Positions 1 to 64,000 of a stretch of 64,000 bases of DNA are shown piece by piece. The DNA lies in the NCBI GenBank assembly GCA_015039365.1, contig WION01000013.1, positions 434,001 through 498,000 of the forward strand, in the 5' to 3' direction. A program made the position numbers and the translations under genes. The DNA comes from Amanita rubescens (Eukaryota; Basidiomycota; Agaricomycetes; Agaricales; Amanitaceae). The notes under the pieces are model-generated. The model made no database searches and was not told the origin of the DNA. It was given only the letters and a program-made list of their open reading frames with translations. The stretch's first letter is position 1. The number at the start of each line of letters is the position of its first letter.

Positions 1-89
1 TCGCCAAAGCCCCAGGAAAACTGCGAGGGAATAAATCTCCAACTTGGGGCTTCGCGACCAATGCTAGCTCCTTTTCCCAATATGACCTG

Positions 90-2555
90 TCATACCGCCT
101 CAGCATGTACCCTAGTCAGATCATCAAAAAAAAATAGGGAACTCACAGGCTTTCCCGAGTTCTTGTCCGAGCTAGATTTCACTGTGACCAAGGGGGCTCC
201 GTTTGTGCCTGTATTCATGTTGGGAGGCAAATCAACCCATTCTATGCTGAAAATTTTCGTGTAAGTACTGTTCGAGGGAAGAAACATAATGCAGGCTCAC
301 CAATAGACTCCAAACTCGCTCGTGGTGACCAAACGCCATCCACGCATTTCATAATTTAGGATGACAGGCACATCGGAAGGCTGGGTTCTGGTGATATGTG
401 TTTCGTTTTCAGTGTTCCAGTACACTTTTGGTTTTGGCGTCTTCTGGAAATACTGGATAGTGTACACCTGTTCTTGGGCGTCAATACATTTTACGAACCA
501 CTGAGGAAAAAATGTCAGTGTATGTAAATCGGTATAGTGGAATCTAGCTTTACCGTAGTGGGTGTCTTAACTTTCGGATTCAAAGCAATGACTGGTTTGT
601 AAGCTTCAATAGCATCGGCAAAAAGAGTCGGATCCGGAACGAATTGAATTTTGTAGAAACCATCGTCCAAGGGACCCGGACTGGGAGTATACTGACAAAT
701 GATAGGAACAACCCCTGTATACGGTTATGAGAGATAGTGGCCTCGCTGCAGTCACGGTAATGCCATACCTCCGGTATGCAGAGGATAGGCACCAGGACTT
801 CCACCAAGGGCAGAGATAATTGCACCGACGATCTCGTGATGTGCCGTGATTGAAATAACTAAAATAGGCCTTCATTTCCCGTCCAAATCTAAAGGTTTAA
901 GAACACTCACATATCTTCTCCTTCGCCTCAGATTTGAAAATCTTATCAAGCACCGCCTGTACTCGGCGCTCAACAGATTTATTAGATTCACTCTCCTTTC
1001 CGGTCCAGTAAGGGTCCTCTTCAACGAAATTTGGTTCGATTGCAAATTTTGGGTAAACGAGTTCAATATATGTTTTGGATCTGCGTTTCTCTCCTTCGTC
1101 CTTGTAAACAATCTCACGGCAATCCTATGCAAAATTGTTGAACATAGAAATTACGGAAACGAATCACAACATCCAATGGACACACCTCTACAACAACGGT
1201 ATTGATTTTAGGCCCCCCTTTTGCTGCCAACAAGGGCGTGAATGTGATGCTATTGGTAGCCAAGCATCTAGTCAATGGGCTACAGTACGAGATTGTTGGT
1301 ATCCCGATTCCTCCGTCGTCAAGCGAGCTTTCGTGCTTCCACATATTTTGCACCCTTGAGACCTGGAAGAATCCGTTTTGAATAAGCTGGGCATCTGTTA
1401 TTAAAGATTGTTTTAACGGGTCCGTCTGATAATGCTGTGAGACATACCCCATTCAAGGTCGCCATCATCTTTCAGCTGGATGTGCCTAATCAGATTATCG
1501 TTGAGATGACAGATGCAAAATAACACTTACCGACTGTTTGCTCGCCCTCTTAAGGTTATCTGCAGAATGGCATTCTAAATATCAACTATAAGATATAATA
1601 GAATAATCACTTACGGAAGCCGGTCCCATGACGGGCAAAGAATATTACTTTGTAAATCACTGAGCCATTAGCCTTAGCGTTGAGTCTCCGGATGGCATTC
1701 CAGAACTTTGGCCATCGGTCAGAAGAGTCGTCTTTGAGGCCAAATCGTGGCAAAAGCTATGCAAAGACGAGAATGTCAGCTTTTTCCCCACAAGGCCGAT
1801 GCTTAGTTATGCTCCCACCCCGTGATCTGCACTGTATCCGAAGTAATCCGAGTTTTCGGGATAGATCTAACCATTCGCCAATCTCAGGACCGCCGAGTAA
1901 TTAGACTATAAAGGTTACTCACGCTGTAAGGAGTTGGCGTCGGGAGATCACCATCCAGTTCCTGGAAGACCCACGAGGAAGGGGTAGTGGTCTTCTCTGC
2001 TGTGACCTCATTAGGAACTGTGGTGTTTGAATTTGAAGAGAGTGCGCCTCCATTATATTGAAATAAGCGGTTATCGGCGGTATATATTCTACATATCAAG
2101 CATGAATAATTCTGTTTGAGAAATGGTTGCAATAGCTCACTCGAAATAAACCTCTTCACTTCTAACTTGCGATGTTGTTTGAAGTCGGATTTGGAAGTAT
2201 TGTGGCTCATCTGCGATGAGTACATCGGTCTATCAAAGTTGATGTTACACCTGTCCATCCAATAGCAGTGTTTACGCTCACATCTTGAGTTACGATATAC
2301 AACGGCTGGTTGTGGATCTGAATGGTGTAACCGCCTTCGTTATGTTGCACATCCCACTGCATTGTCCTTCGTGAGTGAATGATAACAAAAATAAAAAGAA
2401 TGAAGGACCTGGAATGGCGGGGCATCCTCTGTAACGACAAAGGTACGGTCGATGTTACGGGGTCTTTTCGGCGCAATGACAACTTCATGGTTGCTGCTCC
2501 ATATTGCATAGGTGCCGCTAGGAAGCGCTGTGGCTTGGGTGGAGCTGTAGCTCAT
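90..2555 (-). CDS. Beta-trefoil / histidine phosphatase / beta-trefoil fusion protein (multi-exon)
   Basis: Spliced by eye as one chain of about 600 residues. The N-terminal part (2555 to about 1915) starts MSYSSTQATALPSGTYAIW and reads like the fungal beta-trefoil protease-inhibitor/lectin fold. Next comes a histidine phosphatase related to yeast Pmu1: FGLKDDSSDRWPKFW, then the RHG motif in FFARHGTGF, SPLTRC, and a second histidine in ISITAHHEIVG where the usual H-G is H-H, ending PLHTGGVVP. The same frame runs on through PLDDGFYKIQF and WFVKC into a second trefoil-like domain, stopping at 90-92. The linker exon (IYPENSDYFGYSADHG, about 1866-1819) joins trefoil to phosphatase in phase 0 across introns of 56 and about 60 nt; the exit from the phosphatase (TGG|VVP) is also in phase. 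No signal peptide is evident. If the linker splice is wrong this is two adjacent genes (trefoil 1884-2555 and phosphatase-trefoil). Family calls are fairly secure; the fusion is inferred. Confidence 0.58.
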
Positions 2556-2559
2556 TGGT

Positions 2560-3247
2560 GACTGGTACGAATGGCGGGAAGTGCACGGATGGATAGCCCA
2601 TAACTTAATCTTGAGCTTGTAGCGGATGACCTATGTTTCTGTTTGGTCGACTTTTTCCTGTTGGGTCTACCCGTCTACCCGCATCTACAAAGGGAAGAGT
2701 GATGAGACCATGACTGCCCTGCTTCTTCAGGCTTCCAAACCACACCTTCCCCCTTGCGTCTCCCAGCAATCGGTCCTGCTGTTACGAAACCTAAGCACAA
2801 CTATTGAATCTTGATTTCAATGATTAGAATGGTTAACCGTCCTTCTAATTCCACGTACCAACACTTCCACCGGGGCCTGTCGGAGATTAATAACCAAAGT
2901 TGGAACTGGATAGGCGCCCCGCCTATTGAGCAGGATACTAATGGGTATCCTCGTCATAATAGGACGGATTCTGAGGAACGTGGGACCTAGAGTGAAAAAT
3001 GCTTGCACCCCAGATCCGTGGAGATTGACTGGAGGATTGGAAGATGTTGCATTGAATAATGCTACAGAAAGCAGTTTTCACGGAATTCGTTCATCTGAGT
3101 CTTAATTTAGCGCTGTTTCTATAATCGCGCTGGTCAACACAAGGTCGTGGCTATCTTGGATTCCGTATCTTGGTGCCAGTACTAGAAAGTTTCTTCTCAA
3201 AAGGCAAGAGAAGTGGGTTCTTTGAATGTTTTCGTTCAACGGCGATT
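2560..3247. other. Spacer without a confident gene
   Basis: Only short open frames. One on the minus strand (2817-3008 and open further upstream) contains FTLGPTFLRIRPIM but has no recognised family and no convincing splice partners. I see no repeats. Confidence 0.4.
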
Positions 3248-3420
3248 TTAGTCGTTTTCAAATTTCCGTGCCCACATCATACCGTCGTCCAGCTCCGAGT
3301 CGTCTTCTGAACCATGCTCCACGTCCATTTCTACGTCGTCTTGCGAGATGGATGTATTAACGTTTTGTTTTGTTCTCGTCCGAATTGTGCGGCCGGCCGA
3401 TGAAGTGATCCTCTATACCT
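3248..3420 (-). CDS. C-terminal acidic tail of an unidentified gene (fragment)
   Basis: A minus-strand open segment has coding-like composition: ITSSAGRTIRTRTKQ, then an acidic stretch with EMDVEHGSEDDSELDDG, ending WARKFEND and a stop at 3248-3250. A possible upstream exon lies at about 3430-3560 behind a GT-AG-like junction. No domain is recognised. It could be the 3' end of a gene whose 5' part is lost, or chance. Confidence 0.22.
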
Positions 3421-3858
3421 GTACAACGCGTCAGATGAGGATAAGACCCGGGACAGCACGGGTATGGTGGGTACAAATATCAATCCGAGTCGTCTGACGT
3501 GGAACTTGCGGGCAGAAGGGGAGGAAGTAGTTGTGGATTCTGATGCCCCGGTTACTTAGGTGACGGCCGTACAGCCTGGAAGAAAATCATGGGGTCAACG
3601 GCTATCAAAGGTCAAAAGGGTAAATTTCACTACATCGATGCCCACAATCCACGGTTCTTGCTTGGTTCTTGCCGTGAGACTGGGACCTACGATATCCAAA
3701 TTGTCTGGGCAATTGAAATACCCTGCCCATCATAACCAATTTTGGCACGAAAAGTGGCAGACTGAGTGACGGTTTGCTGGCAGGCGGGAAACCGCAGCAT
3801 TACGTCATGATATTGTATAACCTTTTAACTTCCGTCAGGAAATGAGGGTTGAAATCAG

Positions 3859-3890
3859 TTCACGGGAGAAGTGCAGGCTTCTCCCGTGAA
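3859..3890. repeat. Perfect 13-bp inverted repeat (hairpin)
   Basis: The arms TTCACGGGAGAAG and CTTCTCCCGTGAA match exactly around a 6-nt loop. The hairpin lies about 190 bp upstream of the S8 protease start codon. It could be a regulator-binding palindrome or a structured RNA end. Confidence 0.6.
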
Positions 3891-4026
3891 ATGTCAACAG
3901 CCAGGCATGCCGCGACAAAGCACGTTCGTCAGCTGGTCCTAATTGGCCACCATATTTCCAGAACGTGAAGGATACAGGTCTAAAAGTGCAGATAAACCTC
4001 TTTCGATCTGGTCAGCAGATGGCGAA

Positions 4027-4033
4027 TATAAAT
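4027..4033 (+). promoter_or_regulatory. TATA box of the S8 protease gene
   Basis: TATAAAT lies 46-52 bp upstream of the ATG at 4079, a normal position for a fungal core promoter with a short leader. Confidence 0.45.
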
Positions 4034-4078
4034 CTGCAGTTGAGCAACTTCGTCTCCAACTGAAACCATCTGTCCAAC

Positions 4079-6620
4079 ATGGATCCATCTGCAGCCGCTT
4101 CCACTCCTCGATACTTGGTAAAATTGAAGAGAGGGGTCATCATGAAAGACCTTATTAGAGACTTCTCCAACAATCACCCAGACGGCCACGTCGTGACTCG
4201 TACCTGGAATCCCAATTTCCTGAACGCTTATGCCGGTTTGTGTCATATTCCCCCGTCGATACGATAAATCTCTTGCTAACTTACATGTCATCCATGTAGG
4301 TAACTTCAGTGCTGCGGTCGTGGATGCACTCAGGCAGCACTCCAGCGTTGAATATGTTGTCGAAGATACCGAGGATACAGCATACATGATCGATACTCAG
4401 TACTTATTCTCTAGAGTCTTCGTTAAGGGGACCATCTGAGTCTCTTGTACTACAGGAATACTGCTCCTTGGGGACTTGCTCGCATCAATCAACCCGGGCC
4501 TTTGTCCAATAAGGATGTCTCCAAAACTACCTACAACTATACATACGACATGAACTGTGAAAATGGTCGTGGTGTTGATGTATATATTCTCGGTGGGTCA
4601 CACTAGTGTTGAATCGGTGTATAGTGCACTCAACCAGATCGTTCCCACCAGATACTGGTAAGGGTTACCACATTTCGCGCTCGTGGCCTCAGCTCATACT
4701 TACTTTGATTCGCCTGAAGGAATCTTCACTGCACATGTAAGAATAGTATTCCTTTTAATAAGAGATGGCGTTGTGATTGACCTATTTTTCAGTCCGACTT
4801 CGGCGGGCGGGCGCGTTGGGGTATTACATTTAGTGAGCCTTGACGTCAATGTTCATCTTTAACTCCGTTTTTTTAACCTTCGCCCTTTCAAGTCGGAACC
4901 GATGTGTGTTTGGCATCTTCTAGTGTTCAGGAGGGCTCGTTCACCTTTTATTAGGGACAAGACGTGCATGGGCATGGAACTCATGTTGCGTGAGTCAGAA
5001 TCAATGGACATGTGTTTAAATATTACTAACGATTGGCAGTGGGACTGCTGGTGGAGCTCGGTGGGGTGTTGCCAAGGCAAGGCGGTACTTTTGGTTTCAC
5101 CCTTTGCCAGCTTACACTTAATAGGATGCCAACTTGATCGCTGTTAAAGTTCTGGGCGATGATGGGTCCGTGAATTGTTTCTTCAACCGTCAGTGATACT
5201 GATTGAAGTTTAGTCATGGCTGGAAAAGGGATAGGTGAGCGGTAATAATACGGGGTCGACTAATTAACTTGAACCTCGGTCAGCATCGACGGATTGCAAT
5301 GGGTTCTAGACCAAGCTCTGGCATCTGGTCGCCCTTCTGTTGTGAACATGAGCTCGGGGGGTAAAAAAAACCAGCTTCAAAATGATGCTGTTGACGCGGT
5401 GAGTTTGTCGCCTCCGCTCTTGTATGTTTCAGGTACTTACCATAAGCTTCCGGATTTTGCCTTAGGTCGCAGAGGCGGGAATACATGTCATCGTATAGCC
5501 CAACAATTTTTCACGTCTGCCACACCTCACTATGTCACAGGTAGCTGCAGGAAACGAGGGAAAGGACGCAAAAGATTATAGTCCCGCCAGTGCCCCTAAA
5601 GCCAACACCGTTGGAGCGTGCGACATTGATGATAGGATGTGCAAGTTTTCTAACTTCGGTACGTCTCCATGCGGAAATCCACAGCTTGGGCCTGGCAAAC
5701 GGGATCGGTTTCACGCAGGTGCTGATGTTAATTTCTTTGCTCCCGGACGTCACGTTATCAGTTGTGCAACTGGAGATGGGAATCTTAATTGGGGTCTAAA
5801 TGTTTGTGCTTCCCTCGCTTATAATCCCGATAGTTGAGATACATGAACCAGGCATATACTGACAAATCTGGCACCTCGATGGTAGGGCAAAACTGAGTCA
5901 TGACATTCTGTGAGGCTGATATTCTCATCGTAGTCCACGCCTCACGTTACGGGGATCATCGCTACCGTCCTTTCGATGAATGGAAAAATGTCTGCGGAAG
6001 CCATGACCGCAACAATCACGGCTCTCAGCATCAAGAACAAATTGCACGGTATTCGTGAGTTATTCTCTGTAGATTGTTTTAGATATCCTGACTTGTGCAT
6101 CTCAGCCCAGGGGACAGCAAACGCGTTTGCTCGTGGATGTGTTCATACTCCTGCACGTTTTCGTTTGGAATCCAATTGGGCAAAGGTCGCCACTATGTCA
6201 CCCTACCGCGCAACCTTCTGCGAAATCAATAACGCAGGGGTTGGTGCGTACAATAACACTTCTTCAACCATTCAGATGCTTCAGTGTGGCCAGGAACACT
6301 TGCGTACATACTTCAACCGTGCAATCGAGTGAGTACGTTTTATCCAGGATCTGCTTTCAGGTGCTAAAGCGCATATAAGCTTTATGATAGTCAGCGCCGA
6401 TTTAAGCATCGATATTAGCATACGTCATGGCACAGACAAGGCCAACTGGGGCGACAAAACTGGACGTGCCATCGCCGATTTTGCTGGGGCAAGCTCCACA
6501 ACTTTTTCCCCTCCAAGTGTAAACTCATGTGAACTCGCTTTACAGCACACCTATGAGAATATCCAAACCACTGACAATGATCACAACGAGGAAGTGTACA
6601 CAAATTGTCCTACTGAGTAA
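4079..6620 (+). CDS. Subtilisin-like serine protease, peptidase S8 (proteinase K group)
   Basis: Multi-exon endopeptidase gene. The N-terminal part is an I9-type propeptide (YLVKLKRGV, then [18 protein letters not shown] and [15 protein letters not shown]). The mature domain begins [10 protein letters not shown]. All three catalytic motifs are present: Asp in VYIL-DTG (joined across an intron), His in [20 protein letters not shown], Ser in [16 protein letters not shown], plus the oxyanion region VAAGNEG. The ATG at 4079 has no obvious signal peptide, which is unusual for this mostly secreted family, so an upstream exon may be missing. After the normal end (GTANAFA) the frame continues for roughly 140 residues, across an in-phase intron at about 6330-6393, to a stop at 6618-6620; that tail ([17 protein letters not shown]) matches nothing I know. 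The splice between the Asp and His exons (about 4840-4960) is not fully resolved. Confidence 0.72.
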
Positions 6621-6711
6621 GATTGACAAGGGTCATATCCACATATTGATACTGTCTGCGAGGTTCTTGTCCGTCAGCGTATTTGTAATAGTAGTCGCAA
6701 TGATTCCCAGT

Positions 6712-6836
6712 GACCCTGTATACGGTCAGTAAGAGAGTGGTCTCGCTGCAGTCACGGTAATGCCATACCTCCAGTATGCAGAGGATAGGCACCAGGACTT
6801 CCACCAAGGGCAGAGATAATTGCACCGACGAATCTG
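6712..6836 (-). pseudogene. Stray duplicate of one histidine-phosphatase exon and intron
   Basis: About 120 bp almost identical to 714-835. It carries the exon VGAIISALGGSPGAYPLHTGG and the following short intron up to its CAG acceptor. Similarity ends abruptly on both sides, and what follows the acceptor no longer encodes the trefoil domain. It is a fragment left by a local duplication downstream of the protease gene. Confidence 0.75.
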
Positions 6837-6937
6837 GACTGTGCATCTCGGGACCACTTCTGCTCAAGTTCCATTTGCTCTCACCGCTCCCACCGCTCAG
6901 GCAAAAAAGCTTCAGTATGTAGACAAACTGCCAGAAG

Positions 6938-7085
6938 GCTTGCAAAAAGTGTGACGACACCGGGCCGTGTCTCCACTGCATCAAGTACGGCATGCAAGGA
7001 GGTTTGCGTCAGCTCTGAGTCTCAGCCCAAGGAAAGGAAAAAGGGCGCCAAGCGTGGCCCATACAAGAAGTGCGAGTCCAAAGGT
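6938..7085 (+). pseudogene. Fragment of a Zn-cluster-like transcription factor
   Basis: Plus-strand codons give ACKKCDDTGPCLHCIKYGM and, after a short gap or frame change, SQPKERKKGAKRGPYKK. Cysteine pairs followed by a basic KERKKG-KRGPYK segment are typical of a class of fungal cysteine-rich transcription factors. No activation or regulatory domain follows, and the reading frame is broken between the two blocks, so this is a relic. Confidence 0.45.
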
Positions 7086-7199
7086 TCAGCTCCCTCCGAT
7101 CCCTGCTTATTCTCTCCCCAGAACGCCACTCTACGCCCCATGACACCCCTCACATGCCTCATATTTGGAGGCCTCCTTCTAGGCCGAAAAGGATCCCGT

Positions 7200-7491
7200 A
7201 GCCATACTGGGTGGCATTGAGGAAACGGCCGATGTAAGGCGAGAAGAAGTGGGTTCATGAGAGCTTGATATGTAGCAGGTGCGTTGCAGTCACCCAGTTG
7301 CACCACATATTCCCATCGGGGGTAGTTACAGCAGAACGTTCAACATGTTCCGGTATTATACGAATCTGTTCGTAGGTGTTCTTCAAGTCCAACAATGACT
7401 TGAACTTTGCATTTGCTACTCGACGAAGCATACCATCAATGTCCGGTAATGGCGATGTCATTTTGATGGTATTTTCATTTCGTGCTCGCAA
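7200..7491 (-). mobile_element. Ty3/gypsy reverse transcriptase fragment
   Basis: The minus strand encodes NENTIKMTSPLPDIDGMLRR, then ANAKFKSLLDLKNTYEQIRI and, after a frame change, VQLGDCNAPATYQALMN. This is the fingers/palm region of a gypsy-class reverse transcriptase just before the catalytic YxDD block, which is missing. No LTR, integrase or RNase H is attached. It is a dead fragment. Confidence 0.75.
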
Positions 7492-7697
7492 CTGGGGAGT
7501 TATGAGAACCCATGCAACTTTCGAGACTTACATTGAATATGAAAAAAGGACAGGGGTAGTCATTTGGCATCGACAACGTTACAGTACAAAAATGCATGAG
7601 GAACTGGAATATGGGCGACAATGGAGAGAACAAGTAACCGGTGGAATTATTTAAAGTCCAGGTCTGCAGTTGATCAGTCAGTTCACGGATACACATA

Positions 7698-8387
7698 TCA
7701 CGCTTGTCTAACCTCACCTTCTGCCTTGAAATGGACAGCCAGGTCTGGCCCATTCGGCTGTATGATTCCATATCCTTTGTTACGCGCGTATGAGACACAA
7801 TCTTCATCGTCAGGCCAATAATATGCTGCCAGATACAATTGCGCACGCCGGTTCTTTCCCATAGCGATGAGGCTTTTGGAGATGCGTTCCGATTGGCTAT
7901 TCAATGTGGGCCTGATACAGTTCAGCCTAGTTAAGCTTGAGTTGGAGATATTTGGGAGCTCACCTTTGACATCCTGTATTTCGTTTCCAGGAAGACGATG
8001 CCACCATCCGACAGCTGATATAGTGCTTCCCACTCGCTAACATGTTTTCCCGCTTCGTCCTTGATCACTCTCGGCAATTTCATAACCTTCGGATCTTCGT
8101 TTTCCAAAGTCTCCTTCAAAGCAAGTGCGGTCTTCCTCTCAAAGATCCGATCCCACACTTGCTCCCTCGACAATCCTTTTTCACGATAAGGGAGGCCGGA
8201 GCCTGCGACATCATAGATAACGTCGGGATCAATCTTGTCAACCTGATGAGGGCGAATAATTTGTCCAGTTATCGGTTCGATCAGAAATTGTTTAGGTGTC
8301 GACAAAAAGGCGGTTATTTCTTCGGCGGAGGAGAATTCAGCCAAACCGGGCAGTGTCCCAAGAAGGATATTGGAGACGTAAGGTCAC
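7698..8387 (-). pseudogene. Decayed nuclease-like (possible PD-(D/E)xK) protein
   Basis: The minus frame reads LLGTLPGLAEFSSAEEITAF, then PKQFLIEPITGQIIRP, VIYDVAGSGLPYREKGLS, and LSDGGIVFLETKYRMSK. The D-(x)n-E-T-K arrangement resembles a PD-(D/E)xK nuclease core, as in fungal accessory proteins related to Crinkler/RHS effectors. After a plausible intron the frame resumes as AHIE and then, only after removal of one T, as SQSERISKSLIAMGKNRR, followed by KGYGIIQPNGPDLAVHF. The single-base shift makes this copy probably dead. No ATG is visible near the start, so the 5' exon is missing. The nuclease assignment is inference from the motif. Confidence 0.42.
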
Positions 8388-8674
8388 AGGAAACTTTTTA
8401 ATGAAAGGCTTTGTTCTGGCCCGGGCAGAGCATATCGCACTAGTGTAAATTGCACGGAAAAGCATGATGAGAATGACGACGACATTCAGGTTTTGTAATG
8501 ATGGTGATGGTTGGATTCCAGATACGTAGTGTTTGGCAATCGCTATGCGCAGTGTTGCGCTCGGAGCGGCATCCAGGTCCAATCAGAATTCAGTTTCGGT
8601 AATATCCGAAAATCCGAAAGGCAACAATATATGACCCGATATTATTATTCCTGTCTCCACCTTTGTTCTCGAGC

Positions 8675-10890
8675 ATGGCTAGTAAGCAGGTAAGTACCCA
8701 ACCAGTGGCTATTCTAACATGTAACCGATGAATATCAAGCTAGGAAAGTTACGCCAAGTGAGTTGTTTGTGTTCGCGTTAAGCGAGCCTGAATTGTGATT
8801 TGTTATCTGCAGTGGGCTGGAGAAGTAATATCGTCTCGGGAGAGGACAACCCTTGGCGACGATTTTAAAGAGCTTGAGCGGGACATCGAATTTCGGAGAG
8901 AAGGGGCTAGAAGGTGAGTCCGATACCTTGACTAGAACTGGCTCAGGGTTTATGGTACGACGCTAGACTCTACCTTGCAACGGAAGCGTATCAGCGCTGC
9001 TTGTCAAAGAAAAAGTTGAATGAAGCCTTGGACGAGGCGGAGAAACTTCTTCCTATTGATGCGCTCGGCGTCGTCATGATCGTTCACGGGGAAGAATATG
9101 CAGGTGACTCTGTTTTTGGTGCGTCGTCAGCCTACGATGTTCCGGCAGTGGAATTGAAGACGTTTACAAAGGCAGCTCGCTAGTAAAACTCGGTAGAGCT
9201 CACTGCAAGGTTGCAACGCTCCAAGAAGCTTTTGCTTTGACTCTCCGCGACACGTCCATGACTTTCCTCTTGCGATTCGGGGAAGAGATTAAAGAGTACG
9301 ATGCTATACGAAAGAAGTTGGAAAGTAAGAGGTCGGTTTCGCTTTATTGAGTTAATTTCAAAGTTTATTGATTCGCGCGTATGTGACAGGCTTAGCTACG
9401 ATGCCGCCATCGCGAAAGCGGAGAAGTTTAAAAACAGTAAGAAGGAGAAAGATCGTCGTGAAGCTGAAGAGGAACTAGAGAGGGCTCAATATCGCTAGTT
9501 TGTCACCATCTCGGTCGTTCATGCGTCTGCTAACCTGGTCATGGCAGTGAGGAGGCATTGGAAGATGTTCATGCGCATATGCACGCCATACAAGAAAATG
9601 AGATTGCACAACATCGCGAGCTTACTGCCTTTTTGGATATGGAGGTCAACTATGTTCAACAGTATCTTGACGTGTTGATGGACGTGAAAGCTGACTGGCA
9701 AACAAAGTTACGACCAATCTAGTTTTTATAATCATTGCTCATTGTTTTCTAGGCCGAATAATATTCGAAGGCGAGATTCGTTGCGCAATACGAGCACAAG
9801 ACCGCCAAAACAGACGAAATATAGTTCACTCCGAGTGCCATCATCTATTCGCACGGATCCTGCACCACCCCAGGAAGCTAGGCATGACTCTTCTGATGAG
9901 GAAGACATTCCCGCTTCGTCAATGAGACGTAGCCTATCTCTCCGTCGAAAGTCGGAGGCCGTAAGCAAGGCACCTTCCGCACCGAATTCGAGACCGGGCT
10001 CCCGTGCTCCTTCCAGGATGTCTAGGAATCGTTCGGACAGCTCGGTTACGATCGGCGAAAGGGATAAAGATTCCGAAAAAGACAAGCCGAAACGGATAAA
10101 CGTCGCCGGCTGGGCCTCAAGCGCTGTCGGCACCGTCGCCAGCATTGGAAAGAAGAGCAAAGAAAAAGATCGTTTTGCTGAATTGCAGGATCATTTAGAT
10201 GGGAATTACGAGCGCAACGACTCTTCACCATCCATCACTGAAAAACGATCTCCTGCGAAGCTCGACAAGCAGAGATTTGTCCGTGCTCTAAGAGATTTTG
10301 AAGGCTCTCCAGACGAGTTATCTTTCAAAGCCGGAGATGAAATCATTGTAATCAATGAAGTATTAGAGGAATGGTGGCTAGGATCACTCAACGACCAGAC
10401 TGGACTATTTCCCACCGCATATGTCGAGGCGCTATCTGGAAAGTCGCGGATACCCGATCAATGGCAGAATGGAGCGCCTGATTCTGAATATAATAATACC
10501 CGCGGTTCTCACCTGAATGCGTATGGCGATGACGCTGGCGACCCAGACGAATACACACAACTTTCCAGGAAACCACTGTCTCCGCATCAAAGCCCCTTCT
10601 TCACCGGCCCATCTGATACCATGAGCATCACTAGCAGTAGTCACGAGGATGAAGAGACTAATCTAGTGCCAAAGAAGAATAAGGCAGAAGACGAAGTTGA
10701 CGATTCGAAATGGGGCAATTCTGGTCCGCCACCGATACCCATGCGCAGGTCCACGACGACTGACGTACATACACTCGCAACCTTGTCGATAAGCGCACCG
10801 AAGAGGTCTGTCCAGCCGCCCCCAGCCGCCACCCCCGCCCCGTCGTTCATCCACTATTCCCTCACTGACTCCGCCAATACCGGAACGTAG
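8675..10890 (+). CDS. BAR-domain and SH3-domain membrane-curvature adaptor
   Basis: Intact gene with about eight exons. It starts MASKQ, then GKLRQ and WAGEVISSRERTTLGDDFK, the usual beginning of this fungal BAR family. The BAR helices continue through LNEALDEAEKLLPIDALGVV, then SSLVKLGRAHCKVATLQEAF after an in-phase intron, and YEEALEDVHAHMHAIQENE up to YVQQYLDVLMDVK. A Ser/Arg-rich linker follows, then an SH3 domain near FVRALRDFEGSPDELSFKAG, EEWWLGSLNDQTGLFPTAYV. The C-terminal tail is proline- and serine-rich. BAR domains dimerise and bend membranes, and SH3 domains bind proline-rich partners, so a role in endocytosis or cortical actin is likely. It is the working left copy of a duplicated block. 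A second, dead copy lies at 21.5-23.0 kb. The stop at 10888-10890 could be extended by a further 3' intron. Confidence 0.82.
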
Positions 10891-11845
10891 ACTGCATGGA
10901 CTGAAACCGACGGCATCGATGTCGACTGTATCGTCGCTCGAGGATGGTCGGCGTGGTTATGACAGGTCTCCGTTTGAGAGCGCGAGCGAGCTGGCGAGCA
11001 ATAGAGCCGAGGCGGGTACACTTCAAAACCCATTTTAATGAAGACTTGTACAAATACCCGAATCAGTGTGGCATTGGTTGGTGTCGATGAATGTGTATGT
11101 TAGGTGTACTGCCCCCTATACTGATTTGTTTATTATCAATAGTTTATGTATCATAGCGGGCTAGGTACGATACATTGTTTAGTGAAAGATATGATGCAAT
11201 GCAGCAGGGTTAGGCCCTACGATAAGCAATTTATGCAAGCCACGAAGATGATGTATATAGATATGTTGTCGGGTAAGGTGAATGGCTTCGGGATCATCTG
11301 GCCAGGATTACAATGTCGACAAGTCGGAGCACTGAGAGTAGACACGCCCGAGTCATCCGACCACAGTTGAAAATACCGTGGGGAGACTCAAGCAGGTACA
11401 GGAACTCTCTTTCTGACAGAAACGTTCTCCTTTTCAACCGCAGGTATACTGGCCATCGAGCTGTTCAAGTTACCAGAAGATCCTTTGGAAGCGAATGTCC
11501 CAGAAGGTACGTCGACTAGAAGCAAGAATAGTGGACGATGTAACAGGAGCTAGCGCCTGGGTGGGAGCTGATGAGGGCCTTGACATCGGGGTAGGTGTTG
11601 AAATTGAGACGCAAGGCTTCGGCATCGCCAACGGAGGTTCCTTGGACACTTCTATTTTTCGTGATGCCCGAGAACCCATGACAGCATTGACTCGCATGCC
11701 TTGCCTAGCGTTGATATCCTGATTGCCGAGGATGTCAAAATAGAATCTGAATGGAACTTCCGATGATTGTCAAGCACGGAATCTCTGCCACTTGCGTCGG
11801 ATAAGGGCGAGGCACAGGTGTGATATATCATATCCAATGTTCGTG
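8907..11845. repeat. Large duplicated block, left copy
   Basis: Closely similar to 21522-23973. It starts within the third BAR-SH3 exon (at CTAGAAGGTGAGT) and ends in the 3' part of the convergent coiled-coil gene. This copy is longer because the right copy has internal deletions. Confidence 0.85.
11470..11845 (-). pseudogene. 3' remnant of the coiled-coil gene (left block copy)
   Basis: The minus strand encodes VSISTPTPMSRPSSAPTQA and TSSTILASSRR, matching the C-terminus of the gene at 23.5-25.7 kb. It is frame-broken: where the right copy reads ISTLGKSTRVNAVMGSRAS, this copy shifts at ISTLGKA. Similarity stops near 11845, so the coiled-coil part is absent. Confidence 0.8.
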
Positions 11846-12146
11846 CAGCAGAAGCGAATTTCACCGACAATGGGCAGAGCTGTAGGAGTTGTGGCAGGAC
11901 AGACAACGAGGTCGAGCCCAGCGTTGTTTGGCCTGTTCCTCATCGTCATTGGCATCGTTGTCGTCTGATTCATAGTGATGTGCGGGCTTGGCTTCAGGCT
12001 TGACTCTTGTCACTGACGTGACAAGTCACACTGGCAGCAGTTGCAAGACACAAATAATTTCAGTGAAGAAAGTAGTATACTATCCATGCTTAATCTTCAC
12101 AATCATCTACAAGTGAGTCCCATGAAAATTCTTACCACCATCCATG
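11846..12146. other. Unassigned spacer at the left edge of the transposon nest
   Basis: Not shared with the right block. A minus-strand frame carries NNAGLDLVVCPATTPTALPI, vaguely like an amidase segment, but nothing around it supports a gene. Confidence 0.3.
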
Positions 12147-13177
12147 CATCAGGAAAATCTGGACTGGACTTATTGGATCTTATGGCCTTATTTAAGTAAA
12201 ATAAGTACTTTTAAAGTTGTCCAAATGTGTCCTTATCTTAGGACTTATATAAGACCAATAAGGCACCCCCCCCTTCTTTCAAAGATCTTAATAGTCCTTA
12301 TTGACTTAAACCTATGTAACTTACTTATTTTTGGCAACTTTTGGCAGCCAAATCCAGCCTACCACCACTTACAGGTGCTTGACTTACAGACACTTTCTGA
12401 CTTATTTGGCAGGTGTCTTAGTATGATTCTTAGTACTTGTCTTAAGTGGCAGAAAATAAGGTCAAAAAAGTCATATTGATTTTTAAGTACTATTACATTT
12501 ATCACTACTTATTACTCTTCTGACTTAACTACTTTCTAGCTTAACTCTGTAAAACTTAGTAAAACTTAGTACAACTTAGTATAAATGAGAAGTCCCTGGG
12601 CACCCGGGGCATGGGAGGGGTTCTAGAGGCCCTCCTTTATATACCTAGGCCATGCACACGGCGGACCATATTGACCATGGGAACATATTACACAAGAATC
12701 ATGTGACATCAAAGTGGTGCTCTTGATGTTGAAAAACTGAAATCTAAATGACTTACATATTGTACTTATTTACTTATTTTAAGTCAAACAGACAAAAAAG
12801 TTGTGAAAAGTGATGGGGGTGCCTTATTTTTTTACCTTATTTTCCTCATGTAAGTAACATATAAGCTCAAAAGCTGATAAGTCCAGGGCTGATTTTTCTT
12901 GATGAATTAGAATGGGTTAGTTAATGAGGTATTCACATTTTTCTCACTTTCCCATGCCAAGCTTAGTGACTTACTTTGACTTCACAGAGGCTTAGACTTA
13001 GATAAGACATCAATGTCCTTACCTTGGACTTGAAAAAGAGGACTTAGACTTAGAATATGGTCAATGACCTTAATGCACTTAGATGGTCTTAGCCATTTTT
13101 ATCACTAAGGCAGAAAAGAGTTCAAAAGACATTTTAAGCCCCCAAAGTGGATAAGCCAAGCCAGGATTTTCCTGATG
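12147..13177. mobile_element. Probable non-autonomous DNA element, AT-rich with many ACTTA/CTTAG words
   Basis: The left end reads CATCAGGAAAATCTGG, then CTGGACTTATTGG. Near-inverted versions occur at 12872-12904 and again at 13150-13177 (CCAGGATTTTCCTGATG). The interior is unusually dense in ACTTAG, ACTTAT and CTTAAG words and has no coding frame. Two right ends suggest nested or tandem copies. No clear target-site duplication was found. Confidence 0.5.
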
Positions 13178-14790
13178 TGTCCTCCCAGTCCTCCAACTCT
13201 TTTTCAAGCTCTTTTGTCAGAGACACTTCACAGAATAATAAACTACCTTGATAAACCATCTTCATAGTGACTGTAATGCTTCTACAATATCACCATCCAA
13301 CTGATTGTGGTGCTTGCTGATGGTTATTCTAGCAGAGGAAAAAGCTCGCTCATTTGACACGGAAGATGCCATGACAGCAAGATAATCCCTTGCAACTTAG
13401 CCATAACAAAACTGAAGAAGAGAATATATTGAGAAGCGAGAACTCAGAAGATACGCAACTGCATTTTAAAAAAAAAACATCTATGAGAACTTTTGTCTTA
13501 GTTCCTGGTGAAGAAAAGAAAAAGAAAACCAAAGATGCAAAAGAAAGGGCTTCCTTTGTTCCCCGACTTTTTTTTTTTTTTTTTGATTTTCGGAACTTGA
13601 GATTCCAACCAATGACCATGTGTTTGAGGTGTGATCATCTTCGCAGAGTAAAGTCTTTGTTTAACATTTGATGCCATTGCATGCAGGAACTAATCAGGAA
13701 TGCGAGCAAAACTCCAGAAAAACCTGGAGGGGCAGCAGGCAATCAAAAAAAGTGGTCCTATTTGAAATTTGAAATGAACCTTTGTTTGACATTTGAAATT
13801 TGAATTGGCAAAGCTAGTGGGTAATTGAAAAAGTGCCACAGTCTTTAGCAAAACTGGCAGAAAGCGGTCCAGAAAAATGAGTAGGCTGAGTTGCCAAGCA
13901 CAAAGCTGTATCAAGTAGGGACTAGCAGTGTTACACGAGATCTGGCAGCTCTGTTGATGTGGCTTGGATGAATGGTAGTGCAAGTTCATCAGTCAAAGCA
14001 AAAATATTTTCCAATCAAGCAAAAGATTCATCAGTATCAAGAAGATAAAGCTCATTCCGAAGGGCGGGAGGTGTGTCATCCATGTGTTCCATGAGTTTCA
14101 TTGTTTCAGAGAAATCAGCACTATCAGACATCTTGTTAGCAGGGACACTGCTTTCAGCTTCTGAAAATGGGCCAAATCTCGTGGACAGCCAGTATGGCCC
14201 AATTAACCCATGGTTAGACAGGGGGTAACTATTCCTGTACATTGCTTTGGCTTGATTCTGAGCCTGGAAATAGATGGAATGGCAAGTCCATTATTGAGTT
14301 TGCCAGGGGAAGGGAGACCATTATGATGGGGAGAGTGGGTTTTGCTTCTACACCACAGCAAAGCTTGAAACAGGGAAGGACACCTGGAGGGGCCCAGGTG
14401 AAATTCCCCAAACCAAAGTCTGGAACTTCTGAATGTTGGTCTCACTTGTCACCAGGCTTCCACTTTAAGTTCATCTCAGGGTAGACAGTGAAACAGTATT
14501 GTTGTTGTTGCAAGGCAACAAATTCATTAAAGATAGCATATAAAACACCCTCGGTGGAACAGTCTGTTACAGCCTCCAGAACAAGTCTTCTCTGCTGCAG
14601 ATGACATGGTTGATGGTTGTTGAACAATGGTGCACACAGACCACATCAGAAGACTAGAAAAGGTAGCAGAGTTTGAACTGCAGCCTGCAATGAACCCAAG
14701 GTGAGTCCCATTTGGATGTCAGAGCAGTGAGGTCAATCTAATCGATGAACTAACAACAAAATGTCTGACACAGAGTACTATATATCAAAG
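13178..14790. other. Repeat-rich spacer with homopolymer tracts and unplaced open frames
   Basis: Contains a 16-base T run near 13568 and short ATTTGAAATTTGA repeats near 13760-13805. Minus-strand open frames lie at 14015-14445, one with SVPANKMSDSADFSETMKL; this looks coding-like and may be old transposon sequence, but no family is recognised. Confidence 0.35.
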
Positions 14791-14795
14791 GCTAC

Positions 14796-15113
14796 TTGAA
14801 GGTTGATAAAGACAGACTCAAAGCAAAGTATGCCAGCCGAGAGGATGATCCAGAATATACAAGATTTTTAGGCATTTGGCAGAAGTTTCCCCTCCCTTTC
14901 AAGTATCTTGAGGTCAGATGGGAGCCAGATGGAAATACTGCTTTGGTCTTGGTCCTCGAGGATGATGATGATAGAGAATGTCTCGAAAAGACTGATATAC
15001 TGTCTCTTGGTGAGCCATACACGCAAGTTTTTACTCCAGGTGATCTGGGTTTGTGTTTAAGGAAGGTCAGCAAGTTCACCATCATCCTGAGGCATATTTT
15101 TGACAAATGCTAG
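14796..15113 (+). CDS. Hypothetical 105-residue protein, possibly a fragment
   Basis: The uninterrupted frame reads MKVDKDRLKAKYASREDDPE, then FLGIWQKFPLPFKYLEVRWE and an acidic stretch LVLEDDDDRECLEKTD. A better start may be an ATG about 35 bp upstream (MSDTEYYISKAT) joined through a small intron or frame change. The composition is protein-like, but no domain is recognised. It sits inside the transposon nest and may be a captured gene piece. Confidence 0.3.
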   Translation: MKVDKDRLKAKYASREDDPEYTRFLGIWQKFPLPFKYLEVRWEPDGNTALVLVLEDDDDRECLEKTDILSLGEPYTQVFTPGDLGLCLRKVSKFTIILRHIFDKC

Positions 15114-15165
15114 CAGAAGTGCTTTGTTGACAATTGTCGTCATGGGTAGATTAGCAATTTGCAGG

Positions 15166-15252
15166 GAAAACCCCAATAGAGTCAGAGTGCTTTGGGGAGC
15201 TTCGGGAGACTTCGGAGATCGGTTCCAATGTAGCCAGAATTGGCTCGTTACA
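15166..15252 (-). mobile_element. LTR fragment, family A (5' end, inverted)
   Basis: The reverse complement matches the first ~85 bp of the solo LTR at 18427-18817, beginning TGTAACGAGCCAATTC. Only the end is present. Confidence 0.7.
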
Positions 15253-15517
15253 CTGGGTCTGTATTTATGTAGTAGCAGACGGGTCTATTTCCCTTGCTCA
15301 CTTCAACACCATCATGATGCTCTTCCACTACATCCAGATGTTGACACAATCCCCAAGCATGTGACAAGATTGGCAATATTCTAGATTTGAAACACAGAAT
15401 CCACCAGTTACAGAGTTGATGGTTTGAGGTCCACTGAGCTTTATTCTGTGAGTCATTGTTGGTGTACACGTTGATTTGCCATCCAAGTTGTTGGATTTGA
15501 ACTATTGTAGTACTTCG

Positions 15518-15823
15518 GAGCCTATCCTTGACCCTGGAGGATGATTGTTTGTGTTCGGATGCATGCACAGGCCTCGGACTTGGTGCAGGATTCATCACAT
15601 GGTCACCTTGTGCCTCCGTAGTATATATACCATTGTGTACATAGTTGTAGTTAGTGAATTACCACCCCATCTGCATTCCGAGTTTGATTCCTTCAGTTCC
15701 CTTCATTCCTCGGTGCTTCGGACACCTTCCACTCATTCACCTTCATCCTCAGCACCCTTTGGACTGATCTCCGTAGCCCCTTTGGCCGAACGCACTTCCG
15801 CATTGGTCTTCTTCTGATCGTTT
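15518..15823 (+). mobile_element. LTR fragment, family A (5'-truncated)
   Basis: Matches 18500-18817 in the same orientation, including the GTATATATACC TATA-like box and the 3' end CTCCGTAGCCCCTTTGG to GTTTCA. The missing 5' part is what appears inverted at 15166-15252, with about 265 bp between, so one copy may have been rearranged. Confidence 0.7.
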
Positions 15824-16033
15824 CACTGGTCTCACTCTCGTTCTCTTTCTCTTGCATCCAATTCCATTCTCCTTCTCACTCGGTGACTTGGTCACCGTTG
15901 AAACACTGCAATGAGCTCTGGGTTGTACCCAGCACTGCAGGTGCCATGCACAATAGTGCACAGACTTAAGCTAAGGCTGATCTGAGGGGAAGGGGACTCC
16001 GATTCTCGTTCATAGCTGATGTATACGACTACA

Positions 16034-16393
16034 TGTGACATGTACTTATAGTAACTACCATGCGCTTACCATGCGCTTGTGGTCCGACATAATCCGACAT
16101 ATTCCCGCGCATCCGACGTACTCCGACGAATTCCCGCATGTCGGAGCGGAGCGGATCGAAGCGGATTGAAAGCGGACAGAAGCGGACGGAAAGCGGATCG
16201 AAGGTGGATGGCGGAGGACATCTTCGGAAGGCTTCAGAGCATGCTGCACACTGTAACAGGATTCCATCCGTTACACCGTTCCATTCCTTCCCCTTTGCTC
16301 TCGGCACTCTATCGCACTTTAGCACTTTGGTCAGACCTCCGTAGCCCCTTTGGCCAAACACTGTTCCACGTCAGCCTTCTTATTATTGTTTCA
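16034..16393 (+). mobile_element. LTR-like element related to family A
   Basis: Its 3' end (CTCCGTAGCCCCTTTGGCC to TTGTTTCA) matches family A, while the 5' part differs and is rich in GCGGA and TCCGAC words around 16080-16200. It abuts the 5' side of the family C LTR sequence. The 5' boundary is uncertain and no matching flanking duplication was found. Confidence 0.5.
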
Positions 16394-17297
16394 ACGGTAT
16401 GGACTCCTACATTATGATTACATGACACATCGGACATGCTTACTTTTTCATATATACTTACCCCTCGCTCCATCCCCATTATGTTCATCACATACAGACT
16501 ACCTCATTCTCTTCAATATCAATCCCCTTCTGTTTACCCTACGCCCAACTCCTTGCCCATACACGTATGATCCCTTATGCCCCTTGTTCCACTTATATAT
16601 GCTATTGCCTTTGTTCTACTTACAATATGGGTTTGTTTGTTTACATGTACATATATAAACCGATGTACCTGTTGTCATGAACGATACTCTAACTTTTATT
16701 TTTTTCTCTGTTTTATTTCCGACTTGCTGACTAATCAGGTCACGTGACCTTGGCCCTTGCCTCGCTGACTAAACTTACTAAGCAGTCACGTGACTGGACC
16801 AGTCTCCGAGTTATTTATATCTTATGACTCATAATGACTGCGCAGCTATTGATAGCCTGCTGCGCTTCACAGCCTTATCGACCAATAGCGTGTTAGCTGT
16901 AGATAAGGCTTGTAGTATATAAGACCTGCAATAAACACCCAGAGACTCCAGTTGAGTTCTCTTGGGTTTTCCTCCTCATTAACTTCCCTCCTTTCCTCGT
17001 CATCTTCTACAGCGCCCTCCTTACCCTTACTCTAGGGTTTGTAGGAGTGGTCCCAACACCTGTAGAGTTGAACCCTAAGTTCAACTTAGTTTGTTTCCTT
17101 GAGTCAATATCATCTCATCTTGCCTAAAGAATACTGTTCATACTCCATTCAATCATTAGTATCACCCTCAAGTATAAGACTTCTTCTAGTCATCTTATTA
17201 CTTAGCTATTATGTTCACCTATTGTTGGACTTAGTCTACTTTGTCAAATGCTCCTAGCATGGATGCATTGTAGGTGGAGATTGATGTGATCATAACA
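16394..17297 (+). mobile_element. 5'-truncated family C LTR, interrupted by a family B solo LTR
   Basis: Sequence outside 16673-17063 matches the reverse complement of the intact solo LTR at 19695-20210, ending GATCATAACA. The first ~15 bases of the LTR are missing on the left. The insert at 16673-17058 splits it. Confidence 0.75.
16673..17058 (+). mobile_element. Solo LTR, family B (386 bp)
   Basis: Begins TGTCATGAACG and ends GGTCCCAACA (TG...CA ends). It is flanked by the 5-bp direct repeat CCTGT at 16668-16672 and 17059-17063. It carries a GTATATAAGAC promoter-like box followed by AATAAA-like sequence at about 16915-16936. It inserted into a family C LTR, so it is younger than that LTR. 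Confidence 0.85.
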
Positions 17298-17339
17298 GGC
17301 CTAAGTTGGGTAACAAGGTGCATTGAGCTTTCCAACCAC

Positions 17340-18180
17340 ACATTTCAGTAAAAGGACCACAAATTCATGAATTGGACTTACCCCCCACCATGAAACTGTA
17401 TCCATGTCCTCAGGAATGGCTTCAACAGTCTTCAGATATTAGTTGAATTCAGCCATCCAGGGATCAGAAATATTAGAAGCAGAGTCCAGGTCATCCTCTT
17501 TTTCTGAATCAGTATGTAGATTGTCACAAAGCAGCCCCTCCAGCCTGAGTGCTGCAATTACCAGAGAGGGATGGTACAGAACCAGGTGCAACTTCACTTG
17601 TGTGAATCTGCTTGTAATGTTCTTCAAACTACATAGATAATGGTCAGCAGATAGCAATAGGTGAACTTGGCTAATCGGATGATGAAGGTGACAAAACAAG
17701 TCATATTACGAGTTGTACAATGTAGACGTACATGCCCTACCATGTGCTACAAGTGCCATGGGGCCTAAACAAGGATTTAAAAAAAAAAAAAAAAAGGCTA
17801 ATCACTTGATAATGTTTACCTTCTTTTTAGAACTGAAGTTATCTCACCCTCATCAACTGATGTCCAATCATTACTTCTTGAAATGCAGAGTCATCTTCTT
17901 GCCAGGATGCAAGACTAAGTGATATAGCCTTACAGGTTTCAGTAGTGGCTCCAACTCAGAGATAAATGACAAACCCATTGCAAATATGCCATGAGCATCT
18001 GATTCAGCTGTTTTCTCATAATAGTCATTGAGCTTTTGAGATGCAGCAAGCAGCCAGGCCACACCCTCTCACACCCAGCTGCATTCCATATGAAAACCAT
18101 TTTTGATGATGGCAGGAGACTGCCAAACATTGCCAAAGAGATCACCTTGGCCTCCCACTGCTTAACTATGCCCAATTAAA
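17340..18180 (-). mobile_element. hAT-family transposase relic
   Basis: Minus-strand pieces read LNDYYEKTAESDAH, then LHPGKKMTLHFKK, then DPWMAEFN (stop) YLKTVEAIPEDMDTVSWWG. This is the order of the C-terminal half of fungal hAT transposases leading into the dimerisation region. Frames shift and stops interrupt, so it is dead. A 16-base A run lies at about 17778. Confidence 0.7.
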
Positions 18181-18426
18181 TTCACTGCACCCTCTCACAC
18201 ACTCCCACACCTGTACCTACATTAATCATGTTTAGATTATCTTAGAATTCAGATGTTATTTGATTTTATATGAGAATGTTACTGTGAGATGAAATCCTAA
18301 CCATTTCCCACATTTCATGGCTCAAAAATTGGTAAAATAGAGGGTAATAAATGTAAAATAGGTTCCATGTACTACAGGTGCAATCTGGAGAACAAGCTAG
18401 GGTAAGTTAGATTGAGTTACAACCGC

Positions 18427-18817
18427 TGTAACGAGCCAATTCCGGCTACATTGGAACCGATCTCCAAAACCTTCCGAAGCTCCCCGAAGCACTCCGAGCC
18501 TATACGAGTCGACCCCAGAGGATGATCATTTGTGTTTGGATGCATGCACAGGCCTCGGACTCGGTGCAGGATTCATCACATGGTCACCTCGTGCCTCCAT
18601 AGTATATATACCATTGTGTACGTAGTTGTAGTGAGCGAATTATCACCCCATCTGCGTTCCGAGTTCGATTCCCTTTGTTCCTCAGTGCTTTGGACACCTT
18701 CCACTTGTTCACCTTCATCTTCGGCACCCTCTCTGCACCCGAGACACCCTTCAGACTGATCTCCGTAGCCCCTTTGGCTGAACGCACTTCCACATCAGCC
18801 TTCTTCTGATTGTTTCA
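18427..18817 (+). mobile_element. Solo LTR, family A (391 bp)
   Basis: Begins TGTAACGAGCC and ends TGATTGTTTCA. It is flanked by CCGC at 18423-18426 and 18818-18821. A TATATATACC box lies at about 18603. The outline (TG...CA, short target duplication, no interior) is that of a recombined LTR retrotransposon. Confidence 0.82.
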
Positions 18818-19082
18818 CCGCACTGAAATGTTGTACTGATACATACATACTCTTGCAATGCAATCTATATTATTTTTGCAGTTCTTGCCATGTCTTTGCT
18901 AATTCTGCCATTTTTGTTCTAGGTCTCAGCATTCCACTTGTGTTTTTCCTCCTTGACTGCAGCCAGCTCCTGTACAAGGTTCCCATATTAGGTAATGCAT
19001 CATAAATTTTCTGCCTTCACTTTTTTCTTCATATGTATCCTCCTCATCACCCAAGCACCCTGCCTTCTCTTGAGCTATGTAA

Positions 19083-19310
19083 GTCCTCTTGTAGTTTCAA
19101 TATGTCCTTTTTCATTTTCATATTGTCCTCTTCTAGTTTTGACATGTCCACTTTCATTTTTGTATTGTCCTCTTCTAGTTTTGACATGTCCACTTTCATT
19201 TTTGTATTGTCCACTTTCATTTTTGTATTGTCCTCTTCTAGTTTTGACATGTCCACTTTCATTTTTGTATTGTCCTCTGCTAGTTTCATCATGTCCTCTC
19301 TTAGTTGCTG
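19083..19310 (-). repeat. 42-bp tandem repeat encoding a 14-residue coiled-coil unit
   Basis: Four near-identical 42-bp units (19083, 19125, 19167, 19230), a 21-bp half unit at 19209, and a diverged edge unit. On the minus strand each unit reads LEEDNTKMKVDMSK or close to it: two heptads, so unit gain or loss keeps the coiled-coil register. Confidence 0.85.
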
Positions 19311-19555
19311 TAGTAGATTTATATAACTGGATGACTCTGATTGTATGCACGTGACCATGTTTCAGCTGTTGGTTTGACTATAGCAATGAGAGGTTGGTCA
19401 CCAAGCAAAAGTATGTTGGCTCCCATATTCACATCTTTTGCAGCCATTGAGTAAGATAAATGAGAGACAAGATGACACACCTGGATATAGGGATGAGGAG
19501 ACATCAGCAACCTTGAATTTTGGCTCAAGCATGTGATGTTGATTGAATTTATTGA

Positions 19556-20855
19556 TAGGGATTTGAAGTCCAGTTGATAGGACTGGAAAAAGACTGGACC
19601 AGACTGGGACTGGGACTGGTTGCAATTGGACCATCAGTTGCAGTTGTCTAAGTTTGTAGGAGCAACCAGTTGCTTTTGGAAAAAGAAAAAGACTGTTATG
19701 ATCACGTCAATCTCCACCTACAATGTGTCCACGCTAAGAGCGCTTGACAAAGTAGACTAAGTCCAATGGACAAGTCAAACAATAGGTGAACGAATAAGCT
19801 AAGTGATAAGACGACTAGAAGAAGTCTTATCCTTGAGAGCGATAATGAACGGAGTAGAAACGACGTTCTTTAGGCGAGATGAGATGTGATATTGACAAAG
19901 ACAAACTAAGTCGAACTTAAGGTTTGACGTTACAGTACATCGGTTTATATACATGTACAGAAACACAGCCGTATCGTAAGTAGAACAAGGGCGATAACAA
20001 GTATAGGTAAAACAGGGGGCATAGGGGATGGTACGTGTATGAACAAGGGGTTGGGCATAGGGTAAATGGAATGGGGATCGATAAGGGAACGAGGTAGTCC
20101 GTTTGATGAACATAATGGGGATCGACAAAGGGGTAGGCATATACGAAAAAGTAAGCATGTCCGACGTGTCATGTAATCATAATGTAGGAGTCTGTACCGT
20201 GTTTGTAACAAAGACTGGTTGCAACTGGATATTTGTTAAGCCCAATGTCTGTGTGCATATGCCTCATTTATGGCACATTTCCAACAATATTTCAGTCATT
20301 GTATGCCACTGACATCATCAGTTTTGTCATTCAACACCAAAAACCTCCAAAGCCTTGGGCTTGATAAGGGTTTGTACATGGTATTCAATTGTTTCTGGTT
20401 TTTTTTGGGTCAAGGCTGAATCCAATGGTAATGTCAGAAAAGTACCAAAACTGGTTCAAACATGCCTGAATGATTTTGGGCATTGTGCCAATCATTGACA
20501 ATGAGATCACCAAAGAGAATGAGCCTTCAGGCCTGGACTTGATAAGGGTTTGTAGATGGAGTGTTCAGTGCTTTCTGGGTTTTTTTGGGTCTCTGAATCC
20601 AATGGTGATGTCAGTGTAGTCCGAAATCTAGTTACAATTGTCTTTAATAACAATAACATTGATTTCAACTGGTTTCAGCTGGTTAGGACCAGTCAGCAAC
20701 CAGATCCAGTTGCGCAACTGCAAAAGACTGCATGCAACTGGTCTTTTGCAGTCCTGGTCCAGTCTTATGAAATTTTGCAAAAAAAAGACCAGTTGCAGTT
20801 GCAGTTGCCCAAAAAATAGGAAAAAAACCAGACTGGACTGGACTTTAAAACCCTA
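19556..20855. mobile_element. hAT-type non-autonomous element with 8-bp target duplication
   Basis: Terminal inverted repeats TAGGGATTTGAAGTCCAGT and (reverse complement of the right end) TAGGGTTTTAAAGTCCAGT. The exact 8-bp direct repeat TTTATTGA lies at 19548-19555 and 20856-20863. The interior holds inverted CCAGTTGCAGTT-type subterminal repeats, a ~95-bp internal direct repeat (about 20345 and 20522), and a nested solo LTR. No transposase is encoded. The 8-bp duplication and TAGGG ends fit the hAT superfamily. Confidence 0.85.
19695..20210 (-). mobile_element. Solo LTR, family C (516 bp), nested in the hAT-type element
   Basis: Read on the minus strand it starts TGTTACAAACACGG and ends GATCATAACA. 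AAGAC flanks both sides (19690-19694 and 20211-20215). It is intact in length and defines the ends of family C. It inserted after the surrounding hAT-type element. Confidence 0.88.
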
Positions 20856-21109
20856 TTTATTGATGATAGTTTGTTCCATCAGCCACTTTACCCACAGCCA
20901 CTCAATGGTGGCTGACTGGGCATGTTTTTGAGGTAGCCTGAGGGTGATTTTGGATGGAGTGGATGGAGCCCACATGCCTAGCAGTGGTACATCCATTCTC
21001 ATCATCCCAGAGTCTGTCATAAATGGAGGGGGAATAGAAGTGTGATCCTCTGATGACACAAGACTAAGAAACAGCATGTGGATAAAAGGAGCTAGCACAG
21101 TGTGATGCT

Positions 21110-21521
21110 GGATTAAGGAGCAAAGTTTGAACCATTAAGGAACTAGTAGAGATATAGATTGTTTTATTTATTTACATATTTAATTATTGTCTGTATTGTT
21201 TATTCCTAATATGAGTAACCATCACCACATGATAATTAATTTCATAATAAAAATTATCATTATTATTGAAGAATATTTGGTGTAGTAGTATTATTTTCTA
21301 GTAGGTTTATATTATATTATACCTCTTGCAAATGAATATTTGTATATCTATAATGATTAAGAATTGATTACCATGTCCAGTCATTAGGCTCAAAGTTGAA
21401 CACATCATTCAGTTTTGTCACATTCAGTCACACATATTCCCACAAGTACTGTAGCTTCCTACTAGACCCAACATCTATTGCTGTAAAACATGAGGCAGAC
21501 AAGTGAGGCAGACAAGTGAGA
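21110..21521. other. AT-rich spacer
   Basis: Strongly AT-rich from about 21130 to 21360, with runs such as TTATTATTGAAG. No open frame, repeat boundary or RNA gene recognised. Confidence 0.5.
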
Positions 21522-23973
21522 GCCTAGAAGGTGAGTCTGATACCTTGACTAGAGCCAGCTCGGGTTTATGATATGACGCTAGACTCTACCCTGCAACGGA
21601 AGCGTATCAGCGCTGCTTGTCAAAGAATTCAAAAGTTGAATGAAGCCTTGGATGAGGCGGAGAAACTTCTTCCTATTGATACGCTCGGCGTCGTCATGAT
21701 CGTTCACGGGGAAGAATATGCAGCTGACTACGTTTTCGGTGTGTCGCCAGCCCACGATGTTCCGGCAGTGGAATTAAAGACGTTTAAAAAGGCAGCCCGC
21801 TAGTAAAACTCGCGGTAGAGCCCACTGCAAAGCTGCAACGCTCCAAGAAGCTTTTGCTCTGACCCTCCGCGACACGTCCATGACTTTCCTCTTGCGATTC
21901 TGAGAAGAGTGTGATGTCATACGAAAGAAGTTCGAAAGTAAGAGGTCGGTTTCGCTTTATTTTCAAAGTTTTTTTATTCGCGCGCATGTAACAGGCTTAG
22001 TAGCTACGATGCCGCCATCGCGAAAGCGGAGAAGTTTAAAAACAGTAAGAAGGAGAAAGATCGTCGTGAAGCTGAAGAGGAACTAGAGAGAGCTCAATAT
22101 CGCTAGTTTGTCACCTTCTCGGTCGTCCTTGCGTTTGCTAACCTGGTCATCGCAGTGAGGAGGCATTGGAAGATGTTCATGCGCATATGCACGCCATTAA
22201 AGAGAATGAGATTGCACAACATCGCGGGCTTACTGCCTTTTTGGATATGGAGGTTAACTATGTTCAACAGTATCTTGATGTGTTGATGGACGTGAAAGCT
22301 GACTGGCAAACAAAGTTACGACCAATCCAGTTTTTATAATCATTGCACATTGCTTTCTAGGCCGAATAATATCCGAAGGCGAAATTCGTTGCGCAGTACA
22401 AGCACAAGACCGCCAAAACAGACGAAATATAGTTCACTCCGAGTGCCATCATCTATCGCACGGATTCTGCACCACTCCAGGAAGCTAGGCATGGCTCTTC
22501 GGATGAGGAAGACATTCCCACTTCGTCAATGAGGCGTAGCCTATCTCTCCGTCGGAAGTCGGAAGCCGTAAGCAAGGCACCTTCCGCTCCGAATTCGAGA
22601 CCGGGCTCCCGTGCTCCTTCCAGGACGTCTAGGAATCGTTCGGACAGCTCGGTTACGATCGGTGAAAGGGATAAAAATTCCGAAAAAGACAAGCCGAAAC
22701 TCGGCAAGCAGAAATTTGTCCGTGCTCTTAGAGATTTTGAAGGCTCTCCAGACGAGTTGTCTTTCAAAGCCGGAGATGAAATCATTGTAATCAATGAAGT
22801 ATTAGAGGAATGGTGGCTAGGATCACTCAACGACCAGACTGGACTATTTCCCACCACATATGTCGAGGTGCTATCCATGTGCAGGTCCACGACGGCTGAT
22901 GTACATACACTCACAACCTTGTCACTACAAGCGCACCGAAGAAGTCTATCCAGCCGCCCCCACCGCCACCCCTGCCCTGACGTTCATCCACTATTCCCTC
23001 ACTGACTCCGCCAATACCGGAACGTAGACTGCATGGACTGAAGCCGACGGCATCGATGCCGACTGTATCGTCGTTCAAGGATGGTCAACGTGGTTATGAC
23101 AGGTCTCCGTTTGAGAGCGCGAGCGAGCTGGCGAGCAATAGAGCCGAGGCGGGTACCCATTTTAAAGAAGACTTGTACAAATACCCGAATCAGTGTAGGC
23201 ATTGGTTGGTGTCGATGAGTGTATGTTAGGTGTACTGCCTCCTATACTCGCGTTGTTTATTATCAATAGTTTATATTCGTATTGTATATCATAGCGGGCT
23301 AGGTACGATACATTGTTTAGTGAAAGATATAATGCAATGCAGCAGGGTTAGGCCCTACGATAAGCAATTTATGCAAGTCACGAAGATGATGTATATAGAT
23401 ATGTTGTCGGGTAATGTGGATGGCTTCGGGATTGGCCAGGATTACAATGTCGACAAGTCGGAGCAATGCGACGAACACACCCGAGTCATCCGACCACAGT
23501 TGAAAATACCATGGGAAGACTCAAGCAGGTACAGGAACTCTCTTTCTGACAGACACGTTCTCCTTTTCAACCGCAGGTATAATGGCCATCGAGCTGTTCA
23601 AGTTGCCAGAAGATCCTTTGGAAGCGAATGTCCCAGAAGGTACACGTCGACTAGAAGCAAGAATAGTGGACGATGTACCAGGAGCTGGCGCCTGGGTGGG
23701 AGCTGATGAGGGCCTTGACATCGGGGTAGGTGTTGAAATTGAGACGCGAGGCTTCGCCAACGGAGGTTCCTTGGACACTTCTATTTTTCGTGATGCCCGA
23801 GAACCCATGACAGCATTGACTCGCGTGCTCTTGCCTAGCGTTGATATCCTGATTGCCGAGGATGTCAAAATAGAGTCTGAATGGAACTTCCGATGATTGT
23901 CAAGCACGGAATCTCTGCCACTTGCGTCGGATAGGGCGGAAGACGGGCGAGGCACAGGTGTGATATCCAATGC
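21522..23973. repeat. Large duplicated block, right copy
   Basis: Matches 8907-11845 from CTAGAAGGTGAGT onward. It lacks two internal stretches present in the left copy, corresponding to about 10101-10265 and 10440-10740. Similarity on the right ends in the coiled-coil gene, which continues intact only on this side. Confidence 0.85.
21530..23028 (+). pseudogene. 5'-truncated, frame-broken BAR-SH3 copy
   Basis: Exons 1-3 are missing. The BAR helix KLNEALDEAEKLLPIDTLGVV is present. The next exon then has two extra bases (CTCGCGGTAGAG against CTCGGTAGAG), and a TGA replaces part of the block after LLRF. The linker is deleted, so KDKPKLGKQKF runs straight into the SH3 domain, which is itself intact through GLFPTTYVE. 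The tail after the SH3 domain is deleted and shifted. It is not a functional gene. Confidence 0.85.
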
Positions 23974-25715
23974 CGTGTCATAGCGATGGCGCGTTTTGGG
24001 TAGTTGAGCAGGCGTAGTACCTGCAGTGCCTCGCACGCCTTGTCGTCGCTTCATCTAATTACATCGGTCAGCCACCCTCACCGCGAAGTCGTAAGCCAAC
24101 ATACCAGTTCCAACTCTTGTTGCTTCGAATCTAAAGCAATATTGAGGCCGACAATGTCATCTTCTTTCTGTTCGAGCTGCTTCGTCATCTGAACCACCTT
24201 AACTTCCTTATCCGCGCTGTCTTGCTGCAACGTATGTACTTGTCTCCTCAGCCTTTCGACTTCTTCTTTCAGGCCGGAAACCCTATCCTTATTGGTCTTG
24301 TTCTCGACATCGAGCTCGGCTTTGATCCGCACGGTTTCTTCGAGGTGCGCCCTGGCCTCGGCAGCCTGCTCTACCGCTTCATGGACTTTCCTTGTCCGTT
24401 CATCAAGTTCGCGAGATTGACCGCGCCTCAGGGCGCTCAGCTCCTCACGGAGTTGCTCCATCTCTTCTTCGCGTTGCAGAGCACGTATTGAGTATTCGGA
24501 AAGTTCTTGATCCTGATGGCGCAAGTTCTCCTCCAGTCGAGATACGCTCTCTGTGGTGAATTTATGCTCCTGGTCCAGCTCCGTAATACGGTCTTCACGT
24601 TCTTGTAGCGCATTTGTCAGCTCATCCACCTGCTCACGCTCTTGCTGCAATTGCTCCTCGAGCTATCAAGTGCATGTAAGCGAATAGAGCTTGGTCCTAT
24701 ATTCTTTGCTTACCTGATCGCGATCCTTCTCGAGTACCTCCTTCTCATTCCACACTGCTTGCAACTCGTTTTCAAGCTCGTTCCGTTTGGCCTCGCTTTC
24801 CTGCCACTCAATGTCAAGGCTCGTTGCCCTGTCATTGAGAGTCGCCAGTTCGCGCTTCAAAGTTTCTTTTTCCGTGTTCAACCGTGCCCGTTCTTTCTCT
24901 AGCGCATTGAGCTTTTCTGATGCCTTCTCAGTATGCTGCCATTGGGCTTCCAACTCGGCTCTGAGCATAGGGTACTCCTCCTTCACGGGACAATTCTTTA
25001 AACTTCTCCACTTCGTACTCCTTCTCTTTGGCGAGATGCTCGAGTTTTGTCATTTCCTCCTTGAACAATCTCTCCACCTTCGTCCACTCCGCCTTCTCTC
25101 TCTGCAAGTCTGCAATTTGGCAGTGCAACGTTCGCAACGCCTCCCCATGCTGGTCGTCCGTAACGCTCCTCTCCACGCTTCCCTTCATCGGGTACCTCCA
25201 ACTCTTCGAGATTTCTCACATTCCTTTCGAGTTCTTGCACCTTCTTCTGCCACGTCTCAAACACCATTCTTCTTCTTGTTCTCCTCCTCATTCCATGCCT
25301 GCGATCTTCTTATTCAAAATTTTCACCATCTCGTCCCGAGCACGCAAGTCGACTTCGTACTGCCCACACAGCTCGGTTTGAATTGTCAATTGAGTCTGAA
25401 GAGAGTATATGATATTCTCCTCTTTCGGAATTTTGCGTACGGGTTGTTGCGGCGGAGTTGTCGGTACCACCGTAGCCCTGCGACAGTGTAGGACATTTTG
25501 GCGCGCACGCTAAACGGTCCTGTTTCGACTTGCTGATTTGAGAAAAGCGTCAAAGGCACGTCGTTGATGTTAACCTCTTGGTGGGTGTCCAGTAAGAGAC
25601 GTAGTCCTTGCGTGGAATACAGTATCGCTGCGCGCCCGACTACGACTCTTGCTTGGTGGCGTGAGCGTAACAACGGTCGGCGAAGGGTCGGATCCTAGAA
25701 TTGGACGCTGCCATT
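23521..25715 (-). pseudogene. Long coiled-coil protein (spindle/cytoskeleton-like), 5' half frame-broken
   Basis: The C-terminal half is clean. The heptad-rich exon 24986-24712 (KEKETLKRELATL-type sequence) splices in frame to LEEQLQQEREQVDELTNAL. This coil runs to 24119 and splices to MKRRQGVRGTAGTTPAQL and a Ser/Pro-rich tail ending KRVPVPA at 23521. The N-terminal half is clearly the same gene (GSDPSPTVVTLTPPSKSRSR, EENIIYSLQTQLTIQTELCG, WQKKVQELERNVRNLEELE, LKTLHCQIADL-like coil), but its frame changes at about 25590, 25305, 25180 and 24975 without matching splice sites. Either it is decaying or only a shortened protein is made. The exact cellular role is unknown; long fungal coiled coils of this layout often act at spindle poles or on microtubules. 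Confidence 0.6.
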
Positions 25716-25928
25716 CGGATTCTTTTGATTTGGTTTCACTTGCGACGAAGAGTGCTCACCTTGAACTTGGAATGGCTTTAAGGTCGAACTAATCCTTGCC
25801 CTCATACCTAAGGCTCGGTAGATACGCGTCGCGCTCAACCACGTCGTAGCCACGTGACCGCGTTACGCGTGCGAAAAAAAAAGATAGTAAGATACCAGGG
25901 TGAGGAATCACATTCACCGTGAACTTCG

Positions 25929-28065
25929 ATGGCAAAGCTCGCCGCCAAACTTGCTCTCGCCAATGCTGGTGAGCTCTTTCATCAGTCATTCTAGTATAGT
26001 TAGTGATCACGTTCATGCAGACCCTGCCAACTGGACATGGGCGGATTATCAACGCAGACATTTCGAAGAAAATCCCGTTTGGCAACAGTTCGCAGACAAG
26101 TGGCGCAATAATGAGGACTTGAATCGGGAGGACCCCTCTGATATAACGCTTGATAATCTTGCTCTACCGGCATCTGGAGACGATAGTCTCATGATTCGCA
26201 ACTGTTACGTGGAGGCTGAGAAGTTCGTTTGGAAGATTGCCCTGAGCTCGCCTCGCACAGGAGTGATTATCACCGGTCAACCCGGAATCGGTATGATTAT
26301 TTCATGTATTTCTGTACGCCTTTGCCGAGACATTTATAGGGAAAACGCTTTTCATATGGTACTTACTTGTCAAACTCCTAAAGTTCGAAACAAGTTATCC
26401 TACTTCATGTACCTGGTGCAAATGTACTTTTCTACCATGACGGTGTTTACCTTGCCTCAGCAAACGCAAACAACTATCACCTCCCCTCCCCCGGCGCCGG
26501 TTCCTTCATTTGGTTACTATTTGATCTTAGTCCAGAGGAGACGGTTCCGGCATGTGTGTTTCATCCCCAATGTTTCCCTGTGCAAGGTCCATCACCCAAT
26601 CCGAGCCTTTATAATTGGCGGAAGCAGCGAGGCCCTGAGTACACCGTGTTCCCGTTATGGACTCTCGATGAGCTCGATCGCGCGTAAGATATTATTTGAT
26701 AGATTTCCCATTTCTCAAGCGTTTTCTATGCAGCGCACGGGGTTCTCACGAATTTAAGGCGTTCTCAACGTACTTGAGCAATGTGATACGGAGGGAAAAC
26801 TGGAAAGATCCAGAATTCTTATCAACAGTTACCAACCCTGGTCTTGTTGAGTTTCTCCAGAAAATTTGCCAGGAAGAAAGACCGCCCGAATCATTCAATG
26901 AGGCTTTCGACATCCTGTTGAACGGTCTTGTTTCACGCTTCGGAGTCATACCCCGACAGGTTTTCAGAGCAATGTTCGACAGCTTCAACAAAGTAGTGGA
27001 GGTCCACGACAGCGCGCTTACTATGTCCTTCGAGGAACTGCAGAAGGCTGCGGATGGCTTAGCTCGTGATGACCCATTCGCAGACGTGAAAGGCCCCTCG
27101 CACCGCGTCATCTCCCTCGACAACAGTCGGCACCCTTGAATCGAAGGTATTGCAAATTGACTTCTTGTCTCCAGTCGTTTCCGAGATGTTCTCAAAGCGA
27201 TTGTGGGATGAGTCACAGGTGACAGCACGCTCAATGATTAAACATTTCTTAGACATACCTCAAACGAGAGGCCTTGCAGACTCGATATTTAAGCCTTTCG
27301 CTCACCGTTGTATTGCCAATCCTGGCGAAACTGGTGGGACATGGGCCCTCAGACCGATGAGCAGTAGCGAGGACTCCAATAGCTTTGTCCTCCGTGACCC
27401 GGAGTCATCTGAAACGGTTCCCGGTTTCCCGCGAATCAAGCGAGAACTGCTTTCCTTCCAACCCAAGGATTTGGGACACCTCTACGACAACGCGTATTAT
27501 ACTCCGACTATAATCAACCATCTCCTCTTCGATTCTTTTATTATAGGTTTCTCTACCCCACCCGAGGCTCAACATCTTTGGCTCCTGCAGATGACATCTA
27601 CTTTGCATAAAGGTTTGCAAAAGGGATATCTCGTGGCACAAGATATCATCGAACGAATCCAACAGCAACGTGGACCTGGTCAACCCTCCCAAGAAAAGAA
27701 GCCAGACCCGAAGGGGAAAGGGCAAGGCAGAAGAGCCACTGTCAGTTGAGGTAAACTACGTCCTCGTCCGTCCTGCTGGTGAGAGGGAATATAAATGGGT
27801 CCTTCCGGAGGGTTGGGAACAGCAACGAAATGTTTACCTCCTGGAGTTGCCCCTGGATCACGAAGTAGACCAGAAGACTCGGAAGAGGAAGGCATCAACA
27901 TCCGCATCTACCAGATCAAAGCGACCACCAAAGGAAACGAAGGCGTCAACGTCTGCAACTACCAGATCAAAGCGGCCGTCGAAGGAAACGAAGGCGTCAA
28001 CGTCTGCAACTACTAGTACAAGGCGGTCAACGAGGCTCAAGAACGTCGGTGAGGTTGAAGAATGA
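25929..28065 (+). pseudogene. Crinkler/RHS-like P-loop NTPase, frameshifted
   Basis: Starts MAKLAAKLALANA, then DPANWTWADYQRRHFEENPV after a 50-nt intron. A Walker A motif forms across an intron as TGQPGIG-KTLFIW. The frame slips by one base near 26385, resuming as KQVILLHVPGANVLFYHDGV, then SLYNWRKQRGPEYTVFPLWT. After an intron at 26687-26734 it reads FKAFSTYLSNVIRRENW. A second one-base slip near 27108 restores SPSTTVGTLESKVLQIDFLS. It ends NYVLVRPAGEREYKWVLPEG, then a Lys/Ser/Thr repeat tail. The order (N-terminal recognition segment, P-loop, C-terminal nuclease-like region) fits Agaricomycete proteins related to Crinkler and retrotransposon-hot-spot families. Two unexplained frameshifts suggest loss of function. 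Confidence 0.6.
27890..28040 (+). repeat. Short in-frame tandem repeat in the tail of the P-loop gene
   Basis: A roughly 48-bp unit recurs, encoding KASTSATTRSKRPSKET-type sequence (basic, Ser/Thr-rich). It could act as a nuclear-targeting or DNA-binding tail. Confidence 0.6.
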
Positions 28066-28069
28066 TCAC

Positions 28070-29280
28070 ATAAATCTCAACCGGCTAGTACTTGTACTGT
28101 GATTCGAATATGTATATGTACATCCACGACGATGAACGCGTCCAAGCGCTGTTGCGCGATACATACATTCTCCGCCAGACTCTCAGGCACTTATATTTAA
28201 ATTATCCCCACATCATCCCACCCATCTCCAGCAATGGCATCCCTCAGTCCTCTCGACTCCCACTCCCCATCCCTTTCACCCCTCCTCCTCATCTCGTCGC
28301 CTCACGGACCCTCTTCCACCCGTCCCAGGCCCACCAGGTGTCTGGGGGACCGACAAACTGTGATCACGACCGTCCAGCTTTGCTTCCTCCCCTCTCTACC
28401 GTCTTTGACCAACCCCGGAAGAAGAACATAGGCCGGAAGTTGATTTCAATCAAGACAGTAGGTTAGGCTAGCTTCCTGTTATACCTTACATAACCGCTCC
28501 AAAGTTCAGCGAGGGCCCGAGGCACCGCACACACTTGTCATCTTGCCGACTGCAAACGACGAGCCTCAAGACCAGCTCGCCGCGCCTCATGCAGCTGACA
28601 CACGCACTTGCCATTCTGCCCACTGCCGACCAGGTGCATTTGCCCTCGCACCGGCAGCGCTTAGATTTGGAAATGCCATCGTCTCTTTCTGGAGCTCCCG
28701 TCTAGGCCGTCCGCTGCCTGGATGCCTTCAATCATTACAAGCACCTGTGTTTTTCGCGTCCTGGTCTCAGCTAACACACGCACTTGTCCACGAGCCCTAC
28801 CTGTTCTGTTGTTTTCCGTTCCCGCCTCCATGGTCCACCGGAAGCATGACTGGTGTCGCATGTCTCGGCTCATGTCTGTTGCTTGCCCAGCGTGTGTGTC
28901 CTCGAGCGTCACATCGCACGACACGGAATTCTACGACCAATTGAAGAATCTGGCGGAGGGAATTGACCAGCATGGCTGGAGGTTCGTGACTAGTACCCAA
29001 GATCACGCAGACGCCGACTATGTCCTGACTCGAGTTTATAGGTACCTCTTCATATTAAATGCAATAGTAGGGGGAGGAGTGTCGCAGCTAGTCAATGTAC
29101 ACTGGGGAGTTGGTGGCCAGGTAATTTGAACTTGAATGCAATTCCAATCTGTGCGGCGGGACACGTGGAACTGAAAGAAACTGTCTCTGCTATAACATAA
29201 CTGATGTCTTGGACATGTATTTATAGTGTATTCGGTATACATGTTTCTACGCTTTCTAACAAAGAAGGCCTCACCACCAA
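28070..29280. other. Spacer with unassigned open frames
   Basis: C-rich sequence near 28200-28450 and scattered ACACGCACTTG words near 28600 and 28770. A plus-strand stretch about 28915-29040 reads EFYDQLKNLAEGIDQHGWRF and looks coding, but I could not build a gene around it. Confidence 0.35.
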
Positions 29281-31004
29281 TCACACGTGTCCTATGATGG
29301 TGCGAGGCTTGTACGGTTCTTCCAAGTATTTCATTTCTTCTGGAGTCAGCTGGACGTTCACCGCCGCTTGGGGAAAAAAGTCAGAAAAACTACAAAAACA
29401 GAATAGATGCGGCGCACCAATGAGTTCTTTCAAGTTCTCCAAGGACGTGGAACCAACAATAGGAGCCGTTACATCTATCCACAAGAATAGGTTAGTATTC
29501 AAATGATGGGATCTGGTTAGACATGCTTTCTCGGTTCATGATCCAAGCTAGTGCAACTTGTGCCATGCTTATGCCTTTCTTTTTAGAAATTTCTTCGACA
29601 CGATTGACGATATCCGAGGTGGCGTCCGAGTTTACAACAGCCGCGACAAGGCTAAGAAGTACGATTAGTCAACATTGCGAAATAGGTAGTTCGAGCATAC
29701 CGGTCCGTTTGGCCACGCACAGTGACCTCGGAGACTGGGCGAGTCAAGACGCCGCGACCTAGGGGTGACCAGGGGATAGAACCAACGCCCAAGTGCTGAA
29801 AAAAAACTCAATCAACGGACATGACTAAGCTAATCATTACTTACCTTCAAAGTTGGGTAGAGTTCACGTTCATCTTCTCTGTACACCAAGCTGTAGTGAT
29901 TTTGCATCGAAATGAAAGGTGTCAGATTGTGTGTGATAGCATAATCTGTTAGTATTATTAGTGCTCTTCTTGAGCGTCCATTTGATGTATTGCGTTGACG
30001 AGCTTACTTTGCATGGCATGGACTGAGAAACCAACAATGGTAAGTTGTACTATGAATCAAACAATAATGCTCACATTGCCAAGCCCAGCAGGACGACATG
30101 CCAATATAACGCACATATCCCGCTTGAACAACGTCATGAAGAGCGCGCATCTATTCTGACGTTAGCATAGCTTGAATAGTCCGGACATGATGAACTTACT
30201 ATTTCCTCGATTGGCGTATTGGAGTCGAAACGGTGACCTAAATAACGGTAAGCAAGCTGATAAGTGTCCTTAAACGTTTCCGAGGGCGTACATTGCAAGA
30301 CGTCAATGTAATCGAGCTGGAGACGCTCCAAGCTTTGCTTGACTGAGTCAAAGATATGCTACAGAGATAATATTGTTAACCCATAAAGTTCTGGTGAAGG
30401 ACCAGGTCAATCCTACTTTGCGGCTCAGCCCATATTGGTTGACATATCCTTTTTCTTCTGGGTTGGCTAGAGGGCCAGCAAAAACGATATCATTTGTGCG
30501 ACCGCAGACGTAGTATAACTGGACGGCAATCAACGTTGCATAGATTCGTCAAGATGCGGTATAGTACCTTTGTCATCACTACGATTTCTTCACGAGGCAA
30601 GTTCAATTTCTTGATAGCTCTGCCTAGGATAATTTCAGATAGACCATTCGAGTACGCCTTGTAAAGAAACATTTGAGTATCTCTAGCAGGTTCAACTTTA
30701 TGACCCTCACATTGGCCGTGTCAAAGGTGTTGATGCCTGCTTCATACCTAAACCTGGGTTTCAGATTCTATGATATCTGTAGAATCTGCACAAACGCACG
30801 CGAATTTGATGTGCTCAATTGCTTGCTCCTCAGGCAGCACCCATTTTTGCCATTCGGGAGAACCGTATGACATGGTTCCCAAGATGATCTTGGAAACCTT
30901 GAGTCCCGATTTTCCGAGACGCACTGCAGGAGTTAGTCATGAACCTAGGCTCAGCTAAGTGGCATCATACCGTAGGGCATTGTTTTCTTGACTAAGGCCG
31001 ACAT
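29281..31004 (-). CDS. Aldo-keto reductase (NADPH-dependent, AKR fold)
   Basis: Multi-exon cytosolic oxidoreductase that reduces aldehydes or ketones. It starts MSALVKKTMPYG, then VRLGKSGLKVSKIILGTMSY, the first strand of the TIM barrel. The active-site exon contains the family Y in VYSNGLSEIILGRAIKKLNL with the catalytic lysine in EEIVVMTK; LDYIDVLQC follows, then the substrate-side segment NTPIEEI, and YVNQYGLSRK. The cofactor-binding end is APIVGSTSLENLKELI, VQLTPEEMKYLEEPYKPR, stopping at 29281-29283. The sequence is closest in style to the fungal aryl-alcohol-dehydrogenase-like AKR9 group. All parts are present and no frame break was noticed. Confidence 0.85.
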
Positions 31005-31056
31005 GGTTAATTCTGTTCGTTGGGGGAAAGTTTTAGGATGCCGCGGCCGCGGCGCT

Positions 31057-31066
31057 CCTTTTATAA
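31057..31066 (-). promoter_or_regulatory. TATA box of the aldo-keto reductase gene
   Basis: On the minus strand TTATAAAAGG lies about 55 bp upstream of the start codon at 31004. Confidence 0.5.
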
Positions 31067-31069
31067 GTT

Positions 31070-32277
31070 ACCCCGGGCCGTAGCAGAAGTTCTCATCGAT
31101 AAATATAATCGATGGTGTTCGGCTTAAGGTGGGTCAGACGGTGGTCTGCACAACGTAACCAGCTTCGATGGGGTCCGGAGAACAAGGCGAGTTCAGATTT
31201 GAGACTTGGCACGTATTCGGTTTCCTGGGTGGGAGATTTCAGTGAGATATGTACTTCCTTGTACTTCGCGTCGGCGATTAGTCGAGAGTTGAGCTTATTC
31301 GTAGCGCCGATTAGATCACGCAGACAAAGCAAGGTTGAACCTATGTAGCGGACTAGGCAGAGTCCCTTGCCACATCATCAACTTTCACTTTCATGAAGTT
31401 TATTCCCTCTTCTCCATCGTGATATTCTTTAGGTAAAAAAGGTTTTGGCGGGCATTGGTGAGTAGACACAGTTCTTACCATGCGTTATCCTTCATGCTTC
31501 TTCGTAATGGAATACTCCCAGTGGCGCTTCAAGCTTCACGTTTCATCAACATCCTTGGCACGGTGAATGGTATTCGTTCGTTATTCGGATGATGTTGTTC
31601 GGAGGCGTGAATACAGCACCGGTACGATCAGAGGCTAAAATTGTTAGCATCGGGACCAATTACATAACTCTGCCCGTGTGTCCCGGCGTTCTGAATCTGA
31701 ATCTTCTGATGACACGCAAATTCACATTCGCACAGAATACGAATCATTTTACCACACACTAAATTTGTAGGGAGAAGCAACTTCAAGGTGGGGATAGTGT
31801 CACGCTGGGTTTAATAATCGAAATATGCCTTCTTCGGTAGCGTTAGATTGGGCACGTCATCATGATATATAATGGGGATCCATTTCGAGTCTTTGCTATC
31901 GCTGTGTCCTTTGAGGTGGAAGGATATAAAGAAGGTGGCTGCGATCCTGGTAGTACGCGCGAAGAAAGCAAAAGCGGGGGGCGGTGTAACTATACTGTAT
32001 ACATGTAGCGCCGCAGGCAGAAAAAAAAAGGAATTAATTAATTAATTTCTGTACGAGAGAGTGTGGGAGAGAATGTCCAAAGGCATCAGGTCCTGGCTGC
32101 CTAAAGTGGCAGGCCAATTGAAACTCACCGCCTCGTCAAGCTCACACTTAGGGACTTACTGAGAGTCCTTCGTAGCAAGTGCGATCATGCTGATAGGGTT
32201 TAAACTACCTAAGGCCAAGATAAGGTACTAACTTTAAAATTGACTAAGTACCCCTTTTTGTGAGCACCTCGAGCAAA
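31070..32277. other. Intergenic region with two dispersed repeats
   Basis: Holds a 79-codon minus-strand frame (31093-31332) of unknown meaning, a 108-bp copy of part of a membrane-protein gene (31869-31976), and a TTAATTAATTAAT-containing repeat at about 32015-32070. No complete gene recognised. Confidence 0.45.
31869..31976 (-). pseudogene. 108-bp fragment of a small membrane-protein gene
   Basis: Matches 37191-37298 with four mismatches by eye. On the minus strand it reads AFAFFARTTRIAATFFISFH and LKGHSDSKDSKWIPII. The rest of the gene is absent. Confidence 0.75.
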
Positions 32278-32983
32278 TTATCTTCTGAAAGAATTGTTAA
32301 CTAGTATTCGAAACAAGGTAAATGGCAGCTCACCTTGAAAAGCTACTGAACATATCATGGATGAGGGCGCGGTACATTGGGTGCGAGGTGGGAAGCCCCA
32401 TAATGGCATCAGTGTACTGCGAATACTCCAAAGTGGATTGAGCCTTCGATGCTTCCCATCCACCTAATTTCTTGGTGTAATCAATCGCCATCGCCATTCC
32501 TCGGGAAACTTCCTGTTCAAGTTTCACATCAAACTCCTTTGCCATTGCTGTCTCTTCAGCTGCCCATTCTGTCTTGTTGTAATCTTTGATTTTCCTGGTT
32601 ATTCGACCACTGTGTCCAATTATACAATCTCTCTTCCCTGGAACAAAGAGAAAGAACCAGACTTCATCGACGTAGGTCATGTAGAAACGGGGCCCGACTC
32701 GACAGGTTGGGCCGGTTGGGGTTGCAGCTTTGAGCCCGAACTCGCTGATGTCCATGAGAACTGTGAGGATATCGGACTCAAAGTATCCGAAGAATTTTGA
32801 CTCGTCGAACATTTTTGCGAGGTCTGCGATGGTTTCTGGGAGAGGCCTGGTCGTTTCATTCTCCCAATCATATCCATATTTGTCTAAGAGGGCCTTCTTC
32901 ATTGCCTCCGGAACGCGGGCCCAATTGATTGGGATGGTAGCCGCGGAAGCGGGAATGTAGCGAAGCATGGATGGGTCTCCCAT
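32278..32983 (-). CDS. Hypothetical protein, about 217 residues
   Basis: The open frame starts MGDPSMLRYIPASAATIPIN and is unbroken through KALLDKYGYDWENET, FESDILTVLMDISEFGLKAA, YMTYVDEVWFFLFVPGKRDC and MGLPTSHPMYRALIHDMF. A final 52-nt intron would change the ending to SSFSRR with a stop at 32278-32280. No signal peptide, membrane segment or domain I recognise. Composition and length suggest a real, soluble globular protein. Confidence 0.55.
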
Positions 32984-33238
32984 TGTAGAGCGAACGTAAA
33001 GGAGAGGACCTGCCCAGTGAGCTTAAACAGTGTCTTGTGCATGGTCTCGGCTAAATCCGCGCCAGGAAGACTCCTTTCAAAGGCGCACACCGTGAGTTTC
33101 ACGTGAGACCTTCCTTACAGATGATGAACGCCTTCCACACGCGCTTTTTGGCGCCCTCCATCATTCTGCTTTCGCAATGTCCACTAAGTTCGCAACAATC
33201 ATGCTCGCTTCACTGAACCAACGGAGATTCTGAAAACG

Positions 33239-33535
33239 TTGATTCACTCACAGGACTTCGCTCAGAGGGGCATGGATCCATCCGGGAGATCTACTTCCAG
33301 TACTGACATTGATTGGCCTCATCCAGTGTGCTCTTGCCCAACTCTCCGGACCTTTTTTACTCCAATCACCTTTTCATTCGAATGGGTCGCTTATGCGTTC
33401 GGATGCCTCGCTCTAGCCCTCGGAGGTGAAAGGCTTATGCCGGAACCTTCGTCGTCTATTGTTATTAATGGAAAAACTGGGTACGCTCTTGGGCCGTGCA
33501 GCTGCTGCCTTGCTGATGCTGTGATGGATGGTTAA
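33239..33535 (+). CDS. Possible gene fragment, unidentified
   Basis: The frame contains TFSFEWVAYAFGCLALALGG and PEPSSSIVINGKTGYA, which resembles a segment shared by Agaricomycete accessory proteins of unknown function. No start or supporting exons are evident. Confidence 0.25.
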   Translation: MIHSQDFAQRGMDPSGRSTSSTDIDWPHPVCSCPTLRTFFTPITFSFEWVAYAFGCLALALGGERLMPEPSSSIVINGKTGYALGPCSCCLADAVMDG

Positions 33536-33542
33536 TTATTAG

Positions 33543-33958
33543 TTAGATCCTCGGCTGCATCCTCTCCAATTTCACCCACTGGAAACCAAAACCTGTGGAA
33601 GACGCCGTACGAAAGGTGTTGGAGGAGACGACTAGCAATGATATCAAGAAAGCACGTGCACACAATCTGGATTCTGTGACCAGGAAACTAACATTGAATA
33701 ACTCACGTACGAAACGATCCGATGACAGTTTACAAAGAGTGTGATAACTCAAGGGCGCGGAAGCATAGATGTACACATTATTGAAAAGTGAAACGCTGGG
33801 AAAAACTTGAGACACTGCTTTACAATATTTCTTCGCTTCAGCCAGCAAGGTTGCTGCCGGCGGAGACGGCGCTTCGAGTATTGGTTAATGATTTGTCGCC
33901 CTGAGGGCAGTGATCTAAAAATATGCATTAGTGTAAATTCATTTCTAGCGCCTGCCAT
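33543..33958 (-). CDS. Possible 3' fragment of an unidentified gene
   Basis: The minus frame reads LLAEAKKYCKAVSQVFPSVS and FNNVYIYASAPLSYHTLCKL, followed by a donor-like GTGAGT. Composition is coding-like. It directly follows the kinase-like gene on the same strand and could be a further exon set or a separate relic. Confidence 0.25.
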
Positions 33959-34118
33959 GTAGTTGAGCCAGAACTACCTCTCGTTTCTGACTGTGTTTCG
34001 ATATGCTGCACAATAGTCGTTCGAAAACACCAAGAAATGCGCTTGCTGTGCTTTCAAGTTAACGATTGGTGGAGATGAGTCCTTTTCACAACGCCTGACT
34101 TCTTCCATCATGTCCATC

Positions 34119-36813
34119 CTACTTTTCACGTTGGTAGAGGAGAGATCGAAGCTGTAAATATTCCCTATCTTTTGCGTCTTGATCAACGGACACTCGTGAA
34201 TGACCAAAGTCTATGATTATCAGACCCGAATCAGCGTCCAAACGAAGATCGCCATGGAGTATGTCGGCACGATGTATTTCCACCAAAGTTGCAAGAACTG
34301 CTTCCCTGTCCCAAACTTGTCAGAAGGTGTGGGTAAGAACAATACAAAATAGCAATGCACCGATATGAAATGGGCAAGACAAACTTAGGCGTTGCAGCGA
34401 GCGGAGCGCCTACATATGGCATGACAAGTGTACATGCCCCACCCTGCACATCGTCAAACAAACCCAGAGATGTCGTGATTCCGGTCGTAACCCCTTTTGA
34501 CCTCAGCTGTTGATAAATTTTGAACTCGTCCCTCAGGGCTTCGCACTGTTCACTACCTAACGCAAGCTTGACAGCAACATCCAACGATGCACATTCCGAC
34601 GCCTCGACCTCTAGTGTACCACGAAGCACCTGGCCAGTTGCGCCATGTCCAATCTCGGACTTCAAGATAATGGTGAGACATTCTTCAAGCTGATAGTTTC
34701 GGACGGTTTCCTGTGAAGGGCGCGGGATAGGGTGGCCAGTTGGACCGGAGCGAACAAATGTGGAGGGGGCTGATGAATCATAAATGCCATATTGGAGGTA
34801 GAGGAGGATTACATTACGACCGCTGGCTAGCAGGGTGCTCTGATATGTACGGTTAGGTGATATCACAACGTCAGATGAAACACACCTTTGCTGCCATTTT
34901 ATGCGCAGCTATGGTCATCTTATGGACATTTCCGCCCCAGTATTCGCCCTCTTTTGACTTCTTACTACCTCCGCTTTTATCTTTGTGGTTGCCTTTCTGA
35001 CCACCCCCACGGTCGCCCCTGTGCCCACTGCCTGGACCACCGCCGCTCGGACCATCCTGCTTGTCGCCGCCACTGCCAGATGGACCATTGCCACCACCGG
35101 GTGGCCGGGCGTCGCGCTGTCTTTCCCGATCAAGGGCATCCATAATTCCTGCAATGTATATGCCAACATGGAGTCTTCCGTACGATGGCTCCTTGCAGGC
35201 ATGCGGCTTAATGAGATCTGAGATATAGAGAGTTTGAGTAGTTCGATGACGAATGCCAATGAACTCATGATTGCCAGACTGGAGAACAATGATGGAACCA
35301 TCTACCCGCGTGGCCTGCGCCCATGCCTTAGTAAAATCTGAAATCAGCGTTATGGATCTCAGGAAGTATGGAATGTTAGCTTGCCTGTTGAATGATGAAC
35401 TGCGCGGACAGTTCGTGGCGATCTTTGTGGGATGGGTCATCGACAGCTTCGTCATCACGTTCGTCGTCACCATCTTCGCCATCGCCTCCACCTTGTACGT
35501 TTCCTTTCACCACGGCCTTCCCATTCCCCTTCCCCCTCCCTCTTTGAAAAGCGGCGTCCGCTCGAACACCTCCTACTGGTAGCGGTGGTGACAGCATCAG
35601 ACTTGTAGACTGCGTGAACTTCAAAGGTTTTGTCATGAGCGATCATTATTACGCTACAGGCGGATGAACAGACATTGATAGGATCATTCGGCTTCTGTTT
35701 CTTAGCAGCTAGGGGAGAATTAGCCTGTGGCATCATGAGTAGCATTCCTAGAGTGGATAACGATGAACTTGCCCTGCTTTCGTCCCGCTTTCGTTTTACG
35801 GCCTTGCTAGTTCCCACATCTTCTGAAGAACCTTGAACGCTGGAGCTCCCTGTTGATAGCGATAGGGGTGGAACAGACGCTGGCAACGGTCCAGACACTG
35901 AAGCCGGGGCAATCTCCCCAATCTCACGAGGCTGGGGAAGCGTGGGGGGTTGTGGTCGAACTGCCCCTGGGTCCGAGGGAGACATCTGGTTGTTTGAATG
36001 TGAGCCGACAGTCCATGGGGTGTTTTTGGCGTCGGGTCCCCCAAACACTGCGGCTAGCTTTTCGCGCTCCTTCACGTGGTGTATCATCGAAGCACAATCC
36101 GGAAATTCGCAACCAGTCCAATCAAAGCTCTGAGAATTTGAGAGGTTAGGGATTGCAAGCATTACTTCGAGACCACCAGCGGCCATATCCTTGAATTCAT
36201 TTGTCACCAGGGACGCACGACGTGTTGAAAGCAGTTGTAAAAGCCTGAGCGTTTCTTCACCCATGGCCTCCTTAAGCTGCGTCTCCTTCTTAGCTAAATT
36301 TGTTGGGCTAGCGACTTTCAGGAATCCGTCAGCGATGGCATAGCCAGAGACATTGGCTGACTGAGTCCACACGAGCAGAGTATTCCAATCCGAAAGTCGA
36401 AGAGCGAGCGTCGACGCCACAGGCGCGCAGAACGTGGCGGTGGTTTTGTCATAAAAGCTGGCCACGGCTTTCTCATCTGCCATATCCCAATCCATGTTGA
36501 GTACAGAAAAATCAAGTATCTCCGCCGACGGCAATTTACCAGATGGCGGAAATTGGAAACCATCGTTGAAGGAATTCAGGATTGTTTCGTCGACAATGGC
36601 GGCGATATCGCGAGCAAGTGATGGAAGACGCTCCACGCGGAGAAGTTTAAGCTCTGGGCTAAAGTGCCTATCGAAAAAAGCCGGTGGACGAGTTTTGGTT
36701 GACGTTTTCTTGCCAGGGAACGAGAGCGGGTTCAGCGGAGGTGGGTTCCAGGAGAACAAGTCCTTAAGTTCCTGGGGAATTCCAGACAACGGGTCTGATG
36801 CGCTTGATGGCAT
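34119..36813 (-). CDS. Large protein with C-terminal protein-kinase-like domain
   Basis: Several exons join into one product. The N-terminal ~380 residues (MPSSASDPLSGIPQELKDLF, FFDRHFSPELKLLRVERLPS, WTQSANVSGYAIADGFLKVA) form a fungal domain I cannot name. A Lys-rich nuclear-signal-like linker (KAVKRKRDE) follows, then SVIMIAHDKTFEVHAVYKSD, an acidic stretch, LYISDLIKPHACKEPSYGRL with YIAGIMDALDRE, and a Gly-rich hinge (35134-34960). The kinase-like part has a glycine loop (IGHGATGQVLRG), lysine in VAVKLALG, the hinge LVMPYVGAPL, the catalytic loop HGDLR in ADILHGDLRLDADSG, and IIDFGHSR in place of DFG. The loop lacks the usual Asn (HGDLRxxN is HGDLRLDA), so activity is uncertain. It stops REYLQLRSLLYQREK at 34119. 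Agaricomycetes have expanded families of this layout, often near transposons. Confidence 0.65.
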
Positions 36814-37141
36814 TATCTAAGGTTAAGTTCGGAGGGCGCCGAACAATTGACGGAACTTCCCGCGCGTCTCCCCATCTTTCTTCCTCTTTCTTCCTCCTCT
36901 CTGTAGCTCGTATAATCGCAATAGCATACTATTACCATCGAAGCTAAAATTTACCTATCGTGATTTGTCCGTTTTGGCGGAGTAAAAACAGAACAGGCGC
37001 TTCCGACCTACTATTTTTTGAAGACCATTTCTCAACTCTCTCTACCTTATGCACTATATCAACAGCAAGCAACGTAGGTATAGTCACGGCGCACGCGCGG
37101 ACTCGTAGCAGGTGGAATCAGATCAGAACCGGGAATCGAAG

Positions 37142-37453
37142 CTATTGACAAGACTTTCGAATCCAGTAGGTCACGAAAATAGCATCCAAAATAATGGGGA
37201 TCCATTTCGAGTCTTTGCTATCGCTGTGTCCCTTGAGGTGGAAGGATATAATGAAGGTGGCTGCGGTCCTGGTCGTACGCGCGAAGAAAGCAAAAGCGAA
37301 GACGGCGAGAACAGATAATCCGTGCCGAAAGATAAGATATCCCGTACCGCTTATAATATTCAGGGAAGTCAAGAGAAAATATTTCATATCAAATAAATGT
37401 ATGTCAGATTCCTCAAATCTATTCATCCAATAGTAACCTTGTTCTAATGCCAA
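37142..37453 (-). pseudogene. C-terminal fragment of a small membrane protein
   Basis: The minus frame reads FLLTSLNIISGTGYLIF, LSVLAVFAFAFFARTTRTAA and SKWIPIILDAIFVTYWI: hydrophobic segments separated by a charged KGHSDSKDSK loop. There is no ATG start. A 108-bp piece of the same sequence is found at 31869-31976. Probably a duplicated remnant. Confidence 0.5.
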
Positions 37454-37456
37454 ACG

Positions 37457-37918
37457 TCAACGTTCAACTTCGCCTTGGAATTTTGAATGGGAATCTACCT
37501 TATAGAAAGCAACATAACCTTTGATCTGCGCCGCTTTCTCTTTAGTTTCCGGATAGTACCTTGTGGATTAACGGTTAACAGTGTTCAAGATGCTAATAGT
37601 GATAATCACCATGCGATATCCTTTATCTCCTTTCCATCAACCTCCAAATTGTAGTACGAAGCCGTGCTTCAGGTGTAGAAATTGATGTAATTAATCGTGG
37701 GCTCAAAGGAGATTCTTACCCCTTCCAAGGACACACAGTACTATGAAGCATATAGGTGAGTCGAATTGGAACACCCGTAGGGAGACTCGGTACCTCGTAG
37801 AAGATTTGGTGAACAGATCTTTCTTCACCGAAGATGGTGGAAAGTAGTGGTTCCCTTCAACGACGATCGTGTCGTTAGATTCGGCTAATACAGTTCCGTT
37901 GTATACAACTTTGACCAT
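37457..37918 (-). CDS. DUF427 (PF04248) protein
   Basis: Small single-domain protein in four exons. MVKVVYNGTVLAESNDTIVV, EGNHYFPPSSVKKDLFTKSS, then TVCPWKG, TASYYNLEVDGKEIKDIAW and YYPETKEKAAQIKGYVAFYK match the DUF427 pattern across its length, including the TxCPWKG motif. The stop is at 37457-37459 after a slightly extended tail. Function is unknown. It was once labelled a nucleotidyltransferase domain without good proof. Confidence 0.8.
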
Positions 37919-38393
37919 GACGCAGGAGTTTTTGTATGTGAATTGATATCGATAGGGGTTGTATACGATTCCAGCTGCGGATAAGCAAGCGTCAGGGTCT
38001 CAGTCAGCACTGGTCAGCGGTATAAGGATAACGGATAACGGATAATGCCGAAATACAGCTCACAATAACCTCACCAGCCCGGCAGATAGAAAAGGGAAAG
38101 GGAAGCAGAACAAAACGAAGAGGTAGCAAACATATGGTAGGTAATACAGGTGAGCAGGTAGGACAAAAGGCTGAGTGTTGGGTTAAGAAGGGTGATACGC
38201 TCTTCGTTTACTTCACAATACGAATAGCAAAAGGTGAGCTGCTGCTAAACCATGAATCGGCGAACCAGGTACGCGATGCTCCCATTCTACTTTTCGCAAA
38301 AGTGAGCACAGCGTGACTTATCCGACTCATGTCGGATACCACGGCGCTCACAAAGAGCCAAAATCCGAGTACTTACTACACTGCCAACCGACT
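37919..38393. other. Intergenic spacer upstream of DUF427 and downstream of the Sea4-like gene
   Basis: A simple repeat of GGATAACGGATAA lies near 38025-38045. A short plus-strand frame at 38134-38316 has no recognisable family. Confidence 0.4.
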
Positions 38394-41300
38394 TCAATAC
38401 TCATCAGCGCATCGACAGTCACAATCTGCCACCGCACACGTCTCATGATTTCGTTTCCCATCCTCGGTCCAGAACCACTCTGTCATGTGTATAGCATGTC
38501 CACCGTGCCGGCATGCCTGGCAAACGACAATCGCATCATCGGCTTTATCGTCGTCAGTAAAACATAGACAATTATACAGGTAAACATACCTCGCGGACCA
38601 TTGCCATCTTCAGCATAGTTACCCCCATCGTAGACAACGCCAAGCGTTGCCAGACATATCGAGCAGCGGGGGAGTTGTCTATTGCAGTATGGGCAGAGTG
38701 TTGGCTGCGATATCACCGTTAGTTGTTGACCTAACTGTGATTCTAGGATGAATGATCTTACTTTCCCATGCGACGCCTGCCACGGGCTCGACGTAGCGTT
38801 CGGTCCATTCACATTCTTTCCACAATATCGACACCTAATCAGAATCTGGACAGGAACCCATTCACCCGCTCCAGGTTCCCCACTACCCCCACCATGTCCC
38901 ATGACGATTTCCTCATTCTGTAACGCGTTATTCATCACCTGTCCTCTTTCGATATCAAAGTACGCGCGGCAGTGGAACAGGGTGAATTGGTCCAACATAT
39001 CTCTGTACGCTTCTACCCATTTTTCGGGACGGAGATCGAGAATCTGGGCGGCGGCGTATCCGAGATATCCATGTCTTTCAAGGAAAGAGGCCACCATCGG
39101 CGATTGTTGTTGAGCATAGTAAGATGGCCAAGTGAGCGCACTGAGCATAGCTGCACTCTGCACATCGCCCGTCTTGTCCACATAGGCTTGGATGATATCC
39201 ATCCCTGCTCGACATCGTAGACCTGTCAGCATGAGCGACTCTATGCTGCCCGTGGTGATTGCTTGCTCGACCGATCGCTTCAGATAACTAGATAGAGCAT
39301 GATCGTCCAAGAACTGGAACGCAATGGCTAGTCGCTCCCGGAAAGGAAGAGATTCTTCCTCCAGTATATCTGACCAGTCGCCAGAAGTTAAATGGGTTAA
39401 AAGGGCTCGGAAATAGGGATCGTCGAGACGGAGAGCTAGACGTTTGCAATGTCGCCTCAATTCAGCATTCTTGGCGCTTAGAGAAGATGTTGAAGTGGCG
39501 ATGCTGGGGAGAACAGCGGTAAGTGTTGCCGACATCATCCTATGCGCTTCGTCTGCACAGTTGTGAGCCAAAAAACACATTTTGCAGAGCTAAATGGACA
39601 TACCGTTACTCCGCATGAGACATTCGATAGCTTTCTCGTATTCCTTCATAAACACCAACCAACACGCCGCTCTGGGAAAACTGCCTTCTCTCTCCCACCG
39701 TCGAATGGCGGTCAAGAGTTCATCGCCATTAACGCTCCATCCACACAAGAGCAACGCAACCTGCCGCTGCAATGCTTTCTGCGTAGCAACGCCCGGCTTC
39801 CAATCTGCTATATCCACACCGCCCCTGTTTGAGAGCACGAGCAACTCTCCCAACGCCGCTTGATACGCCTGATAGGCACTCTGCGCTCCGATGTGGACTC
39901 CAGCGGCAGCAGTGGAATCAGGACCGCTGATCGCACCATCCATATGAACGATTGGACTGCCCTCACCGCTACTGGCGTCGCTCTGAAGACCCGACTCGCT
40001 CGGGCTGCCGTTCGGGTCCATGCCCAAGACCGTCGCTCCGCCGCCGGCACTTGAAGCAGCAGCAGCGGCCCCATCGGCAGGTGACCTACTCCTCCTGACA
40101 TTTGGCATTTGTGATGGCTGAACTTCCTCTGCTGGGTGATGTTCCACGGGAACGTCCAATAAGAGCGATCTGCTCCCTCCATGGCTGCTATGCCCATATT
40201 CATACACATGTATTGGTGGGTACCGATTGTATTCATATATCGAACCCGGTGGTTCTCTTGCCACCGGCGAATAGTCTGAAGAGCCCGAACTTTCCTGCTG
40301 GTGATGTGTTTGTTGAGTTTGTTGCTGCTGATGGCGTTGCAGCTGTTGTTGATATTGCAACTGCGGAGTAGCAAGCGTCGGGGTCTGTATCAAAGATGAG
40401 TGCACGGGGGTAGGCGTTGACGTTGGCGTGTGCTGGTGTGTAGTCATTCCTGGATGGTATGGTCCATGGATCGATCCTTGTCCTTGTCCCGAAAGATGTT
40501 GAGAGTACAAGTGCCTCGCGGCCATCGCTGCTACACGGGTTTGGGAATAGACGGAGGCATACATCGTTAAAGGTGTATTTGGGCTGGGAGGGAAACCTTC
40601 CCAGATTGCGGAGAGACCTTGATAGGAGAAATCGTATCCGTTAACGCGAGGTACTGGTTTCCTGAACAAATCTTGGGAATCTGAAACCAAGGTCAGCATA
40701 TAGGCGAGCTACATGGAATGAGGGCGTACGGCGTATCCATAACCACAGCTCGGAGAGCACTTCAGACGACTCGTGTTCTATTTCCCTTACTATATCGGCG
40801 TTTTGCTTAGGCTGTGAAGTGTCCATGTGATCAGTGTGTCCGATAACCCTCATAAACACTTACATTCCCAATTCCATATCCCATGAGAGCTCGTTTCTTC
40901 ATGACCGATACTCACATCTTCTTCCACAACTCTCGCGGCAATCTCTTCCTTCTTCTTCGCCTCGGCTTTCCTCACCTCCTGAGCTTTTTTGTGTGCCGTC
41001 ACAGGTATAGCACCCAAATCCTTTGAAGGAACGTAAGATGACGAGACATTCCTCGAAAATGGTGGCCTAGTTGTTGGCTGAGTAACTCCGTCCTCGGCTC
41101 TTCCTCTTCTGGTGGTGCTGGCTGCCCTCTTATCGGCTTCTTTATCCTTTGAATCATCTCCTGCTTCGCTTTCTTGAGATGGACTAACCACTTTGAAGCC
41201 GTCTCCACCGCTGATTGCCAAGTCACCGCGAGGACTCCATACTATCTGTTTTGGCGCATCATGAATCTTATACAGCTCCAAGTCGCCTTCCTTGTTTACC

Positions 41301-43155
41301 ACCATGATCTTGGTCGCTATATCATGTGGCATGTTCGAAGAAGATGGGACTAGTGCGAATGATGACAAGATTTTAGGGAAGGATTTTGCTATAAACAAAA
41401 GTAATCAGTGTAAGTTGGAAAGTGTAGGAGCAAAGAACGTACTTCGTCTTGTATCAGAGAGTACCAGAGTCGCAGGCGAGTTGTAAGAACTTGCATAGGA
41501 TTCCCCATTACCTCCAAAAGGTGAATAGACGGTAGGGCCTGTCGGTAAATGCCCGGTTGAGCCGTTATCACCCCTAGGCCAAGATAGGGTGGCAGCCCAC
41601 GACCTCCTAATGGTACTTCCTCGTCCACTATTGCCTGCTGCTCCCGCCAACATCGGAGCAGCAGTACTCACTGCCGAGTCAACCACATATGGTCTCGCAC
41701 TAAGGACATCCCACACCCTGACGAACCTCGCGTCCTTTTCAAGGGTCGCGATCGTTCCACGACGTGAGGATGCCCACTCTGCTTGGATATATATGCCCAA
41801 TCCGGCACCTAACCCAGGGCCAGAACCACTACCGCTTCTCTTAACATCCCCATACGCGTGATGGTGGTGGTGATGATGCATGTGAGATCCATAAGCACCA
41901 CACAAAGCACATTCCCCTGGGCCACCAAACGAATCATAAGCACCAAGCACGTAACCGCCATCTGCTAGGGCATCTCGTTCTCCAAACGTCAACACAGGTT
42001 CTTTCAACTTCCTCGCATCCCAAATCATCACGATGCCTTCGTCCCCATTCCAACAAGCTATCCTGTGCGGCTCCAACGGATCTGGAGCGATTCCTTGCAC
42101 TTTGACCTGGACATTTGCAATCTCAGTACCGGTCGGGCGGACTGGCGTAGATTGCGACTGCGATGCCAGGGGAGATGGATTGTATACGTTTGGGGACGTC
42201 GTCGCCGTTGTCGTACCGCCTAAAATGGAGGATGAGGCGGTCCGGTAATAGGAAACTGGAGTCCCATTCGCGTTTGTTACGTTCCCATTGCCATACCCGC
42301 TTCCGCTCGCGGCCGTACTCCAACTTTCTCGCCGCCCGCTGCTCCCGGAAGTCGTGCTGGACGTCGCGTACGGCGAGGAAGGAACTGTCCCATTCACACC
42401 TGGTGGTGTGTTCTGAGGCGTTTCGGAACCAGAAATTGGAGCCCTTAAATCGAAAAATCGGAAATGCCTGTTTGAGATTCCTGCTAGTAACAAATGGGTT
42501 GTGCCTGGAATGAATGCCAGAGCAGAAACGACTTCTCCCGCAGCGTGTTGTTGGAGGATGCGAGTGTCGGCGCGGGAGTAGTGTTGGGGTTCGATAGAGC
42601 GGGGAATGGGACCTCCGGACGGCAAAGGTTGAGCTTGGGGCCACGCATCTCCCGGAATTTGGAGGAAGGGCCTTGCGGTGGTCAAATCCCAAATGACCAA
42701 ACTAGGATCTCCACGGACTTTATCGAGGCCGACAGCGAGATAGTTTGGGTCGGCGGTTGAGAAAGCGAGAGCGTTGCATGCTCTAGAGTTGCGTACTGTG
42801 AGTGGGACGGATGGACCTGTAGATAAGACGGAGGCAGGACCGCGACCGTGAGCTGAAGCTTTGAGTCGAATAAGATCGACGCGTCCTGTTGTTGAACCAA
42901 CTGCGATCAGGTCGTCCAACTGAAAATCCGGAGACCACTCAAAACACTATTTATTTGATATTTAGTTAGTTAATTATCGTAGAGAGAATCATAACATCAG
43001 CTTACCCTCATGTGATGGAGGTCATTTCTGCTCGCAAGTTGTCTTATCTCTGGATACTCTCTCGCAAGTCCGTATAGCGTAATTTGCGTACCTCCCCCGA
43101 CAACGAACTCATCGTCTCGTCGAGGGTGCCAGACAAGCCGCTTGTCAGGTATCAT
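38394..43155 (-). CDS. SEA4: Sea4/MIOS-like subunit of the SEA (GATOR2) complex
   Basis: Long gene with an N-terminal WD40 propeller, alpha-solenoid and C-terminal zinc-binding RING-like domain. It starts MIPDKRLVWHPRRDDEFVVG, continues CFEWSPDFQLDDLIAVGS and DPNYLAVGLDKVRGDPSLVI, with more propeller blades at IACWNGDEGIVMIWDARKLK. A Ser/Gly/His-rich insert holds HMHHHHHHHA (41860-41884). The middle carries a Gln-rich stretch (about 40310-40350). The solenoid includes DDPYFRALLTHLTSGDWSDI, typical of Mio proteins. The zinc end has CRYCGKNV, CPYCNRQLPRCSICLATLG, CQACRHGGHAIHMTEWF and CAVADCDCRCADEY, stopping at 38394-38396. In yeast and animals this complex acts at the vacuole/lysosome upstream of TORC1 in amino-acid signalling. 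The gene appears intact. Confidence 0.88.
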
Positions 43156-43182
43156 CGTGACCCCCTGTGACAGTGACCACCC
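43156..43182. promoter_or_regulatory. 27-bp divergent spacer shared by SEA4-like and RING-CH genes
   Basis: The two start codons (43155 minus, 43183 plus) face away from each other with only 27 bp between. Both first exons are supported by in-frame joins to family-specific sequence. Transcription must start inside the opposite gene or from very short leaders. Confidence 0.6.
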
Positions 43183-45125
43183 ATGGCTCGCAGAGCACCC
43201 ACAGTCGATGATCTCAGAGTACGTCGTACGACCTCCATTTCACCCCGATTCTAATTCTTTTTATCAGGTAAAGCTCTGTTACATATGTAGAGAGGAGGAA
43301 CGATACGATGACACGACAATCAATCCCCCGAGAGCATGGACACATCCCTGCAAATGTACACTAGTCGCCCACGAGAAATGCCTTTTAAAATGGATACAAA
43401 CTTCCCAAGGCACTTTAGTTAGAGCCGCAAACGCCCTCAGATGCCCGCAGTGCGGTGCCGAGTACCAACTCGAAAGCAAATATCCTGTTCTCCTTAAATT
43501 TATGTCTGCCGGAAATAGAACACTGCAGCAGCTGGGCAGACTCTTCACCCTGTTTGGCGTGGCCTCATTCATCTGTGTAGTTGGCTCAGGTACGCGGTCT
43601 CGCCATTCGTTCTCTGGATCGTACCCACATTCCCCACAGGTATATACGTCATATTCACTACGTATGGAGCATGGGCATTGCGAAAGTTTATCGGTACAGA
43701 GTGCGCAGCTCGCATCACTTCAGAATCGAATTAATTACTAACCATATCCCAGAATGTTCGACATTCTCCTGACAGACGACCCCGCCAATTGGCCTTGGTC
43801 AGCCTTCTTAAACCTTCCTAGTATCCCTATATCCCTCGTCTTCTCCCGCGCGCAACATGCTGCATCCATTCCACTCATAATACCCTTGCTCCTCATATGG
43901 CCCCCCGCCTATCCAGTCGGTCTTCGTCGACAGCTCCTACGAGAGTACTGGACCGATCCAAAAAACGCACGCCAACTTGCCCTTACAGCACTACCATCGA
44001 AACAAGTATGGCCACCATCACCTCTCGTATTCGGCGTGATCCTCGTGCCACTCGTAAGAGCCGCATACCGTATGCTATATTCACGGTTGGCGTTGTGGGT
44101 GCTGGGCGCCAAAGCGTACTCTCTTTTACCGGGAGGTCGCAGACGACCTAACGGTGCCCAGGTCCAAGGCGGACAGGTCGACAACAATGTTAATGTCGCC
44201 ATTGACGATGATAACGACGGTCATGACGTCCGTCCTGCGGAGGATGATGAGGCGGCGGTGGAAAATGCCGGTCAACAGCAACAGCAAGTACAACACCGTT
44301 TCTTTAATAGAGTATTATGGCGGTGGAATGGACTCGCTGTGGGAATTCGCGGTGTCAGGGTGGTACGGGATCAAGGAGGCAACAACCAGAACGAGGGTCA
44401 ACCCGAGGCTGACAACGGCGCCAATGCCCCCAACAACGCCATTGAAGGGGTTAGGGACGATCTCAACCAAAACATCGTTCTGGACCCTGAAGCAAACGCA
44501 AACGAGGACAGAGCAGCGGCTGTCGTAGAAGCGGCCGAACAACAAATCGAAGTCAACACGACCTCTCTCGGGCGACAAATCGGAGGAGCGCTGCTTATAC
44601 CCGCCATCTCCAGTTGGATGGGGTCCTTGCTCCTCCGGTTATCGCGGCGCTCTGATTTGCTGCGTAGGCTTTTGGGGATCAAGCCTTGGGCGTTTTACAG
44701 TGGCAGGTGGTATAAGGATGGGGTCGAGAGTTTTCCGGGAGGATTATTGCTGTTCCCCCCTCCTCCATACGGCCCGTGGTCGTACGGTAGTTGGGATGGA
44801 TTGAGCACTTGGCAAAAGTATACGCTGACGATCAGGTTGGCTGTAAACGCCACTTGGGGTGGGACGAGGACGTGGGCCGAGTCGGATCCCGTTTGGTGGA
44901 GGAATTCGATTGGATTGGGGCTCTTCGTCGTGGTACGTCGTTTAGCACATCGTTTTTTCCCCGGTTCGTGACATTGAACAACTTGGACAGGCCAAGGACT
45001 GTTTGCAATTGCTTCATCTTTGGTTGACGAAACGCGAGTTGGAGACGCGTCGCGTGAGGAATAGAGATTTCTCGGGGGTGGATGTGAATGAGCTGGATTT
45101 GATTCCGACTTGGGGACGTGATTAG
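43183..45125 (+). CDS. RING-CH (MARCH-type) membrane E3 ubiquitin ligase
   Basis: Starts MARRAPTVDDLR; a 46-nt intron then leads to VKLCYICREEE. The RING-CH zinc domain has CYIC, CKC-(x)5-HEKCLLKWI and CPQCG, the C4HC3 order typical of MARCH ligases. YQLESKYPVLLKFMSAGNRT and ASFICVVGSG-IYVIFTTYGA start the membrane part; further hydrophobic segments lie around LIIPLLLIWPPAYPVG and LIPAISSWMGSLLLRL. An acidic, Asn/Gln-rich region (about 44170-44530) separates them. After a final intron the protein ends KRELETRRVRNRDFSG, DLIPTWGRD at 45125. Such ligases ubiquitinate membrane proteins in the endomembrane system. It diverges from the SEA4-like gene. Confidence 0.85.
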
Positions 45126-46499
45126 AGATGGGATTCATTAGTGCAATGATGCATCATGTACGAGGTATTGATCCACGATTATATTTATTTGTGCAATTGA
45201 CCCAGCCGTAATTGATTGGAAAAAGGCTTTGTCTCGTCTGGCGAATTCATGCGAGATTTTGATTCTTGTCGTATGGAATAATAATTTCCATTTTAGGCTT
45301 ACTTTGCGCCGATGGATAATCGATAATTGATCGCTTACGCTCAATCTGCACATGCACGTAGCTAGCGACCCTCACTTTCCTGGGACCTTGTCTGTAAACG
45401 AACCCTTGTCACAAGCCGTCGTCGTCTTTTTTCCACTCTGGAGTTCACGTCAGACAGGGATTTTTGGACCTTTAACTTTAAGACTTGTTCCAAAGAATAT
45501 GGCAATAGGAGCCACCCTAAAACGGTTGCATCAAACCTCTGTAATGTCAAGACACCAAGCATATTCTTACATCCGCGCTGGCGGCTGGGAACATGGATGG
45601 AGACATGTACCGCACTGTCCTAGATGTATATCTTCAATTGAAGATATTCACGATTTGCAGTTGGATGGCGTGGGCATGACGAAGGCAAAAGATATGGTGA
45701 TATAACAGAGCCACGCTGCAGCGTAATCTAACTCACGTCCAAATCGCTTTCTGATCTACGCTATGGCGCGATTGCGAAGGAACCCTGCTCGAGCTATGTA
45801 TTGCGATTGGAAAGGTTTACCTGTACACTTCCTTTCTGTAATGCTATAGATATCTATTGTTGAACGTGCTTTCTTCGCACGACCTAATGCAAGGTTCTGT
45901 CAAGCTGGAAAAAATGTTCCCAGTTCTAATGCGAGAGGAGTTACGGGGATTGTTATCACTCAGGCAAGAGAAGTGCCGTGCACGGAGGCTAGGGTAATAC
46001 GGGACGAAATAAAGCGTCAGATCGTCAACATGAGAATCTGAGGACGATGACAAGATGGAAATATATCCGACGGAATGCATCGCAATGGACAGTTTTGCTT
46101 AGTTTCTACGTGACGCTAATGGACAAATAACAGTGTGTTGACGAGAGCATCTGGCCATTATGTTGTTTGACAGTTCTATCACTAGGCTCTTTGATAGTCA
46201 AGCTTCAAGGCCTGTAGAACCGCATCCCTAGACTGTTTCTGCGGGGAAATGCCTTCCAAACTGACACGAATGACTACTCATACGACAGCCGCAAAACAAT
46301 GGACATATGTATTTCACTGGACAATACACAATTTGTCACTAACATTCTCGGAATCTTTTCCGAGAACGTGCCCGTCTTTTACCCTCTTCTTTTAAGCGTG
46401 GTGGATGTTCCAAAACGTTTCACGCTCCTTGGTCTCCCTTCCGGGTTTGAGGGGGATCTAAATGATAGACATGAGTCCACATTTTTTGGTTCCTCCAGA
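45126..46499. other. Spacer with an unassigned plus-strand frame
   Basis: 45352-45705 is an open plus-strand frame of 117 codons (ATLKRLHQTSVMSRHQAY, SSIEDIHDLQLDGVGMTKAK) with no recognised family. The rest shows nothing convincing. Confidence 0.35.
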
Positions 46500-46975
46500 T
46501 GATGCTTACCGTGTTGGTAGCCGAAGTCTGGGTCCAGTACAAGTCGTGACCATCAGCCGGAGTGATCCTATGTCACGTCAAGCTACAGAGTACTCCAAAG
46601 ATTCATTGCAACTTACGTATACTGGTGCTGAATACTAGTTCTGGTAATTTTCCACAGGAACTGGTGCCCGCCCCATACGAGGTGATTGTTCTTTACGGCT
46701 TGAGAACATGTAAAATCAGACCAAAAAGTGGACCTACGTGTGCGGTAACAAAAAGCCCGGCTTCGCCTCTGATGGGGGAAATGACGACGGGCTCTTCAAT
46801 AGGATGCTCGATAACGACGTTCTTTGATAAAATCGTCTGAGCGCGCAAGCAGAGTATAAACACGATAACCTACACCGATGGGGTGTTTAAAAGTGGTGAT
46901 CGTATCACCAATTATGTCTTTCCCGGTATGGAGATATTGCTCGGTCTGAACGCTTTGGATGATGTAGTGAGGCAT
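46500..46975 (-). CDS. Beta-trefoil lectin-like protein (ends unresolved)
   Basis: Starts MPHYIIQSVQTEQYLHTGKD, a typical beginning of fungal ricin-B-like or trefoil inhibitor proteins. Further minus-strand exons read KNVVIEHPIEEPVVISPIRG with EAGLFVTAH, then NHLVWGGHQFLWKITRTS and ITPADGHDLYWTQTSATN. Splice phases between the first two exons are not settled and the 3' end was not found; the sequence below 46500 loses coding character. It shares its fold class with the trefoil domains of the gene at 90-2555. Confidence 0.45.
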
Positions 46976-49463
46976 TGTCAGAGAAGTAAGCTCTTGAGTT
47001 CAAGTTCTGGGGGTTTACAGAGAAGTGGGCCCTCCTTTATACCTTTGGGGGTTGCGCGAATAAAGTTTCATTGGGGTTCCCTTTGATCATTCCTAGCCGA
47101 AGCAGAGTCTCCTGACAGGTTGCACGACACTTTTGACAGTATTATAAAAATATCATGGCTTCTAGCCTTCTACATTTCCGTAGAGAAGAAATCTGTTGCA
47201 ATTGGTATGTCAAGCGGACGAGTAAGGTATGAAGAATCGCACGCTCAAACGTAAGTTGGCAGCTCTCTCGTAAATTAAGAGCCGCAGCAGTGCACTTGAC
47301 AGGATGAATGTAAGTAAATTGCAAATTGGCAAGTCCAACGGACACGTACGGCATCAAGAAACCCACGCTCAATCTCTCCAGTAAATAATAATGACCCTCA
47401 ACCAGACTTTACAACGACTGATTGATCTCTCGAATATACCATAACCGGTACTACCCCTGCACTATGCTTTGGGTCTTGCTCAGTTTGTCGGGTACGAACC
47501 ATCTTGCTAGGTTATGTGCTGATGCGCACGTTTGATTCGGAAAACAAGCCTTTATTCCTAAGGATGGCCATCAAATGACGTGGATATGGCGCAAGACCAC
47601 ACCAGAGTATTGTTATGTAGTTTTTCGGACACGATAGATAATCAAGCGTATGGCGTGCTAGTGACGAATTAGTGAAAGAAGATTGGACGACTCGTTTGGC
47701 TGTACAGGGAATGGACGGAATCAATACCACTACTCCAACCACGTTGCGCGTGACGCGACCCCTTTCTAGCCGCCCGTCCAACCCCCTTTGACTCTCGCTC
47801 TAAACGAGCGGCAGGGGAATCTTGCTGAGGTTTTAGATAGATGTGGGTGCTCATTTCTCTACCTCTTTCTATTGTTCTCGGATCTTGACCCTTAAAGCTC
47901 GGTGGACCTCGGAAATAGATTATAGTACACGTCCGCGTGAAATGCGCCTTTTTGGGACTAAGTGTACTCGTCTTCTGACGCGGAACTAGAGAATGTGGAA
48001 CATGTCCGGTTCCGTTCAAACCCCGTCTTCGCGGGGAGGGCGGGCACGATCCTGAGCCTGAGAAAGACGACTGAAGAAGCTCGGAATGGGTACTAGCTTC
48101 GTCAAGTTCAACAGATCAATCTTTAAGCGGATATATCGACAAAGGGGGCTACCAGTAGTGGTGTACGTTTGGCCGTGGTGGATTACGGGAACCCGCAGAT
48201 GAAGCACGAATCAAAGATGACGGTGACGATTACGTATATGAGCAGCGAAGACAGTTTGCTGGATGTTACCGCGAGCCATCAGTTCGTATTTGGTAGGTTC
48301 ATGTCGTTGGCGGATATGTCGAGTGATGAGCCTTCCGCATTTCCGACTCGTGAAACCCCGCTATCTAGAAGTGGATTTGGAGGAATTTGTTGGTGCAAAA
48401 ACAGCGCTAAGTGTTAGTTGAACGAGCAAATGAACTTTCCGACCTTTTCTGGCTCTCGTAACCAACGTGGGCTGAAAACCTTCTATCGCAGCAGGTTGCA
48501 CTCGCCGGCTTGCAGATGGGAGTTGCCAGTCTCCGTACGGGCCCATTGCTTACTTCAAAGGCTCAGGTTCATCGTCTTAATCCTCACATTCTTGGCTAAT
48601 TATGGGTATATGAGTGTTGAAACTTAGTAGTCAGATCGCAAGCTGTTTCACCTCTCTACGACTACTAGTATTCTTCGTCCCTTAAAATCATTCTCGCTTA
48701 AGCAATAGATAGCGAGGACAGCGGACGGCATACCGTGTTCGGTTGCCCCAAATGAGCGAGTTCATGCCGAAACTTGGCGATGGTAACGTTAGCGAAGCCT
48801 CGGTAGAGCGGAAAACAGATGAAATTACGCATCGTGGTTCATCGCGTTTACGGCCCAGGGATGACTTTCGAGCGCTGAGCTTACGGTGCCTTGGCCGAAG
48901 ATTTGCATGCTTAGCTGCTGAGATTCAGGTGGGTATAACTCTACTGTAAGTGCACGTCTTACCGGACGGTTGTTTCCACGAGGACGGCAATTGAGAGGCG
49001 ATAACTGGGCTCGTGTCTGGTTTCTTCCTTTTCGCAGGCCCGATACGTTTTGACATGCCATGAGTTGTTGGCTTCTGTAGAGGCCGTAATCGCAATAATA
49101 ACTCTGCTGGGTTAATGCCCGTCATAACAAAATGAATTCAAAGGGAGATGAAGGAGTCATGAGTCCGTTCGAGGCAAGTCGCAAGATTTGAGTACAAAGA
49201 GTAAAAAACATATGCTACGGAAACGGCTTTCTAAGGCAGGCAGGCAGAATTAATTAATTACTTACTGTACGAGAGATAGGGAGACAGCCACGGAAACTTC
49301 CATTGCCACAGCTGGGACTGGTCCGCGCGTCAAGCGAATACGCCCGATAGATGCCAATCACGACTACACCCTCATCCACGCCTCACCTTTTGACCAACTC
49401 CCGACGTTGAAAGGATACCTTAATATAGTCACACTTGATATCACTTTCGCTCGCACCACCATC
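46976..49463. other. Long spacer with no confident gene
   Basis: Open frames at 47669-48019 (minus) and 48169-48417 (plus, with HESKMTVTITYMSSEDSLLD) have coding-like stretches but no family and no clear exon structure. A GGCAGGCAG-TTAATTAATTA-CTGTACGAGAG repeat at about 49234-49285 matches 32015-32070. Confidence 0.4.
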
Positions 49464-52400
49464 ATGTTGCCATCATCGTCGACAACTGCTTGCAAGCGCC
49501 CTCTAGATATTGGTGGGGTTGATGAGAGAGAGAGGAAGAAAGTCAAGAACAAGAGTGATGTCAGCTCAGGTGATATAATGGCACAGCTGCCCCACGAATC
49601 TAGAAGCGGCCACGGTTCTTTGCCTTCAGGGCTTCAGCGAACCCAAATGCCTGATAATCAGATGTCTGTCTCAGCACCCATACAATTCATAAACTGCGAG
49701 TTTAATGACGTCGCAGGAGACTACACTCAGTACACAAACCACCAACCTCCTGACGGTAAGTAGAGAGTTTTTCATGCTCCGGCTTCTTACACGTCTCGAT
49801 GCCGAACAGTCCTAAAGGATCTTTGCGACAACGAGGATCTCGCAGAGTTTGGAAGAGTGAAGGATAACACAATCGCGTATCCGGAGGCTGGACAGTGGAT
49901 TCTCCAACGCCAAGAGTATAAAATATGGAAGCAGGGTTCATCAGCATCGCGATTGCTTTGGTTAAAGGGAACACGTGGGTGTCAAGTCCTTGTATATTCC
50001 ATAATTGCTTAATCGCCAATGAACAGTCGGTGCAGGAAAAACGGTCCTCAGGTACGGCGTAACTACTTGTCTCATCATTGTCATACGATCCATTCTTCAT
50101 ACAGCTCCGTTGTAATCGAGAATGTTAAGGGAGTACCGGGGTGTCGATATATCTATGGTTTCTGTGACCAGTTACACGGCAAAAAACGCGCTCCGATAAA
50201 TCTCCTTCGCAGTCCGCTCGGCCAGCTCTTGAAAAGGATTTCTGGAGACCCAGAGGCCGTAAGCAAACTGAACAGTCAGTGTGAGATGAAGTCCCTCTTC
50301 CGGCTCGGTGACCTTACGAGCTTTATCATGGAGCTATCACGGACGGCTGAGAAGACTTTTGTGGTAATCGATGGGTTAGATAAATGCGATTCCCTCGACA
50401 AATTGCTGCCCTGTCTCGTGGAACTGGCAAAGGAGCTACACGTCTTCGTCAGCAGTCGGGATCATCCTGACATTCGACATCATTTCAAAGATCAGGTCCA
50501 TTACATGATCAGCGCAGATGATATCAGGCACGATGTGCAGTTAAAGATAGAGGTCAAAAAGATCAACAGAATCAGACCAGATGTTGTCGATTTTATTGTC
50601 GACAGCTTGACATCGGGGGCTAAGGGAACGTAAGTAAGACTGCGGCTGTAATACCGCCTACTACAGCTTACATCTTGCAGTTTTTTTTGGCCGCTTTATC
50701 ATATTGAAGAACTCAAAAAGAATTCACTTACAGCCGCTGAGATTGAAAGGTCACCGGAAGGGTTGCCACAGAGTTTCGAAAATATGATTAAAAGGGAATT
50801 TAAAGCGATTCATGATCGTTTTCATCTCGTTCTCAAACTCGTCCTATGCGCGAAGAGGCCTCTTACCCTTCCCGAGTTGGCTGAAGGTGTTGCAACCAAT
50901 GAGATGGAAGGCGTATGGAACGCGTCAAACGTAGTCGAAAATCCCATGCTGCTCGTTGACCGCTGCGCAAATCTCCTTATTTGTTTTCCTCACCCAGAGC
51001 AAGATATGTTGCAAATTGTTGCTCCATTCCACGAGTCTGTCAAAAGATCCCTGCTGGCGGGCCGTAATGAACCTAAGGGAAGCAAAACGTTTTATATGCC
51101 TGACGTGCATATCCAGCTCGCCAGGCTATGCCTGACTTATTTAAAGCTCAAAGCCATGAGAGAATTTCCATCTCTCTTATCTGACATTTCGAACCACCCG
51201 TTCGCAGAGTACGCTATTACGGGATGGCTTGATCATATTCGCGCATCTCGCACGGCTGAAATGGCAAAGGAATTTCAGGAATTCCTAGCTCCAGGATCGG
51301 CTACGTTCGAAATATGGAGACACCTATTCGTTGGGTGGTCAGGAACGTATGCAGCCTCAAAAGTTTTAGACCACGTGGAATACCTTGATCCGGCCCATCT
51401 CGCCGTCTGGTTCAATCTTCCAAAGATCATACCGCAGTTTAGCAGTGATCAACTGTGCACAGAAGACTATAGAGGACTAAGCACTCTCCACGTTGCGATG
51501 GAGATATCGAGTTCCATTGACGTTCAAGTTATCACCAGCCTACTCCCAGAGGTTGATGTCGGCCAAGTCACTAAAGATGGTAATACCGCCCTACATATCG
51601 CCATCTCTCACTTACAGTCGAATGGACAGGTAGTTGTCGACAAGCTCTGTGAAGCAGGAGCAAACGTGGACAAACCAGATAAAGAGGGACGAACACCTCT
51701 CCATCTAGCCATGTTGAATCCCGGTGCCGCGATGTCCTGCATCATCCCCCTGTTGAAGCAAAAGGCGGATTCCAATGCTCGAGATTTTTCTGGAAAAACG
51801 CCTCTTCATATCGCTGCCGTTGCACCCAGATATGTAACGAGCAGGCAATCCGGCAAACATCAGGCACAAACTGTGGCCGAATATCAAGAAGGGATGAAAG
51901 CCTTGTTAGCGTATAGCGCCGACGTACAATCAATAGATAGAAATCGTAATACTCCGCTTCATCTCGCTGCAAGCGTTATCAATCCGTTTGGGGTACAACT
52001 TCTGCTTATGTATGGAGCAATCGTGAACACTTTTAATCGTGCTGGGTTCACACCACTCCACCTCGCGATCAACTACAACTCGCTAAACACACGCTGGAGC
52101 ATATTTGAGACCCCAGTTTTAAGAGATCAAACCTTGACCGTAGAATACCTCCTTCGTCACACCGCTGATGTCAATAAACCCACCAAATCCAGCGTCGACT
52201 TCAAAGGGTCTCCATTACATCTAGCAGCACTGTCGTGTTGCAACGAGGCCATCTTCTCGGTTTTAATCAAGTATGGCGCTTTTGTTAATTCAACAGATGT
52301 AGAAGGTGCCACTCCGTTGCATCGTGCCGCTGCAATGGCGCCAATCAAGAACCCCAACGATCCCTGCAAGCAGTGGAGCGTATCGTGGATGGCTCTCAGA

Positions 52401-52781
52401 CAAATAATTTACAAACTACTCGCTACTACAGCGGGCCAATGCGACGTGTACCGATCGCAACAAATTGCAGAGGCTGTCCTCGGTCTTATAAAACCTAAAT
52501 ATCCCAATACCGCGCCGATGCTTCAAGAGATTGATAGTTTAGAGCCAGAACATCCATTCGCGACGTGGTTCGAGCACGTGAACGAGCAACTTTGCTCTGC
52601 AGGTGCGAAGAGGGTACCAGCTCGGACCTGGATGAAAAGCCCAGACGTTTTGAACTTTACCATGAATTTTTGGTCCTCGTGGATCCACAGTAATATCGGA
52701 TCAATATCATCGAAACGAGCCACACTATATACCTTATACAGCGAATGGACAAGAATTTCAATGTTACTTCAGAAGCCATAG
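49464..52781 (+). CDS. NACHT-ankyrin STAND protein (NLR-like)
   Basis: Five exons. The N-terminus MLPSSSTTACKRPLDIGGVD leads to INCEFNDVAGDYTQYTN, the segment that commonly precedes NACHT domains in basidiomycetes. Exon joins give Walker A as LKGT-LGAGKTVL. Walker B is VVIDGLDKCD, where the usual DALDEC is altered (E to K). ELAKELHVFVSSRDHPDI follows. After WPLYHIEELKKNSLTAAEIE comes a winged-helix-like part, then about eight ankyrin repeats: DGNTALHIAI, EGRTPLHLAM, SGKTPLHIAA, RNTPLHLAAS, AGFTPLHLAI, KGSPLHLAAL, EGATPLHRAA. It stops at 52779-52781. Fungal NLR-like proteins of this type are thought to sense non-self or other organisms through the repeat domain. The frame is intact throughout. 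Confidence 0.8.
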
Positions 52782-52985
52782 TTATTTCTTTACTTTTCCT
52801 TTTTATGTCACTTATATCGTACATCTCCTGTCTCGCGAACGACCTTTGTGTATTGTACAAGTTGAAGAAACATTTTATACATGGGAAGCTCCGATCTCTG
52901 TCATGATTAGCTGCCTTGGTAGTTTCGGAGAGAGTGAATGTAAAGACCTTACTGGATCAAATTGAAATTGCGCGTTTCCATACGA

Positions 52986-55245
52986 CTAGGAGAGTAACTT
53001 GGCAATCTCTGACCACGCCACATATGCCGCCGCCAATGACGTGTCATCTGTATCTCGACTTTCTGCAAGCATCCAATGATATTTGGAAATCCAAGATGCC
53101 CAAGATTCCATCGCGAAGCGTAAGGTACTATGAATCTTGCTTGTTTCCGCTGGATTATTGCTACCACCTTGGGACCATAACAGATTTGAAACATCTTTTA
53201 CCCATGTCGTGTGCGGATGGTCAAGCCGCTCAGGCTCTACTAATTCATAGTCCATCCCGGGGAAATCTTCGAATTGTCTGACCGTGTTAGGGTAACGGCT
53301 CCGCAAGATCTCGCAGACTTCTTCAGCAACTTCACGCAACATCCGCGAGTCTTCGCCGTTCTTGATTAAGAACTGGATTATCTGTCTGAATGCGACCCAC
53401 GAGATACGCCATCGACCTTCAACATCATTTGGGTTCAAAACGGGGCCCATTTTTACAGCCAGATGTAAAGGAGTAGCATTGTCGTTATCGGTTGTGTCCA
53501 CTGCTGCGCCTTGTTGCACAAGGGCATTGAAAATGATTGGCTCACAGCGAAAGGACGCCGCAATGTGTAATGGGGTTCGGTTACTTTGGTTTGTGGCGTT
53601 GATGTCAGAACCGTGATCAAGCAAGCATTTGATAGTGAATGCCTGATCATGACTTTCTTGAAGAGGGAATCGGATTAACGACGAATCTGGAATTACATGT
53701 CCAATCGCTAAGTGTATTGGTGTGTCATAGTGATCGTTGCGGGCAATAATTGATGCTCCTCTTTGCAGCAACAAATTCACTGCGAACGCATTCGCATTTT
53801 TAGCAGCGATGTGCAGGGGCGTTTCGTTTTCATCGTCTCGGGATTCGACATCTGCTCCACGTTCCAGTAAGATGCATAATATCTGCCTGTGCTCTTCTGC
53901 ACTTGATCCTTGACATTCGGGGCCTGTGAATCGCCTCTTAAAGATATACGCAGGAGCAGTGGAAGCCAGGTGTAAGGGTGTGCGTGAAAAAGCATCTCGG
54001 GCGTTGATATCAACCTCGCCGCTCTGCAGCAGCGCAGATATTGATGACAAAGCATGCTCGGACTCGGTCAGCATCAGTATTAGATGCAAAGGCGTCCGGC
54101 CTGACGCGTCCTCGGCATTTACATTTGCACCCGCTTTTACAAGTCGTTGAATGATTATCGGTGCCTTCGCAGATTTAGAGATGGCAAGATGGAGAGCCGT
54201 ATCACCCCACCTACTGAGACTATTAACATCAATTTTGTACAGTAGACAATCCATCACGGCGGGGCAGCTCGGTATTCTGACCGCGACGTGTAGGGTGTTA
54301 AGGCCTCTATAATCTTCCGCCATCAGCTCAGACTTGCTGAACTGGTGCAACATCATAGGAAGATTAAACCAAACAGCAAGATGGACGCAGTCAAGGTGTT
54401 CCAGGTGTTCTCCGACACCAGACGTTCCAAATTTTCCCAGTTGTTTCTTATACAAATAGCACCATCCCTTGAGTGTGGCTGAGCCTGAAGCAAAAAAGTG
54501 ACGAAAATCTGTTGCCAATGTGTCCATTCCGGAGGCCCGGATATGGTCTAGGCATCCAGTAACAGCATATGTTGTGAAGGCATGATCAGAAGCGTAAGAA
54601 AGGACTTCTGATGGGTAATCTGCAAGTTTACGTCTGAGATACATTAAGCAGAGCCTGGCAAAGGCAGCATTCACAACCTGTTTAGTATTGGATGGATGGT
54701 GATCACCAGGGTCGGGGAAAGACCTGTGAACAGGCATGAGAAAATCAGGTTGCTTTTGGTTATCTCTTGGAATGCAAACAACTTGAAAATGTGGACCGGT
54801 ATCAGTGAACTTGCCTATACCTGTACTGCCAAAATCCAGTTGCCAATTTTGCATTTCAGCCATTGCTGCAACATCTTCCAGTTCCGGAATTGTCATGGGT
54901 CTCACAGCCCATTGGACTATGGGAAGGATATGTTTGATTTTTTCCCATGAATAGTCTGCATACATTGACTGCTCAGCTCGCAGTTGATCCATATTTGGTG
55001 GTACAAAGTTGATAAAGTTTCTAATGTGTTCCTCTGCCGGTAGCTTTCGCAGCTGGCTCAGTGGCCAGTGGAAGCTATTATCATGATTCATGAAATGAAC
55101 ATCCTGCTACCCTACTTCGGGATTGAACATGAATTGCCACTCACCGCCGCTGGGAACCTGAAGTTAATGTATCCACCATTTCCCTTGCTAACTTAGGGTT
55201 CCGAACCTTGATTTCTTTAATGTTCATGTGAATGAATTGGCATGC
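52986..55245 (-). pseudogene. NACHT-ankyrin paralogue lacking its NACHT domain
   Basis: Convergent with 49464-52781, with only 204 bp between stop codons. An upstream piece (DACQFIHMNIKEIKVRNPKL, AREMVDTLTSGSQRR, 55245-55140) joins through an intron to FHWPLSQLRKLPAEEHIRNF, parallel to the neighbour's DSLTSGAKGT-FFWPLYHIEELKK. The winged-helix-like region and eight ankyrin repeats (WGDTALHLAI, SGRTPLHLIL, FSRTPLHLAS, ENETPLHIAA, HYDTPIHLAI, SNRTPLHIAA, DNATPLHLAV) form one 701-codon open frame. Upstream of 55245 the P-loop part is not found, and sequence to 55440 is out of frame. It may be a truncated gene still able to make an ankyrin protein from the ATG at 55091, or a pseudogene. Confidence 0.65.
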
Positions 55246-55449
55246 GTCGGCGCCAATATTCGCAGACTCAACTGAGAAGTTCCGTTATGTATGGCGGTAG
55301 CGCACTCTGTGATGCGGTTATCGCCCCCTGTGTTGTGAGACTATCGGGTGTTTTCGGCATTACTCTCGAATTTAGCGCGAAATATTTCTGCATTGCTTCA
55401 GGTGACTCTGCTCACGCCATCGTCTGAGAAAATAATTGTAACTTCCTTC

Positions 55450-56629
55450 CTACGGAGACATACCGGGTAATGTATCTTGCCATGGGTGTGTTTGTGACCT
55501 TCGCGCTATAAAGTCCGGTATCTCGTGGGAAACTGGAATGGGTTGGAGTAATTCCGGAGCCACATTTACTACAGTTGATGCTGGAAAAAGGATCATAATG
55601 GGTTGTTTATTAAACGGCTTCGAAGACGTACCGTTGTCGGTGGGGCTATCGAGAGGCAGCGGTAGAGATTCGAAAACTTGAAATGGCCGTTTTCTGATGT
55701 GGATATCCTTCCGAATACGAATTTTGATGCCTTGGTCGGCGAGTGAACACGACAGTGGAGTTGATTCTACACAATCCAGTAAATAACTGGGAGCCCAAAG
55801 AGACGATGTTGCATGCCTTCCATGCCCGGGAATTGTTTGGCAGTATATACATAGAAAGGCGCAGAATAAATCGACTTGCGGTGTCTTACATTACTTCTGT
55901 GACGATTGTCAAGTCAAAAGGCGCATGTATGCGAGTGACACTCACCCAACTACTTCGAATAAACTGAGTTTGAGCCGATAGCTTCCTTCAATCCGTACAC
56001 TGAGGTTAGGGAATACAAAAAAACCAGCATCTATTGGGGTATCATATTAGCATGCACGTAGATTCAATCCCCAACTGTTTGTATTAACCTTCGTTATCAT
56101 TTTGCAAATCCCTTAAATGATACATGGATGATACACCGGAACCTGTTGTACAACGTGTTCGCCCGTCCTGGTGCAGTCAGCGAGGAGCAGACAATGTTCA
56201 GAGCCGGGACTTACTTTAAGCCAATGCAGTTCCGCATCGTCATCTGCCTTGGCGAGACTTGCAAACATGAAATAATAAGGATTTTGTAAATAACATTGAG
56301 TATATGACACGGCATCTCGTGAGCTGGAAGGATCGAGGTGCGGGGGAGAATCAGGATCCGAACCAGAAGCACTGAATGTACGTCTGCGAGGAGTAGATGG
56401 CTTGGACGGGTCGATCACGCGTAGCTGGACGATCGGGGGCGGATCGATAGGACGACGGTCGACTTATGTACAAGTATTTTTAAGACAAGTTACGGTGACG
56501 ATCGAGCATCGTTCCCGTACCTTTACCACCTACGCCGCACATTCTTGCCTGCTTAGGCTCTTGTCGGACCACGAGTTCATACTCTCTTAAGGCGGTGATA
56601 GACCGATCATGCAAATTAGGGCAAAGCAT
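55450..56629 (-). CDS. VosA-like velvet-family transcription regulator
   Basis: Velvet domain spread over seven or so exons: YELVVRQEPKQARMCGVGGK, VDRRPIDPPPIVQLRVIDPS, CYLQNPYYFMFASLAKADDD, AELHWLK-DGRTRCTTG-SGVSSMYHLRDLQ, AGFFVFPNLSVRIEGSYRLK, LSLFEVVG, HRKSIYSAPFYVYTAKQFPG, STPLSCSLADQGIKIRIRKD. Stop at 55450-55452 after DTLPGMSP. Velvet proteins bind DNA as dimers and control development, spore formation and secondary metabolism. All domain blocks are present in order. One intron (55767-55816) uses a GC donor. The start is uncertain: an in-frame ATG lies at 56629, but a separate first exon within 56774-57060 is possible. Confidence 0.85.
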
Positions 56630-56639
56630 AGCATGCAAT

Positions 56640-57600
56640 GCCACGACGAAGAGTAGATGGAGACGATATGTGGAGAGAATAAAGAATTAGCGGACGGAAG
56701 GGAGAGTTGTGGTATACGAGCCATGACCAAGGACTCGGAACGTGCAGAAGAACCGGGGGGAATGTACTCACAGAGTGTCTCTATCATGGGGGTGATGGTG
56801 CGCCATTGCGGTTGCGCCTGCCAAAACAGAGGCAGACGACTCTCCAGGCCCGGCCTTGCTGGGTGGTATGAAGGTTCAATACTGGCAGGCTTTAGGGACT
56901 TCACTCGGGAGGATGGTGAGAACCGGGGCCCACTGCTGAGCGCAGGGAAGCCAGTTTCGCGAAGCCAGTTTCCTGGCTGTAGGTTCACCGCCAATCTCTC
57001 GTTCCCTTTCCCATTCTGAGGTACCACGTCGCTGACAAAGCGTGATGACCAGGTGTTCATCCCGCCATCTGATCGTGATCATCGCGAGTCTTGCTGTCCA
57101 TTCGCAGGCGACACCGTAGACTACGCGGGACGGGCACCCTATATACATTCACGACGGATACACTCCAATCGTGGTTGAATAGAGATATGGATCTATCGTG
57201 GAAGAGGTGAAGCAAGGGGAGCAGTTGATGGCGACGATATATGAATTTCGCCCAAACAATGCTCCTATCATGCTCTCCAAGACGAGTCTTCGTCAAGTGA
57301 GGTCCGTGCATCGGGAAAAACGGAGATGGATAATTGAGGACAAAAAAATTTAGTCTCTTAATATTGTACAATCTGGTACAATCTGTAATACTAAGCTTAA
57401 TCCGTTCCAATTGATACAAATTCATCGAAAAGGCAATAAGTTCGTAAGTCTGAAAAGCTATTTACCAGAAAGAAGAAAACTTGTCAAGAATACGGTGCTT
57501 TTCCAATCGTGTGGAATTGCGGCTAACAAAATTCCTCAATCAGAACCAGGCGGGTGTTGGGCACTGATATAGTGAGGGGGGGACCGTGAGTTGCAGGCGA
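56640..57600. other. Upstream region of the velvet gene
   Basis: A minus-strand open frame at 56587-57060 (MNTWSSRFVSDVVPQNGKGN) ends near a GTGAGT donor at about 56774 and could be the velvet first exon. The rest (57060-57600) has no recognised gene. Confidence 0.35.
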
Positions 57601-57639
57601 CACCACGACTGTGAACAAGCTAACGAAGTGCTAAATGAT

Positions 57640-58210
57640 GGATCCAGGTGCATGCTGCGACATGCATGGGCCACGTGGTAGATTCAGCCATATTTTGCCT
57701 CGCACTCTGCTCACCGGGGCTGGTGGGTGTTGGACGTTGGACACTGATCCTGGAGAGCTAGCTGGGGATGCTCGAATTTTAAGTAGAGGGCTAATGAGAT
57801 CCGAGCGAAGTCCAACCTCACACGCACGGGCCACGCGGTTCCGGAACATATATCAGATCCGGCCATATTCTAAGTTCTCGCCTCGTCACTCCCATTACTC
57901 CCTTTCGCTCGATCCCTCTCTCCTCTGCAAGACTGCACCGTCATCGCGCTCAGCGTGCAATGCGCACAGGCAGCCATCGCTAACCCTCAGCCGGAGCAAC
58001 ATCCAGCGCTACCTGAGCGAAGCTCAACCCCACAAGCACGGGCCACACAGTTCCGGTCCTCTGTCCAACTTCTTCACACGCACAGGCCACGTGGTTGAAC
58101 AACCAAGTCAGGATCCGGCCGTTCCTCACCTTGCGCTCTTCCTCACTCCACCACTATCACACCACACGCACACAACACACGCACACAACACACGCACACA
58201 ACACATAGCC
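57640..58210. repeat. Imperfect ~200-bp spaced repeats and a CA-rich microsatellite
   Basis: The phrase CGGGCCAC-GGTTCCGG recurs near 57830 and 58037, with related forms at 57667 and 58085, each followed by similar TC-rich sequence. A CACACAACACACG-type tandem array lies at about 58150-58205. A plus-strand frame spans it (57635-58282), but its composition is that of repeated DNA, not a protein. Confidence 0.55.
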
Positions 58211-58975
58211 TATCAAGCAGGTAGCCATCCCGACATGGACACTCTACTAGTAACCCATGTAAGTCTGCCTGTACGTGTGTAATCCACTAGCTAAATCACC
58301 CTCAGTCCCACTGCCCAGCATCTTCGTGACCACCAAGGTGAGTATCGCCAGTTGCTTCGATGACGCGGTTCGAGTTTACGAGTGCCTATATTAGTTATGC
58401 GCTACCACGGCTACCTTTGATCCTTGACATATGATAGCGCTGTTAGTAATAGTTTTGGCTATAACATAGTGTACACCTATGTAGCAATGAAATATATTAA
58501 GTTTTTAGGTCATGACCATAAGTGTGAACTGCAACTAATAACTACTAAACTTGTTGCAATATTGTCTAATTAGAGCTTGGATTTTAGGAGAACTAAGAGT
58601 CTAAGTATCATCCAGCTAATATTGCTAAGTCCTCAATTTGGTTGAAATTGTCTTATTTCTGGCTATTTTCTGGCGAATTATGCACGATTAACCATCTCGG
58701 TTTTTCCCGATGGTTCTGGCATGTTGGACCACATGGCTGCTAATATCCAGGCTTGTCAATTCTGGCACATCACTACTCCTGCTCCTTGCAGTGTCCCTCA
58801 TTGAAGTCATGTTTAAATTCGAAGCCAACAGTATCTTGAAGGTCCTGGCGGCTGACAAGGGCATTTTTGCTGCAGAAGACGAGGCGCTCAACTCTCGCAG
58901 GAAGCAGGAACGGCAGAAGATGTCGCGCGGCATCCAGCGCTCAGTACATTTCTGAATGCATGCAACTTCTGATGA
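58211..58975. other. Spacer, nothing recognised
   Basis: Short overlapping frames on both strands at 58688-59005 have no recognisable family. Confidence 0.4.
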
Positions 58976-59070
58976 CCTAGTTTTACTCAATCGACTTAGT
59001 TCCACTTAGCCGACTTAGTTGACTTAGTTTTTACTTAGTTGACTTAGATGTACACATAGCGAACTTAGCC
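58976..59070. repeat. ACTTAG/GACTTAGTT-rich short array
   Basis: GACTTAGTT-like words repeat about eight times in 95 bp. The same word bias marks the element at 12147-13177, so this may be a fragment of that family. Confidence 0.5.
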
Positions 59071-59286
59071 ATGATTGAAAAAGGTCGGACGACGGACTAG
59101 CTGGGGAATTGGGAAAACAACTGAGCAATGGCCCGGGGGCAATTGCCAATGCGTCGAGTATGTATCCTTCGTCCTTCGACATCAACGATGTGACACCGGG
59201 TGTCAGGAAACTGGAAAGAGGACAAACAATACGCGTCTCCTCAACCACCGCGTCACGCCATCCAATAAGCGTATCCCGATCAATAG

Positions 59287-62200
59287 ATGAAGCATGTCAA
59301 GAAGGTACTTTTGAAACCCTTCAAAAATCGGGGAACTCCTTCCGAGAGCAGTACAGAGTTTGACAGGGACTCCAAAGGTGAGTATTCCTCGAGAGATCTC
59401 AGAGCAGATAAGCCCGATGGGGCTGACTTGACCATCCCACCAGATACCAATCACGGAGAGGGTTCTCAGATCGCAAATGAGGACAGGACCATCGGGGATC
59501 AACAACTTCCTACGCTGGATATCTCAACTCTTACTGCCAGGCATGATGGCGGCAACGCAACTTGTGAGTGTGGTCGGCTGTAGCTACTAGTAGTTATGGG
59601 ACAGACATTTATTTCCCATCCCAATAGCACTGCAAGGACGGGGACGTACACAGATGGGTTCCGTGGAAGCGTGGAACGGTCGTAACACTCCTGATGCCAA
59701 ATCCGCTGAGAGGGGTCCCGAACATGCATCCGGCGCTGGTCAGGACGGCGGGGATACTCATGATGTCGAACAAGTCCAATCCCGGAAGTCCAGGGGTAAG
59801 TCTTGGTGTTCTGGTCACACTACAGTCCGTGTTGACCACTACTAGTAAAAGCAAGAGGCCGGATTGGCCAGGTTGTCGACCGTTTGGTAGTTGCGATCGA
59901 TCTAGCGAAGGTGCCAGCCCAAGGCTTTGCTCCCCTCAAAGCCGTCTTGGAATCCATCTCCGTTTTCTATGCCAAATATCAGGTTTGTTCTGATGTTCTG
60001 CTCAGGGTTCTCCTCTGACGATTACATATCCAGGATGCTGTTGCCGTCGGGGATAGGATCGAAATACTGTGCTCACGCATCACCACTCTGGTGAACCTTT
60101 TCGAGAATCCCGCAGGTGATGAGGAGGAAAAAGAACGTCGTATAAATTTATTAATGTATGCAAGTGGTCTTCGTTTAGACCGGATGCTTAAACCCTCCTA
60201 CTAGTAAACTCAAAGAGATCGAAGAAGAATCAGGGTCATTGCACGAGAAGTCTGTGCCTCTGCGATATCTTGATAGCACTCAAGACAGCAAAGTTGTCAG
60301 CGGACTTGTCAACGACCTGCAAGAGGCTGTCAACGACTATATGGTTCGTTCGTGGCTGTAACACTCTTCTCAACGTTTACTAGGACAACAGATGGCGCAA
60401 CAAATGTCAATCTACAATCAAGCATGTCAGCTTATAGTGAGTACTTCCTCTTTCATGTCTGAACGAATGGAATAATATTTTTTGTAAGGATGCAGGTCAG
60501 ACTGTTCGTTGCTCCGGACGACAGGTGTCTGACATGAAGCCTTGACAGCCCAATTGGCTGTCCTCAATGGTTTCCGCAGTGCACGTGCGGCCGAGTTTCG
60601 ACATGGCGAACGGAAAGGTTGCCTCAAACACACACGCGAAGCCGTTCTGACCACTGTTGAACTCTGGGCAAGGGACTTTGACCAGTCCTCCATTTATTGG
60701 TTGAACGGGCTAGCCGGAACGGGGAAGAGCACCATCGCGAAGACGATTGCGGACAGATTGTTTGCAGATGATCAGCTTGGGGCCTCCTTCTTCTGTTCGA
60801 GGGATTTCGAGGATCGGAGAAATCTTCACTTCATATTCCCAACACTTGCCACTCAACTCGCGCGCAAGTTTCCCGAATTCCGAAAGATCCTCGTCCAGTT
60901 GATACAATCGGATCCAAACATTGCGTACGAATCACTGAAGAGCCAGATGGAAAAGTTGATCGTCCGGCCCCTCAGCAAAACCAGCATTTCGACTGTGATC
61001 GTCATCGACGCTTTAGATGAATGTAAAGATGAGTTGTCATCTTCGGCGATCCTGTTCGTCCTTGGAGAGTTGGCGTCCAAGATCCCGAAGATCAAATTCT
61101 TCCTTACTGGTCGCCCGGAGCCACGCATCTCTGAAGGCTTCCGCGACTTGCTGTTGAAGAAAATGGCAGACAAGTTCGTGCTTCATGGCGTCGAGCCGGA
61201 CCAAGTCAATAGCGACATACGGCTGTTCTTTACAACCGGCCTCGGGGAAATTGCGCGTCGTCGGGGATTGGATGACTGGCCGACCAAATCGGACCTGGAC
61301 CGACTTTGCAATCTGGCAGCAGGACTGTTCGTCTATGCCGCGGCAACGGTCAAGTTCGTCGATAACAACAAGTGGGATCCCAGGAAGCGGCTGAATAACC
61401 TTCTGTGGTCACAGAAGATCGGTGGTAATGAGGGGAAAACCCTGGACTCACTGTACACAACAATTCTTCAGGAGGCTTTCGGTGACGGCGACACAGATGA
61501 GGACACTAAGATTCGCTCCGTCCTCGGTGCTGTTGTCATCGCCACGAATCCCCTGTCCCCATCCGCTATCGCCAGACTCTTGGGACTCGATGCCTATGAT
61601 GTCCCCCGCTTATTGTCGTCGGTCAATTCGCTCCTTATCCTCCACGAGGACCCCAATCATCCTGTTCGTGCCTTCCACAAGTCGTTCCCTGACTTCATCA
61701 CGGATCCAAACCGATGCATCGACAAGAGGTTTCACATCTCCCCTCGAGATCACCACTCGCAACTTCACATTCGCTGCCTTGGTCTAATGGATGGATCGCT
61801 GCAGAAGAACATCTGCAATCTCCAGGGTCCTGTCGCAAACTCAGATGTCGTCGACTTGAGGAAGAGGATCGATGACTTCATTAATCCAACTTTGCAATAC
61901 GCATGTATGTCGTGGCACGTACACCTCGTTGAAGCCCACACGACACCAGTTGATGAACCCCAAATCAACCGTACCTTGAAGAAGTTCATGGAGAAGAAAT
62001 TTTTGTTCTGGTTGGAAGTACTTAGCGTCCTCGGCGCCGTCAGGAATGCGGCTGAAGCAATGCGAGCCACCGTGGCCTGGTTGAAGGTATGTCGTGTCCC
62101 TGCGCTCGATGTCTTTCCCAAATTTACTCAGACCGGATCCAGGAGTCACCAACGCTTGAGCTCGCTGAGGACTGTTTTCATTTTGTAACCACAAACTTCG

Positions 62201-64000
62201 AGGTCATCAAGGTATCTGCTCCACATATCTACCACTCGGCACTCGTATTGGCCCCAAAGGAATCGATCGTACGGAAACTATATAAATCACACGTCCACCC
62301 TTTCGTGAGAGTTGTGCGTGGGCTACCAGCATCGTGGGGTTCAAATATCGCGACCACAACGTGTCCCTCTCCAGTTGAGCTAGTTGTATGGTCAACATGC
62401 AATAGGTTTATTGCAATTACATGGGGTGACTCCGTGGCAGTACTGGACTCAGCAACTCTCCAACGACTTCAAATTCTCGAAGCCCCACATGACATATCTC
62501 TCCTTCCGTGCAGGCTCATTTTCTCCCCGGATAGTCGTATTTTAACGTGTTGCAGTAGCGATTACAAGGAACCATTCGTCGTTAGCTGGGACCTCCAGAC
62601 AGGTGGCGTAGTCGGTGTCATCACGTGGCAGCGACCAGAATGGAACATTAGGGAGGACTTCCATGACGCGAAGACCGTCACCATCACGTATTCAGCGGAT
62701 GGAAAGATGGTTGGAGTCTTTTATTGCTATTTCAGTGTTTATGACAACCGCGTTGCCACCAACCTCTCCATCTGTGACGTTGCCTCCGGCGTATACATGC
62801 ATTCCCATTCGCTCGACGGCGATGAGATTCTGCTCCCAAACAACATCTGGACTCACGGAGAATCCTTGCAGTTCGTAACTGCTGGCGCGGAAACCATTAC
62901 CATCTGGGAAGTTGGGTTCACTTCGGGTGCCACACCTACAGAGGTTGGAACCCTTCCTATCCTGGACGGCTTTCCCAACGACGGGCGCGGTGTTGGTTTC
63001 CTCCCCAGCCCATGTCGACTTGCCTTCTTCACCGAGGAAAGCGGGGTTCAGGTATGGGATGCTCGGAACTCCAAATGCCTTCTAGATTCTACAGATGCCG
63101 ATTTCTATGGGGGAATGACCTTCTCCTCCGACGGTCGTTTCTTCGCATGCTCCGGTATGGAATCAGAGACTTATCTCTGGAAGGAGTCCCCTCCCAATGG
63201 CTATATCCTTCATGAAATACTAGTATCCAGCTCAGATATTGAATACCCGCGTCCAACCCTGTCGCCAACCGGAGAATTTATTGTCACTCCTGGTCCACGC
63301 GCAATCCAGTTATGGCGCACAAAACGTTCTACCACCTCCGCTTCCAGTACTTTGACCCAAGCTCCCAAAACTACCAACAGCTTCATCCTGGATGTTTCCC
63401 CTGATGAGACGTTGGCAGTGTTCGCAATGAAGGAAGGTGACACAGTCACTTTTCTCAACCTCAACTCCGGTGGCGTGCAGTTGACCATCAACCTGGGTAT
63501 GGAGGTTTATGGTCTCAGGGTGACTGGGAACGCCGTTGGCGTTATATGTCTCAAGAAGGTCGTCATTTGGAACCTACCTGCAAGAGATTCCGTCCCCGAT
63601 CCCAGGATGAACCTTGAAGGTAGCGCTCGGACAATAGAGCTCTTCCATGAGCTCAAGATGGTGTCTGGCGCGGCAATATCCTCCGATTTTCGCCACATTG
63701 CCATCAATCGACTTCGTATCCTGAGGCTTTATAGCACATCTACTGGAGAATATCTTGGCCAAAGCAAGCCGAAATGGGATGCACGTTCCACACCCTGGTT
63801 CTCTCCGGACGGGTGCGATGTCTGGGGTGTCGATAGTAGCGGTTGGGCGGACGTCTTTAGAATTGGCGGGGAACAGAACATGCTGGAGCGCCTGGAGCAT
63901 CGAATTGATCCTCAGAACCCACCAGAAGGATATCCCTGGGGATCATCTCGTTACTGGGTCACAAAGGATTGGTGGTTAGTACTTGGCAGAGAGCGACTGT
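59287..64000 (+). CDS. NACHT-WD40 STAND protein (NLR-like), 3' end outside the window
   Basis: Starts MKHVKKVLLKPFKNRGTPSE with a Ser/Asp-rich disordered region. An alpha-helical N-terminal domain follows (VDRLVVAIDLAKVPAQGFAP, AVLESISVFYAKYQ, DAVAVGDRIEILCSRI, KLKEIEEESGSLHEK). The NACHT domain has a clean Walker A (WLNGLAGTGKSTIAKTIADR), SFFCSRDFEDRRNL, Walker B (VIVIDALDECKDEL) and FFLTGRPEPRI. ARLLGLDAYDVPRLLSSVNS and FHKSFPDFITDPNRC complete the helical linker. After an intron near 62090, divergent WD40-like blades follow (VVWSTCNRFIAITWGDSVAV, VSWDLQTGGVVGVI, GVQVWDARNSKCL, FSSDGRFFACSG, IQLWRTKRS). The frame is open at the window edge. It is predicted cytosolic and signalling by nucleotide-dependent oligomerisation. 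The strong ATPase motifs contrast with the weaker ones of the neighbouring NACHT-ankyrin gene. Confidence 0.82.

Follow-up and report, generated by a model that had tools for sequence, protein, structure and literature searches.

A gene on the minus strand of the Amanita rubescens genome, located in the first 2.6 kb of the window (the whole stretch of 64,000 nucleotides that was analysed, i.e. bases 434001-498000 of contig C35 in an assembly of 75.7 Mb and 786 contigs), contains 15 exons and encodes a 599-residue protein in which a Pmu1-type histidine phosphatase, as predicted from its sequence, is flanked by two domains that appear to be beta-trefoils. The trefoil fold is strongly supported for the N-terminal domain and probable for the C-terminal one. 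The reading frame and the joined architecture are real.

Gene structure and joining of the three domains

The coordinates of the gene and its domains are summarized in Table 1. All of the 14 introns have GT-AG boundaries and lengths of 52-62 bp, and their phases are consistent throughout; the length of the gene before splicing is 2571 bases. Together with the intact second allele, this confirms the continuous frame from trefoil through phosphatase to trefoil that had been read on this strand in the original prediction. Two details of that prediction were revised. The gene does not end at position 90 but has a further last exon of about 100 bases, the final 16 of which lie outside the window, with the stop codon at C35:433985-433987. 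The segment 1866-1819, previously described as a linker exon, is better regarded as the start of the phosphatase, as a loose alignment places it on the N-terminal part of Pmu1-like phosphatases from fungi. Another placement of introns 2, 4 and 5 was overruled by the sequences of the relatives, which gave the right sites.

Table 1. Features of the trefoil-phosphatase-trefoil gene (window positions)
Feature	Position	Strand	Remarks
Whole gene	1..2555, then 16 bases past window base 1	minus	spliced model, adjoining sequence and intact second allele
Exons 1-4	2555-2409, 2356-2282, 2229-2141, 2088-1923	minus	
Exons 5-8	1866-1819, 1756-1615, 1559-1531, 1475-1448	minus	
Exons 9-12	1394-1186, 1124-911, 858-769, 714-554	minus	
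Exons 13-15	500-301, 246-147, 86 to 16 bases beyond window base 1	minus	
Putative N-terminal trefoil (residues 1-156) and first phosphatase residues (PYS), exons 1-4	1923..2555	minus	
Intron 4, between trefoil and phosphatase	1867..1922 (56 bp)	minus	GTGAGT...GGTTAG; removal yields residues found in relatives
Exon 5, IYPENSDYFGYSADHG, phosphatase start	1819..1866	minus	matches IYPKNSDYFEYSADHG of P0001 and P0004; loose alignment with Pmu1-like N-termini
Intron 5	1757..1818 (62 bp)	minus	GTGGGA...GCATAG; phase 0
Predicted histidine phosphatase domain, about residues 157-422, exons 4-12	686..1931	minus	Pfam PF00300
Catalytic residues R217, H218, R284, E315, H389	1633-1631, 1630-1628, 1269-1267, 1115-1113, 841-839	minus	
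Intron 11, just ahead of phosphatase end	715..768 (54 bp)	minus	GTATGG...ATACAG; missing from P0015
Exon 12, phosphatase end (GVVPIICQYTP) and C-terminal trefoil start (DDGFYKIQF)	554..714	minus	one open frame
Probable C-terminal trefoil (residues 429-599), exons 12-15	1..669	minus	threefold repeat; profile register match to N-domain

The second fusion needs no splicing, because exon 12 runs on from the last phosphatase residues into the C-terminal trefoil. The first junction spans introns 4 and 5 and is settled by the relatives, which show the residues that splicing gives here (exon 5 reads IYPENSDYFGYSADHG in the window protein vs IYPKNSDYFEYSADHG in P0001 and P0004 (Amanita muscaria)). The two junctions on which the original prediction depended were thereby verified in part: the intron between 768 and 714 is removed in P0015, which is almost identical and comes from this species or one very close to it, and the relatives run in one frame across both junctions.

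An unspliced reading past position 1923 meets a TGA at 1886-1884, followed by an ATG at 1874, and might be taken as the border of two adjoining genes, i.e. an N-terminal trefoil gene and a phosphatase-trefoil gene, joined in the present model by chance or by polycistronic readthrough. According to one study (PMC4503453), polycistronic transcripts involve as many as 8% of the genes transcribed in certain Agaricomycetes, and the database entries P0018 and P0019 are such unspliced readings, though other introns are unspliced in them as well. This two-gene alternative is nevertheless extremely improbable. The relatives have one unbroken frame over the site with the same residues as the spliced product, a phosphatase starting from the ATG at 1874 would be without the conserved PYSIYxxNSDYF segment, the intergenic gap would be just 9 bases, and the C-terminal fusion lies within one exon.

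Relatives with the same domain order

Homologues were searched for among 5.8 billion proteins with limited sensitivity. The first search and alignment used a gene model with introns 2, 4 and 5 misplaced; a second search, started from an alignment with the corrected model, returned the same seven relatives and an additional seven ascomycete proteins. The three-domain order, which the original prediction had proposed to seek in other basidiomycete proteins, is present in full in five of them (P0001, P0002, P0005, P0006 and P0007), with 93-98% of the query covered. Identities among the full-order comparisons range from 42 to 81%; the window protein shares 42% identity with P0006 of Gymnopilus dilepis and 81% with P0004, an annotated protein of Amanita muscaria, the latter value pointing to Amanita or a near relative as the source of the window's genome. 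Both species belong to the Agaricales, in different suborders. The remaining two relatives are partial: P0004 consists of a trefoil and the phosphatase, and P0003 of part of the phosphatase and a trefoil. P0004 ends a few residues into sequence that is intron 11 here, so that its second trefoil was apparently lost from the record by a stop inside this intron, and public annotation can hide such proteins. The records of P0001 and P0007 open with a methionine that corresponds to about residue 28, so that the first strand is absent from them.

For P0002, P0005 and P0007, the longest contig of each measures 2014, 2004 and 1962 bases for 613, 582 and 596 residues, respectively. As these contigs are shorter than the unspliced gene, they are most simply explained as transcripts. 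The sources labelled 'lgn' and 'jgi' are probably transcript assemblies, judging from the contig sizes and the missing introns.

The seven ascomycete proteins contain the phosphatase (31-34% identity over 34-51% of the query) and show no trefoil match. A third search, using a joined profile with parts of both trefoils at E <= 10, gave six matches, i.e. P0003, P0015-P0017 (pieces of phosphatase-trefoil proteins) and P0018-P0019 (the N-domain region read without splicing). No stand-alone trefoil relative was found in this search, the compromise profile of which may miss some. With seven relatives in the full-length searches and five partial or unspliced pieces, the fused family looks rare within the limited sensitivity of the searches.

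The histidine phosphatase domain

The middle domain is, on the evidence of its motifs, a Pmu1-type branch-1 histidine phosphatase with a complete catalytic set. The window protein scores 27.0 bits with Pfam PF00300 (cut-off 21.7), and four of the five proteins scanned pass this cut-off, P0006 being slightly below it (21.1). This set consists of the RHG arginine and histidine, the second arginine, the acidic glutamate and the second histidine. The five positions are invariant in all six aligned members, including the window protein. In an alignment of 14 rows without the window protein, all 14 keep the second arginine, the glutamate and the second histidine. The RHG arginine and histidine are present in every row that extends so far, 12 in all, P0003 and P0014 falling short of them. 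In the phosphohistidine mechanism of the family, the histidine of RHG is the nucleophile and the glutamate of CRE serves as the acid. Activity of the fused enzymes is not certain, since the HN after RHG is changed to NN in P0002, P0005 and P0007 and the residue after the catalytic second histidine is H, rather than S or G, in seven of the eight fused sequences.

The RHG, SPLTR, RE and second-histidine motifs are common to this domain and the Pmu1-like fungal phosphatases, but the ascomycete members found have no trefoils and most fused members are altered after the second histidine. Identity to the histidine phosphatase domains of Sts-1 and Sts-2 is 12%, and the Sts proteins have UBA and SH3 domains and are not known to contain trefoils. 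Sequence searches of the PDB gave no match with the full profile and none for the phosphatase with the single sequence.

The flanking domains

The trefoil assignment draws first on internal repeats. A strict Y-x-I...W-x-F pattern occurs in both flanking domains of the window protein (residues 16-145 and 433-584) and in none of 20000 shuffles of each, and a looser pattern in 2 and 6 of 20000 shuffles; the domain cuts and the pattern were picked after the sequences had been seen, and such tests to some degree favour a trefoil reading. The six repeat profiles of the two domains together gave a summed score of 200.1, vs at most 149.6 in 40 column shuffles. Among the 15 pairs of repeats, several aligned over no more than 3 to 13 columns, and repeats 2 and 3 of the C-domain matched over 45 columns (score 26.5). 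The N- and C-domain profiles scored 30.4 against each other, vs at most 24.7 in 200 shuffles, and the hhalign probability for this match was 34%. Among the relatives, P0007 fits neither the strict nor the loose pattern, the N-domain of P0002 fits the loose pattern only, and the N-domain of P0001, the record of which lacks the first strand, fits neither. None of the seven ascomycete phosphatases matched the repeat pattern.

Structural comparisons point in the same direction for the N-domain. The predicted models were poor (mean pLDDT of 39.5 and 48.8 with 7 and 11 sequences, respectively), and neither had a Foldseek match at E <= 0.001. Among the 50 candidates listed for the first model, nearly all align residues ~10-156 to trefoil proteins or to chains with a trefoil part. 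A mushroom trefoil lectin heads these alignments, which include Clitocybe nebularis lectin, clitocypin and fascin; the fold is presumed for chains whose titles mention neither 'trefoil' nor 'ricin'. The 50 candidates listed for the second model are, by title or presumed identity, chains of the histidine phosphatase superfamily, with no match of the C-domain's own. A profile search of the PDB with the N-domain gave four matches only (E 0.23 to 9.1), all of them HA1/HA-33 haemagglutinin chains, which are trefoils, and the corresponding search with the C-domain gave no match.

It is improbable that the flanks have another beta-rich repeat fold. The low confidence of the models, the empty Foldseek result at the threshold above, the missing Pfam match and the failure of P0007 to fit either pattern would agree with this, whereas the threefold repetition within each flanking domain of the window protein, the trefoil-containing chains that make up nearly all of the 50 Foldseek candidates listed for the first model and the haemagglutinin chains as the only four PDB profile matches of the N-domain argue for trefoils.

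The original prediction had placed the presumed trefoils among lectins or protease inhibitors, which the sequence does not show. The Q-x-W motif is absent from the window protein and from six of the seven fused relatives, some of which are partial (P0007 has one QIW at 77). Pfam returned no lectin or inhibitor family in the trefoils, and isolated domain pieces gave only noise. The trefoils also had no match to the Inhibitor_I66-like exons of the genome when a single short sequence was compared. The sole place found in the genome that matches I66 trefoil protease inhibitors is C26:96602-96928 (46.7 bits).

Second allele and other genomic copies

A second copy of the gene on contig C105 is 99% identical, keeps the whole frame and looks like the other allele. 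The two copies differ by 17 substitutions and 4 gap positions in 2641 aligned bases, with all gaps in introns and four amino-acid changes. Eight substitutions are coding (four replacing and four silent) and nine are non-coding (Fisher p 0.07), which are too few to be used for constraint. Apart from this locus and its allele, the flanking domains have no match in the genome at E <= 1. The phosphatase also matches exons on C354, C274 and C578 (36-45% identity), which are paralogous exons without trefoil matches.

Within residues 369-599, P0015 (247 residues on a 1107-base contig) is identical to the second allele at all 230 positions compared; one more residue, at a junction, was filled in and is not among the 230. 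Introns 10, 11, 12 and 14 are removed in it; intron 13 is retained minus six bases, so that P0015 is not a clean mRNA. Because its intron letters are closer to the window allele than to C105, it may derive from a third haplotype. A haplotype of this type seems to keep intron 13 in frame, with the six bases missing near the donor site, and would add 16 residues to the C-domain. Window positions 6714-6844 contain a solitary DNA copy (92-94% identical) that covers the latter half of exon 11, intron 11 and the very start of exon 12. It has the same orientation as the gene, lies 6 kb away from it and is also present on the contig of the other allele.

Relation to known proteins and possible function

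No paper in an open-access library mentions both a histidine phosphatase and a beta-trefoil, and none of the titles and abstract openings listed for related topics concerns a protein that joins them, in agreement with the original prediction, which knew of none. MOA and other mushroom chimerolectins likewise combine a beta-trefoil and an enzyme domain in one protein (PMC6272156), but MOA pairs a RicinB-type domain at its N-terminus with a cysteine protease, whereas here two putative trefoils without QxW surround a histidine phosphatase. A trefoil lectin joined to a cysteine protease, as in MOA-type chimerolectins, is not found here, and the likeness is in plan only. The Clitocybe nebularis lectin is a small homodimeric lectin with QxW (PMC6930499), which the window protein lacks. 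The plan of trefoil plus enzyme is known; what appears to be new is the kind of enzyme, its position between two such domains and the sequences of the latter. The protein adds a phosphatase, in a two-sided arrangement, to the short list of enzymes joined to mushroom trefoils, and brings in two trefoil-like families that lie outside every Pfam model.

As a whole, the data are explained best, and with somewhat better than even confidence, by a cytosolic chimeric enzyme whose trefoils would bring the phosphatase to a ligand, a role that the original prediction had also considered. One intron-rich gene would yield the 599-residue trefoil-phosphatase-trefoil protein, the enzyme would act by the phosphohistidine mechanism of its family, and the two trefoils might form a bivalent binding unit that, as in mushroom chimerolectins, places it on a ligand-bearing surface or a partner protein. 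If the trefoils bind a target, dephosphorylation would become a targeted activity. The N-terminus has no hydrophobic stretch (best 12-residue mean of 0.69 within the first 41 residues) and no recognisable signal peptide, which suggests a cytosolic enzyme; it may be stored in the cytosol.

What such an enzyme would serve can be judged by analogy. MOA, the best characterised mushroom protein of trefoil plus enzyme, is toxic to Caenorhabditis elegans and needs both parts for this, and effectors against nematodes sit in the fungal cytoplasm, with fruiting-body lectins lacking a secretion signal (PMC6272156). On these precedents, defence is a fair guess, and it is plausible that a defence role is slightly more likely than internal regulation. 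It is conceivable, if less probable than not, that the protein is an endogenous regulator without any role in defence, the trefoils binding proteins and bringing the phosphatase to a partner within the fungus itself. The trefoils of fascin, which is among the structural rows, bind actin; the restriction of both flanking domains to this locus and its allele (genome search, E <= 1) and the lack of a signal peptide and of QxW would also fit such a regulator. The patchy distribution, with seven fused relatives in 5.8 billion proteins searched at limited sensitivity, is unlike that of a core regulator, and the strong divergence from the Gymnopilus protein (42% identity) likewise speaks against it.

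A more specific and rather doubtful proposal is that the protein represents an undescribed class of chimeric enzymes of the Agaricales, in which two trefoils, diverged from known lectins and inhibitors, clamp the phosphatase on a phosphorylated glycoprotein, phosphoprotein or lipid surface, whether foreign or the fungus's own, with dephosphorylation as the effector activity. To our knowledge, no mushroom chimerolectin has such effector chemistry.

Genomic neighbourhood

Upstream of the gene, window positions 2696-2807 are 74-87% like sequences at nine places on six other contigs and may be an old mobile element that lies in the promoter. The convergent neighbour past the window edge (C35:432973-433539) encodes the C-terminal domain of a glycosyl hydrolase of family 38. 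Exon-like frames on the plus strand at 4064-6332 resemble, by eye, a subtilisin-type protease, and three of them had no Pfam match at E <= 0.001. Farther away, positions 50652-62185 contain a NACHT (NPHP3_N) frame together with two large frames of ankyrin repeats, forming an NLR-like neighbourhood.
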